A DNA stretch of 64,000 nucleotides from Bacillota bacterium. GTDB lineage: Bacteria > Bacillota > Clostridia > Peptostreptococcales > Anaerovoracaceae. Of the stretch, positions 1-64,000 are shown piece by piece. A program made the translations under genes and the position numbers. The stretch's first letter is position 1. Each line of letters starts with the position of its first letter. The stretch lies in NCBI GenBank assembly GCA_022793795.1, contig JAAWDM010000041.1, positions 1 to 64,000 on the forward strand, read 5' to 3'. The notes beneath the pieces were generated by a model, which saw only the letters and a list, made by a program, of their open reading frames with translations, made no database searches and had not been told where the DNA came from.

Positions 1-10332: not shown

Positions 10333-10366
10333 GAGACGCCATCTTACAGGAAGGCGTCTTTTTTTC
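10333..10366 (+). terminator. Terminator after rpsI
   Basis: AGACGCC...GGCGTCTTTTTTT. Confidence 0.85.
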
Positions 10367-10479
10367 ATAGAGATTTCCTGGGAAAGAAAAAAATTTGCTT
10401 TCATACAGAACCATTGACAAATTCTGGGTACTATATTTATGGAAAGGCCTTTTCATAACATAGCGAAGGAGTGTGACTG

Positions 10480-11040
10480 GTGGAGGACAAAGAGATCATA
10501 GACTTATATTGGCAGCGCAGTGAAACAGCGATTTTGGAAACCGCCGCAAAATACAGAGGGTATTGCTACCAGATAGCATTCCATATCCTGTCGGGGAGGG
10601 AGGATGCAGAGGAGTGTGTCAACGATACCTGGCTGGGCGCATGGCAATCTATACCGCCCTACAGACCAGAGAATCTTTCCGCTTTTTTAGGAAGGATTAC
10701 CAGGAGTTTGGCGTTTAACAAGGTTAGAGCCAGATGCAGTGCAAAGCGGGGCGGCGGACAGCTCACCTTGGTTTTGGAGGAGCTTGCGGAGGTTCTTCCA
10801 GATACCAACGATGTGGAAGACGAGTTGGCAGGTAAAGAGCTGGAAGCAACCATCAATCGATTTCTCAAAGGATTGTCAGAACGAGACTGCAATTTGTTTC
10901 TAAGACGGTACTGGTATGTGGAATCCATAGAGGAAATTGCTGTTGCCTATAAGATGAAACCAGCGACGGTAAAGACCTCGCTCCATCGCAGTCGAAAGAA
11001 GTTAAAGCTCTTTTTGGAAAAGGAGGGATATTGGGTATGA
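10480..11040 (+). CDS. RNA polymerase sigma factor, ECF-like sigma-70 family
   Basis: REDAEECVNDTWLGAWQSIPPYRPENLSAFLGRITRSLAFN (region 2), region 4 HTH IAVAYKMKPATVKTSLHRSRKKLKLFLEKEG; GTG start. Confidence 0.88.
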   Translation: MEDKEIIDLYWQRSETAILETAAKYRGYCYQIAFHILSGREDAEECVNDTWLGAWQSIPPYRPENLSAFLGRITRSLAFNKVRARCSAKRGGGQLTLVLEELAEVLPDTNDVEDELAGKELEATINRFLKGLSERDCNLFLRRYWYVESIEEIAVAYKMKPATVKTSLHRSRKKLKLFLEKEGYWV

Positions 11041-12212
11041 ATGAAAAGGGAAGCGTAAAACTGTTTTTCGCCATTGGAGAGGCAGAAGAGGGACTACTTC
11101 GGCGAAGTGAAGAGGCCAAGACTGAGGAACTAAAAAAGGGCATTTTTTCATGGGTGAGGGGGGGTGCAGACCTTAATAAAAAGGGGCGCGCTGGCGGTTT
11201 CGGAAGGCGCATGGCCATGGCGACAGGCCTGGTAATGGCGGCGTGCGTTCTATTTATGGGAGGACGTATGGTCATCATGGGGGAAGAGGATTTTACAGGG
11301 GAAATGGGAGTCCTTCATCTATTGGAATTTTGCTATGCACAAGATATGGGCGATACCGTCGATACAGCTAAGGAGGGGGATATCGCAGGGGATTCTGCCC
11401 AGTTTTTTATCAATGTAGACGAGAACCGCTATACGACTTCAGTAGAAAACGGAGATTATATCATACGTCCCTTAGTAACATCTACAGCATCAACAGAAAC
11501 GTATATAAATGGGGTGGAAAACGATGACAATACAGAACGAGTGGAAAGGGGAAGAAGTCTGATTAGGGTCCATCACCGAGAGGCTGTTACCATTGCTGCA
11601 GCAGCAGCAGAAAAAAAGGAAAGTCTGAAACAGCTATATGCAAAAGTCAGCAATGTAACGGAAACCAAGATGATTGAAGAAGGGTCTGTAGTAATGGTTA
11701 GTGCATGGGAGCGCCTTGCAGCAGGACCGGAACGTGTAGATGTATATTTTGTAGATGATGAGCAGGGGGGAGTGTTCGAGATTACGGCAGCTTACTATGC
11801 GGAAGCTACAGGGACACAAGGAGTCATGCTTCAGGACATTATCAGCACTTTTAGAGTGCGGCATGAAACAGAGGCGGAAAAGGATTACAGTGAGGAGCAG
11901 GACTGGCTAGGGGGCCTGGAAGAGGCTGTGGGGAAACAGGTCTATGCCCAGTTAAGCAATTATTACAATTTGGAGGATGTAGATTTCCGCACGTTGGATT
12001 ATCGGTTTACCATGGACAAGAAAGAATCTGCGGCGCAGGAGGGGATGAATTATGCGGCAGAAGTAGAGGAGCCCCATGAAGCGGTAGTTTCTGTGGGATA
12101 TGTCAGGCCAGGGGAAGACAGCCTGGAATATTTGACCATGGGATTCGTATACGACGTTTTGGAAAATGGACAAAAGGGATGGCAACTGACCTACAGCGGA
12201 ATCGAAAAATAG
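11037..12212 (+). CDS. Membrane-anchored hypothetical protein, probable anti-sigma partner
   Basis: ATGA overlap with sigma gene; N-terminal cytoplasmic segment, one TM (ATGLVMAACVLFMGGRMVI), extracytoplasmic domain. Confidence 0.6.
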   Translation: MNEKGSVKLFFAIGEAEEGLLRRSEEAKTEELKKGIFSWVRGGADLNKKGRAGGFGRRMAMATGLVMAACVLFMGGRMVIMGEEDFTGEMGVLHLLEFCYAQDMGDTVDTAKEGDIAGDSAQFFINVDENRYTTSVENGDYIIRPLVTSTASTETYINGVENDDNTERVERGRSLIRVHHREAVTIAAAAAEKKESLKQLYAKVSNVTETKMIEEGSVVMVSAWERLAAGPERVDVYFVDDEQGGVFEITAAYYAEATGTQGVMLQDIISTFRVRHETEAEKDYSEEQDWLGGLEEAVGKQVYAQLSNYYNLEDVDFRTLDYRFTMDKKESAAQEGMNYAAEVEEPHEAVVSVGYVRPGEDSLEYLTMGFVYDVLENGQKGWQLTYSGIEK

Positions 12213-12237
12213 GCGTTTAACTGATATGAAACTTTTT

Positions 12238-12270
12238 ACCAGCTGAAACATTTCGGCTGGTATTTTATTG
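12238..12270 (+). terminator. Terminator
   Basis: ACCAGCTGAAACATTTCGGCTGGTATTTTATT. Confidence 0.65.
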
Positions 12271-12370
12271 TATTCTCTGAGTTGGTTTCTTTCTAGAGAA
12301 AACATGGAAAAATGTTGGAGAATGGGCAAGACTATGTTATGATGAAAAAAAGGCGGAAGGAGACAGAGGG

Positions 12371-13750
12371 ATGGAGCACAGAGAATTTGAGAGCATCTTG
12401 CAAAAACAACAAATATATTTTGCCACAGGGGATACGCTGCCCGGCCATAGGAGAAAGGCGGCCTTAAAAAAACTGCAGAAGGCCCTGGAGGACTATGAGC
12501 AGCAGCTGATAGAAGCCCTTCAAGGGGACCTGGGAAAAAGTGGGCAGGAAGCATATATGTGTGAAATCGGTCTGGTAAAGAGTGAAATTAGCTATATGCT
12601 CCGTCACCTTACAGGTTACGTGCGGGAACATAGAGTGCATACGCCCTTGGCCCAGAGTTTTTCCAGGAGTTTTGTCAAACCAGCGCCTTATGGGTGCGTC
12701 CTTATTATGAGCCCATGGAATTATCCGGTGCTACTGGCATTGGACCCACTGGTTGACGCTCTGGCTGCCGGAAATACGGCAGTGATAAAGCCTAGCGCCT
12801 ATGCGCCGCAAACAGCAGAACTTTTGGCAGAAATGATCGGAGAGATTTTCTCACAGGAATATGTAACAGTGATAAAGGGCGGCAGGGAGGAAAATCAGGC
12901 CTTGCTAGATTGCGACTTTGACTATATCTTTTTTACGGGAAGTAAGGCAGTTGGGAAAGAAGTCATGGCTAAGGCGGCGGAGCGGCTGACGCCAGTTACC
13001 CTGGAACTAGGTGGAAAGAGTCCTTGCATTGTGGACGAAACGGCAGATATTAAGGTGGCGGCTAGGCGTATCGTGTTCGGCAAATTTATCAACTGTGGTC
13101 AGACCTGCGTGGCCCCTGATTACATCTACTGCGCCAAGGGAATCAAAGGGAGGCTTATAGAAGAAATAAAACGACAGATACGAGTCCAATATGGACGGAA
13201 CCCCTTGGAAAATCCCGATTATGGGCGAATCGTCAATGAGAAACATTTTCAAAGGATAGCAGGTCTTATTGACAGAGAAAGGGTGGTCTGGGGTGGTCAG
13301 ATAGATGAAATGAAACTTAAAATTGAACCCACTGTGATGGAGGATGTGACCTGGTGGGATCCGGTGATGCAGGAGGAAATCTTCGGGCCGGTGCTACCAA
13401 TCCTGACCTATGAGAGTTTTGAGGAGGTCATAAAGCGAGTGAACTCCATGGACTCGCCTTTGGCTCTCTATCTTTTCTCCTCAGATAAAAAACATATACG
13501 TATGGCCAAGGAGCGAATTCAGTTTGGTGGCGGTTGCATCAACGATACATTGATTCATCTGGCCACCAGCAGTATGGGCTTTGGGGGCGTAGGCGCCAGT
13601 GGAATGGGTGCATACCATGGGAGGAAAGGGTTTGATACCTTTTCCCATGAAAAAAGCATAGTTGACAAAAAGACTTTTCTGGACCTCCCTATGCGGTATC
13701 AACCATATACAAAGAAAAACGGTAGGCTGACCCGCCTGTTTCTCAGATAG
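12371..13750 (+). CDS. Aldehyde dehydrogenase family protein (class 3-like)
   Basis: PWNYPVLLALDPLVDALAAGNTAVIKPS, TLELGGKSPCIVD, GKFINCGQTCVAPDY, EEIFGPVLPI. Confidence 0.93.
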   Translation: MEHREFESILQKQQIYFATGDTLPGHRRKAALKKLQKALEDYEQQLIEALQGDLGKSGQEAYMCEIGLVKSEISYMLRHLTGYVREHRVHTPLAQSFSRSFVKPAPYGCVLIMSPWNYPVLLALDPLVDALAAGNTAVIKPSAYAPQTAELLAEMIGEIFSQEYVTVIKGGREENQALLDCDFDYIFFTGSKAVGKEVMAKAAERLTPVTLELGGKSPCIVDETADIKVAARRIVFGKFINCGQTCVAPDYIYCAKGIKGRLIEEIKRQIRVQYGRNPLENPDYGRIVNEKHFQRIAGLIDRERVVWGGQIDEMKLKIEPTVMEDVTWWDPVMQEEIFGPVLPILTYESFEEVIKRVNSMDSPLALYLFSSDKKHIRMAKERIQFGGGCINDTLIHLATSSMGFGGVGASGMGAYHGRKGFDTFSHEKSIVDKKTFLDLPMRYQPYTKKNGRLTRLFLR

Positions 13751-13825
13751 GATAAACCGGTTGCACCTTAAGGAAAAATATGGTATTATAAAGAAGAACG
13801 AAAGTTCGCATCTTGTGATAAGGAA

Positions 13826-15292
13826 ATGTGTGTCGTAGGAATGAAGAAAACTGGAAACCAGGAAAATCAGTTGATGACCGGCGGTAGCATTATCGGTAAG
13901 ATTATTCGGTTCTCCATTCCCCTTTTGATTGGAAATCTGTTGCAGCAATCCTATCAGTTGGCGGATATGATCATTGTGGGCCGATGTATCGATGATGACG
14001 GCCTATCTATCGCGGCAGTGGGTATGGGAACTTCTTTTATTATCATGATGATAAGTTTCTTTATCGGCCTGTCCAGCGGAGCCGGTATTGTGATTTCCAA
14101 TGCTTATGGCGCTGGAAATATGGGTCGGGTGAGAAAAACCATAGGAATTTCCATGAAACTATCGGCGGCTGTGTCAGTGGTGGTCTGTGGAGTTTCTATT
14201 TTGGGGTGCGAATGGCTTTTGACGGTGACCCATACCACGGAAGAGATTTTTGACTTGTCGGCTACTTATCTGAAAATCTATGCCATCGGCTTCATTCCCC
14301 TTTTGGTCTATAATATGGGTACGTCTATCCTGCAGGCCCTGGGCAATTCTACATCGCCTTTTTACTATCTGGCGGTTACATGCGTGCTGAATATTGGGCT
14401 AGACATTCTTTTTATGAAAACCTTTGCCATGGGTGTGGCGGGAGCTGCTGCTGCCACGGCGTTGTCAGAGGCTGTGGCAACTGTACTGGTGCTGCGAAAA
14501 CTTTTTTGGACCAATGATTTTAAAAAGATGATCTCTCCAGAGGCACAGGAGAGTTTGATAGAGAAGCGCAACGAGCTAGAGAGGAAAGAACTGCAGGAGG
14601 CCGAGCCAGAGCCAAACGGAAAGCAGCTTACGGCCATGATCGTTCGTTTTGGCCTTCCCATTGCAATTCAGCAGGTGACGGTCAGCCTGTCCAACCTGAT
14701 TCTTCAAAGTTATATCAATTTGCTGGGAACCCAAGTCATCGCTGCATGGGGAATCTTTGGAAAGATAGATGGATTTTTGCTGTTGCCTCTGTCCAGTTTT
14801 AGCGTGGCCATTACCACCTTTACAGGTCAAAATTTTGGGGCAGGCAAGTATGATCGGATTTTAAAGGCCAAAGGATATGTAAGCATCATGTCGGCAGGGG
14901 TGACCATTGGGCTGGCGGGGCTCTTTATCCTTCTGGCAAGGCCCATTGTTCTGATCTTTGAGGATTCGCCAGCTATCGTTGCGGCTACCATAGAGATGTC
15001 GGTCTATATGCTTCCGTTCTATTTTGTGTTAGCATTGATTCGGGTTTATGCCGGTATATTTAATGGTGTAGGCAAACCTATTTATGGATCGGTGGCTATG
15101 ATTTCCTGCATGTGCGTAGTGCGAATTGCTTGTGTCGGCGTTGTGTATGCCCTGCTTCGTTCAGCCATGGCAATTTACATTTCCTACTATGTTTCTTGGG
15201 GACTTTGTTTGATAGTCGTAATGATTGAATATCGGTTATTGATACGAAAGATGCTGGTGAAGGAGGAAAAGGAAGATGGCGTATCAACATGA
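13826..15292 (+). CDS. MATE family efflux transporter
   Basis: 12-TM-type protein; IPLLIGNLLQQSYQLADMIIVGRCI, GAAAATALSEAVATVLVL. Confidence 0.92.
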   Translation: MCVVGMKKTGNQENQLMTGGSIIGKIIRFSIPLLIGNLLQQSYQLADMIIVGRCIDDDGLSIAAVGMGTSFIIMMISFFIGLSSGAGIVISNAYGAGNMGRVRKTIGISMKLSAAVSVVVCGVSILGCEWLLTVTHTTEEIFDLSATYLKIYAIGFIPLLVYNMGTSILQALGNSTSPFYYLAVTCVLNIGLDILFMKTFAMGVAGAAAATALSEAVATVLVLRKLFWTNDFKKMISPEAQESLIEKRNELERKELQEAEPEPNGKQLTAMIVRFGLPIAIQQVTVSLSNLILQSYINLLGTQVIAAWGIFGKIDGFLLLPLSSFSVAITTFTGQNFGAGKYDRILKAKGYVSIMSAGVTIGLAGLFILLARPIVLIFEDSPAIVAATIEMSVYMLPFYFVLALIRVYAGIFNGVGKPIYGSVAMISCMCVVRIACVGVVYALLRSAMAIYISYYVSWGLCLIVVMIEYRLLIRKMLVKEEKEDGVST

Positions 15293-17357
15293 CTATAACG
15301 ACCAAAAAAATAAGATTTTTCAGCATTGGGAATCCTTTTTCGACAGCATCGCGGAGAGAAGGATGGCCCACGATAATTATATTTTGCGGGGAATCGAGCC
15401 GCCGGAGCATCTGATTGATCCTGAAATCGCCGAATCCTGGAAGCGGAGCATTGGTTATGGTTTGGATGCAAACCGGATTGAGCCGGTCTATTTGAAGGCC
15501 GAGGAGTTGGCAGGGAAGATGGAGGAATGTGAGGATTTACTTAATGCAGCCGACCCGATTTTAGAGGAGTTTGCGGCCCATTTTACCTCCAATCTCTTTA
15601 CTGTGGACCTCTATGATAAGGACCTCTGCCTGATTAAAATGTATGGTCATCCCGCGGAGTTGAAAAAACGTCCATCCTACATTATGCCAGGTCTCATCCG
15701 AACAGAGCAGGTCTGTGGTACCACATCTATGTCCTATGCATTGGAAAAAAAGCAGGCGGCTCAACTCATTGGTGGAGAGCATTTTTCTAATGATATGTGT
15801 GAAAACGTATGTACAGCGGCCCCAATTCTCTTTGAGGGGGATTGTGTGGGCTTGGTCAATGTGGTAGAACGGCAGTGGGAGATGGATAGTCGAACCCTGG
15901 GGACGTTGGCCAGCCTGGCTAAGTTGGTGGAGCATAACTATGAGCAGCAAAAGCTGCGAGAGGAACTGGGAAAGGAAGCCTCCCTCAATGAGGGGATTAT
16001 CAAATCCATTCCCGATGGATTGATGGTCATCTCGGCTGCAGGAGTGATTACTAAAGTAAACAGGGCCTGTGGTAAGCTTTTAGGGATGAACCGTCATGAT
16101 GTAGAGGGAATGGATATCGATGATTTGTTTGGCGTAAGGAACCCCTTCCGGCCAGTAATTCGCCTTGGGATTCCCATTAGAGACCAGGAAATTTCCTTGG
16201 AAATAGCAGGCGGGATCAAGAGATTTATCGGTAATGTACAGCCAGTTATGGCAAACAATCAAGTGTTCCAGTTGGTGGTGACTTTGCGTGACATGAAGTC
16301 CATGCACACCATCATTAAAAGCGTGGGCGGTTGGAACGCCACGTATACCTTTGAAAATATTTTGGGAAGCGACCCGGTGTTTAAACAAGCGGTGGAGTTT
16401 GCGGAACAGACCGCCATGATGGACAGCACAGTTCTGATCGAGGGAGAGAGCGGCACGGGAAAGGAACTCTTCGCCCAGTCCATTCATAACGGCGGACCTT
16501 TTGCATCAGGACCCTTTATTGCAGTCAACTGTGCAGCCATTCCCATGAGCCTTTTGGAAAGCGAATTGTTTGGCTATGAAAGCGGCGCATTCACTGGAGC
16601 CAAAAAGAACGGACAGCCTGGAAAATTTGAGCTGGCCGAGCGGGGCACCCTATTTTTGGATGAGATTAATTCTATCCCCCTGGACATGCAGGTGAAACTT
16701 CTTCGAGTATTACAGGACAAAAAAATTACCAGAATCGGTGGAACCAACAGTATCGAACTTCATGTAAAGATTATTGCGGCTTCCAATGAAAACCTATGGG
16801 AACTGGTACAGCGGGGAGAATTCCGTGCGGACTTGTTTTACCGTCTCAATGTTATTACCATTCACATACCGCCCCTGTCTCAACATGCAGGAGATATTCC
16901 TCTCATTGCGAGGAGCATTGTGGAACGCCTTTCACAAAGTTATGATGAGGAGATTCAGCTTACGGATACAGCCTGCAAGATTTTAATGCAGTATTCCTGG
17001 CCTGGCAATGTGCGGGAACTGGAAAATGTCATTGAACGGGGATTTGTCAATGCTCGCCTTCGGAAATCGGCCTATATTGATACAGTGGATTTTGATAAGA
17101 TGCTGAATTTTGGGGAAGAGAAGCCTAGCGGTGAATCTATGGTGGTAAGCCAGCCTTCAACAAATATAACGCCTCTGGCTGGGGAACAATTCTTGCCAGG
17201 TTCCACAGTTATGGGCGATTTGCATGTAGCAGAACGGGAAATTATCATCAGGTGTCTTCTAAAGAATAAAAATAACATATCGGCCACAGCTAGAGAGTTA
17301 GGCATGGCAAGAAACACTTTGTATCAGAGAATACGGAAGTATGGGATTGAAATATGA
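15276..17357 (+). CDS. Sigma-54-dependent transcriptional activator (AcoR-like GAF/PAS, AAA+, Fis HTH)
   Basis: GESGTGKELFAQSIHN, GAFTGAKKNGQPGKFELA, WPGNVRELENVIERG, C-terminal HTH NNISATARELGMARNTLYQRIRKYG. Confidence 0.95.
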   Translation: MAYQHDYNDQKNKIFQHWESFFDSIAERRMAHDNYILRGIEPPEHLIDPEIAESWKRSIGYGLDANRIEPVYLKAEELAGKMEECEDLLNAADPILEEFAAHFTSNLFTVDLYDKDLCLIKMYGHPAELKKRPSYIMPGLIRTEQVCGTTSMSYALEKKQAAQLIGGEHFSNDMCENVCTAAPILFEGDCVGLVNVVERQWEMDSRTLGTLASLAKLVEHNYEQQKLREELGKEASLNEGIIKSIPDGLMVISAAGVITKVNRACGKLLGMNRHDVEGMDIDDLFGVRNPFRPVIRLGIPIRDQEISLEIAGGIKRFIGNVQPVMANNQVFQLVVTLRDMKSMHTIIKSVGGWNATYTFENILGSDPVFKQAVEFAEQTAMMDSTVLIEGESGTGKELFAQSIHNGGPFASGPFIAVNCAAIPMSLLESELFGYESGAFTGAKKNGQPGKFELAERGTLFLDEINSIPLDMQVKLLRVLQDKKITRIGGTNSIELHVKIIAASNENLWELVQRGEFRADLFYRLNVITIHIPPLSQHAGDIPLIARSIVERLSQSYDEEIQLTDTACKILMQYSWPGNVRELENVIERGFVNARLRKSAYIDTVDFDKMLNFGEEKPSGESMVVSQPSTNITPLAGEQFLPGSTVMGDLHVAEREIIIRCLLKNKNNISATARELGMARNTLYQRIRKYGIEI

Positions 17358-17361
17358 CTAA

Positions 17362-17384
17362 TTTTTGAACAATGTGTTCAAAAA
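17362..17384. promoter_or_regulatory. Perfect inverted repeat, candidate upstream activating sequence for the sigma-54 activator
   Basis: TTTTTGAACA-ATG-TGTTCAAAAA; further TTGAAC/GAAC half-sites within 17400-17445. Confidence 0.65.
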
Positions 17385-17451
17385 CTGAATAAAAAGCATT
17401 AAAAATGAACGATTGACTAAAAATTGAACAACATAAATTGAACATAATGTA

Positions 17452-17482
17452 AAAACGAAGTCAAAAAAGGCTTCGTTTTTTA
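17452..17482 (+). terminator. Terminator between activator gene and TRAP operon
   Basis: AAAAACGAAGTCAAAAAAGGCTTCGTTTTTTAG. Confidence 0.65.
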
Positions 17483-17652
17483 GTATGCAAAAGTAAGATT
17501 TTTGATATGATGCAGTTTTGAAGATATATGCTTAAAACCTTTTGAATTTCAATGATATTTAGATAGGGTGACAGGGTTTGACAAATAAAATATTATCACA
17601 AAAGTGAATGTTTAACCGAACTTTTCTATATTTTGTGAAAGAAATATTGATG

Positions 17653-17669
17653 TTGGCATTATTTTTGCT
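17653..17669 (+). promoter_or_regulatory. Sigma-54 (-24/-12) promoter
   Basis: TTGGCATTATTTTTGCT: GG and GC elements with exact consensus spacing, downstream of the IR cluster. Confidence 0.85.
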
Positions 17670-17762
17670 TTATATAAGTGTACCGCGCCAAAAACAAGGG
17701 CGCAGAGGTGCAGCCAATCAGAATGGGATGGCTGCGCTAGTAAAAGTTTTTAGGAGGAAAAC

Positions 17763-18812
17763 ATGAAACAGATGAAGAAGCTATTAGCAGTATTGTTAGT
17801 GTTCGTAATGGTATTCTCTATGGCCGCTTGCGGAGATAAAGACAATGCAGGCGATGGACAAGGAGATGCCAGCGGTGAGCCTGTTACACTGCACATGGGT
17901 GGAGGACTTACCCAGCAGAGCCCGCAGTACGCTGTTTTACAACAGTTTAAAAAGGATGTAGAAGAAGCGTCCGGCGGCTCTATCACCATTTCTCTTGACC
18001 TGTCTGGCGCATTGGGCTCCGACAGAGAAATCATTGAAGGCGTTATGAGCGGCGCTATTGAAATGATGCACATGGCTGACGTTTCCATTAACACCGTTAT
18101 TACGGAACTGGGCTATACCAGCCTGCCTTACCTGTTCCCATCCAGAGAAGACGCAGAAAACATCTATCTGTTTGGATGGATGGGTGAAGCTTATAAGGCC
18201 ACCATGGAAGAAAACGGTATGCATGTATTAGGCGACCTGTTGGAAGGCGATTTCAGATGGTTGACCAACTCCAAACATGCTATCAAGACTCCAGATGATT
18301 TAAAGAATCTGAAGATCAGAGTTATCGAAAGCCCGATGTGGATCAGCTTCTTCCAGGGCATCGGTACCAACCCTGTAGGTATGTCTGTAAACGAAGTAGC
18401 AGCAGCTCTGCAGCAGAATGTAATCGACGGTCAGGATAACGGCCCTCTGAATACATACTTCTATGGATTCTATGAATTCCAGCCATATCTGACCAAGTCC
18501 AATCACGGTTATGCAGCTAACATGCTGACCATCAATAAGGAACTGTTCGAATCCCTGTCTGCTGAACAGCAGAAGATCTTAGAGGATTGCGGTAAGACTG
18601 CAACTGCCAACATGTACAAGGCAAACGTAGATGCTATTGACGGATTCTGTGATGAGATGGCAGCAGCCGGCACTGAACTTCTGGACGCAAGCGACGAATT
18701 GAGCAACTTCATGAAGGAAGCAGCTATTAAGGTTTGGAACGACGAGTCTATCGTTGGCGCATACGATCAGGACATCATGAAGAGAGTATACGACGAATTA
18801 GCAGTTTCCTAG
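17763..18812 (+). CDS. TRAP transporter substrate-binding protein, DctP family
   Basis: Lipoprotein signal (VFSMAACGDKD); LKIRVIESPMWISFFQGIGTNPVGMSVNEVAAALQQNVIDGQDN. Confidence 0.93.
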   Translation: MKQMKKLLAVLLVFVMVFSMAACGDKDNAGDGQGDASGEPVTLHMGGGLTQQSPQYAVLQQFKKDVEEASGGSITISLDLSGALGSDREIIEGVMSGAIEMMHMADVSINTVITELGYTSLPYLFPSREDAENIYLFGWMGEAYKATMEENGMHVLGDLLEGDFRWLTNSKHAIKTPDDLKNLKIRVIESPMWISFFQGIGTNPVGMSVNEVAAALQQNVIDGQDNGPLNTYFYGFYEFQPYLTKSNHGYAANMLTINKELFESLSAEQQKILEDCGKTATANMYKANVDAIDGFCDEMAAAGTELLDASDELSNFMKEAAIKVWNDESIVGAYDQDIMKRVYDELAVS

Positions 18813-18922
18813 TAGATTTTTTACAGAAACATTCGTTTCAAAAAGTAAACTGTGAATAGGGCTGAAATCATATGATGCAGCCCTATTCATGTAAAAACAG
18901 ACAGAGCAAGAAAGGAGACCCG

Positions 18923-19468
18923 ATGGAAGGAAGTAGAAACGCTGTAGAGCGGTTTGCCGATGGTCTTTGTAAAATAGAAAAGGTGATTATGGTCATCTTC
19001 TTTCTGGCGATGATGATTATCATGTTTATTCAGGTCTTCGCCAGATACGTATTACATTCGCCCCTGGCATGGACAGAAGAAGTAATGAGATTTTCCTTTA
19101 TTTTGGCAAGTTTTTTCGGAGCGGCAGTGGCTACTCACGAACACAAACACGTAGTTATCAATTTTTTATCTTTAATCGTAGGCAAAATTACAAAAGAAGA
19201 AAACAAGCAGAATGTCATCTATGCATTCTTTGATCTGTTGGTCGATGCAGTATGCTTTTTGTTCTGTCTCTGGCTGACATATATGATGTGGGAATATTCA
19301 GCAGACCTGGCTGTAAAGAATCAGCTTTCTACAGCGATGCTGTTCCCGATGTGGTATATCGGCTATGGAATCGCAGCCTCCTTTGTGCTGACCAGCTTCC
19401 ATTTCGCACTGAATACAGCCTCATCCTTTAAAGTATTTAATCACCAGAGAAAGGGGGGCGCACAGTAA
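18923..19468 (+). CDS. TRAP transporter small permease, DctQ family
   Basis: SPLAWTEEVMRFSFILASFFGAAVATHEHKHV; between DctP and DctM. Confidence 0.92.
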   Translation: MEGSRNAVERFADGLCKIEKVIMVIFFLAMMIIMFIQVFARYVLHSPLAWTEEVMRFSFILASFFGAAVATHEHKHVVINFLSLIVGKITKEENKQNVIYAFFDLLVDAVCFLFCLWLTYMMWEYSADLAVKNQLSTAMLFPMWYIGYGIAASFVLTSFHFALNTASSFKVFNHQRKGGAQ

Positions 19469-20769
19469 TGAGTACATTTTTAATCTTTTTACTATTATTC
19501 CTGGTTCTGGCGCTCATTCGGATTCCAGTAGCCTACAGCATGAGTATTGCTACCGTAGTGTCTATGGTAGTCAGCGGCATTTCTCTAAAGACCGCAGGTA
19601 TTGCAGTATTCAATGGACTAAACTCCTTCACCTTCCTGGCGATTCCGGCCTTCATTCTAGCAGGTGAAATCATGGGTGTGACGGGAATTTCCACCACCTT
19701 GATTGAATTTATCGAATCTATTATTGGAAGACTTCGGGGCGCTCTGGGAGCCGCCGCGGTTATCACTTCCCTGTTGTTCGGAACCCTAACCGGTTCCTCT
19801 CTGGCCACTGTAACCGCCATCGGAACCATCATGATTCCGGATATGGAAAAGCGTGGATATGACAGAGCATACAGCGGTGCGTTGATTGCAGCTTCCGGAT
19901 TTTTGGGAATCCTGATACCACCAAGTATCCCTGGTATCGTATACGCTATGATGTCTGGTGAAAATCTCATGGCTGTATGGCTGTGTACTGTCATGCCTGG
20001 CATCATGATCGGTGTAGGTTACATCATTGTAAACTATTTCATCATGGGAAGGAAGGAAAAGAAGATTACAGAGCCATTTAAGGTTGGCCCATATGTAAAG
20101 AATGTAGGTATCTCCTTTAAGAATGCGATTCTGGCTATCATGATGCCTGTCATCATCTTCTATGGCATCTATGGCGGAATCTTCACTCCGACAGAAGCCG
20201 GTGGTGTGGCCGTATTCTACGGACTGTTGGTTGGATGGGTGATTTTGCCGCTGACCAAAAAGAGATGGCCTTCCAGCAAATTCTTCAACCTGATTTCTGA
20301 GTCAGCGATTTCCACTGCCAGCATTACCATCATCATCGGTCTGTCTGCCATCACCGGCAAGATGATTATCTTCTCCGGCGTACCGCAGCAACTGACAGAA
20401 ATTTTGCTAGGCGTAACAGATTCCAAAGTGGTATTCTTGATTCTGGTCAATCTGCTTCTGCTGGTTGCAGGTATGTTTATGGAAACCAACAGCGCCATTC
20501 TGCTGTTAGGCCCAATTCTGATTCCGGTAGCCGAGGCTTACGGCGTGGAGACCATTCACTTTGCAGCGATTATGCTCCTCAACATGGAAATCGGTATGAT
20601 TACGCCGCCGATGGCAGGAAACCTGTTTGTAGCGGCCAGACTGTCGGGAAAGGATATCGGAGAAATTCTGAAGCATATCGCGCCGTTCTATGCTGTTGCC
20701 ATTATCGTTTTAATCATTACAACTTACGTGCCGCAGGTCATCGTTTGGCTGCCGCATATGTTGTACTAA
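19468..20769 (+). CDS. TRAP transporter large permease, DctM family
   Basis: LLFGTLTGSSLATVTAIGTIMIPDMEKRGYDRAYSGALIAASGFLGILIPPSIPGIVY. Confidence 0.95.
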   Translation: MSTFLIFLLLFLVLALIRIPVAYSMSIATVVSMVVSGISLKTAGIAVFNGLNSFTFLAIPAFILAGEIMGVTGISTTLIEFIESIIGRLRGALGAAAVITSLLFGTLTGSSLATVTAIGTIMIPDMEKRGYDRAYSGALIAASGFLGILIPPSIPGIVYAMMSGENLMAVWLCTVMPGIMIGVGYIIVNYFIMGRKEKKITEPFKVGPYVKNVGISFKNAILAIMMPVIIFYGIYGGIFTPTEAGGVAVFYGLLVGWVILPLTKKRWPSSKFFNLISESAISTASITIIIGLSAITGKMIIFSGVPQQLTEILLGVTDSKVVFLILVNLLLLVAGMFMETNSAILLLGPILIPVAEAYGVETIHFAAIMLLNMEIGMITPPMAGNLFVAARLSGKDIGEILKHIAPFYAVAIIVLIITTYVPQVIVWLPHMLY

Positions 20770-20790
20770 TGGAATATGGAGGGAAGAACT

Positions 20791-21825
20791 ATGAAAAACA
20801 GAGAAGCACGTTTGCTTGCGCCTGGAAAAGTAGAAGTATTTGACTGCGATATACCAAAAGTAGAACCAGGCAAGGTTCTGGTGAAGATGGAATACTGCGG
20901 TGTCTGCGGTTCCGACGTTCACTTCTTTAAAGATGGCCGTATTGGTAGAACTATTGTAAACTTTCCTTTCGTTCAGGGACATGAATGTTCTGGCGTGGTA
21001 GCGGAAGTCGGCCAAGGCGTTACCAACTTAGCAGTAGGGGATAAAATCGTCATGGAGCCAGGGGTACCTTGCGGCTCCTGTGAGCATTGCAGAAGCGGAA
21101 ACTACAATCTCTGTGAAAAGGTGGTATTTATGGCCACGCCGCCTCACGACGGCGCTTTCAGAAATTATGTGTCCTATCCAGCAGAGTGGTGCTTCAAACT
21201 GCCAGAAAAAGTTTCGACGCTGGAAGCAGCTATGATTGAGCCTCTAGCTATCGGCGTTTACTCCGCCCATGTAGGGGATGTAAGCAACGAGGATACCGTA
21301 GTCATTACAGGAATGGGCTGTATCGGTCTGATGACTCTCATGGCATGTAAGGCCAGAAACGTGCAGAAGATTATCGTTACCGATGTGTTCCAAAACAGAC
21401 TGGATAAGGCCATAGAACTGGGCGCTGATGTAGCCATCAATGCCAAGGACGAGGATGTGGTTGCCAGAGTCAAGGAAGAGACCGAAGGAAAAGGCGGCAC
21501 AGTAGTCTTTGAATGTTCCGGTTATCCTGCCAGCATGGCCCAGGCCGTTTATCTACTCAAGCGGGGCGGCGCCATCGTACAGGTGGGCACCACAGCAGAG
21601 CCGGTTCCATATCAGTTCAATGAGCTTGTAAAGATAGAGGGGACCATTAAATCCGTGTTCAGATATAAAAATATGTTCCCGCTGTGTATCAAACTGATTG
21701 AGCGAGGTGATTTCGATTTGAGCAAGATAGACCCGGAGATTTTCGACTTTGAGGACATTGCGGCTGCCTTCGATACCGCTATCAACAGAGGTAACGAAGT
21801 GGTGAAGTGCGTGGTGAAATTCTAG
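20791..21825 (+). CDS. Zinc-dependent medium-chain dehydrogenase, sorbitol/xylitol dehydrogenase-like
   Basis: CGVCGSDVHFFKDG, GHECSGVV, CGSCEHCRSGNYNLC, ATPPHDGAFRNYV. Confidence 0.88.
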   Translation: MKNREARLLAPGKVEVFDCDIPKVEPGKVLVKMEYCGVCGSDVHFFKDGRIGRTIVNFPFVQGHECSGVVAEVGQGVTNLAVGDKIVMEPGVPCGSCEHCRSGNYNLCEKVVFMATPPHDGAFRNYVSYPAEWCFKLPEKVSTLEAAMIEPLAIGVYSAHVGDVSNEDTVVITGMGCIGLMTLMACKARNVQKIIVTDVFQNRLDKAIELGADVAINAKDEDVVARVKEETEGKGGTVVFECSGYPASMAQAVYLLKRGGAIVQVGTTAEPVPYQFNELVKIEGTIKSVFRYKNMFPLCIKLIERGDFDLSKIDPEIFDFEDIAAAFDTAINRGNEVVKCVVKF

Positions 21826-21835
21826 GAAAAACGCT

Positions 21836-22900
21836 ATGGAAACAATGAAAGCATTGATTAAAACCGATAGAGGGCCAGGCCATCTGGAACTGCAGGATTG
21901 GCCTGTGCCTGCCATCGGTGACGACGATATCTTATTAGAGGTAAAAGCTGCCGGTATCTGCGGTTCTGATATGCGGATGAAAAAGCTGGGAAATTCGGAG
22001 AACCTCAGACCTCCTGTGGTGGTAGGTCATGAGTTTGCAGGAGTCATAAAAGCCGTAGGCAAAAATGTGAAAAGTTTCTCCGTGGGAGAGAGGATCGTTT
22101 CCGACAATAGCGGCGACCTTTGCGGCGTCTGCGAACAATGCGCTAGGGGCAACTATCTGATGTGCGAGCATCGGGTAGGCATGGGTTCTGGCATGGATGG
22201 AGGCTTTGCAAAATATGTAAAGATTCCAGGCCATCTGTTGTCGGTCAATCCTCATACCCTGTACCGGATTCCAGAGAATGTTAGCTTTGAAGACGCGGCC
22301 TGCCTAGACCCCATCTGCAATGCCTATAAGGCGGTAGTGCAGGAAAGCAGCCTGATGCCAGGCCAGGATGTGGTCATCTTTGGTCTTGGAACCATAGGTC
22401 TTTTGGCGGTGCAGATTGCCAGCATCATGGGCGCGGCCAGAATTATCGGTATAGGCCGCTCCTATAATCAGCAGAGATTTGAAGTGGCAAACCAGCTAGG
22501 AGCGACCCATCTGATTTGCAGCGACAGAGAAAACCCTGTGGAGAGAATCTCAGAGATTACCCGCGGAGAGATGGTTCCTGTCATTATCGATGCGGCAGGA
22601 AAAAACGAAGTATTAGAAGCGGCCCTTCAGATTCTTACCAAGGGCGGCGAGTTTATCAAAATCGGCTATGATGATAAGCCGGTGGGCGTATCCCTAGATC
22701 GCTATGTGAATAAGGGGATACGAATCCAGGGACATTTTGCTTACGACTATGTCTCCTGGAAAAATTGTATCAAGCTTTTGGAGCTTGGAAAACTCAATGT
22801 AAAACCGATTATTACCCATAAATTACCTCTTTCGGAATGGGAGAAGGGCTTTGAACTGACCGAAAGAAGGGAGGGTATTAAGGTCATCTTAATACCTTAA
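21836..22900 (+). CDS. Zinc-binding medium-chain alcohol dehydrogenase
   Basis: AGICGSDMRMKK, GHEFAGVIKAVG, CGVCEQCARGNYLMC, GLGTIGLLAVQIA. Confidence 0.88.
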   Translation: METMKALIKTDRGPGHLELQDWPVPAIGDDDILLEVKAAGICGSDMRMKKLGNSENLRPPVVVGHEFAGVIKAVGKNVKSFSVGERIVSDNSGDLCGVCEQCARGNYLMCEHRVGMGSGMDGGFAKYVKIPGHLLSVNPHTLYRIPENVSFEDAACLDPICNAYKAVVQESSLMPGQDVVIFGLGTIGLLAVQIASIMGAARIIGIGRSYNQQRFEVANQLGATHLICSDRENPVERISEITRGEMVPVIIDAAGKNEVLEAALQILTKGGEFIKIGYDDKPVGVSLDRYVNKGIRIQGHFAYDYVSWKNCIKLLELGKLNVKPIITHKLPLSEWEKGFELTERREGIKVILIP

Positions 22901-23007
22901 AAACCAACTTACCTACCCAATTTGCCGGCTGGTCTCTTGCTCTTACCGGGCTCTCTCCGGTCGGCGCCCTTGCGAGGGTAAAAGGATTGCAGAAGGAGTG
23001 TGAAAAG

Positions 23008-23436
23008 GTGAAAAAAGGCGGAATATTAAATGCTCAGCTCATGTATGAATTGACCAAGCTGCGCCACAGAGACAAGATGGTCATATGCGACGTAGGTTTT
23101 CCTATTCCAAAGGACGCTACGGTGGTGGATGTTTCCCTCATTGACGGCGTACCAGACGCCATGACCACATTGAAGGCGGTTCTAAACGAAATCATCGTGG
23201 AAGAATATGCGGTTTCTGCCTCCATGGCAAAGCGTAACCCCAAGTATCGACAGGAACTGAAAGCTATCTTCCAAAACCAAGCCTGCAAGGAACTGGCCGG
23301 ACAGGATTTCGTGGATTACACCAAAGACGCCAAATTTTTCGTCAGAACCGGAGAGTTTCTGCCCTACTCCAACATTTTGCTGGTATCAGCCTCTGGGGTT
23401 CCTTCCGCAAGCAGCCAGTTCGACGTAAGGTTTTAG
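23008..23436 (+). CDS. RbsD/FucU family protein (D-ribose pyranase-like)
   Basis: KKGGILNAQLMYELTKLRHRDKMVICDVGFPIPKDATVVDVSLIDGVP; GTG start after AAGGAG. Confidence 0.85.
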   Translation: MKKGGILNAQLMYELTKLRHRDKMVICDVGFPIPKDATVVDVSLIDGVPDAMTTLKAVLNEIIVEEYAVSASMAKRNPKYRQELKAIFQNQACKELAGQDFVDYTKDAKFFVRTGEFLPYSNILLVSASGVPSASSQFDVRF

Positions 23437-23484
23437 AAGAGAAGGGCGTGAAAAGTAGGAACGCCCAAGATAAAGGAGAAAATC

Positions 23485-24414
23485 ATGCGAGTAAAATTCG
23501 ATACAGATACAAAGTTGCTATTTCAAATCGGCGATCCTCTGGATCATGCCTGCGCGTGCTACATCCATAACGAGATGTATGAGTTGGCTAACATTAACGC
23601 CATCAATTTAAGCCAGGTGGTAAAAAAGGGAGAACTGCCTCAGTTTATAGAGGCTTGCAAGACTTTGGGCGTTATGGGATTTGACATCACCATGCCGCAC
23701 AAGACCGACGTGATTCCTCTCTGCGATGAGGTGGAAGAGTTCAGCCGGGAATTTCAATGCGTCAATCACGTAAAAATTAGAGACGGCAAGCTAATCGGCG
23801 TGGGTCTTGACGGACTGGGTATGGCCATGGCCATTGAAGCCTCTGGCGCGAAGATTCAGGATACTACCGTGATGATGTTGGGCGCTGGCGCAGTCTCTGG
23901 CCCTATTGCCGCCGAGCTTTGCAAAATGGGCGCTAAGAAGGTCATCATTTTGAACCGCACTGTGTCCAAGGCTGAAGTGATTGCCAAGGCCCTTCATAAA
24001 TATTTTGACGATGTAACCACTGTCACCGACGGTCTGACCCCAGAAGCCATGAAAAAATATGGGCCGGAGACGGAACTTGTGGTCCAGTGTACCAATCTGG
24101 GTATGAGCGGCCACGAACAGGACTACGAAGATTTATCCTTTGTGGACTTGCTGCCAAAGTCCGCTACCATTGCTGACGTTATCTTTAACCCAGAAAGAAC
24201 CTCCATCCTTTTGGCTGGTGAGAAAAACGGCCTTCGTGTTATCAACGGCATGGGTATGCTGGTTAACCAGGAAAAAGCCATGATGAAGTTCCACTTTGAC
24301 ATCGATATGGGCGACGAGTTCGCAACAGAGGGGGAGGAGGCTTTGCTCATTGCCCTGGCCATGCGGCAGCTCCGAACCAGAAGATTAGAGGCAGCGAAAG
24401 GAGGGCGTCCATAA
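23485..24414 (+). CDS. Shikimate/quinate dehydrogenase (AroE)-superfamily oxidoreductase, divergent substrate site
   Basis: DITMPHKTD, GAGAVSGPIAAELCKMGAKKVIILNRT, INGMGMLVNQ; AroE HSxS motif replaced by HACA. Confidence 0.82.
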   Translation: MRVKFDTDTKLLFQIGDPLDHACACYIHNEMYELANINAINLSQVVKKGELPQFIEACKTLGVMGFDITMPHKTDVIPLCDEVEEFSREFQCVNHVKIRDGKLIGVGLDGLGMAMAIEASGAKIQDTTVMMLGAGAVSGPIAAELCKMGAKKVIILNRTVSKAEVIAKALHKYFDDVTTVTDGLTPEAMKKYGPETELVVQCTNLGMSGHEQDYEDLSFVDLLPKSATIADVIFNPERTSILLAGEKNGLRVINGMGMLVNQEKAMMKFHFDIDMGDEFATEGEEALLIALAMRQLRTRRLEAAKGGRP

Positions 24415-24415
24415 T

Positions 24416-25228
24416 ATGAGCAACCGAGTAGGAATCTGCGAATGGTCCATGGCGGCCAGTGGCCCTTTGGCTATCAAGTGGGCCGGAAAAATTGGATTCG
24501 ACGGGATCCAGCTGGGGGATTTGGGCGGTTCTAAGAACTGTTTCCCTCTGTGCGACCCTGTGATACAGGAGGAATATCTGGAAGCCTCCAAAAAATATAA
24601 TGTTATACTACATTCCCTTCATCTTTTCACCTTGGTGCGGGAAGGCGGATTGCAGTGCCTTCCCGATTCGCCAGAGGGAAAGCAGGCCCTTTTCAGCATT
24701 GAGAAGGGGCTGGAGGCTGCCAAGGCTTTGGGAATTCCTAAACTTTTGGTCACGTCTTACGATGCGTGCAGTATCATCAACGATTATGATTTGGAGTGTA
24801 CGGCAAAGCTCCTGCGGGCAGCTTGCGACATGGCCCAGCATTACGATGTGAAGATGGTCTATGAATGTATTTTGCCAGGTCATAAGATTCAGGAAGTGTT
24901 GGATTATGTGGGTGAGGATTTGAAGATTTGCTTCGATACTCTCAATCCGACCAAGTTCCTGCGGGGAGATGCGGTGGAAGAAATCAAGGCCTTTGGAACC
25001 AAGTGGATTGACCATGTCCATCTGAAAGACACACCTCAAAACATGAAGGGCTTTTGTCAGTTGGGAGAGGGCAGAGGTCGGTACGGGGAATGTATCGATG
25101 CCTTGAAAGAAATCGGTTTCGACGGGTGGTATATTACAGAGAACTTTTACCATACGCCGCCTATGGGAAACACAGGCAGCCTGTTTACCACAGCAGCTAA
25201 AGACCTTGAGACCATGAGAAGAATTTAA
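24416..25228 (+). CDS. Sugar phosphate isomerase/epimerase (xylose isomerase-like TIM barrel)
   Basis: MVYECILPGHKIQEVLDYV, CFDTLNPT, WIDHVHLKDT, GEGRGRYGECIDALKEIGFDGWYITENF. Confidence 0.85.
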   Translation: MSNRVGICEWSMAASGPLAIKWAGKIGFDGIQLGDLGGSKNCFPLCDPVIQEEYLEASKKYNVILHSLHLFTLVREGGLQCLPDSPEGKQALFSIEKGLEAAKALGIPKLLVTSYDACSIINDYDLECTAKLLRAACDMAQHYDVKMVYECILPGHKIQEVLDYVGEDLKICFDTLNPTKFLRGDAVEEIKAFGTKWIDHVHLKDTPQNMKGFCQLGEGRGRYGECIDALKEIGFDGWYITENFYHTPPMGNTGSLFTTAAKDLETMRRI

Positions 25229-25300
25229 TTTTAAAAGATATAAATGATATAGAAGGAGGAAGGGACGCCGGCCGGATGGCAGGGCGTTGCCAAAGAATTG

Positions 25301-26143
25301 ATGGAAGTACGCTATTCCGCAAGCGCGAGAGATTTTAAGAGATATACCACAGAGGAAACCCGCAACGAATTTCTGATTGAGGAGATTTTCCAACCAGAAA
25401 AGATAACGGCGGTATATTCCCATGTAGACCGGATTATCACCATGGGCGCCATGCCTTTGGAAAAGGATTTGATTTTGGATGAAGAGTTTGACAGCAAAAA
25501 GGACTTGGGACAGCCGTATTTTCTGGCCAGCAGAGAGATGGGCGTCATCAACGTGGGCGGCCACGGCGCAGTGGTTGTGGATGGAACCGAGTATGCGGTA
25601 GACAGATTAGAAGGACTGTACATTCCTGTAGGTACAAAGGAAGTGATCTTCAAAGCCTTTGGAAAGGAAGAGCCGCCGAAATACTATATCAGTACGGTTC
25701 CAGCTCACCACAGATATGAGGTAAAGCATATCACCATTGATAAGGCTCACGCCGACGATTTGGGTGAACAAAAGACGGCCAATGCCAGAATTCAACGTCA
25801 GTATATCCATCCATCGGTATGCGATAGCTGTTGCTTGCTCATGGGGGTAACCAGTCTGAAAGAGGGCAGCGTATGGAACACCATGCCGCCTCACCTTCAC
25901 GACAGACGGATGGAAGTCTATATGTACTTCGATGTGAAAGACGGTGAGTTTGTCAGCCATTTCATGGGCGAGCCAAAAGAGACCAGACATATTATCGTTC
26001 ACAATGAACAGGCAGTCATCAGTCCAAGCTGGTCCATTCACTCCGGCTGCGGCACTTCCAACTTCTCCTTTGTGTGGGCCATGACCGGAGAAAACAAGGA
26101 TTTTGACGATATGGAACGTTTGGAGAAAACTGCACTGAGATAG
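25301..26143 (+). CDS. kduI: 5-dehydro-4-deoxy-D-glucuronate isomerase
   Basis: RNEFLIEEIF, YSHVDRII, VWNTMPPHLHDRRMEVYMYFD, ETRHIIVHNEQAVISPSWSIHSGCGT. Confidence 0.93.
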   Translation: MEVRYSASARDFKRYTTEETRNEFLIEEIFQPEKITAVYSHVDRIITMGAMPLEKDLILDEEFDSKKDLGQPYFLASREMGVINVGGHGAVVVDGTEYAVDRLEGLYIPVGTKEVIFKAFGKEEPPKYYISTVPAHHRYEVKHITIDKAHADDLGEQKTANARIQRQYIHPSVCDSCCLLMGVTSLKEGSVWNTMPPHLHDRRMEVYMYFDVKDGEFVSHFMGEPKETRHIIVHNEQAVISPSWSIHSGCGTSNFSFVWAMTGENKDFDDMERLEKTALR

Positions 26144-26157
26144 ATACAGAATAGGGG

Positions 26158-26195
26158 AAAGGGGCGCATACCAATCTTGAATGTCGCCCTTTTCT
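26158..26195 (+). terminator. Intra-operon terminator-like hairpin between kduI and PfkB gene
   Basis: AAAGGGGCGCAT...TGTCGCCCTTTTC. Confidence 0.45.
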
Positions 26196-26233
26196 GCATG
26201 TATACGTGTATGCAGATGAGAAAGGAGTCGATT

Positions 26234-27196
26234 ATGGACATTTTATGCGTAGGCGATATGCTGGCGGATTTGATTATTCGGGAGATGCCAGAGGAAATCG
26301 TGTTTAATAATACAGCCACTCAGATCGAAGAGGTTGGTCTAAAAGGCGGTGGAGATGCACTGAATAATTCCATCGATATGTCTCGCTTGGGGAATCACGT
26401 GGCCCTCATAGGACGGCTGGGCTGTGATATTTATGGGGACTATCTCTATGAGGAGTGCGCGAAAAATGGGGTGGACATGCAGTATTGCAAAAAGAGTACA
26501 ACGGCGCCATCGCCTAAGAGCGTCATTCTCATGCAGAAAGGCGGCAATCGCAGGTTCTTTTATTTTGCAGGTTCCAACGCAGAGTTTTCTATTGACGATG
26601 TGGATCTTTCTCTGTTGGATCACTGTAAAATCCTTCAGGTGGGCGGGACCTTTCATCTGCCGGAATTCGACGGAGAAAAGGGCAGCGTGCCACTTCTGAA
26701 AGCGGCCAAGGAACGAGGTGTCATTACCTCCATGGATGTAAATACAGATTTTACCGGCAGGTGGAATGAGACCATCTGTGGCTGCTATCCGTATTTGGAT
26801 TATTTCCTGCCTAGCATTGAGCAGGCAGTTCTGATTACTGGAAAAGAGGATGTGCGGGACATGGCTGATTTCTTTTTGGAAAGAGGCGTGGGCACAGCGG
26901 TGATTAAGATGGGTTCTCAGGGCTGTTATGTGAAGAGCAGGGACGGCCAGGCATTTTACTGTGGCTGCTATAGGGTGCCTGTGGTGGAGACCACCGGTGC
27001 GGGAGATGCTTTTGTTTCTGGGTTTTTGACCAGTGTGTTGCGGGGAAAGAACTTGCGGGACTGTGTGGTTTTCGCTACAGCTTGCTCGGCCCAGGTGGTA
27101 CAGACGGTAGGAGCAAATGCTGGAATGAAAGATTACGATACGGTTTGCCGCTTTATCCAGGAGATGCCGCCACTAGAGATGCGGGATGATAAATAG
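26234..27196 (+). CDS. PfkB family carbohydrate kinase
   Basis: GGDALNNSIDMSRLG, VVETTGAGDAFVSGFL. Confidence 0.9.
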   Translation: MDILCVGDMLADLIIREMPEEIVFNNTATQIEEVGLKGGGDALNNSIDMSRLGNHVALIGRLGCDIYGDYLYEECAKNGVDMQYCKKSTTAPSPKSVILMQKGGNRRFFYFAGSNAEFSIDDVDLSLLDHCKILQVGGTFHLPEFDGEKGSVPLLKAAKERGVITSMDVNTDFTGRWNETICGCYPYLDYFLPSIEQAVLITGKEDVRDMADFFLERGVGTAVIKMGSQGCYVKSRDGQAFYCGCYRVPVVETTGAGDAFVSGFLTSVLRGKNLRDCVVFATACSAQVVQTVGANAGMKDYDTVCRFIQEMPPLEMRDDK

Positions 27197-27210
27197 GGAG
27201 GATATAAAAA

Positions 27211-28140
27211 ATGGCTTTAGTAACAACAAAAGAAATGTTTGCCAAGGCGGTCAATTCAGACTATGCCATCGGCGCTTTTAATATCAATAATATGGAAATC
27301 GTTCAGGCGATTGTAGACGCCGCAGTGCTGGAAAACTCGCCAGTGATTCTGCAGGTGGGAACCATTTCCATGAATTATCTTCGTCCCGCTTACACCGTGA
27401 AGCTGGTGGAAGCTGCGGCAGAGGATTCAGGCATTGACTTTGCCTTTCATTTAGACCATGGCGAGGACTTTGAGGTCTGCAAGCGGTGTGTAGACATGGG
27501 CTTTACCTCTGTCATGATCGATGGATCTAAACATCCTTTTGAGGAAAATATGGCGATTACCAAGCAGGTGGTGGAATACGCTCATGCCCATGGAGTCGTG
27601 GTGGAAGCAGAGCTGGGCAAGTTGGCCGGTGTGGAGGATTCGGTCAGTGTGGATGCTCGTGCAGCTACCTTTACGGTACCGGAAGAGGCTGCTGAGTTTG
27701 TGGAAAAAACAGGGGTAGATTCCCTGGCAGTGGCCATCGGAACTAGCCACGGCGCATACAAGTTTAAGGGAGAGCCTTATCTGGATTTTCAGCGTCTTTC
27801 GGAGATCCACAAGCTGATTCCTGATACGCCGCTGGTGCTTCACGGCGCTTCCTCTGTGCTGCCGGAGTACATCGACCAGTGCAACGCCTACGGCGGCGCC
27901 ATTCCATCGGCTACCGGCGTACCGGAATCCATGATTAAGGAAGCTGCCAAATACGGTATCTGTAAAGTCAATGTGGACACCGACATCAAGCTGGCTATGA
28001 CCGCTGCCGTGAGAAAACAGATTGCAGAGGACACTTCCAGCTTCGACCCGCGCAAGTACCTGGGCGCAGGTCGGGATCTGATTATCGAAATGATTCGCCA
28101 CAAGATGCAGGCCATGCTGGGAAGCAGCGGACGGCGGTAG
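27211..28140 (+). CDS. Class II fructose/ketose-bisphosphate aldolase family
   Basis: YAIGAFNINNMEIVQAIV, FHLDHGEDFEVCKRCVDMGFTSVMIDGSKHPFEENM, LVLHGASS. Confidence 0.92.
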   Translation: MALVTTKEMFAKAVNSDYAIGAFNINNMEIVQAIVDAAVLENSPVILQVGTISMNYLRPAYTVKLVEAAAEDSGIDFAFHLDHGEDFEVCKRCVDMGFTSVMIDGSKHPFEENMAITKQVVEYAHAHGVVVEAELGKLAGVEDSVSVDARAATFTVPEEAAEFVEKTGVDSLAVAIGTSHGAYKFKGEPYLDFQRLSEIHKLIPDTPLVLHGASSVLPEYIDQCNAYGGAIPSATGVPESMIKEAAKYGICKVNVDTDIKLAMTAAVRKQIAEDTSSFDPRKYLGAGRDLIIEMIRHKMQAMLGSSGRR

Positions 28141-28496
28141 GACTCTGGAGGGTGAAGTGGCCGTTGAATCTGTTGGGCAGGACATAGCGCGGCTTCAATT
28201 CCAGACAAAAAGCCAACGCGTACCTATCGAACACCTCGAAACCATTGATTTTGCAAAGGGAGTAGAGCAAAAATGTTGGCTTTCTCCGTCAAAAAAGGGA
28301 AATGTGCCAACGGAAGACACTGCATTTTATAAATTCAAAAAAACTGTTATGAAAACAATGGTATTTCCATGTGCTTTCCATAGAAAGGAATAAGTGTATA
28401 TATAAAAATAGTTTAAATTGCATATTTTAATCAATACAAAAATCCCTTATAATAGGACCATCGAGTAGATTTGTTCTAGGATAGGGGGTTTTTATA

Positions 28497-29024
28497 ATGA
28501 CAGAGAATAGCGATAAAACCAGGTCCCTTGTGATGACGGCGCTGATGGCAGCATTGGTGTTTGTAGCAACGTACCTGATTAAAATACCGAATCCAGCCAC
28601 AGGAGGCTACAGCCACATGGGCGACTGCATGATTTTTTTGGCAGTCATCATGTTGGGACGAAAAAATGGCGCCATGGCGGCAGCTTTGGGCGGAGCCCTT
28701 TCCGACCTTTTGGCAGGGGCGGCTGCATGGATTTTGCCAACCCTTGTGATTAAATATGTGATGGCCTTTATCATGGGCACCATCATTAAAGAAAACCCTG
28801 AGAGCCGGAAGCTAGAGCTGGTTGGCGCGGCCACAGGAGGCGTTTTTCAGATTATAGCGTACACGCTGGTAAAGGTTGTAATGATCGGGGTGGGGCCGGC
28901 AGTGGCTTCTATTCCAAACGTGTGTATTCAGACAACAGTGGGCGTAGCGCTTTTCGGAGTGCTGGCCAGCGCCTTATCTAAGTATATGTTCAGACTGGCA
29001 GGTAAGGGAGGCGTAAGCAAATGA
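28497..29024 (+). CDS. ECF transporter S component
   Basis: 175 aa, about 5 TM; RSLVMTALMAALVFVATYLIKIPNPATGGYSHMGDCMIFLAVIMLGRKNGAMAAALGGALSDLLAG. Confidence 0.82.
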   Translation: MTENSDKTRSLVMTALMAALVFVATYLIKIPNPATGGYSHMGDCMIFLAVIMLGRKNGAMAAALGGALSDLLAGAAAWILPTLVIKYVMAFIMGTIIKENPESRKLELVGAATGGVFQIIAYTLVKVVMIGVGPAVASIPNVCIQTTVGVALFGVLASALSKYMFRLAGKGGVSK

Positions 29025-29731
29025 AAATCATAGATGCACACGCGCATATCGGTTACATCGGTGGTTGGGCTGACGTGGGGATTACGGAAGAAGGCCTTAT
29101 AGAGCAGATGAATCGATTTGATATAGAGAAGACAGCGCTTTGTAACGAGGATAATGAGATTACCCTGGGTATGATGAAGAAATATCCAGACAGGATTATC
29201 GGAGCGGTCTATGTAAATCCCCTGAATCCGGTTACTGTGGATTTCATGGAGCGCTATTTTGAAGAGGGGTTCAAGGCTGTCAAGTTGAATCCGCTGCGTC
29301 ACGCTTACTGTGCAGATGGAGAAAGTCTAGATTCAGTTATGGAGAAGGCTCGAAAGGCTGGGGTTCCAGTCTGTATTCACAGCGGCCATCCGCCATATTC
29401 TCTGCCTTGGCAGATCGGCCTTTTGGCAGAACGCCATCCTGATGTAAAAATCATGATGATTCATATGGGCCATGGCCATGGGGTTTACATCGATGCAGCG
29501 CTGAAGATGGCTCGAAAGTATTCAAACATCTGGCTGGAAATGTCCGGGATGCCTATGCCGTCTAAAATCAAAGAGGCCTATGAGACAGTGGGCCATGACA
29601 GAATCATGTTCGGTACGGATACCCCTTTCCACGACCCTTCGGTGGAACTGCAAAAGGTATTGGTCAGCGGAGTCTCCCAGGAAGGCGTCCAGCGGATTCT
29701 CTATGATAATGCAGCGAAGTTTTTTGAATAA
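29021..29731 (+). CDS. Amidohydrolase-2 family metal-dependent hydrolase
   Basis: IDAHAHIGY, HSGHPPYSLPWQIGLLAERHPDVKIMMIHMGHG, FGTDTPFHDP; overlaps S-component gene by 4 nt. Confidence 0.85.
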   Translation: MKIIDAHAHIGYIGGWADVGITEEGLIEQMNRFDIEKTALCNEDNEITLGMMKKYPDRIIGAVYVNPLNPVTVDFMERYFEEGFKAVKLNPLRHAYCADGESLDSVMEKARKAGVPVCIHSGHPPYSLPWQIGLLAERHPDVKIMMIHMGHGHGVYIDAALKMARKYSNIWLEMSGMPMPSKIKEAYETVGHDRIMFGTDTPFHDPSVELQKVLVSGVSQEGVQRILYDNAAKFFE

Positions 29732-29744
29732 AGGATAAGAATAG

Positions 29745-29785
29745 AAGTTCCCTAAATTTTTTGTTGAAATGTAGGGAACTTTTTG
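29745..29785 (+). terminator. Terminator
   Basis: AAGTTCCCTA...TAGGGAACTTTTTG. Confidence 0.7.
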
Positions 29786-29859
29786 TTCATGTAAATGCAA
29801 TAAAAGTTCCCTATTTATGGAGGAACGGCGCTGGGAGAGTTTTTAAAGGGCAAAGTGTC

Positions 29860-30335
29860 ATGAAAAAGGGCGTTCATTTAAACAAAATCTATTTTATTGT
29901 CGTCAGTCTAATCGTTGGCCTATTCCTGCTCTTTGTATGCAACAGTACAAAGGAGGGGCAGAAGCCCTTGGTGGATGGGAAAATGCCAGATATTACCTTT
30001 GAAGCTGGGAATGTGAAAGAGCAGGTATTTCAAAAGGTTTCTTGGTCTTTGATGGAACCTATGATGATTTGGACGTAACAGACTATGGCGCTGTGTCGCA
30101 TTTGCAGGCTAACAAGGATTATGCGGTGTGGTTGCAGCTAAGGGAGGATATGGATGGTTATGCATTGACTGTGTATGATTATAAAGAAAAGCGCCTTTAT
30201 GATATCGCAGATAAGGAATTCCCTGTGTTAGAGGAAAATCTGCTCCTGCACGAGAACTTCCTTATGATAGGAAAGCCATATACAGAGGTCACAATCTATA
30301 ACTTGGACACACGTGAGGTAACCGCCTTTGATTGA
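29860..30335 (+). pseudogene. Small exported/membrane hypothetical protein interrupted by a -1 frameshift
   Basis: Frame 1 MKKGVHLNKIYFIVVSLIVGLFLL...EQVFQK then frame shift to GFLVFDGTYDDLDVTDYGAVSH... near 30031-30037. Confidence 0.55.
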
Positions 30336-30470
30336 CAGACGCTTTTGCATCTGGTGTAAAATACATCGGATTTCAGAGCGTCTATTTTTGTTCAAATTTC
30401 AACGCTTTCACCTCCCAAAATGTATGGAAAAAAATACTTGAAAACTTTGTGAAAAAAGTAGCATACTTGC

Positions 30471-30499
30471 TTGACATTTAATAACCAATATCTTAAGAT
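30471..30499 (+). promoter_or_regulatory. Promoter of the polyferredoxin/PFOR operon
   Basis: TTGACA, 17-bp spacer, TAAGAT. Confidence 0.6.
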
Positions 30500-30527
30500 A
30501 AAATAGAAGATTGTATACAGAATAGCT

Positions 30528-30572
30528 TACCCTCGGCCCCAAAGGCACACACGGTTTTGGGGGCCGAGGGTA
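30528..30572 (+). promoter_or_regulatory. Strong leader hairpin in 5' UTR of the PFOR operon
   Basis: TACCCTCGGCCCCAAA-ggcacacacgg-TTTTGGGGGCCGAGGGTA, 16-bp stem with one bulge, no U-tract. Confidence 0.6.
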
Positions 30573-30640
30573 CCCCCGCTGATTAGGCGTGGGAAATCCC
30601 CGCATATCAAGGGGAATTATGGCAGAGGAGGATTTGTTTT

Positions 30641-31936
30641 ATGAGTACACGTCATGAAGTAGCTGCGGATGTAGTGAAGAAGATTCTTTCACTGCTTCCT
30701 GGTGTGGATTGCTGCGGCCTGGGCGGTTGTGGCAAGAAGTCCTGCCAGGAGTGTGCAGAAGCTATTGCAGCTACCGGAAATGTAGCTATGTGTCCTGCTG
30801 TTAGTCAGGAGACAGCCGATGAAATGGCCAGTGTATTGGATGTTCCATCGGTAGAAGTAAAAGACGAGATTGCCTTTATCAGCTGTGCAGGAAGCGCTGC
30901 CGGAAAGGCAAGATTTGCAGCATGTAAATCCTGTAAGGAAGCCGTAGAAACTGGTTTTACCAGAGGAGAGTGCAAGAGCGGATGCGTTGGCGTAGGCTCC
31001 TGCATGGACGTCTGCAAATTCGACGCAATGAAATTGGAAAACGGTAAAGTATATATCGACAGGGAAAAGTGTACCGGATGCGGCGCTTGCGCCAATGCAG
31101 AGGCTTGTCCACAGCATATCGTCAGAATGATTCCGCGGGATGCTACCAACTTTATCCCTTGCTCTTCCACGGAAGAGGACGACGAGCTGGTAAGAAAGCT
31201 CTGCGGCTTTGGCTGTATTGCTTGCGGCGAGTGTGAAAGAGCTTGCCCAGAAGGGGCAGTGTCCATCATCGACAACCATGCGGTCATCGACTATGAAAAA
31301 TGCGTAGGCTGCGTGGCATGTACGGTAAAATGTAAAAAGAAAATTATCGTGGATACCCTTCACGATTTAACGGCCCTCAAGGATAAGGTCGCTTTCGTAA
31401 GATGCAGCGGCGGAAACAGGGCTTCGGAGAAATATAAGGAAATGGGAATTCAGACCTGCGACGAAGCAGCCAAACTGAATCCAAAGGACTACGGTCTTTG
31501 CACCACCGGCTGTCTGGGCCAGGGCAAATGTACTACGGTTTGTCGCTATGGAGCGCTGGCCATTGTAAACGGCACCGCCAAGGTAGACCCAGATAAGTGC
31601 GTGGGCTGTAAGGATTGTACATACGCATGTCCAAAGAATCTCATCGTCATGGTGCCATATAAGGGACAGAAGCTGGTTCCATGCGCCTCTACCGATGATT
31701 ACGAGGATAAAGCGGCGGTTTGCGATTCTGGCTGCATTGCCTGTGGCGACTGCAAAGCCAACTGTCCAAACGGCGCGATTTATGCCGATGGAAAACATGC
31801 GGTCATCGATCCGGAAATCTGTGAGGACTGCAATGTCTGTCAATATATGTGTGCAAGGGGCGTTATCAAGGAACTGGAAGTTCCTGAACATATTTTCCTG
31901 CAGAGAGAAGCCCTCGGCATGGTGGAAGGAGAGTGA
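30641..31936 (+). CDS. RnfB-like soluble polyferredoxin with duplicated 4Fe-4S module
   Basis: N-terminal FeS-type domain LLPGVDCCGLGGCGKKSCQECAEAI, then two tandem copies of a multi-cluster module. Confidence 0.85.
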   Translation: MSTRHEVAADVVKKILSLLPGVDCCGLGGCGKKSCQECAEAIAATGNVAMCPAVSQETADEMASVLDVPSVEVKDEIAFISCAGSAAGKARFAACKSCKEAVETGFTRGECKSGCVGVGSCMDVCKFDAMKLENGKVYIDREKCTGCGACANAEACPQHIVRMIPRDATNFIPCSSTEEDDELVRKLCGFGCIACGECERACPEGAVSIIDNHAVIDYEKCVGCVACTVKCKKKIIVDTLHDLTALKDKVAFVRCSGGNRASEKYKEMGIQTCDEAAKLNPKDYGLCTTGCLGQGKCTTVCRYGALAIVNGTAKVDPDKCVGCKDCTYACPKNLIVMVPYKGQKLVPCASTDDYEDKAAVCDSGCIACGDCKANCPNGAIYADGKHAVIDPEICEDCNVCQYMCARGVIKELEVPEHIFLQREALGMVEGE

Positions 31937-31941
31937 TTCAG

Positions 31942-34900
31942 GTGAGAAAATTAAAGACAATGGACGGAAACACCGCAGCAGCACACGTTGCCTATGCTTT
32001 TTCTGAGGTTGCAGCCATCTACCCGATTACACCATCCTCACCGATGGCCGAAAGCATGGACGAATGGGTTTCCCAGGACAGAACCAATATCTTTGGTGAA
32101 AAGGTAAAAATTGTAGAAATGCAGTCAGAAGGCGGCGCGGCAGGGGCGGTTCACGGAGCCATCACAGCAGGTTCCTATACCTCCACATTTACCGCATCCC
32201 AGGGTCTTCTGCTGATGATTCCTAATATGTATAAGCTGGCTGGCGAACAGACGCCGACCGTATTCCATGTGGCGGCCAGAGCGCTGGCGACCCATGCACT
32301 TTCCATCTTCGGCGACCACTCCGACGTTATGGGCTGCCGTCAGACCGGATTTGCCATGCTGGCAAGCAACAGCGTGCAGCAGGTTATGGACCTGGCCGCT
32401 GTAGCACACTTAGCAACCATTGCAGGCAAGCTGCCGATGCTTCACTTCTTCGACGGTTTCAGAACCTCCCACGAAAATCAGAAGATTGAAATGTGGGATT
32501 ACGATGAATTAAAGGAAATGGTGGATTGGGATGCAGTAAAGGCTTTCAAGCAGAGCGCTCTTCATCCGCACAATCCTCATAGCAGAGGCTCCGCTGAGCA
32601 GCCGGAAACCTTCTTCCAGCACAGAGAGGCTTGCAACAGCGCTTATCTGGAAACAGCTGACATCGTAAACGAATATATGGAAAAGGTCAACGCCAAGATC
32701 GGTACCGATTACAAGCCGTTCAACTATTACGGCGCCCCGGATGCAGAGGAAATCATCGTGGCCATGGGCTCTGTCTGCGATGCAGCAGAAGAAGTGGTAG
32801 ATTATCTGCGGGCCAAGGGCAAAAAAGTCGGCATCATCGAAGTACACCTGTACAGACCGTTTTCCCAGAAATATCTGTTAAAGGTTATGCCGAAAACCGT
32901 AAAGAAAATTGCAGTTTTGGACAGAACCAAGGAACCAGGCGGCGTAGGCGAGCCGTTGTTCCTGGACATCATTTCCGCACTTCGCGGTACGGAATTTGAA
33001 AGCTGCTTCGTATGCGGCGGCCGTTACGGTTTGGGTTCCAAGGACACCCAGCCGGGAGATATTTTGGCGGTCTATGAAAATCTGTGGTCTGACAGTCCGA
33101 AGAAGGAATTCACCATCTCCATCACTGACGATGTGACCGGTCTGTCCCTTCCAGTGACCGAAAATCCAGATGTAGCGCCAAAGGGCACCAAGGCTTGTAA
33201 GTTCTGGGGTCTGGGCGCTGACGGTACTGTAGGCGCTAACAAGAACAGCGTTAAGATCATCGGTGACCACACCGACAAGAAGGTACAGGCATACTTCCAG
33301 TACGACTCCAAGAAGTCGGGCGGTGTGACCGTATCTCACCTGCGCTTTGGCGATGAGCCGATTAAATCTACATACTATGTAAAACAGGCTGATTTTGTAG
33401 CTTGTCACAACTCGGCATATTTGTATCGCTATGAGATGGTAGAGGATGTAAAACCGGGCGGATTCTTCCTTCTCAACTGCGTTTGGAACGACGAAGAGCT
33501 GGACGTACATCTGCCGGCCAAGGTGAAGAGATACATTGCCAATAACAATGTACAGTTCTACACCTGCGACGCTGTTTCCATCGCGAAGGAAATCGGTTTA
33601 GGCGCACGGAGAACCAACTCCGTATTACAGGCAGCCTTCTTTAAGCTGGCCAATATCATTCCAATCGACGACGCAGTAGGCTACATGAAGGATGCCATCA
33701 AGAAAACCTATGCCAAGAAGGGTGAAAACATTGTAAACATGAATCTGGCGGCAGTGGACGCTGGTATCAATCATATTCATAAGGTAGTCGTACCGGAAAG
33801 CTGGAAAACCGCTGAGGAAACCGGCGAGGCCAAGAAGTTGGTAGGCCGGGACGAAAAGCACACGGCTTACCTTAACGACATTCTGGTGCCGACCAATACT
33901 TTGACCGGCGATGCAGTGCCTGTATCCACCTTTATGGATACGGCAAACGGCATGATTCCTGCCGGTACGGCCGCCTTTGAAAAACGTGGCATCGCGGCCG
34001 ATGTACCGAAGTGGAACATGGCTAACTGTATGCAGTGCAACTGGTGCTCCTATGTTTGTCCTCACGGCGTCATCCGTCCGTTCGTTCTCACCGATGAAGA
34101 GGTAGAGGCAGGGGACGTGAAGGGTACCCTGACCATGAAGGGGGCTAAGGATAAGAAGTTTACCATTGCTATCTCTGCATTGGACTGTACTGGCTGCGGT
34201 TCCTGCGCGCAGGTTTGCCCGGCCAGAAAGAAGGCTTTGGAAATGATTCCGGCAGAGGATACATATGTCAATGATCAGCAGGAGAGATTCTCCTATCTGT
34301 TTGACCATATCGACGCCAAGGAAGTACCGTTTAAGGAAGATACGGTGAAAGGCTCCCAGTTCAGACAGCCGCTGATGGAATTCTCCGGCGCATGTCCGGG
34401 CTGCGGCGAGTCTCCTTATGCGAAGCTGGTCACCCAGCTCTTCGGTGACAGAATGTACATCGCCAATGCGACCGGCTGTTCCTCCATCTGGGGCTGCAGC
34501 GCACCGAGCACACCGTACACTGTCAATAAGGAAGGCAAGGGTCCTGCATGGGCAAACTCCCTCTTTGAAGATAACGCAGAATTCGGCTTGGGCATGACCA
34601 TCTCCGTACAGGCCAGAAGAAACGAGATAAAATCGGCTGTAGAGCGGCTTGTGGATGTGGTAGGCATCCCAGCTAAAGCATGGCTGGCCTCCATGAACGA
34701 TGCAGACCACGCCAAGACCACCGGAGATATTTTGCTGGAAAAATGCCAGGAGCTGGCCAAGACCAATGAAGACGCAGCCTATGTGGTAGCTAATCAGGAT
34801 ATGCTGATTAAACCGTCCATGTGGATATTCGGCGGCGACGGCTGGGCATACGACATCGGTTATGGCGGATTAGACCATGTGTTGGCTTCGGGAGAAAACG

Positions 34901-35469
34901 TCAACGTGATGGTATTCGATACGGAGGTTTACTCCAATACCGGCGGGCAGTCCTCTAAGGCCACCCCAATCGGCGCAGTAGCCAAGTTTGCAGCTTCCGG
35001 TAAGGCAGTGAAGAAAAAGGATTTGGCTCAGATTGCCATGGCTTACGGCTATGTTTATGTAGCCCAAATCGCCATGGGCGCTAACCCGGAGCAGACCCTA
35101 AAGGCTATCCGTGAGGCAGAGGCTTATGACGGTCCATCCCTGATTATCGCCTATGCGCCTTGTATCAACCACGGTGTGAAGGCTGGTATGAACAAGGCTA
35201 TGCTGGAAATGAAGAACGCGGTTCGTTCCGGTTACTGGAACCTATTGAGATATAACCCAGCTCTGGCAGCAGAGGGCAAGAATCCATTGTCCCTGGACAG
35301 CGGCGCAGCAACGGAAAGCTACAGAGACTTTATCATGGGCGAAGTACGTTACAACTCCTTACAGCTCAAGTTCCCAGACAGAGCAGAAGCTCTCTTTGAA
35401 AAGGCCGAAGAGATGGCCAATGAGAGATACGAAACTCTGAAGAACCGTAAAAAGAGCTTGGACAATTAG
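31942..35469 (+). CDS. nifJ: Pyruvate:ferredoxin (flavodoxin) oxidoreductase
   Basis: KTMDGNTAAAHVAYAFSEVAAIYPITPSSPMAE, two ferredoxin clusters, GDGWAYDIGYGGLDHVLASGENVNV TPP domain; GTG start. Confidence 0.96.
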   Translation: MRKLKTMDGNTAAAHVAYAFSEVAAIYPITPSSPMAESMDEWVSQDRTNIFGEKVKIVEMQSEGGAAGAVHGAITAGSYTSTFTASQGLLLMIPNMYKLAGEQTPTVFHVAARALATHALSIFGDHSDVMGCRQTGFAMLASNSVQQVMDLAAVAHLATIAGKLPMLHFFDGFRTSHENQKIEMWDYDELKEMVDWDAVKAFKQSALHPHNPHSRGSAEQPETFFQHREACNSAYLETADIVNEYMEKVNAKIGTDYKPFNYYGAPDAEEIIVAMGSVCDAAEEVVDYLRAKGKKVGIIEVHLYRPFSQKYLLKVMPKTVKKIAVLDRTKEPGGVGEPLFLDIISALRGTEFESCFVCGGRYGLGSKDTQPGDILAVYENLWSDSPKKEFTISITDDVTGLSLPVTENPDVAPKGTKACKFWGLGADGTVGANKNSVKIIGDHTDKKVQAYFQYDSKKSGGVTVSHLRFGDEPIKSTYYVKQADFVACHNSAYLYRYEMVEDVKPGGFFLLNCVWNDEELDVHLPAKVKRYIANNNVQFYTCDAVSIAKEIGLGARRTNSVLQAAFFKLANIIPIDDAVGYMKDAIKKTYAKKGENIVNMNLAAVDAGINHIHKVVVPESWKTAEETGEAKKLVGRDEKHTAYLNDILVPTNTLTGDAVPVSTFMDTANGMIPAGTAAFEKRGIAADVPKWNMANCMQCNWCSYVCPHGVIRPFVLTDEEVEAGDVKGTLTMKGAKDKKFTIAISALDCTGCGSCAQVCPARKKALEMIPAEDTYVNDQQERFSYLFDHIDAKEVPFKEDTVKGSQFRQPLMEFSGACPGCGESPYAKLVTQLFGDRMYIANATGCSSIWGCSAPSTPYTVNKEGKGPAWANSLFEDNAEFGLGMTISVQARRNEIKSAVERLVDVVGIPAKAWLASMNDADHAKTTGDILLEKCQELAKTNEDAAYVVANQDMLIKPSMWIFGGDGWAYDIGYGGLDHVLASGENVNVMVFDTEVYSNTGGQSSKATPIGAVAKFAASGKAVKKKDLAQIAMAYGYVYVAQIAMGANPEQTLKAIREAEAYDGPSLIIAYAPCINHGVKAGMNKAMLEMKNAVRSGYWNLLRYNPALAAEGKNPLSLDSGAATESYRDFIMGEVRYNSLQLKFPDRAEALFEKAEEMANERYETLKNRKKSLDN

Positions 35470-35487
35470 GAAAGGAGGATGTGACTT

Positions 35488-36342
35488 ATGAAATCGTTTG
35501 AAGTAACCTATAAGAGAAGATTAAATGACAACATGGTATGGCTCAAAGTCTATGCGCCTCTGGTGGCAAGACATGCAAAGCCTGGCCAGTTCATCATCCT
35601 TCGTACCGACGAATACGGTGAGAGAATTCCTCTCACCATGGCCGGACACGATGAAAAGGACGGCACCATCGACCTGATTTATGCAGCGGTTGGCAGAACC
35701 ACCATGCTGATGGATCAACTGGAAGTGGGAGACTGTTTTGCAGATATCGTAGGGCCTCTGGGTAAGCCGACCCATATGGAAGGCTTGAAAAAGGTCTGTG
35801 TGGTAGGCGGCGGTACCGGTAACGCCCTGGCCTATCCTCTGGCTGCCGGCATGAAAAAGGCTGGGGTAGAGGTGGATATGATCGAAGGGTTTAAAAACAA
35901 AGACCTGGTGATTTTGGAAGATGAATTCCGCGCTGCTGTAGACCGAGTATTTGTAGTAACCGACGACGGCTCTTACGGGGAAAAGATGTTCACCACCCAG
36001 AAGTTGGAGCAGCTCATCGAGGAAGGAAACGTTTACGATGAAATCGTGGCTGTGGGCCCTCCGATTATGATGAAGCTGGTCTGCCAGATTGCAGCAAACC
36101 ATAACATTCACTCCATTGCTTCCCTGACCGCCTATATGATTGACGGTACAGGCATGTGCGGCGGCTGCCGTTGCAAAATCGGCGGTGAGGATAAATTCGT
36201 ATGTGTAGACGGGCCGGAGTTTGACGGCGCGCTGGTGGACTGGGACGACCTGATTAAGAGAAGCAACTACTACAAAGACCAGGAGGCTGAGGACAGAGCC
36301 CACGTATGCAGACTGACAGGAGGTGTTCGTTACCATGATTAA
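35488..36342 (+). CDS. FAD/NAD-binding ferredoxin-NADP reductase subunit (NfnA/SudB-like)
   Basis: ERIPLTMAGHDEKDGTIDLIYAAVGRTT, VVGGGTGNALAYPLAAGMKKAG, GTGMCGGCRCKIGGEDKFVCVDGPEFDG. Confidence 0.9.
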   Translation: MKSFEVTYKRRLNDNMVWLKVYAPLVARHAKPGQFIILRTDEYGERIPLTMAGHDEKDGTIDLIYAAVGRTTMLMDQLEVGDCFADIVGPLGKPTHMEGLKKVCVVGGGTGNALAYPLAAGMKKAGVEVDMIEGFKNKDLVILEDEFRAAVDRVFVVTDDGSYGEKMFTTQKLEQLIEEGNVYDEIVAVGPPIMMKLVCQIAANHNIHSIASLTAYMIDGTGMCGGCRCKIGGEDKFVCVDGPEFDGALVDWDDLIKRSNYYKDQEAEDRAHVCRLTGGVRYHD

Positions 36343-37723
36343 CTTAGTAAGACAAAAGAACCCGATGCCTGAACAGGACCCAAACGTTCGGAATAAGAAT
36401 TTTCTGGAGGTCTGCGAGGGCTATACAGAGGATATGGCCATCAGAGAGGCCATGAGATGTTTAAAGTGCCGGAAAAAACCTTGCATGACAGGCTGTCCTG
36501 TCATGGTTAGAATCCCTGACTTTATCGCCAAGGTAGCGGAGGGGGATTTTGAGGCGGCTTATGAAATCATCAGCCAGACCAGCTCCCTTCCTGCCATCTG
36601 CGGCCGTGTTTGCCCGCAGGAAAATCAGTGCGAAGGAAAATGTGTTCACGCCAAGAAGGGTGAGGCTGTAGGCATCGGCCGTCTGGAACGGTTTGTAGCC
36701 GACTGGCATGCAGCTAACTTTGGGGATGCTGAGATTCAGCCGGCTGAAACCAACGGTCACAAGGTGGCTGTCATTGGCGCCGGCCCAGCAGGTCTGGCCT
36801 GTGCGGGAGACTTAATCAACAAGGGCTATGAAGTCACCGTATATGAAGCCCTTCATAAGACTGGCGGCGTATTGGTTTACGGTATTCCCCAGTTCCGTCT
36901 GCCAAAGGAAATCGTAGCGGCGGAGGTGGCTAAGCTGGAGGCCAAGGGCGTCAAGTTTGTGACCAACGCTGTTGTGGGCCGTGCCTTCACAGTGGATGAA
37001 CTGATGGAAGAAGGCTATGAGTCGGTATTCATCGGCACCGGCGCAGGACTGCCATCCTTCATGAACATTCCGGGAGAGAATTTGATTGGCGTTTGCTCGG
37101 CCAACGAGTACCTGACCCGTATCAATCTGATGAAGGCTTATTTGCCTGAATACGATACGCCGATTCAACACGCAGACAAAATCGCCATCGTTGGCGGCGG
37201 TAACGTAGCCATGGACGCGGCTCGCTGTGCAAAACGTATGGGCGCAAGCGATGTTTACATCATCTATCGCCGCAGCATGGAAGAGTTGCCTGCCAGAGCA
37301 GAAGAAGTACATCATGCTATGGAGGAAGGCATCGAATTTAAGCTGCTGACCAATCCGGTAGAGATTAAGGGCGATGAAAACGGCAACGTAACCGGCATCG
37401 AGTGCGTCAGCATGGAACTGGGCGAACCGGATGCTTCCGGCAGAAGAAAACCGGTGGTCATCGAAGGTTCCAACCATGTGATTCCAGTAGATATGGTTAT
37501 CATGTCCATCGGGACCAAGCTGAACACCTTGATTCTGGATACCACCAAGGATCTTGCAGCTAATAAGAAGGGCGGCATCGGCACGGATGACGATGCAGTT
37601 ACAAATCGTCTGGGCATCTTTGCAGGCGGGGACGCAGTCACCGGTGCAGCCACGGTCATTAAGGCCATGGGCGCAGGTAAGAAAGCTGCTGCCAGCATCG
37701 ACGCTTATCTGGGCGGAAGATAA
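36335..37723 (+). CDS. NADPH-dependent glutamate synthase small-chain homolog (GltA/NfnB/SudA-like)
   Basis: CLKCRKKPCMTGCPV, CGRVCPQENQCEGKC, GAGPAGLACAGDL, GGGNVAMDAARCAKRMGA. Confidence 0.92.
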   Translation: MINLVRQKNPMPEQDPNVRNKNFLEVCEGYTEDMAIREAMRCLKCRKKPCMTGCPVMVRIPDFIAKVAEGDFEAAYEIISQTSSLPAICGRVCPQENQCEGKCVHAKKGEAVGIGRLERFVADWHAANFGDAEIQPAETNGHKVAVIGAGPAGLACAGDLINKGYEVTVYEALHKTGGVLVYGIPQFRLPKEIVAAEVAKLEAKGVKFVTNAVVGRAFTVDELMEEGYESVFIGTGAGLPSFMNIPGENLIGVCSANEYLTRINLMKAYLPEYDTPIQHADKIAIVGGGNVAMDAARCAKRMGASDVYIIYRRSMEELPARAEEVHHAMEEGIEFKLLTNPVEIKGDENGNVTGIECVSMELGEPDASGRRKPVVIEGSNHVIPVDMVIMSIGTKLNTLILDTTKDLAANKKGGIGTDDDAVTNRLGIFAGGDAVTGAATVIKAMGAGKKAAASIDAYLGGR

Positions 37724-37737
37724 AACATAAAAAAGAG

Positions 37738-37785
37738 ACTGCCGTGCAGTGTGAATATTTACGTCAACTGTACGGCAGTTTTTCC
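37738..37785 (+). terminator. Terminator after nfnB-like gene
   Basis: ACTGCCGTGCAGT...ACTGTACGGCAGTTTTT. Confidence 0.85.
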
Positions 37786-37868
37786 TTTTGATATATAAAA
37801 CCGCATCTTCCCCAAACCTGGTGGTTTTAGCGGAGTCTCACAGCAAAATCGGAACATATTGATATTGG

Positions 37869-38465
37869 CTATGAGAAATATAAATCATCAAACGCTTTTA
37901 CTTTATTGCGATTTAAGTCATCATCATAGATATCTGACTCGTAATATTTGCCGCCTTTCGCATATGATAAATAACCAGGAATCAGTTCCATACCCATAAA
38001 TGCAGGATAATTCTGTCCATTTAAATCGGTGATTTGCCATGTGGACGCTTCTTTGAATCCAAATTGTGGATAATATTCTGGCCTCCCGAAAAACAGGATT
38101 GCGCCATATTTCAATGCAGTTGCTTTGTCTATCATACTTTTTATGAGCGCTTTTCCAACACCTTTTCGCTGATATTCAGGCAGCACGCTGAGGGGGCCGA
38201 AATTCAAAACAGGAATAACGCCATTGGCGGTTTTGACCTCAGCTTTGCTACAAATAATATGTCCGACAATCATACCCTCAACCTCTGCAACCAAACTTAG
38301 TTCCGGGATGCCATCTCGTTTGCGTAAAGCATGAACCATCCAGTGTTCATAGGGACAACCAATGCCTCCCTGTTCAATTCTTCCAGGGTATGAAAATGCA
38401 ATCCTTGTTATTTCTTCTACTCTTCGATAATCTGTTTCACACTCACTTCTGATGGAAATGTCCAT
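37869..38465 (-). CDS. GNAT family N-acetyltransferase
   Basis: LSVLPEYQRKGVGKALIKSMIDKA; RBS aggag before ATG at 38465. Confidence 0.9.
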   Translation of the reverse strand: MDISIRSECETDYRRVEEITRIAFSYPGRIEQGGIGCPYEHWMVHALRKRDGIPELSLVAEVEGMIVGHIICSKAEVKTANGVIPVLNFGPLSVLPEYQRKGVGKALIKSMIDKATALKYGAILFFGRPEYYPQFGFKEASTWQITDLNGQNYPAFMGMELIPGYLSYAKGGKYYESDIYDDDLNRNKVKAFDDLYFS

Positions 38466-38534
38466 AATTACTCCTTTCTGATATTCTCTGCTTATATTAT
38501 AGCATTTGAATGGGAGGAACGCGACAGTTTTTCC

Positions 38535-38845
38535 AACAAAATGTATGCACATTATATTCATGGACTTTTTTGCCGTTATGTGAAGCTTTTGTGAAGTGTT
38601 TCGATGTTTTTTTGGATGGAAAGGTTTTTATCGAAAATTTATAGGAGGAAGGGAATTCTTTCCCTTGGGCAAGGATTCCCCGCGCCAGAATCCGGCTGGA
38701 GAATCAACAGGAGAAAGCCGGATTCTGATTGGTAGTCAAAATACCAAAGGAAAAACCACCCAAATGCAGCATAAATATTTAATTTACAGAAATGATATAC
38801 AAAATCAAAAATTGACTTCGATAATTTTTTGAAATAATAGCAGAA
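38535..38845. repeat. Dispersed structured intergenic element, copy B
   Basis: Homologous to 6738-7050; hairpins 38599-38636, 38651-38680, 38686-38727. Confidence 0.75.
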
Positions 38846-38893
38846 ACATCGAAATCATTAAGAGCGGGAGCTATTGTAGGCGCCCCATGCCCC

Positions 38894-38922
38894 TTGACGC
38901 AAACTTTTCCTTTTTATATAAT
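38894..38922 (+). promoter_or_regulatory. Promoter of the following membrane protein gene
   Basis: TTGACG...TATAAT in ccccTTGACGcaaacttttcctttttaTATAATacc. Confidence 0.6.
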
Positions 38923-38961
38923 ACCCTCAGATAAAAGAACGAAATGCAGGAGCGTGTAAAT

Positions 38962-40608
38962 ATGGATGAGATGAATAGAGATGACAGGCGGACAGCCCTC
39001 GCCAATTATGTGACAGGGGCAGTGGGTGCAATCTTGGGAGCAGCGCTGGGAGCATTGCCAACCCTAATTATTGGATTGTTTGGGTTTGTGTCTGGATGGC
39101 TGGGAATTTTGACGGCTTTTGTTTCCATGAAAGGTTATCAACTGTTTCGAGGTCCGAGGAAAAGCGGATATGCATTTGCAGTGATTATTCTATTTTCTGT
39201 TCTCGCCTCGACCACAGCCTCTTTTATTCTGTACATGCTTTATGACATGGTATTGGTGGACAGCTATATGGTCTGGTTCTTTCTTTTGCCTATCGTGTTT
39301 ACCTTTTTTGGCGCAGTTTTTTGCAAAAGAGGGCTGACAGCGTATACCCAGCCTGAACTTTTAAAGCAGGCCATGAAGCGGGCGGCCCAGGACAATGAAA
39401 GGAGACAGCAGGAGGAGGGGCGGATGATACTGTATCCAGCGGAAAAATCCTGGATGCGTCCCCTTCGAGTCAGTATTTTGTTGGGCCTGTTTGTAGCGCT
39501 ATTGGTCATGGTGTCCATGGCAGGAGTAGGAGCTGTTATCAATGAGGATTCCATGGTATGGGTGATGGCCCTGATAGGAAGCAGCCTGGGTGTTATCGCT
39601 ATGGTATTTTGCATGATACCGATCATAGGGTTGCTTCAGGCAAATCTGTGGATGTATGTGCGTACCAAGGATGGGGTTTTGTGGAGAATTCAGTTGGGGC
39701 AGCTAAACCGCATCGACAACTACCGCTTTACCATGAGAACTGGCGCCTTTCGAGCCATTCAGTGGCACTTGCTCTCAGAGGCGGAGCAGGAGATGGCGGA
39801 GGACGCGATTTTCCGTGGGATATCGGATCTTCGCAGCGGCAGGTTGTTTCCGGGCGCCATGGTGAGCCAAGCCGTTGTAGCTGTGAAGGAGCCTTATCTC
39901 ATCAAGGAGACCAAATGGGCGTGGAAACTTTCCTATGAGAGGGCCGATGGAAAGCGAAAAAGATTAAAGATTGCCAAGGCCTATCCGGATTTAGCGCCGC
40001 TTCCGCGGCTAAAGCCTGTCACAGAGCCAGTTCCTTATCGAGTTAGAGCTTGTATCATTCCCTTGGTAATGGTAGGGATTTTTACAGTGACGGGCGGCGC
40101 TTTTGGCTACTGGATGGAAGGCGGATTTACGGAAAGCTGGCAGGAAAGAGCGGGGGACTCTATAGAACCTGAAAGGAGCAGCCGCTATGTTCAGGACGCT
40201 ATCTATTATAAAATGGATGCGGATTTTATTGCAGAGGGAAACCATGTCTATTTTGACGAAAAAGAGAGGGTGGAATTTACTGTAGAGGTAGCCCATGAGC
40301 AGAAGGAAGAGGATGCCTTAGATTTACTTTTAGAGCCTATCGGTGAGGCCAGGTTTGATAAGGATTTTGACCATTTTCGATTTGCTTGCGTAGAGGAAGA
40401 TTTGGGAGAACTTGAGGCTGCCAATGGGCAGATCTATGGATATAACATTGTATCCATATTCTATAAGGATGGACGCAGGTTACATACCGGCGTGGCCCTG
40501 ACAGAAGAAGGGGATTTACTTTTAGTCGCTGCCAAGCAGCATAGAGAAGGCAATGAGGACGAGGTTGTGGGCAAAATACGATACATTATTGGGAGCATGA
40601 GTCGGTAA
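38962..40608 (+). CDS. Multi-TM hypothetical protein
   Basis: Several TM segments, no motif recognised; aggag RBS before ATG at 38962. Confidence 0.6.
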   Translation: MDEMNRDDRRTALANYVTGAVGAILGAALGALPTLIIGLFGFVSGWLGILTAFVSMKGYQLFRGPRKSGYAFAVIILFSVLASTTASFILYMLYDMVLVDSYMVWFFLLPIVFTFFGAVFCKRGLTAYTQPELLKQAMKRAAQDNERRQQEEGRMILYPAEKSWMRPLRVSILLGLFVALLVMVSMAGVGAVINEDSMVWVMALIGSSLGVIAMVFCMIPIIGLLQANLWMYVRTKDGVLWRIQLGQLNRIDNYRFTMRTGAFRAIQWHLLSEAEQEMAEDAIFRGISDLRSGRLFPGAMVSQAVVAVKEPYLIKETKWAWKLSYERADGKRKRLKIAKAYPDLAPLPRLKPVTEPVPYRVRACIIPLVMVGIFTVTGGAFGYWMEGGFTESWQERAGDSIEPERSSRYVQDAIYYKMDADFIAEGNHVYFDEKERVEFTVEVAHEQKEEDALDLLLEPIGEARFDKDFDHFRFACVEEDLGELEAANGQIYGYNIVSIFYKDGRRLHTGVALTEEGDLLLVAAKQHREGNEDEVVGKIRYIIGSMSR

Positions 40609-40984
40609 AAGTCATCCGAAAAAGTAAAAAGTTTGATTTTATGTATACCAAAAGGCTCAAAAGTCATCCGAAAATAGGATTTTAGGCAAAATGTGTAGAA
40701 CTCTATTGTAACTTGCCTTATGAATATGATTTACTACAAAAGAAGATTATGACGAACTAGGTCGAAATGTGTCAAACCCTGTCGAAATACGTTGGAAAAC
40801 TTGCCTCACAACGAGAGCTTTTAGGTAGGTAGGCTTGTTTCCGACCAGCAACCCATAAAAAAGGTATACATTTTTTTGAAATTTTTCCATTTTGGGATGA
40901 ATTTGCTTCAGAGCTATTACGAAATTAAAATCCGCTGTTAACCTAAAGCCGTTCAGGTCAGCAGCGGATTTTTAATTCATTAGT

Positions 40985-42175
40985 TTAGTCCGTATAGTTG
41001 TCAAAATATCCCTGGATGTAGATAAACGGCGTGCCCTTGTCGCCGGAGCCGCTGGTCAAGTCGCAGAGGGAACCCAGAAGGTCGGTAAGCCGTCTTGGGG
41101 TGGTGCCCTCGGTTGCCATTTGACCGGTCAGGTCTGCATCCTTATGTTTGATGGCCTCTTCGATGGCGATTTTTAGCTCCTCGCCGCGAAGGCCGGCAAA
41201 ATCGTTATCTGCCAGATATTTCAATTTCAGTTCGTTAGGCTGTCCAATGAGACCGCTGGTGAAGCCTGGAGAAACCACAGGGTCAGCCAGTTCCCAAATT
41301 TTGCCTACAGGGTCTTTGAAAGCGCCATCGCCGTAAACCATGACTTCCACTGTCTTGCCGGTGCGTGCTTGGATTTCAGCCTGTACGCTGTCCACAAATT
41401 CCTGACAGTTGATCGGGAACAGTTTAATGGTGTCTTCGGTTGCTTTATTGGAACCTAGGATGCCGTAATCCGGATTGTAGCCGGAGCCGTCCACTGAAGC
41501 GGTCAAAAGGTCATCCATACCTAAGACCACATGGCCGCCGGCGGCTTTAATCAGCCGTTTGGTACGCTGGCGGGTATGGATATCAGCGCAAAGCACCTTA
41601 TCGGTAAATTCCACGATGCGGCGCGGGTTGTTGGAGAAGATAATCTCTGCCTCTGCTCCTTCCTCCTCAATGAGGCCCTTATAGTAGTTGACATAGTCTA
41701 TGCTGGTAAAGGTGTGACAGGACTTTCCAAATAGTTCCTCAAACTGGGCCTGAGTCAGCAGGTCGGTATAAGGGTCGATTCCCTTTTCGTCCAATAAATC
41801 AATGTCCAGCAGGTGGTTGCCTACTTCATCGCTAGGGTAGCTGAGCATGAGAACCACTTTTTTGCAGCCCTTAGCAATGCCGCGAAGACAGATGGCGAAA
41901 CGGTTTCTGCTGAGGATTGGAAATACTACGCCTACAGTACCGCCGCCCAGTTTGGCGCGCACATCAGCAGCCAACTGATCTGTGGTAGCGTAGTTTGCCT
42001 GGGCTCTGGCCACGATGGATTCGGTAACAGCCAGAACATCTTTGGTTCCGATTGCAAAGTCACCGCCTTCTACGCAGTCCATCAAGGTATCGACAACGAT
42101 TTTTTTCAGGTCGTCGCCTTCTTTGATAATAGGGGCTCTAAGGCCTCTGGATATGGTGCCGATTCTTCTTTCCAT
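40985..42175 (-). CDS. Coenzyme F420-0:L-glutamate ligase-like (CofE superfamily) protein
   Basis: GDFAIGTKDVLAVTESIVARAQ, PILSRNRFAICLRGIAKG, VMVYGDGAFKDPVGKIWELADPVVSPGFT. Confidence 0.8.
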   Translation of the reverse strand: MERRIGTISRGLRAPIIKEGDDLKKIVVDTLMDCVEGGDFAIGTKDVLAVTESIVARAQANYATTDQLAADVRAKLGGGTVGVVFPILSRNRFAICLRGIAKGCKKVVLMLSYPSDEVGNHLLDIDLLDEKGIDPYTDLLTQAQFEELFGKSCHTFTSIDYVNYYKGLIEEEGAEAEIIFSNNPRRIVEFTDKVLCADIHTRQRTKRLIKAAGGHVVLGMDDLLTASVDGSGYNPDYGILGSNKATEDTIKLFPINCQEFVDSVQAEIQARTGKTVEVMVYGDGAFKDPVGKIWELADPVVSPGFTSGLIGQPNELKLKYLADNDFAGLRGEELKIAIEEAIKHKDADLTGQMATEGTTPRRLTDLLGSLCDLTSGSGDKGTPFIYIQGYFDNYTD

Positions 42176-42229
42176 AATATAAAACCTCTCTATTTCTATG
42201 TATTCTGATAATCTATTTTGATAACGCGG

Positions 42230-43096
42230 CTATGACTGGGCCACTTCTTTTCCAGCAGCAATTTTTTTGCAAATTCTATCCATAGCGATGGCAGCAACGA
42301 TGCCCGCCAGGATGCAAAGCAGGTCGATACCAAACTCTCCGATGCTGCTAAAGCGGCGAGGAATGATAGGCACTGTGGTAGCCACCACGATTCCCAGGAT
42401 AATATGGCTGGCAAAGGAATAATGTTTTGCAAAGAGGCTGTTGACTGCCCGGGATAAGGTGAACACAATGGCGCAAGCGCCGATTCCCAGGGGAATCAGT
42501 ACCGAAAAGTCTAATCTAGCCATACCGTCTAGCATAGGCTGATAAAGGCCAAAGTAAATCAGCATGGACGAAGAACTGAGCCCTGGCACGATGATGCTTA
42601 AGCCCCAGGCCACCCCACAGAACAGATACCAGCCGGTATTTGGCGTAATGGTTAAGTTCATGCCGGTCTGCAGGAACAGAAGCAGGCCGGTGAATACAGC
42701 GAAACTGATGATCATGGCAGGAATGGAGCCCCGGGTAATGCCGTTTTTTCTGGCGTCTTTCCAGAGGTCAGGCAGCATACCCACAATTAAGCCTACAAAG
42801 ACGCAGACTGCTTGCTGGCCGTAGGTTTCCATAAAGTTGCTGACAAGGCCTGCACAGCCTAAAAAACCCAGACCTACGCCAATCCCCACAGGGATGATGA
42901 GCCGCCAGTGGGTTTTCAGGTTTGCAATAGGGTTGGAAAGTACTGCAATGACCAGTTGATATAGTCCGAAGATAACGCACAAAATTCCGCCGGAAACGCC
43001 AGGCAGAATACCGCCGATGCCGATGATTGCCCCCTGCACAATCAGCATCAAAATTCGGCTGCGTTCAGTTGTGTCTTTTGTGGATGAATCCCTCAT
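42230..43096 (-). CDS. DUF368 family membrane protein
   Basis: GAIIGIGGILPGVSGGILCVIFGLYQ, LFCGVAWGLSIIVPGLSSSSMLIYFGLY. Confidence 0.92.
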   Translation of the reverse strand: MRDSSTKDTTERSRILMLIVQGAIIGIGGILPGVSGGILCVIFGLYQLVIAVLSNPIANLKTHWRLIIPVGIGVGLGFLGCAGLVSNFMETYGQQAVCVFVGLIVGMLPDLWKDARKNGITRGSIPAMIISFAVFTGLLLFLQTGMNLTITPNTGWYLFCGVAWGLSIIVPGLSSSSMLIYFGLYQPMLDGMARLDFSVLIPLGIGACAIVFTLSRAVNSLFAKHYSFASHIILGIVVATTVPIIPRRFSSIGEFGIDLLCILAGIVAAIAMDRICKKIAAGKEVAQS

Positions 43097-43239
43097 ATCT
43101 CAAAATTTTCCCCCTTGTTTAAATTCCAAAACTATTTTACACCATATGGGGACTGGGCGCAACTGAAAATCAGAAAGTCAGTCTATTTAGAAATTTTGTT
43201 GAAAAGTATTAAAATAATAAAAATGGAAATAAAAAATTG

Positions 43240-43268
43240 TTGACAAATCACAAATCTAGTGATATAGT
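43240..43268 (+). promoter_or_regulatory. Promoter of T-box/trpB transcript
   Basis: TTGACA, 17-bp spacer, TATAGT. Confidence 0.75.
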
Positions 43269-43284
43269 AGCCATAAAGAAACCG

Positions 43285-43580
43285 TTGAAGAAGAGTGAGT
43301 AGTCTTTATCCAGGTTTATCACAGAGAGTTGCGGAGGGTGGAATCGCAATATAGACCATGAAGATGAATGGGCTTCTGAGGGCAAGCTGAAATCGGGCGC
43401 GCCAATGAAAGGCGCGGCAAGAGGTAAGAGAGTAGGTGAGACGGAGTAACTCCTCCGTAAACAAAGAGCTGCGTATGATAGTACGCGATGAGGAGGGCGC
43501 AGAAGGGAAAGCGTCAAGCCGGGTGGCACCGCAGGTTGAATTTACATCCTGTCCCAGCAGATTTGGGACAGGATTTTGTA
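43285..43580 (+). ncRNA. T-box leader, tRNA-Trp type
   Basis: AGAGAGTTG, specifier region GAA-TGG-GCTTCTGAG (TGG 43369-43371), T-box GGGTGGCACCGCAGG (43521-43535), terminator CCTGTCCCA...TGGGACAGGATTTTGT. Confidence 0.9.
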
Positions 43581-43659
43581 CTTTTTGAAGAAAATGCCTG
43601 TCCAGAACTCATCGAGAGAATCGGGAAGACCGAAAAAGAGAAAACTGGAGGTAACGAAA

Positions 43660-45057
43660 ATGACAGAGAAAATCACAGAACAGAACATTCCTTACAAAAT
43701 CTATCTCAGTGAAGAGGAGATGCCGAAGTTTTGGTACAATATGAGAAGCGATATGAAGGTGAAGCCGGCGCCGCTGCTGAATCCGGCCACCTGCAAGCCC
43801 ATGACTGCCCAGGAACTTTCTGCAGTATTCTGCGAAGAATTGGTACAACAGGAACTGGATGACGAAACTGCTTTGGTGGAGATTCCCCAGGAAATCAGAG
43901 ACTTTTATAAGATGTACCGCCCGTCGCCGCTGGTGAGGGCCTACTGCTTGGAAAAAATGCTGGGCACACCGGCTAAGATTTACTATAAGTTCGAAGGAAA
44001 CAATACCAGCGGTAGCCACAAGCTCAACTCCGCTGTTGCCCAAGCCTATTATGCCAAGAAGCAGGGCCTTCATGGCGTGACCACTGAGACCGGAGCAGGT
44101 CAGTGGGGAACCGCCTTATCCATGGCTTGCAGCTATCTGGGACTGGATTGCAAAGTGTTTATGGTCAAGGTTTCCTATGAGCAGAAGCCATTTCGCCGGG
44201 AGGTTATGAGAACCTATGGCGCTTCCGTAACCCCATCCCCTTCCATGGAGACAGAGGTGGGAAGAAAGATTTTAGCAGAACATCCGGGAACTACAGGAAG
44301 CCTGGGCTGCGCTATTTCGGAAGCAGTAGAAGTGGCGACCACCAATGAGGGCTATCGCTATGTGCTGGGTAGTGTGCTGAATCAGGTCATGCTCCACCAG
44401 TCGATTATCGGTTTAGAGACAAAAACTGCTTTAGATAAATATGGTGTGAAGCCGGATATGATTATTGGCTGCGCTGGCGGTGGGTCCAACCTTGGCGGCC
44501 TGATTGCGCCGTTTATGGGTGAAAAACTCCGGGGCGAAGCGGATTATCAGATTATTGCAGTGGAACCGGCATCCTGCCCAAGTTTCACTAGGGGTCAGTA
44601 CAAGTATGACTTCTGTGATACAGGTATGATTTGCCCACTTGCCAAAATGTATACGCTGGGCAGCGGCTTTATTCCATCGGCAAGCCATGCAGGAGGTCTC
44701 CGTTTTCATGGCATGAGCACCACTCTGTCTCAGCTGTATCATGATGGATATATGGAAGCTAGGGCAGTGGAACAGACCGAAGTATTTGAAGCGGCGGAAA
44801 CCTTTGCCAGAATAGAGGGTATTCTGCCAGCGCCAGAGAGCAGTCATGCCATTAAGGTGGCCATAGACGAAGCGTTAAAATGCAAGGAAACCGGCGAAGA
44901 AAAGACTATCGTCTTTGGACTGACAGGAACCGGCTATTTCGATTTGACAGCCTATCAGAAGTTTAACGATGGGGTGATGGAAGATTATATCCCTACCGAT
45001 GAGGATTTGGCAGCAGGCTTTGCAGGAATTCCAGATATTCCACAGAACAGAGAGTAG
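43660..45057 (+). CDS. trpB: TrpB-like (TrpB2-type) tryptophan synthase beta subunit
   Basis: RPSPLVRA, KFEGNNTSGSHKLNSAVAQAYYAK, ETGAGQWGTALS, CAGGGSNLGG; downstream of Trp T-box. Confidence 0.9.
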   Translation: MTEKITEQNIPYKIYLSEEEMPKFWYNMRSDMKVKPAPLLNPATCKPMTAQELSAVFCEELVQQELDDETALVEIPQEIRDFYKMYRPSPLVRAYCLEKMLGTPAKIYYKFEGNNTSGSHKLNSAVAQAYYAKKQGLHGVTTETGAGQWGTALSMACSYLGLDCKVFMVKVSYEQKPFRREVMRTYGASVTPSPSMETEVGRKILAEHPGTTGSLGCAISEAVEVATTNEGYRYVLGSVLNQVMLHQSIIGLETKTALDKYGVKPDMIIGCAGGGSNLGGLIAPFMGEKLRGEADYQIIAVEPASCPSFTRGQYKYDFCDTGMICPLAKMYTLGSGFIPSASHAGGLRFHGMSTTLSQLYHDGYMEARAVEQTEVFEAAETFARIEGILPAPESSHAIKVAIDEALKCKETGEEKTIVFGLTGTGYFDLTAYQKFNDGVMEDYIPTDEDLAAGFAGIPDIPQNRE

Positions 45058-45068
45058 GGTTCTCCCTT

Positions 45069-46244
45069 TTACGGCTGAATCTGCAGCATCACGTATTCGC
45101 AGTGGCCTTCGGTTCGGATAGGGAAACCCCAGCCGGCAACGCCAGAGGAGACGATGATATGGCAGCTTCCCTCTTGATGATGACCGTAATTGGGCGTGCC
45201 CATGAGAGAAATCAGCCAGCCGACAGGCCAGATTTGACCAGCATGAGTGTGACCGGAAACCATGAGGTCTACCCCTGCCTGAGCGTTTTCCTCTGTGTCG
45301 CGGGGTTGATGATCCATCATGAGAATGTATTTTGCAGGGTCCACGCCTTGTAAAATCTTCTCTACCGGGTAGCGATTTTCCCCATCGGTTAAACGATTGT
45401 TCAGGGATGCGTCCAGTCTGCCAGCCAGAATCAGATCGTCGTTAATCTCTACATAACTATCGTTTAAGATGGTGATGCCTGCGCCCTCTATGGCTGATTG
45501 AAGCTCCTTGCCAGTGAAATACGGGGCGGCGCTGTAGACCTGACAATCGTGGTTGCCATAAACATAATAAACGCCAAACTTGGAATCCATGGAACCAAAG
45601 AGTTGAAAGACCTCTTCCATGGATTCTTTTGTTGTGTTTTCATCCACAATATCGCCTGCCAGCAGGACTAAATCAGGGTGTTTTTCGTTGATTTGGGCCA
45701 CAGCTTCTTTTAACGCAGAAGCATCCTGAATGGTATCGTAATGGGTATCGGTCAGTAGAGCGATGGTGTAGGGCTGTACTGCCTTGTCGGTGGACAGTTC
45801 GTATTCAGTCATGGTTACCCGCTCCATGTTGAAAGTTCCATAAGTAAAGACAATGGCAGTAATCAAAAGCGGCAGAAGACCGCAGCGGTATACTTTGCTG
45901 TAAAAGGCGTATCGGGACGGTTTGGGCTGCAGCATAGGAAGCCATTGCGAAACCAGCCTGACCACAAAAGCGGCCACGTCCAAAAGAAAGGACATGAGTA
46001 ATACATGAAGAACCACCAATGCCACCGCTGACCATACGTTTTTGCACAGAAATGCAATGAGCAGCGCCAGAAGCAATGGCAGTATCTGAAGGAATAGGGG
46101 ACCTCCTTGATCCTTCTGATGCTTTTGACCGTGTGCAGGTCCTTTTACATAAGAGTAAAAAAACAGCAAAACCTTTTTGAAATAGAAAAATGAGTAAATT
46201 CCCGCAAACAAGGCTGGGAACCAATGGAACAGTGAAAATATCAT
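45069..46244 (-). CDS. Membrane-anchored metallophosphoesterase
   Basis: LLTDTHYDTIQD, LAGDIVDENT, YVYGNHD, VSGHTHAGQIWPV. Confidence 0.9.
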   Translation of the reverse strand: MIFSLFHWFPALFAGIYSFFYFKKVLLFFYSYVKGPAHGQKHQKDQGGPLFLQILPLLLALLIAFLCKNVWSAVALVVLHVLLMSFLLDVAAFVVRLVSQWLPMLQPKPSRYAFYSKVYRCGLLPLLITAIVFTYGTFNMERVTMTEYELSTDKAVQPYTIALLTDTHYDTIQDASALKEAVAQINEKHPDLVLLAGDIVDENTTKESMEEVFQLFGSMDSKFGVYYVYGNHDCQVYSAAPYFTGKELQSAIEGAGITILNDSYVEINDDLILAGRLDASLNNRLTDGENRYPVEKILQGVDPAKYILMMDHQPRDTEENAQAGVDLMVSGHTHAGQIWPVGWLISLMGTPNYGHHQEGSCHIIVSSGVAGWGFPIRTEGHCEYVMLQIQP

Positions 46245-46575
46245 CATAGAAAGCCTCTTTCTTTTCACTTGAAGTCTTTGTAATAGTATACCATGACGCG
46301 TTGAGCCTTCCAAAACAGGGCAAGGAGCGCACCACGTGCGTTCATTATACCATGACTCTCTAAGTTTTCCAAGGTCATGATTCAAGGAACGCTTCCTTAC
46401 GGCAACGCCGGCGTTCACATCCGCCATATGTCAATGAACGCATCACCGTGCGTTCATTATACCCTGAAACCAAGTGAGGAAGTTGTGAAAGATTACCGAA
46501 AATGTGGAAATGTAATATTTACCGCTGTGATGCATACCTTTAGGGTATAGAAAATGGGCTGTGGGGAGGTAAAAT

Positions 46576-47523
46576 ATGCCGGAATTTGGAGATTTGTTGG
46601 TAAACGGGTATGCCTATCCGTCTATTGGGGCTCAGACCTTAAATTGGTGGCTGCCTAGACTAACTTGGGTATCTACCTTTAGTTATGGGTTTACGGAAGA
46701 TGGGAATTTAATTAACTTGCAGGATGAGGCTGTCATCGCACAGGCGGCTGGCGCCGGCGTAGGGGCTCTTATGGTGCTGACACCGCTGGATGCGCAGGGA
46801 ACCTTTAACGATAATATTGCCATTGCTGTATTTAATAATCCGGCGGCTTTGGATAATTTAATCGATCAAATAGAGCAAAACATAAAGGCCAAGGGCATGG
46901 CAGGTATCGATTTTGATTTTGAGTATCTGGCAGCAGAATATGCCGGCGCTTATGTGAATTTGGTTACCCGTACCAGAGCACGCCTTGCGCCGCAAGGATA
47001 TACGGTGACGGTGGCTCTTGCGCCGAAAGTGCGGGCAGATCAGCCGGGACTCTTGTATCAGGGTCATGACTACCGAGGCATGGGCCAGGCAGCCGATTAC
47101 TGCTTAATTATGACCTATGAGTGGGGATATACCTATGGAGAGCCCATGCCTGTATCGCCCATCAACAATGTGCGGCGGGTGGTGGAGTATGCTGTCAGCG
47201 AGATTCCACCGGAAAAAATTCTTATGGGCCTGAATAATTACGGCTATGACTGGGCGCTGCCCTATGTCCAGGGCCAGACCAAGGCAGAGAAACTGACCAA
47301 TTACCAAGCAGTGGCCAGAGCTGAATATTATGGAGTACCGATTCAATGGGATGCTGAGGCTATGGCGCCGTTTTTTACCTATGTCGCCCCTAATGGAGTG
47401 GAACATATCGTGTGGTTTGAGAACGAGGAAAGCTGGCGGGCAAGACTTTCATTGGTACGGGAATTCGGTTTGGCTGGCGTGGGTATATGGAACATTATGA
47501 ATGTGTTTTATGGAGGATTATAA
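46576..47523 (+). CDS. Glycoside hydrolase family 18 (YaaH/SleL-like catalytic domain)
   Basis: GMAGIDFDFEYL catalytic motif, WVSTFSYGFTEDGNL, KILMGLNNYGYDW. Confidence 0.9.
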   Translation: MPEFGDLLVNGYAYPSIGAQTLNWWLPRLTWVSTFSYGFTEDGNLINLQDEAVIAQAAGAGVGALMVLTPLDAQGTFNDNIAIAVFNNPAALDNLIDQIEQNIKAKGMAGIDFDFEYLAAEYAGAYVNLVTRTRARLAPQGYTVTVALAPKVRADQPGLLYQGHDYRGMGQAADYCLIMTYEWGYTYGEPMPVSPINNVRRVVEYAVSEIPPEKILMGLNNYGYDWALPYVQGQTKAEKLTNYQAVARAEYYGVPIQWDAEAMAPFFTYVAPNGVEHIVWFENEESWRARLSLVREFGLAGVGIWNIMNVFYGGL

Positions 47524-47631
47524 CGGAGGCACTTATGTACTAATCATAAATGATTAGCAATTGTAATCGTGTAGTTTGTGGTGAAACCTGTCGATTTTAT
47601 TTAAAATAGCAAAAAAAGGGGTGATTTCGCC

Positions 47632-47988
47632 ATGGATGATTTTGATGTGAGAATCGGAGAACACATTAAAGCTGTTCGGATAAGCAGAGGTCTGACACAA
47701 GAACAGCTTGCGGAACGGGCGGAGTTATCCACCAATCATATTTCTAAATTGGAGAGAGGACTTTGTTCTGTGAGTTTGAAGTGCTTCTGCAAAATATGTC
47801 AAGTTCTGCAGACTTCATTAAATGAAATCGTGTATCAGAACCATCCCGATGATGTTGACGCTGCCAGAGATGGAACTGATGGCGTATCTTTTGATGTGAA
47901 TCAGATAGTTGCAATGGAAAGTCGTTTAAAGGAAGTTTTATCTGTCATAGAGGATAGCATGTGCTATCGGAGCGATGTATTAAAATAG
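47632..47988 (+). CDS. XRE family HTH transcriptional regulator, copy 1
   Basis: IGEHIKAVRISRGLTQEQLAERAELSTNHISKLERG. Confidence 0.9.
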   Translation: MDDFDVRIGEHIKAVRISRGLTQEQLAERAELSTNHISKLERGLCSVSLKCFCKICQVLQTSLNEIVYQNHPDDVDAARDGTDGVSFDVNQIVAMESRLKEVLSVIEDSMCYRSDVLK

Positions 47989-48163
47989 GGAGTTAAAAAT
48001 TAAGATAGGAAGTGGCTAAAGCCTGGAACGTTGGAGAAATCAACATGTTTCCAGGCTTTTGCTTTAGGAAGGGTTGTGATGGTTCTTGCCAATGGCATAG
48101 CAAAACGGGTATAATAGGTGTAGGCGCAAAGGGATGTCGATGGATACGGCAGGAGGGTAAAAC

Positions 48164-48880
48164 ATGAGGGTATGTATCCTGGATGATGAAAAGAATATGG
48201 CCGAAGAGTTAAAGTCACTGTGCAAAACATATTTTGCTGGGAAGGGTCTTGAGGTGCAGGTCACAGGTTTGCAATCATTTCCTAAGGGGTGGTTAGACGG
48301 TGTGGAACCTCTGCCGGATTTGCTTCTGCTGGATATCGAGATGCCAGAACTTGACGGCATCACCATCAAGGAGAAGCTGGAAAAGGTGGCTCACAAGTCA
48401 TATATCATATTTGTGTCCAGTCACGACGAGTTGATGGGCGAAACTTATGGCAGAAACGTCCTTGGATTCCTGAAAAAACCGGTGGATGAAGAAAAACTGT
48501 ACCGATTGCTGGGTAAAGCAGTGGATTTCTATCAGGAGCAGTTTTTAACAGTGCCCTTGGATTATGGGGAAACCATAGATTGCAGAAATATTATCTGTAT
48601 CAGGGTAAGCCTGATAAGAAAGAATCAGGTCGACATCATCTGTACGGATGGGGTGATTCCTTTTAGGAGAACTTTAAAGGAGTGGGAGGAACTTCTGCCT
48701 ATGGACGACTTTTTTAGGACAGGTAGTAACAGCATCGTTCATCTTGCTTTCGTGGAGAGACAGGAAGGGGAGACGATTTTACTGAAGAACGGGGAACGAC
48801 TGAAACTGAGTCGACAGAAAAAGGTGGAATTTCAACGTGCCAGGCTAAATTATGCCAGGAGAAAGGGCAGGGTGCTGTGA
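48164..48880 (+). CDS. LytTR family response regulator
   Basis: MRVCILDDEKN, LLLLDIEMPELDGI, C-terminal LytTR-like domain (FFRTGSNSIVHLAFVE..LKNGERLKLSRQKK). Confidence 0.88.
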   Translation: MRVCILDDEKNMAEELKSLCKTYFAGKGLEVQVTGLQSFPKGWLDGVEPLPDLLLLDIEMPELDGITIKEKLEKVAHKSYIIFVSSHDELMGETYGRNVLGFLKKPVDEEKLYRLLGKAVDFYQEQFLTVPLDYGETIDCRNIICIRVSLIRKNQVDIICTDGVIPFRRTLKEWEELLPMDDFFRTGSNSIVHLAFVERQEGETILLKNGERLKLSRQKKVEFQRARLNYARRKGRVL

Positions 48881-50148
48881 TGGATTACCTGGGAATCGTA
48901 TTGCGATTATTTTATATTGCTGGAGATATTGCCCTTTTTCATGGATTGCTGGGATACAGGTTCCAGGGGAAAAAGGGACTGATGGCCATTGGTGTGGTGT
49001 GCGGGGCGATATATGTGGTCTTACCTGCAACGAATATATTCTTTATGTGGATATTTTGGCTTTACTATCTGTTCCTCTTTTTGGGAGATAAGTTTCTCTT
49101 TGAAGGCGTGGCAGGTGGTCTGGTAGTTTTTGTTATTGCGGCGAGAAATGCATTGGGAAATCTGATGGATGGCATTTTTGTTGTTTTCCTGTTATACAAA
49201 AGGGATGATATAACGACTTGGAATGTGTATGCCATAGGTTTGAATGTATTCTTCTTGATTTGTATGTTGCTGCTAACATGGTGGAGAAGAAGGAGGGGAT
49301 TGGAGATAGGGCTGAACCAGATAAAACCCGTTTATTTCTGGATATGCAGTTTTATGCTGTTAGTACCCACGATTTCTAGTCTGATTTGGGGTGGTCTCAT
49401 CAATGAAGAACAGATTTACGTCAGGGGCGTGGTGGAGGACGGACTTTTGAGTTTAGCCATTATTGGTCTTGCCATCGCTTTTCTTTGTTTGAATCTGCGG
49501 GGAAAACAGCTAAAACGGGAGCAGATTTTGAATTTGCAATGCATTAAAGAGCAGACCGAGCAGTATAAGGCGCTCCATGAAAAACAGCAGGCTCTTAGAA
49601 CCTTTCGCCATGATTTAAACGGCCACATCATCGCCATGCGGAAACTTGCCGACGAGGGAAATTTGACGGAACTGCGCAGCTATCTGGAAGACTGGGTCAC
49701 GCTGAAGGAGGAGTCAGCCTATATTTCAACCAACCATGTCATCGGGGATGCGATTTTTAATCACTATGACAGTGAGAGTCGAAAAAATCAGATAAACTTT
49801 CAGGTCAAGGGAGGTTTTCCTGAGCCGATGAAAATATCGGAAACCGATCTTTGCATCATTTTGACCAATCTGGTGGGAAACGCTTACGAGGCGGCGGCAT
49901 TGTGCGACAAAGAAAGGTATGTAAGGATAGAGATCGCCCAGCTAGGTGAAGAGAGCATCCATATTACCATCGTTAATTCAGTGAAGGAAAAGCCTGTTTT
50001 ATTGGAAGGAAGGATGGAGACTACCAAGGAGGACAGGGATTCCCATGGACTGGGGATTGTCAGCGCCAAGAAGGCCCTTGGCAAGTATGGAGGAGAACTG
50101 ATTTATGAGGTGGAAGAGGAGCGAGTGGTGACCAATATTTTGGTTTGA
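48877..50148 (+). CDS. GHKL-domain sensor histidine kinase (AgrC-like)
   Basis: FRHDLNGHIIAMRKLADEG, DLCIILTNLVGNAYEAA, GLGIVSAKKAL; N-terminal TM region; 4-nt overlap with regulator. Confidence 0.9.
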   Translation: MMDYLGIVLRLFYIAGDIALFHGLLGYRFQGKKGLMAIGVVCGAIYVVLPATNIFFMWIFWLYYLFLFLGDKFLFEGVAGGLVVFVIAARNALGNLMDGIFVVFLLYKRDDITTWNVYAIGLNVFFLICMLLLTWWRRRRGLEIGLNQIKPVYFWICSFMLLVPTISSLIWGGLINEEQIYVRGVVEDGLLSLAIIGLAIAFLCLNLRGKQLKREQILNLQCIKEQTEQYKALHEKQQALRTFRHDLNGHIIAMRKLADEGNLTELRSYLEDWVTLKEESAYISTNHVIGDAIFNHYDSESRKNQINFQVKGGFPEPMKISETDLCIILTNLVGNAYEAAALCDKERYVRIEIAQLGEESIHITIVNSVKEKPVLLEGRMETTKEDRDSHGLGIVSAKKALGKYGGELIYEVEEERVVTNILV

Positions 50149-50171
50149 AAAGGGGATTTTACACAAAAATC

Positions 50172-50211
50172 TGCAATTTATCCCGAAATATTGCAATCTA
50201 TCCCAAAATGA
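50172..50211. promoter_or_regulatory. 20-bp-period direct repeat, candidate LytTR binding site
   Basis: TGCAATTTATCCCGAAATAT / TGCAATCTATCCCAAAATGA. Confidence 0.55.
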
Positions 50212-50239
50212 TGCTAAGCCTATAGACATTTTACCCGAA

Positions 50240-50290
50240 AGCTGGTATGTTTTGGTTACAAAAGGATGTAACCAGAAATACCGGCTTTTA
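50240..50290 (+). terminator. Long hairpin followed by short T-run upstream of exported-protein gene
   Basis: GCTGGTATGTTTTGGTTACA-AAAGGA-TGTAACCAGAAATACCGGCTTTT. Confidence 0.55.
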
Positions 50291-50308
50291 TGGTAGGAGG
50301 GAAAAAGG

Positions 50309-51016
50309 ATGAAGAAACGTTTAATCATGACAATGGCTATGGCGCTGATGATGGCGGTAACGCCGATGACCGCATTTGCAGGAGAGAAGGCAGAAGATGC
50401 AGAAACAGCCGCTGCCATTAACGAGGCGCTGGCTGCGGCGGGAGACCTGGGCGGCACGGTTGCCATGTATAGCTTGCCAAACGGCATAGCTTATGGTCAG
50501 GAAGTATATGACCTGGGCGATGGAAAAACTTTAGTGATGGAGTTTGAAGAGGGAGAGGACGGACTGAAGAACTTTATAAAGGATAATACGGAGCCTGTTA
50601 TCCAGCCGCTGGCTACCAATGGAGAGATCCTGTGGAAGGATTATGGGAGCAGATATTTCACCGCGAAATCCACTGTTTCAGTAGGATTGACAAGCGGGAG
50701 TCTTATACTAGAAAACCACTATACGTTGAGCAGCCAGGGTATTGATGAACGGTATGGCGTGACGGATGGTTCCCCGAAATCAGGGAACAGTTATGTGACA
50801 CCGGGAAGCGCGCTGGTTTCCAATCAGACGGCAAGGCTCAAAGGTTCCTCAGAGGTACGGATGTATGCGGATTATACTGTTACGAGTAAAACAGGAACCG
50901 CAGTAATAAAAGAGAATGTTTATCGGCTGACCACCTCCGTGGGCTATATGGATCAGAATACAGCAGCCAGTCAGGTCAAGGTGAAACATTCCTGGACGCT
51001 GACCACCATAAAATAA
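50309..51016 (+). CDS. Exported hypothetical protein
   Basis: Signal peptide MKKRLIMTMAMALMMAVTPMTAFAG. Confidence 0.7.
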   Translation: MKKRLIMTMAMALMMAVTPMTAFAGEKAEDAETAAAINEALAAAGDLGGTVAMYSLPNGIAYGQEVYDLGDGKTLVMEFEEGEDGLKNFIKDNTEPVIQPLATNGEILWKDYGSRYFTAKSTVSVGLTSGSLILENHYTLSSQGIDERYGVTDGSPKSGNSYVTPGSALVSNQTARLKGSSEVRMYADYTVTSKTGTAVIKENVYRLTTSVGYMDQNTAASQVKVKHSWTLTTIK

Positions 51017-51215
51017 AGCAGGAAAGTGTGGATTAAAATATTTCGGGGATATCAGTGGATATCCCCTGAAATAGAAAAGGTTATCGGAACTATAGATGAA
51101 AGGACTATGGTGGCCATATGCGGGTAGGAAACAAAAGGAGATGAACAGTGTAGAGTAAACCGATGAACGCAGCATTTTGACAAAATAAAAGAACGCTGCG
51201 AGAGAGGAGAGGGAA

Positions 51216-52154
51216 ATGAAGAAGATGAGAAAAGTGATAAGCTTATTGTTGGTTCTGATTATGGTATTTGCAATGTCGACTACGGCGTTTGCGGAGGAAA
51301 CGGATGTATTTGCAGAGAAAGGTGTTGTTATTGAAAAAACAATGACAACTGAATATGAAATTGTTTTAGAAGAGGCTAAACAGTTCGAAAGGGATAACAG
51401 TAAAATGAAGACTCAGGCTAAAGAAAATCCTTTGAAAGAGTATGAGGATGTCTTAAAGGAAAGAGCAGAGCTATCCGAGGAAGAACTATTAGGTTATGGA
51501 TATACCGATTCACAAGTACGTCTTTTAAAAGAATATGCAGATGGAATAAAAACTTTTGAACAAATTGCACCTTATGCGACAGCTAGTATTACCACTTCCT
51601 TAGTAGCGACAACACATACTTCCAAGAAATATGTGTTAGAATATAATTGGGCGTGGACTGCAGTACCTGCAGTCACCAGAACAGATAAAGTGGTATTGGC
51701 CCCATATGGATTTAATTCTAATGGAAACAGAATAAATGAAAAGATAGATAGTAAATCTGCAAGTATTGTATATTACTATCTTGATGGCCGACTCGCACAA
51801 ACGAATAGACCGACGGTTAACGTTGGTGATGACATATCGGTAAATGTTGATGTTCCAATGTATATTATGGATAGTTCTCAATCAGATAGAATTTGGGCAA
51901 AACGAGGAACAATCACATGCCAATTTTCTCCATTAGGTACCTCGGCGAATTTTAATGGTATGAGGGTGCAAGGAAGCTATGGGCATATGGCAAGTGCAGC
52001 AACATCAATCAAAGTAAAAGTAACAGTAAATCCAGCTGCAAGATCTATTTTGATAACATTTACAGCTATGCCTGGAAGCACTGCATTAACGGGTATGGGA
52101 ACAAAACAGATAGTTTTTTATAATAATGGTAATCAAACGCTAGAAATAGGTTGA
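51216..52154 (+). CDS. Exported hypothetical protein
   Basis: Signal peptide MKKMRKVISLLLVLIMVFAMSTTAFAEE. Confidence 0.7.
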   Translation: MKKMRKVISLLLVLIMVFAMSTTAFAEETDVFAEKGVVIEKTMTTEYEIVLEEAKQFERDNSKMKTQAKENPLKEYEDVLKERAELSEEELLGYGYTDSQVRLLKEYADGIKTFEQIAPYATASITTSLVATTHTSKKYVLEYNWAWTAVPAVTRTDKVVLAPYGFNSNGNRINEKIDSKSASIVYYYLDGRLAQTNRPTVNVGDDISVNVDVPMYIMDSSQSDRIWAKRGTITCQFSPLGTSANFNGMRVQGSYGHMASAATSIKVKVTVNPAARSILITFTAMPGSTALTGMGTKQIVFYNNGNQTLEIG

Positions 52155-52165
52155 TTTTTTAATAA

Positions 52166-52290
52166 GGGGCTGCGTCCTAATTTGATATGCTCTGATATGC
52201 TCCCTCTTAGGTAGACAAGTGAAATAATATAAGCTTGTCGCTTAGGAGGGAGTATGTCAAATGGTTATTTTCCGTTAATACGACAGCTCC
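52166..52290. mobile_element. MITE-like foldback element
   Basis: Imperfect TIRs GGGGCTGCGTCCTAA / GGAGCTGTCGTATTAA (revcomp) plus internal inverted repeat CTCCCTCTTAGGTAGACAAG...CTTGTCGCTTAGGAGGGAG. Confidence 0.55.
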
Positions 52291-52312
52291 TTAAAATAGT
52301 GAGGTGTGACTC

Positions 52313-53152
52313 ATGAATTCAAAGTTAAATGCTAATATAATAACGTCTGTTCATACAGGATGCTTGGCTATTCTTTTGGGAAGCAGCATCAGCCTATTTG
52401 TTTCTGCTGCCCTAAAGGCGTTTCTAACTATCTCTACAATCTTTTTGGCAACAGTGACTGTTTTGCTAATTATCAATATCTGTATGGAGGGCACTTGCGG
52501 ACTGGGAATTCTTCAAGGATATCCGGTTAGTATCAGATATCTGCTGATAACGGATTGCCTGACGTTAATATATTGCCTATGGCTGATTGGAAAATTTGAT
52601 TCAGATGGAAGTTTGTTGATTACCAGAGAGTTGAATCCATTTACTTCATTGACCGCAATACTTATGGGTATTGAAATATTTTCGATGATTTGCGATGGAA
52701 CACAGCAAAGGCCAAAACTGAAAATTCGTGCGGTTATGGTTTTAGTGGGAAGTACCGTGCTGTTAGGCTATGGAGTATTTTATGCAGTGCTGACCACCGA
52801 AAGGCCCTATTATGTATTGCTTTTTTGTATTGGAATGATGTATATTGCAGAAATAGTTTTCATAAGGGAACTTTTTCAAATCCAAAATCGCGGGAAGTTA
52901 TCTTTCCTTGATTTTGATTTGAGCCTGGGGGATTCCAGGAGCTCTGTCTGGATGTCTTGTATTGGAAGTATCCTTTACATTGTTTCACTGGCGGTTTCTA
53001 TAGAAAATGTTTGGTGGCCTTTTCTAAAAATCTTTGGAGCTGGATTTGTGCTTTATGGTATGTTATTGTTTATTAGCCAAGCAGGGCAGTCATTTAAGAT
53101 AGCCAAGAAGGAGCTATTGGAAGGTAATAGGGATAGTAAGGGTGAAATATGA
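52313..53152 (+). CDS. Multi-TM hypothetical protein
   Basis: Long hydrophobic ORF with GTGAGG RBS. Confidence 0.6.
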   Translation: MNSKLNANIITSVHTGCLAILLGSSISLFVSAALKAFLTISTIFLATVTVLLIINICMEGTCGLGILQGYPVSIRYLLITDCLTLIYCLWLIGKFDSDGSLLITRELNPFTSLTAILMGIEIFSMICDGTQQRPKLKIRAVMVLVGSTVLLGYGVFYAVLTTERPYYVLLFCIGMMYIAEIVFIRELFQIQNRGKLSFLDFDLSLGDSRSSVWMSCIGSILYIVSLAVSIENVWWPFLKIFGAGFVLYGMLLFISQAGQSFKIAKKELLEGNRDSKGEI

Positions 53153-53164
53153 GGAGATTGTAAT

Positions 53165-53377
53165 ATGCTTTGGACTACAATGGAGTTTATGCGTATAATA
53201 TCACTACTGTGTGGAAATACATGGATATTATGGCCGATTATCTTTGTATATACGTTTGGATATGGAATCATCAATGGCGTAAAGGGAAAAAGGAAAATGG
53301 CGTTGGTGCTTCTTACGTGTTCAGCTATAGCATGTTTCATTATGTATGGTGACTATATGTACTCAACATTTGTTTAA
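53165..53377 (+). CDS. Small membrane hypothetical protein
   Basis: 70 aa, two hydrophobic stretches, directly after previous ORF. Confidence 0.45.
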   Translation: MLWTTMEFMRIISLLCGNTWILWPIIFVYTFGYGIINGVKGKRKMALVLLTCSAIACFIMYGDYMYSTFV

Positions 53378-53613
53378 GATTTTATTTTAATCAAAAGATA
53401 AGTAGTAGGAATATAAAATATTAACAATTGAGTATGAAACTGAGATTGCTACAATAATTAAAGCATGCACGATTTAAAGCTAAATGAGAGCGTGAAAACC
53501 TGGCAAACCTAAGCCTTCTATGATAAAATAAAACTATCATAGAAGGCGATTATTGATTTTTTATCAGAAGATTTTACATATTTTTAGAAGATATATAGGT
53601 CAAGTGCAAATAT

Positions 53614-53781
53614 GTCTTCATATTTGTGACAGGCTTATTTATACTTCATAATTCACATGCTGTTTCCAATCATGCTAATGCTTGGGAAACAGAATATTTA
53701 ATAGAAGCTAATAGAAATCGTAGAGTAATTTATGTTCCACAGCAAGATGATATCAATGGAATAAAAGCTATTTATGGATAA
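53614..53781 (+). pseudogene. C-terminal remnant resembling a matrixin-type metalloprotease
   Basis: Open frame without start ending ...VIYVPQQDDINGIKAIYG*, the typical D-I-x-G-I-x-x-(I/L)-Y-G tail. Confidence 0.4.
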
Positions 53782-53790
53782 CATAAGGAG

Positions 53791-54492
53791 GTGAATCTTA
53801 TGTTAATAAAGAGACATATCAAGACGATGTTTTTTATTATGGCAATTGCCCTGATAATATTTGGTTTGTTTCAAATCAACGCTCATAAGGATTTGAATAT
53901 TTCCTATGATTATCCAGTTGCTTTAAATCTGGAGGAAATGGTTGGCGCCGCGGATCCAGTTGTTGTGGGAAAGTATTTGGAGTTTGATTCTAAGTGGAAT
54001 ATGTGCCGCGAAATAGGAAATATAGAAAATGAAGATACAGAAAGATATGTGGAGGGGCATCTTTACCGATTTTCCGTTGAGGATGTATTGTATGGGGATA
54101 TTGAAGATACCATAATATTAGTAAATCATCGATTTTCTGAAAGCGCAAAAATAGAGATGGGTGATGGAAATGTATCAGAGATAACGGTTCATGATCCTTT
54201 ATATATTAAGCCGGATTTGGGTCAGACTTACATTTTATTTTTAAACTATAATAATGAATTTGGAAACTATTATGGTGCAATAGAGCCTTTTTCCATTAAG
54301 AGTTCGGGCGATACAGTGGAATTACAATCCAATTTAATTGAGAAAAAAGGCGACTTTATTGAAACCATCAGGGTAAGTCGGTTTCAAACTGTTGATGTGA
54401 AAAGCTGTGCATTGGAGATAGAAGATACAATTAGTGGAGTATCGTATATGGACATAAAGTCACAGATAGTAAAGGCTTTAAAAAGGCCATGA
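53791..54492 (+). CDS. Membrane-anchored hypothetical protein
   Basis: N-terminal TM, aaggaggtg RBS, 233 aa. Confidence 0.6.
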   Translation: MNLMLIKRHIKTMFFIMAIALIIFGLFQINAHKDLNISYDYPVALNLEEMVGAADPVVVGKYLEFDSKWNMCREIGNIENEDTERYVEGHLYRFSVEDVLYGDIEDTIILVNHRFSESAKIEMGDGNVSEITVHDPLYIKPDLGQTYILFLNYNNEFGNYYGAIEPFSIKSSGDTVELQSNLIEKKGDFIETIRVSRFQTVDVKSCALEIEDTISGVSYMDIKSQIVKALKRP

Positions 54493-54562
54493 CAGTGAGG
54501 AAGAGTTGTATGTTTTAAATATTTTGTTTGATGCAGTATGGATGAACCTTGAGGAGGCTGCC

Positions 54563-55031
54563 ATGGAGAGGAATTATCCGTTATTTTGGATTTTTCTGGC
54601 ATCGCTTTATGCGACATTGTTGAATCTGTTAGGTATGTGTCAGGAAGTGAACACTGTATATACCTTGACAATAACAGCGGTCGTATATGTTTTGTGGGGA
54701 AGCAGCATCTATTTATTGTTTAGACAATCTAAGCACATGGGAAAGACGTGTATTCGTCTTTCCCTGTTCGTTATGTTTTTGATGTTACTCTTTTTAGCGA
54801 GTGAATGGTGGAACGCGGAAAGCGGTTATATATCCATGTTTGAAGAATTGGGATTGGAAACGGTCAGTTTGGAAAGTGGCTACTGATAATCTTCTAGGTA
54901 ATTTTATTGTATTTTTCGGTTGGTCAGCTCCATTTTTTTATTTGGCGCTGAAGACATATCGAAAGGTTAGTGAACCTGATTATGGAACAGACAATGATCC
55001 CAAAGGTATTTTAGTAGAGCGAGCTGGATGA
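54563..55031 (+). pseudogene. Frameshifted small membrane protein
   Basis: MERNYPLFWIFLAS... ends LESGY* at 54886; hydrophobic continuation DNLLGNFIVFFGWSAPFFYLALKTYRK in another frame to 55031. Confidence 0.45.
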
Positions 55032-55035
55032 AAAA

Positions 55036-55524
55036 GTGGTTATTTCCAAAATGGAAATAACCACTCAACATGGGGCAATAGAAGGAAAAACTCAAACAAG
55101 AGAAACAAAGTTTTACAATCTGGATGCCATTATTTCTGTTGGTTACCGGGTGAATTCCAAACGGGCAACCCATTTCCGTATCTGGGCCACGGGAATCCTG
55201 AAAGAATACATGACAAAGGGCTTTGCACTGGATGAAAAGCAGATTCGCCAGTTGGAGCGGGCAGTGACGGGTTATTTTGATTACATTGAAGACCTGATCG
55301 AACGAGAAAATACCTTCACTATGGAGGAATTTGCCGCAAGCATCAACGAGTTTCTTGCTTTCCGCCGGTATGACATTCTCCCTGATAAGGGCCGAATTTC
55401 TGGTCAGAGAGCAAAAGCCAAGGCAGAGGAGGAATACGCTGCTTTTAACAGGACGCAGAAGATTACTTCTGATTTTGACCGTGAAGTGAGGAGGATGTTG
55501 GAGAAAGGCAGTGATACAGAATGA
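55036..55524 (+). pseudogene. RhuM family protein, N-terminally truncated
   Basis: EITTQHGAIEGKTQTRETKFYNLDAIISVGYRVNSKRATHFRIWATGILKEYMTKGFALDE matches the RhuM core; stops immediately upstream, only GTG start. Confidence 0.65.
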
Positions 55525-55605
55525 GCAGATTGGAAGAATTGATTGCGGAACTTTGCCCAGACAGGGTGAAGTATAAAAATCTGGGAGAAAGGTCAAAAAT
55601 AACTC
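55521..55605 (+). pseudogene. Type I restriction-modification specificity subunit (HsdS) N-terminal remnant
   Basis: MSRLEELIAELCPDRVKYKNLGE is the typical HsdS N-terminus; homology lost after about 28 aa. Confidence 0.65.
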
Positions 55606-55870
55606 CTGTTGACACATTCTTTGAAATCAGAAGATTTGGTCAAAAATCCAACCATATTTTACCATTTAAGGGCCGTTTCCAAAGGTTACACATGGAAATT
55701 TTGACACGACTCCCTTTGTTTTGCAAACTGAGTCAACGTTTTCGGCCGATTTTGTTGACTCAGAGGGGAAAAGCGGGGAATGAGTCAATATCGACCGGAA
55801 AATCACCCTGAACATCCCTGTTTTGCAAAGGGAGTAAGGCCAATTTGTTGACACATAACCTGAAAGACGA
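55600..55870. repeat. Inverted-repeat cluster with recurrent TTGACnC/GAGTCAA motifs
   Basis: At least six TTGACAC/TTGACTC/GAGTCAA occurrences; inverted ACTCCCTTTG and CAAAGGGAGT. Confidence 0.55.
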
Positions 55871-56056
55871 GAAATGAGTCAAAGCAGTGGAGTGAATTGG
55901 AAGCCATCTTGTATGAAAAGAGGATGTCATATGTTAAAGGACTTTGTTGTCGCATGTATAGTATCTCAATTATAGGGCGGATTGCTGGGGTGGCAGGTGG
56001 CTACTGACTAACAGGCATCTACATGTTAACGTGAGAGATAAAAAGAGGGCACAAAT

Positions 56057-56467
56057 ATGGAGCGAAATACGGATGCAGAGTGCTGGAATTTCATGGTTAA
56101 AATCGGATATGCATATATCGTAATGGAAAATTTCATTCTTGCATTGCAGGGCTGTACTGGCAGGGCATTGTTTTCTTTAGAGGATGAGGTGGTATTTGTG
56201 GCGTGTTTAGGGCCGTATGTATGTAGCTATATGATGACAGTTTACGATGTTTTGCAGCGTGGATGCTATGAAAATACCATTGTGATTGGTAATAGGAACC
56301 AGGCGGTAGAAAAAATTAGCCTTATATTTGGGTATTTCTCGTTATACGTTTCATTACAATGGAAAGCGGTTTTCCTAGCTTCCGAAATGGTAAGGTTTCT
56401 ATTGATCCAATATGCAAGCAAAAAGGAAAGGTACACCCATGGCGACATTAAACAAACTGGTACATAA
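56057..56467 (+). CDS. Hypothetical protein
   Basis: 136 aa ORF, no recognised motif. Confidence 0.3.
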   Translation: MERNTDAECWNFMVKIGYAYIVMENFILALQGCTGRALFSLEDEVVFVACLGPYVCSYMMTVYDVLQRGCYENTIVIGNRNQAVEKISLIFGYFSLYVSLQWKAVFLASEMVRFLLIQYASKKERYTHGDIKQTGT

Positions 56468-56660
56468 CAAAACCTATGGCCGCACTACAGTGACTTTGAC
56501 TGTTGCTATTATGATGTTTATTACATGGCTGCAGAGTTTAAGTTTCCGTCATAAATTCAGACTCTTTAAGGATGATAGGGGCCCGGATTTGTAATCCTAT
56601 CGTTCATGGTGAGACCTGTCCATTTTTCTTAAAATAGGGCGAAAAAGGAGTGATTTTATC

Positions 56661-57008
56661 ATGAACGATTTTGCCGTAAAGATTGGAGAGAAAATTAGGG
56701 ACGCCAGAGTGAACAAGGGATTGACACAAGAGAAATTAGCTGAACTGACAGACTTATCTACAAATCACATTTCTAAATTGGAAAGAGGTATTTGTTCGGT
56801 GGGACTTCATAACTTTTACAAAATATGCAGGGTCTTACAGCTTGATTTAAATGAAATTGTGTATCCGGATGTTTCGGAAGGCTTTGGTAATCGGAGCCCA
56901 GGAACTTCTGGTTGTTTAACCATCAATGAGATGGCGGTAATTGAAAGCCATTTACGGGAGGCCCTATCTGTGATATATGTCAGCAGAGGAGGTCAACTTC
57001 ATGGGTGA
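56661..57008 (+). CDS. XRE family HTH transcriptional regulator, copy 2
   Basis: IGEKIRDARVNKGLTQEKLAELTDLSTNHISKLERG; paralog of 47632-47988. Confidence 0.9.
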   Translation: MNDFAVKIGEKIRDARVNKGLTQEKLAELTDLSTNHISKLERGICSVGLHNFYKICRVLQLDLNEIVYPDVSEGFGNRSPGTSGCLTINEMAVIESHLREALSVIYVSRGGQLHG

Positions 57009-57047
57009 AAAAAGGAGTATGAAATGGACTTTTCCGCCTGGTGAGCC

Positions 57048-57076
57048 TTGACGGAAGGGGCTGAATATACTATAAT
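57048..57076 (+). promoter_or_regulatory. Promoter of the pur operon
   Basis: TTGACG, 17-bp spacer, TATAAT. Confidence 0.8.
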
Positions 57077-57107
57077 ATCTACATGAAAAGACAAACTATT
57101 TTAAAGA

Positions 57108-57219
57108 AAGGCCCAGTGCGACTGACGGAGAAATGTGGAGCACCACGGAGGAGCAACGGGTTATATGAAGTCGACCGTCTGGGCAGTTCTATTTTTAAGG
57201 GATAGAACTGCCCTTTTTG
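57108..57219 (+). ncRNA. ZTP (pfl) riboswitch with terminator
   Basis: GCCCAGTGCGACTGACGGAG...TGTGGAGCACCACGGAGGAGCAACGGG...CGACCGTCTGGGCA; terminator GGGCAGTTCTAT...ATAGAACTGCCCTTTTT overlaps the aptamer 3' end. Confidence 0.88.
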
Positions 57220-57270
57220 ATTTTTGGGTTTCATGCAAAGCATAAGCCCCCAAGGAATGGAGGAAACGAG

Positions 57271-57819
57271 ATGAAACGAGTAGGTATCATTATGGGAAGC
57301 GACAGCGATCTTCCTGTAGTAGAGAAAGCGTTTGACGTGTTAGACGAATTAAAGGTACCTTTTGAGGTACATGTGCTATCTGCACATAGAACGCCGGCAG
57401 AGGCCGCAGCCTTTGCAAAAGGCGCCAAGGACGACGAAATAGGCGTTATCATAGCAGCAGCAGGCAAGGCAGCCCATCTGGCAGGAGCCATGGCAGCCAA
57501 TACCACCTTGCCAGTCATCGGAATTCCGGTGAAATCCTCTACGCTGGATGGATTGGACGCCCTGCTGGCAACAGTACAGATGCCAAGCGGTATGCCGGTA
57601 GCAACGGTAGCCATTGACGGCGCAGCCAATGCAGGAATTTTGGCGGCGCAGATTTTGGCACTAGGCGACGAGGGGCTGGCTCAGCGGCTCACGGACTACA
57701 GACAGAAGGCCTCCGATAAGGTTTTGGCGAAAAATGCAGCCATTGAAGAAAAGTATAATAAAAAGGCCCAGGCCATGACCCAAGCAGAGGAAGCGGAAAA
57801 TCCTCAGGACGTATACTAA
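57271..57819 (+). CDS. purE: N5-carboxyaminoimidazole ribonucleotide mutase
   Basis: [40 protein letters not shown]. Confidence 0.95.
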
Positions 57820-57872
57820 AAGGTCAATCGAGGGCAATAAAACCAGAATAGATAAAAAAGGAGAAACAAACC

Positions 57873-58580
57873 ATGGAAAAAAGAGAACAGATGTATGAAG
57901 GAAAAGCTAAGAAGGTATTTGCAACTGATGATGCAAATTATTGCATCGTATCATATAAGGACGACGCCACCGCATTTAACGGACTGAAAAAGGGAACCAT
58001 CACCGGCAAGGGCGTGGTCAACAACAAGATGAGTAATTATCTGATGAGCGAAATGGAGAAACTGGGAATTCCAACCCACTTTGTGGAGGAACTCAATGAC
58101 AGAGAGACCGTGGTAAAAAAGGTTTCCATCGTGCCTCTGGAAGTCATCATCCGTAATGTGGCTGCTGGCTCCTTCTCTAAGAGACTGGGCGTAGAAGAAG
58201 GCACAGCTTTAAAGACCACCATTTTGGAATTCTGCTACAAGGACGACGACCTGGGCGATCCAATGGTCAACGACTACCACATTTTGGCCATGGGCTATGC
58301 CACTGAAGAGGAACTGAATACTATCAAGGATTTGACCTTCAAGGTCAATGAATTCCTCAAGGATTTCTTTAAGAAGATTAACGTAGATTTAATCGACTTT
58401 AAAATTGAATTCGGTAAGACGCCGGATGGACAGATTCTTCTGGCCGACGAGATTTCTCCGGATACTTGCCGTCTCTGGGATGCCACTACCCACGAAAAGC
58501 TGGACAAAGACCGGTTTAGAAGAGACCTGGGTGGTGTAGAGGACGCTTATCAGGAAATGATGAGACGTATTTTCGGTTAG
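57873..58580 (+). CDS. purC: Phosphoribosylaminoimidazole-succinocarboxamide synthase
   Basis: [33 protein letters not shown]-like, [12 protein letters not shown]. Confidence 0.96.

Positions 58581-64000: not shown

Follow-up and report, generated by a model that had tools for sequence, protein, structure and literature searches.

Two repeats in the window (the whole 64,000-nucleotide stretch of DNA analyzed here) belong to a set of dispersed, paired-palindrome DNA elements that point to an undescribed DNA-looping system. The source genome carries many intergenic copies with conserved ends, a drifting spacer and helically phased sites; the architecture recurs, with other palindromes, in four congeneric genomes, and sites are conserved in place between two of these species. 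From these observations we infer a protein, a loop and a function: the elements are probably paired (or pairs of paired) 35-38 bp two-fold symmetric sites on double-stranded DNA for a putative bridging protein, which would close the DNA between them into a short loop.

Paired palindromes in the window and the source genome

Copy A extends from ~6742 to 7058 and copy B from 38535 to 38853. The initial annotation ended copy B at 38845, leaving unlisted a second palindrome (38817-38853) that sets the true end at 38853; the counterpart in copy A (7023-7058) was likewise unlisted. The two copies form the only direct repeat of at least 40 nt within the window (76% over 212 nt), and blastn aligns them with an E value of 7.5e-54 (76% alike across ~300 bp), so that the repeat is far above chance. 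The initial annotation was right that they are not a recent duplicate.

Copy B, on the forward strand, comprises a left arm (38544-38599) with the direct repeats TATGCA-N5-TATTCA and TTATGTGAAG...GTGAAG, conserved in 16 family-1 copies; a first palindrome, P1 (38600-38635; TTCGAT-N24-ATCGAA), which is stem I of the initial annotation; a variable spacer (38636-38767; 36% mean pairwise identity) that holds stem II (38651-38680) and stem III (38686-38727); a right arm (38768-38816; AGCATAAATATT...ATATACA...GACT; 65% mean pairwise identity); and a second palindrome, P2 (38817-38853; TTCGAT-N25-ATCGAA), 217 bp start-to-start from P1. In copy A, on the same strand, the left arm spans 6751-6806, P1 6807-6841 and the right arm 6974-7022. 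Its variable spacer (6842-6973) holds stem II (6857-6886) and stem III (6892-6933), and P2 (7023-7058), with one change in its right arm (ATAGAA), lies 216 bp start-to-start from P1. Copy A follows a tyrosyl-tRNA synthetase gene and a terminator-like hairpin, and is itself followed by a glycine riboswitch (7180-7256), a glycine transporter gene (7420-8130) and an AzlC gene (8138-8932). Adjoining copy B, positions 38944-40608 encode a 554 aa protein without a Pfam match, for which a scan of genome contigs returned a single relative (31% identity). Elsewhere in the window lies a ZMP/ZTP riboswitch (57108-57191; Rfam RF01750, 55 bits).

Used as a query against the assembly that holds the window (G000; 2.48 Mb, 58 contigs), copy B gave 17 matches at some 14 places. 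Family 1 comprises 17 intergenic copies, A and B included, one of which (C32b) is atypical; family 2, with about 12 copies, shares the same palindrome, giving a total of ~29 chromosomal elements. A full family-1 element runs from a left arm with direct repeats through P1 (35-36 bp, TTCGAT...ATCGAA), a variable middle and a right arm to P2, its end palindromes measuring 35-37 bp, and a family-2 element has two palindromes ~50 bp apart at each end. The pattern TTCGAT-N22-25-ATCGAA occurs at 61 exact sites in the genome, many of them belonging to family 2, against 0 for the reversed pattern; the window alone has 3 sites against 0.02 expected. Mean pairwise identity across 16 family-1 copies is highest in the palindromes (P1, 0.79; P2, 0.74), followed by the left arm (0.71) and the right arm (0.65), and falls to 0.36 in the middle; outside the element it is 0.25 on the left and 0.29 on the right. 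The middle is essentially unalignable, and apart from A and B it is well matched between few copies. Homology outside the palindromes, in the left and right arms, suggests that the G000 copies arose by copying from a common ancestor.

The elements are intergenic, often a short way past a stop codon. Their flanking genes are diverse housekeeping genes, and since these are mutually unrelated we rejected a regulon. Like REP/BIME elements, the palindromes are arranged in pairs, interspersed and intergenic. One contig carries a left half-element (C7:5256) and a solo palindrome (C7:32804) 27.5 kb apart. An origin in a phage, plasmid or virus was dropped, as there was no phage, plasmid or viral-contig match.

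Helical phasing and the sister species

The distance between the two sites varies in steps. From start to start, P1 and P2 of family 1 are 186, 195, 206 (four times), 207 (three times), 216 (three times), 217, 218, 227, 228 or 230 bp apart, and the inner distances of family 2 are 135, 136, 146 (twice), 155, 156 (three times), 167 and 168 bp. Phasing at 10.5 bp gives R=0.84 in family 1 and R=0.96 in family 2, in statistics that treat as independent copies that are not so in G000; with no prior assumed, both families fit best to a period of 10.5-10.75 bp. This matches the helical repeat of B-DNA and implies that the two palindromes must occupy a set side of the duplex. Spacing is thus limited modulo the helical repeat, as in looping operator pairs, which points to double-stranded DNA. 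Family 1 sits off whole turns (about 19.7 rather than 20), and its geometry therefore differs.

The comparison set consisted of five species of one genus, G000 and the congeneric G001-G004. All four of the latter carry the paired-palindrome architecture, with types GGACGCC, TGACGCAA, ATACCGG and GTACTCC. At the metS-tatD junction, the gap separating the matching portions of the genes is only ~91 bp in G002 and G003 and long in G000, G001 and G004; in G001 and G004 it holds paired 37 bp palindromes, GGACGCCA...TGGCGTCC, unlike the TTCGAT type in sequence. The arm pattern GGACGCC...GGCGTCC occurs 15 times in G001, 7 times in G004 and 0 times in the other three, usually paired, and G004 also has a TGACGCAA palindrome pair. 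When paired 34-39 bp palindromes were sought without bias, ATACCGG and GTACTCC pairs emerged in G002 and none in shuffled controls; a degenerate ATACCGG/GTACTCC pattern matched 36 times in G002 and 11 times in G003, compared with 4 control matches. Across all sister types, 28 pooled centre-to-centre spacings, with orthologues counted once, gave R=0.88 at 10.5 bp. In turns of 10.5 bp they fall at 6.95, 10.0, 11.05, 15.8-16.0, 16.9-17.05, 18.0, 18.9-19.05 and 19.8-20.05. Helical phasing therefore recurs with unrelated site sequences, as though a binding system kept its geometry and changed its code, a proposition that is testable.

An alternative hypothesis is that these are non-autonomous, MITE-like elements, in which the palindromes would be transposase sites and the phasing would reflect synapsis of two ends on very short DNA. 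Dispersed intergenic copies confined to one species would fit such elements, as would conserved ends around a variable middle and the arms common to the G000 copies; no near-identical copies exist, however, the best pair being 76% alike, and neither a transposase-bearing copy nor a clear target duplication was seen. No gene lies between the palindromes in any copy examined. Outer inverted repeats (TGCA..CAAAAA/TTTTTG..TGCA) accompany the GGACGCC type, in keeping with mobility, but not the G000 elements. The metS-tatD junction, empty (91 bp) in G002 and G003 and occupied in G000, G001 and G004, would also fit insertion, the empty version being too diverged to define an exact site. Yet between G001 and G004 the first palindrome of the metS-tatD copy and its near flanks are almost unchanged, while the spacer has diverged without a gap at exactly 210 bp and the farther flanks are unalignable; sites thus stay in place between species as their surroundings diverge. 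ATACCGG copies within G002 have their palindromes in common, but not the spacer or flanks. Taken together, sites kept in place for a function fit these two patterns better than transposition debris does, and we regard a MITE-like origin as unlikely. Spacers between ATACCGG palindromes at five loci (L213, L207, L215, L220 and L226) contain apparent intrinsic terminators.

Species-specific palindromes, pairing and unrelated sequences between the palindromes are also features of BIMEs (PMC2817692), raising the question of whether a RAYT (Y1 REP-associated transposase) generated the elements as REP/BIME-type sequences. Y1_Tnp domains are present in G000, G001 and G004, but these genes resemble IS200/IS605 TnpA, without the palindromes beside any of them, while G002 and G003 carry elements without any Y1 hit. 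The sites also have no GTAG foot and are two-fold symmetric and helically phased. With no Y1 gene flanked by cognate palindromes in the five genomes, a RAYT origin was rejected as highly improbable.

Beyond the genus, the TTCGAT palindrome was not above background in 299 other genomes of the same family or in 397 other genomes of the order (a sample overlapping the 299). A search for paired 34-39 bp palindromes of any sequence in 744 kb from other genera and 240 kb from other families yielded one locus only, with near-identical tandem copies. In another genus, locus L196 (G012:C1) carries a 37 bp palindrome, CCCATTTTGC...GCAAAATGGG, in three near-identical copies with spacings of 253 and 233 bp.

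Double-sided base changes between copies A and B

The initial annotation had read three double-sided changes between the copies as compensatory, and direct reading confirmed each of them. Stem III is formed by C6892-T6902 and A6923-G6933 in copy A and by C38686-T38697 and A38716-G38727 in copy B, with perfectly complementary arms in both. Within it, A-U became G-C (A6900-T6925 in copy A, G38694-C38719 in copy B) and U-A became C-G (T6902-A6923 and C38696-G38717, respectively). The outer pair of stem I changed from A-U to U-A (A6806-T6842 and T38599-A38636). By our own rough count, rather than the output of a tool, all 4 changes among the 22 positions of stem III fall in two complementary pairs, with a chance of ~1e-3 when only these two copies are considered and the choice of stem is not corrected for.

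These base changes are real, yet they do not demonstrate RNA structure. The middle of the element is where stems II and III are found, and the compensatory changes were therefore read in its least conserved part. Only A, B and C44b have a perfect stem III, which is broken in most other copies. The inference originally drawn from the double substitutions, selection on RNA structure, found no support in an R-scape-like test of 16 aligned copies, in which substitutions were redistributed at random on a FastTree tree: no covarying pair was detected in stems I-III (every stem pair had E > 700 over all column pairs), nor any excess of pairing over the tree-based null in helices I, II or III (p of 0.14, 0.12 and 0.21), in a comparison whose power is limited by 16 sequences and a poorly alignable middle. 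This outcome is close to the lack of covariation above phylogenetic expectation that the initial annotation had itself named as evidence against its proposal. The strong conservation that it had reported for stem I does hold; its sequence is conserved and its pairs hardly vary, which is what one would expect if a protein bound it as a dyad site.

A structured non-coding or cis-regulatory RNA built on stems I-III, as first proposed, is therefore very unlikely to explain the elements. Apart from the three double-sided changes, it could draw on the negative folding z-scores of A (-3.5) and B (-2.3), but in both copies the two strands fold to about the same degree. Among four further copies, three are unremarkable against shuffles (z of -1.0, -0.2 and -1.0) and the fourth, C10b, reaches -6.0 with a different hairpin. 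Pairing exceeds chance in a control that shuffles letters within columns, a nominally positive result that ignores relatedness. Rfam gave no match at or near the gathering score for the elements, some copies lie beyond a terminator, either orientation to genes occurs, and helical phasing has no RNA explanation.

For the stem III changes alone, an account compatible with paired DNA sites is template switching during replication, which homogenizes both arms of an inverted repeat in a single step and could quite possibly have produced the double-sided changes without selection on pairing. Perfect hairpins that arise and persist through template switching, and that bear seemingly compensatory changes, have been documented (PMC8794818). 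A stem that is perfect in A, B and C44b and degraded in most other copies is what would be expected without lasting selection; three perfect copies, however, cannot separate this process from selected compensation, and no intermediate was seen. The case is a caution that two repeats may differ by seemingly compensatory changes and be mistaken for structured RNA.

A putative bridging protein and known systems

Returning to paired DNA sites as the preferred explanation, we propose that a candidate dimeric protein binds each palindrome through outer half-sites of 7-10 bp, and that two bound dimers could then touch across a loop of 70-230 bp. Because such contact would require the two sites to keep a fixed orientation around the helix, the inter-site distance would be fixed modulo the helical repeat, while the spacer could drift in sequence and vary in length by whole turns. 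Preserved by evolution at dozens of sites, helical phasing would be a direct, sequence-only signature of DNA looping. Any effect of the elements on expression or chromosome structure is putative; as the sites are intergenic and often closely follow a stop codon, a likelier role than control of a single regulon would be to shape the chromosome locally or to insulate neighboring transcription units. Since each lineage has its own palindrome sequence, the specificity of the protein must change fast and many sites along with it. We therefore tentatively suggest, with less confidence than we place in paired binding sites as such, a genus-wide looping or insulator system in which the specificity of the bridging protein turns over between species and most sites in a genome are rewritten together.

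One lead to the cognate binder is a gene family with PD-(D/E)XK-like motifs (SKSE, PDF, WEH.G), which is multi-copy in all five species and resembles the end of the PADLOC models PDC-S68. One member per species (5/5) has at its 3' end a paired-palindrome element of the lineage's own type (L040:605-1453, L126:1771-2481 on the reverse strand, L239, L235 and L237). The element-adjoining genes of G001-G004 represent one orthologous locus, interrupted in G001, and that of G000 is a paralogue, so that only two cases are independent and the link may be due to chance. At L261 (G002:C124, around 61285), five imperfect GTACTCC-type palindromes surround one PD-(D/E)XK-like gene, with start spacings of 95, 84 and 116 bp (near 9, 8 and 11 helical turns).

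Among known systems, short Tn5/IS50 transposons reportedly need helically phased ends, with a spacing dependence that is periodic near 10.5 bp. The elements described here share that periodicity on short DNA; unlike Tn5/IS50, their sites are internal dyads, not simple terminal repeats, and no transposase was identified. Bacterial MITEs are likewise short, multi-copy, intergenic and non-coding, with conserved ends (PMC10969869), but the present elements have no demonstrated target duplication, parent element or recent copies, and orthologous copies keep their sites in place. REP/BIME-1 elements resemble them as dispersed intergenic palindrome pairs with lineage-specific sequences and unrelated sequence between, and have suggested roles in chromosome organization and termination (PMC2817692). 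In contrast, the sites here are 35-38 bp long, two-fold symmetric and without a GTAG foot, their spacing runs in whole helical turns over 70-230 bp, and no RAYT gene adjoins them. A further parallel is offered by looping operator pairs such as the lac operators bridged by LacR, two dyad sites whose effect depends on the helical phasing of their spacing (PMC1762422). LacR loops serve one operon, whereas the elements described here number some 20-30 copies beside unrelated genes and carry a site sequence that varies with the species.
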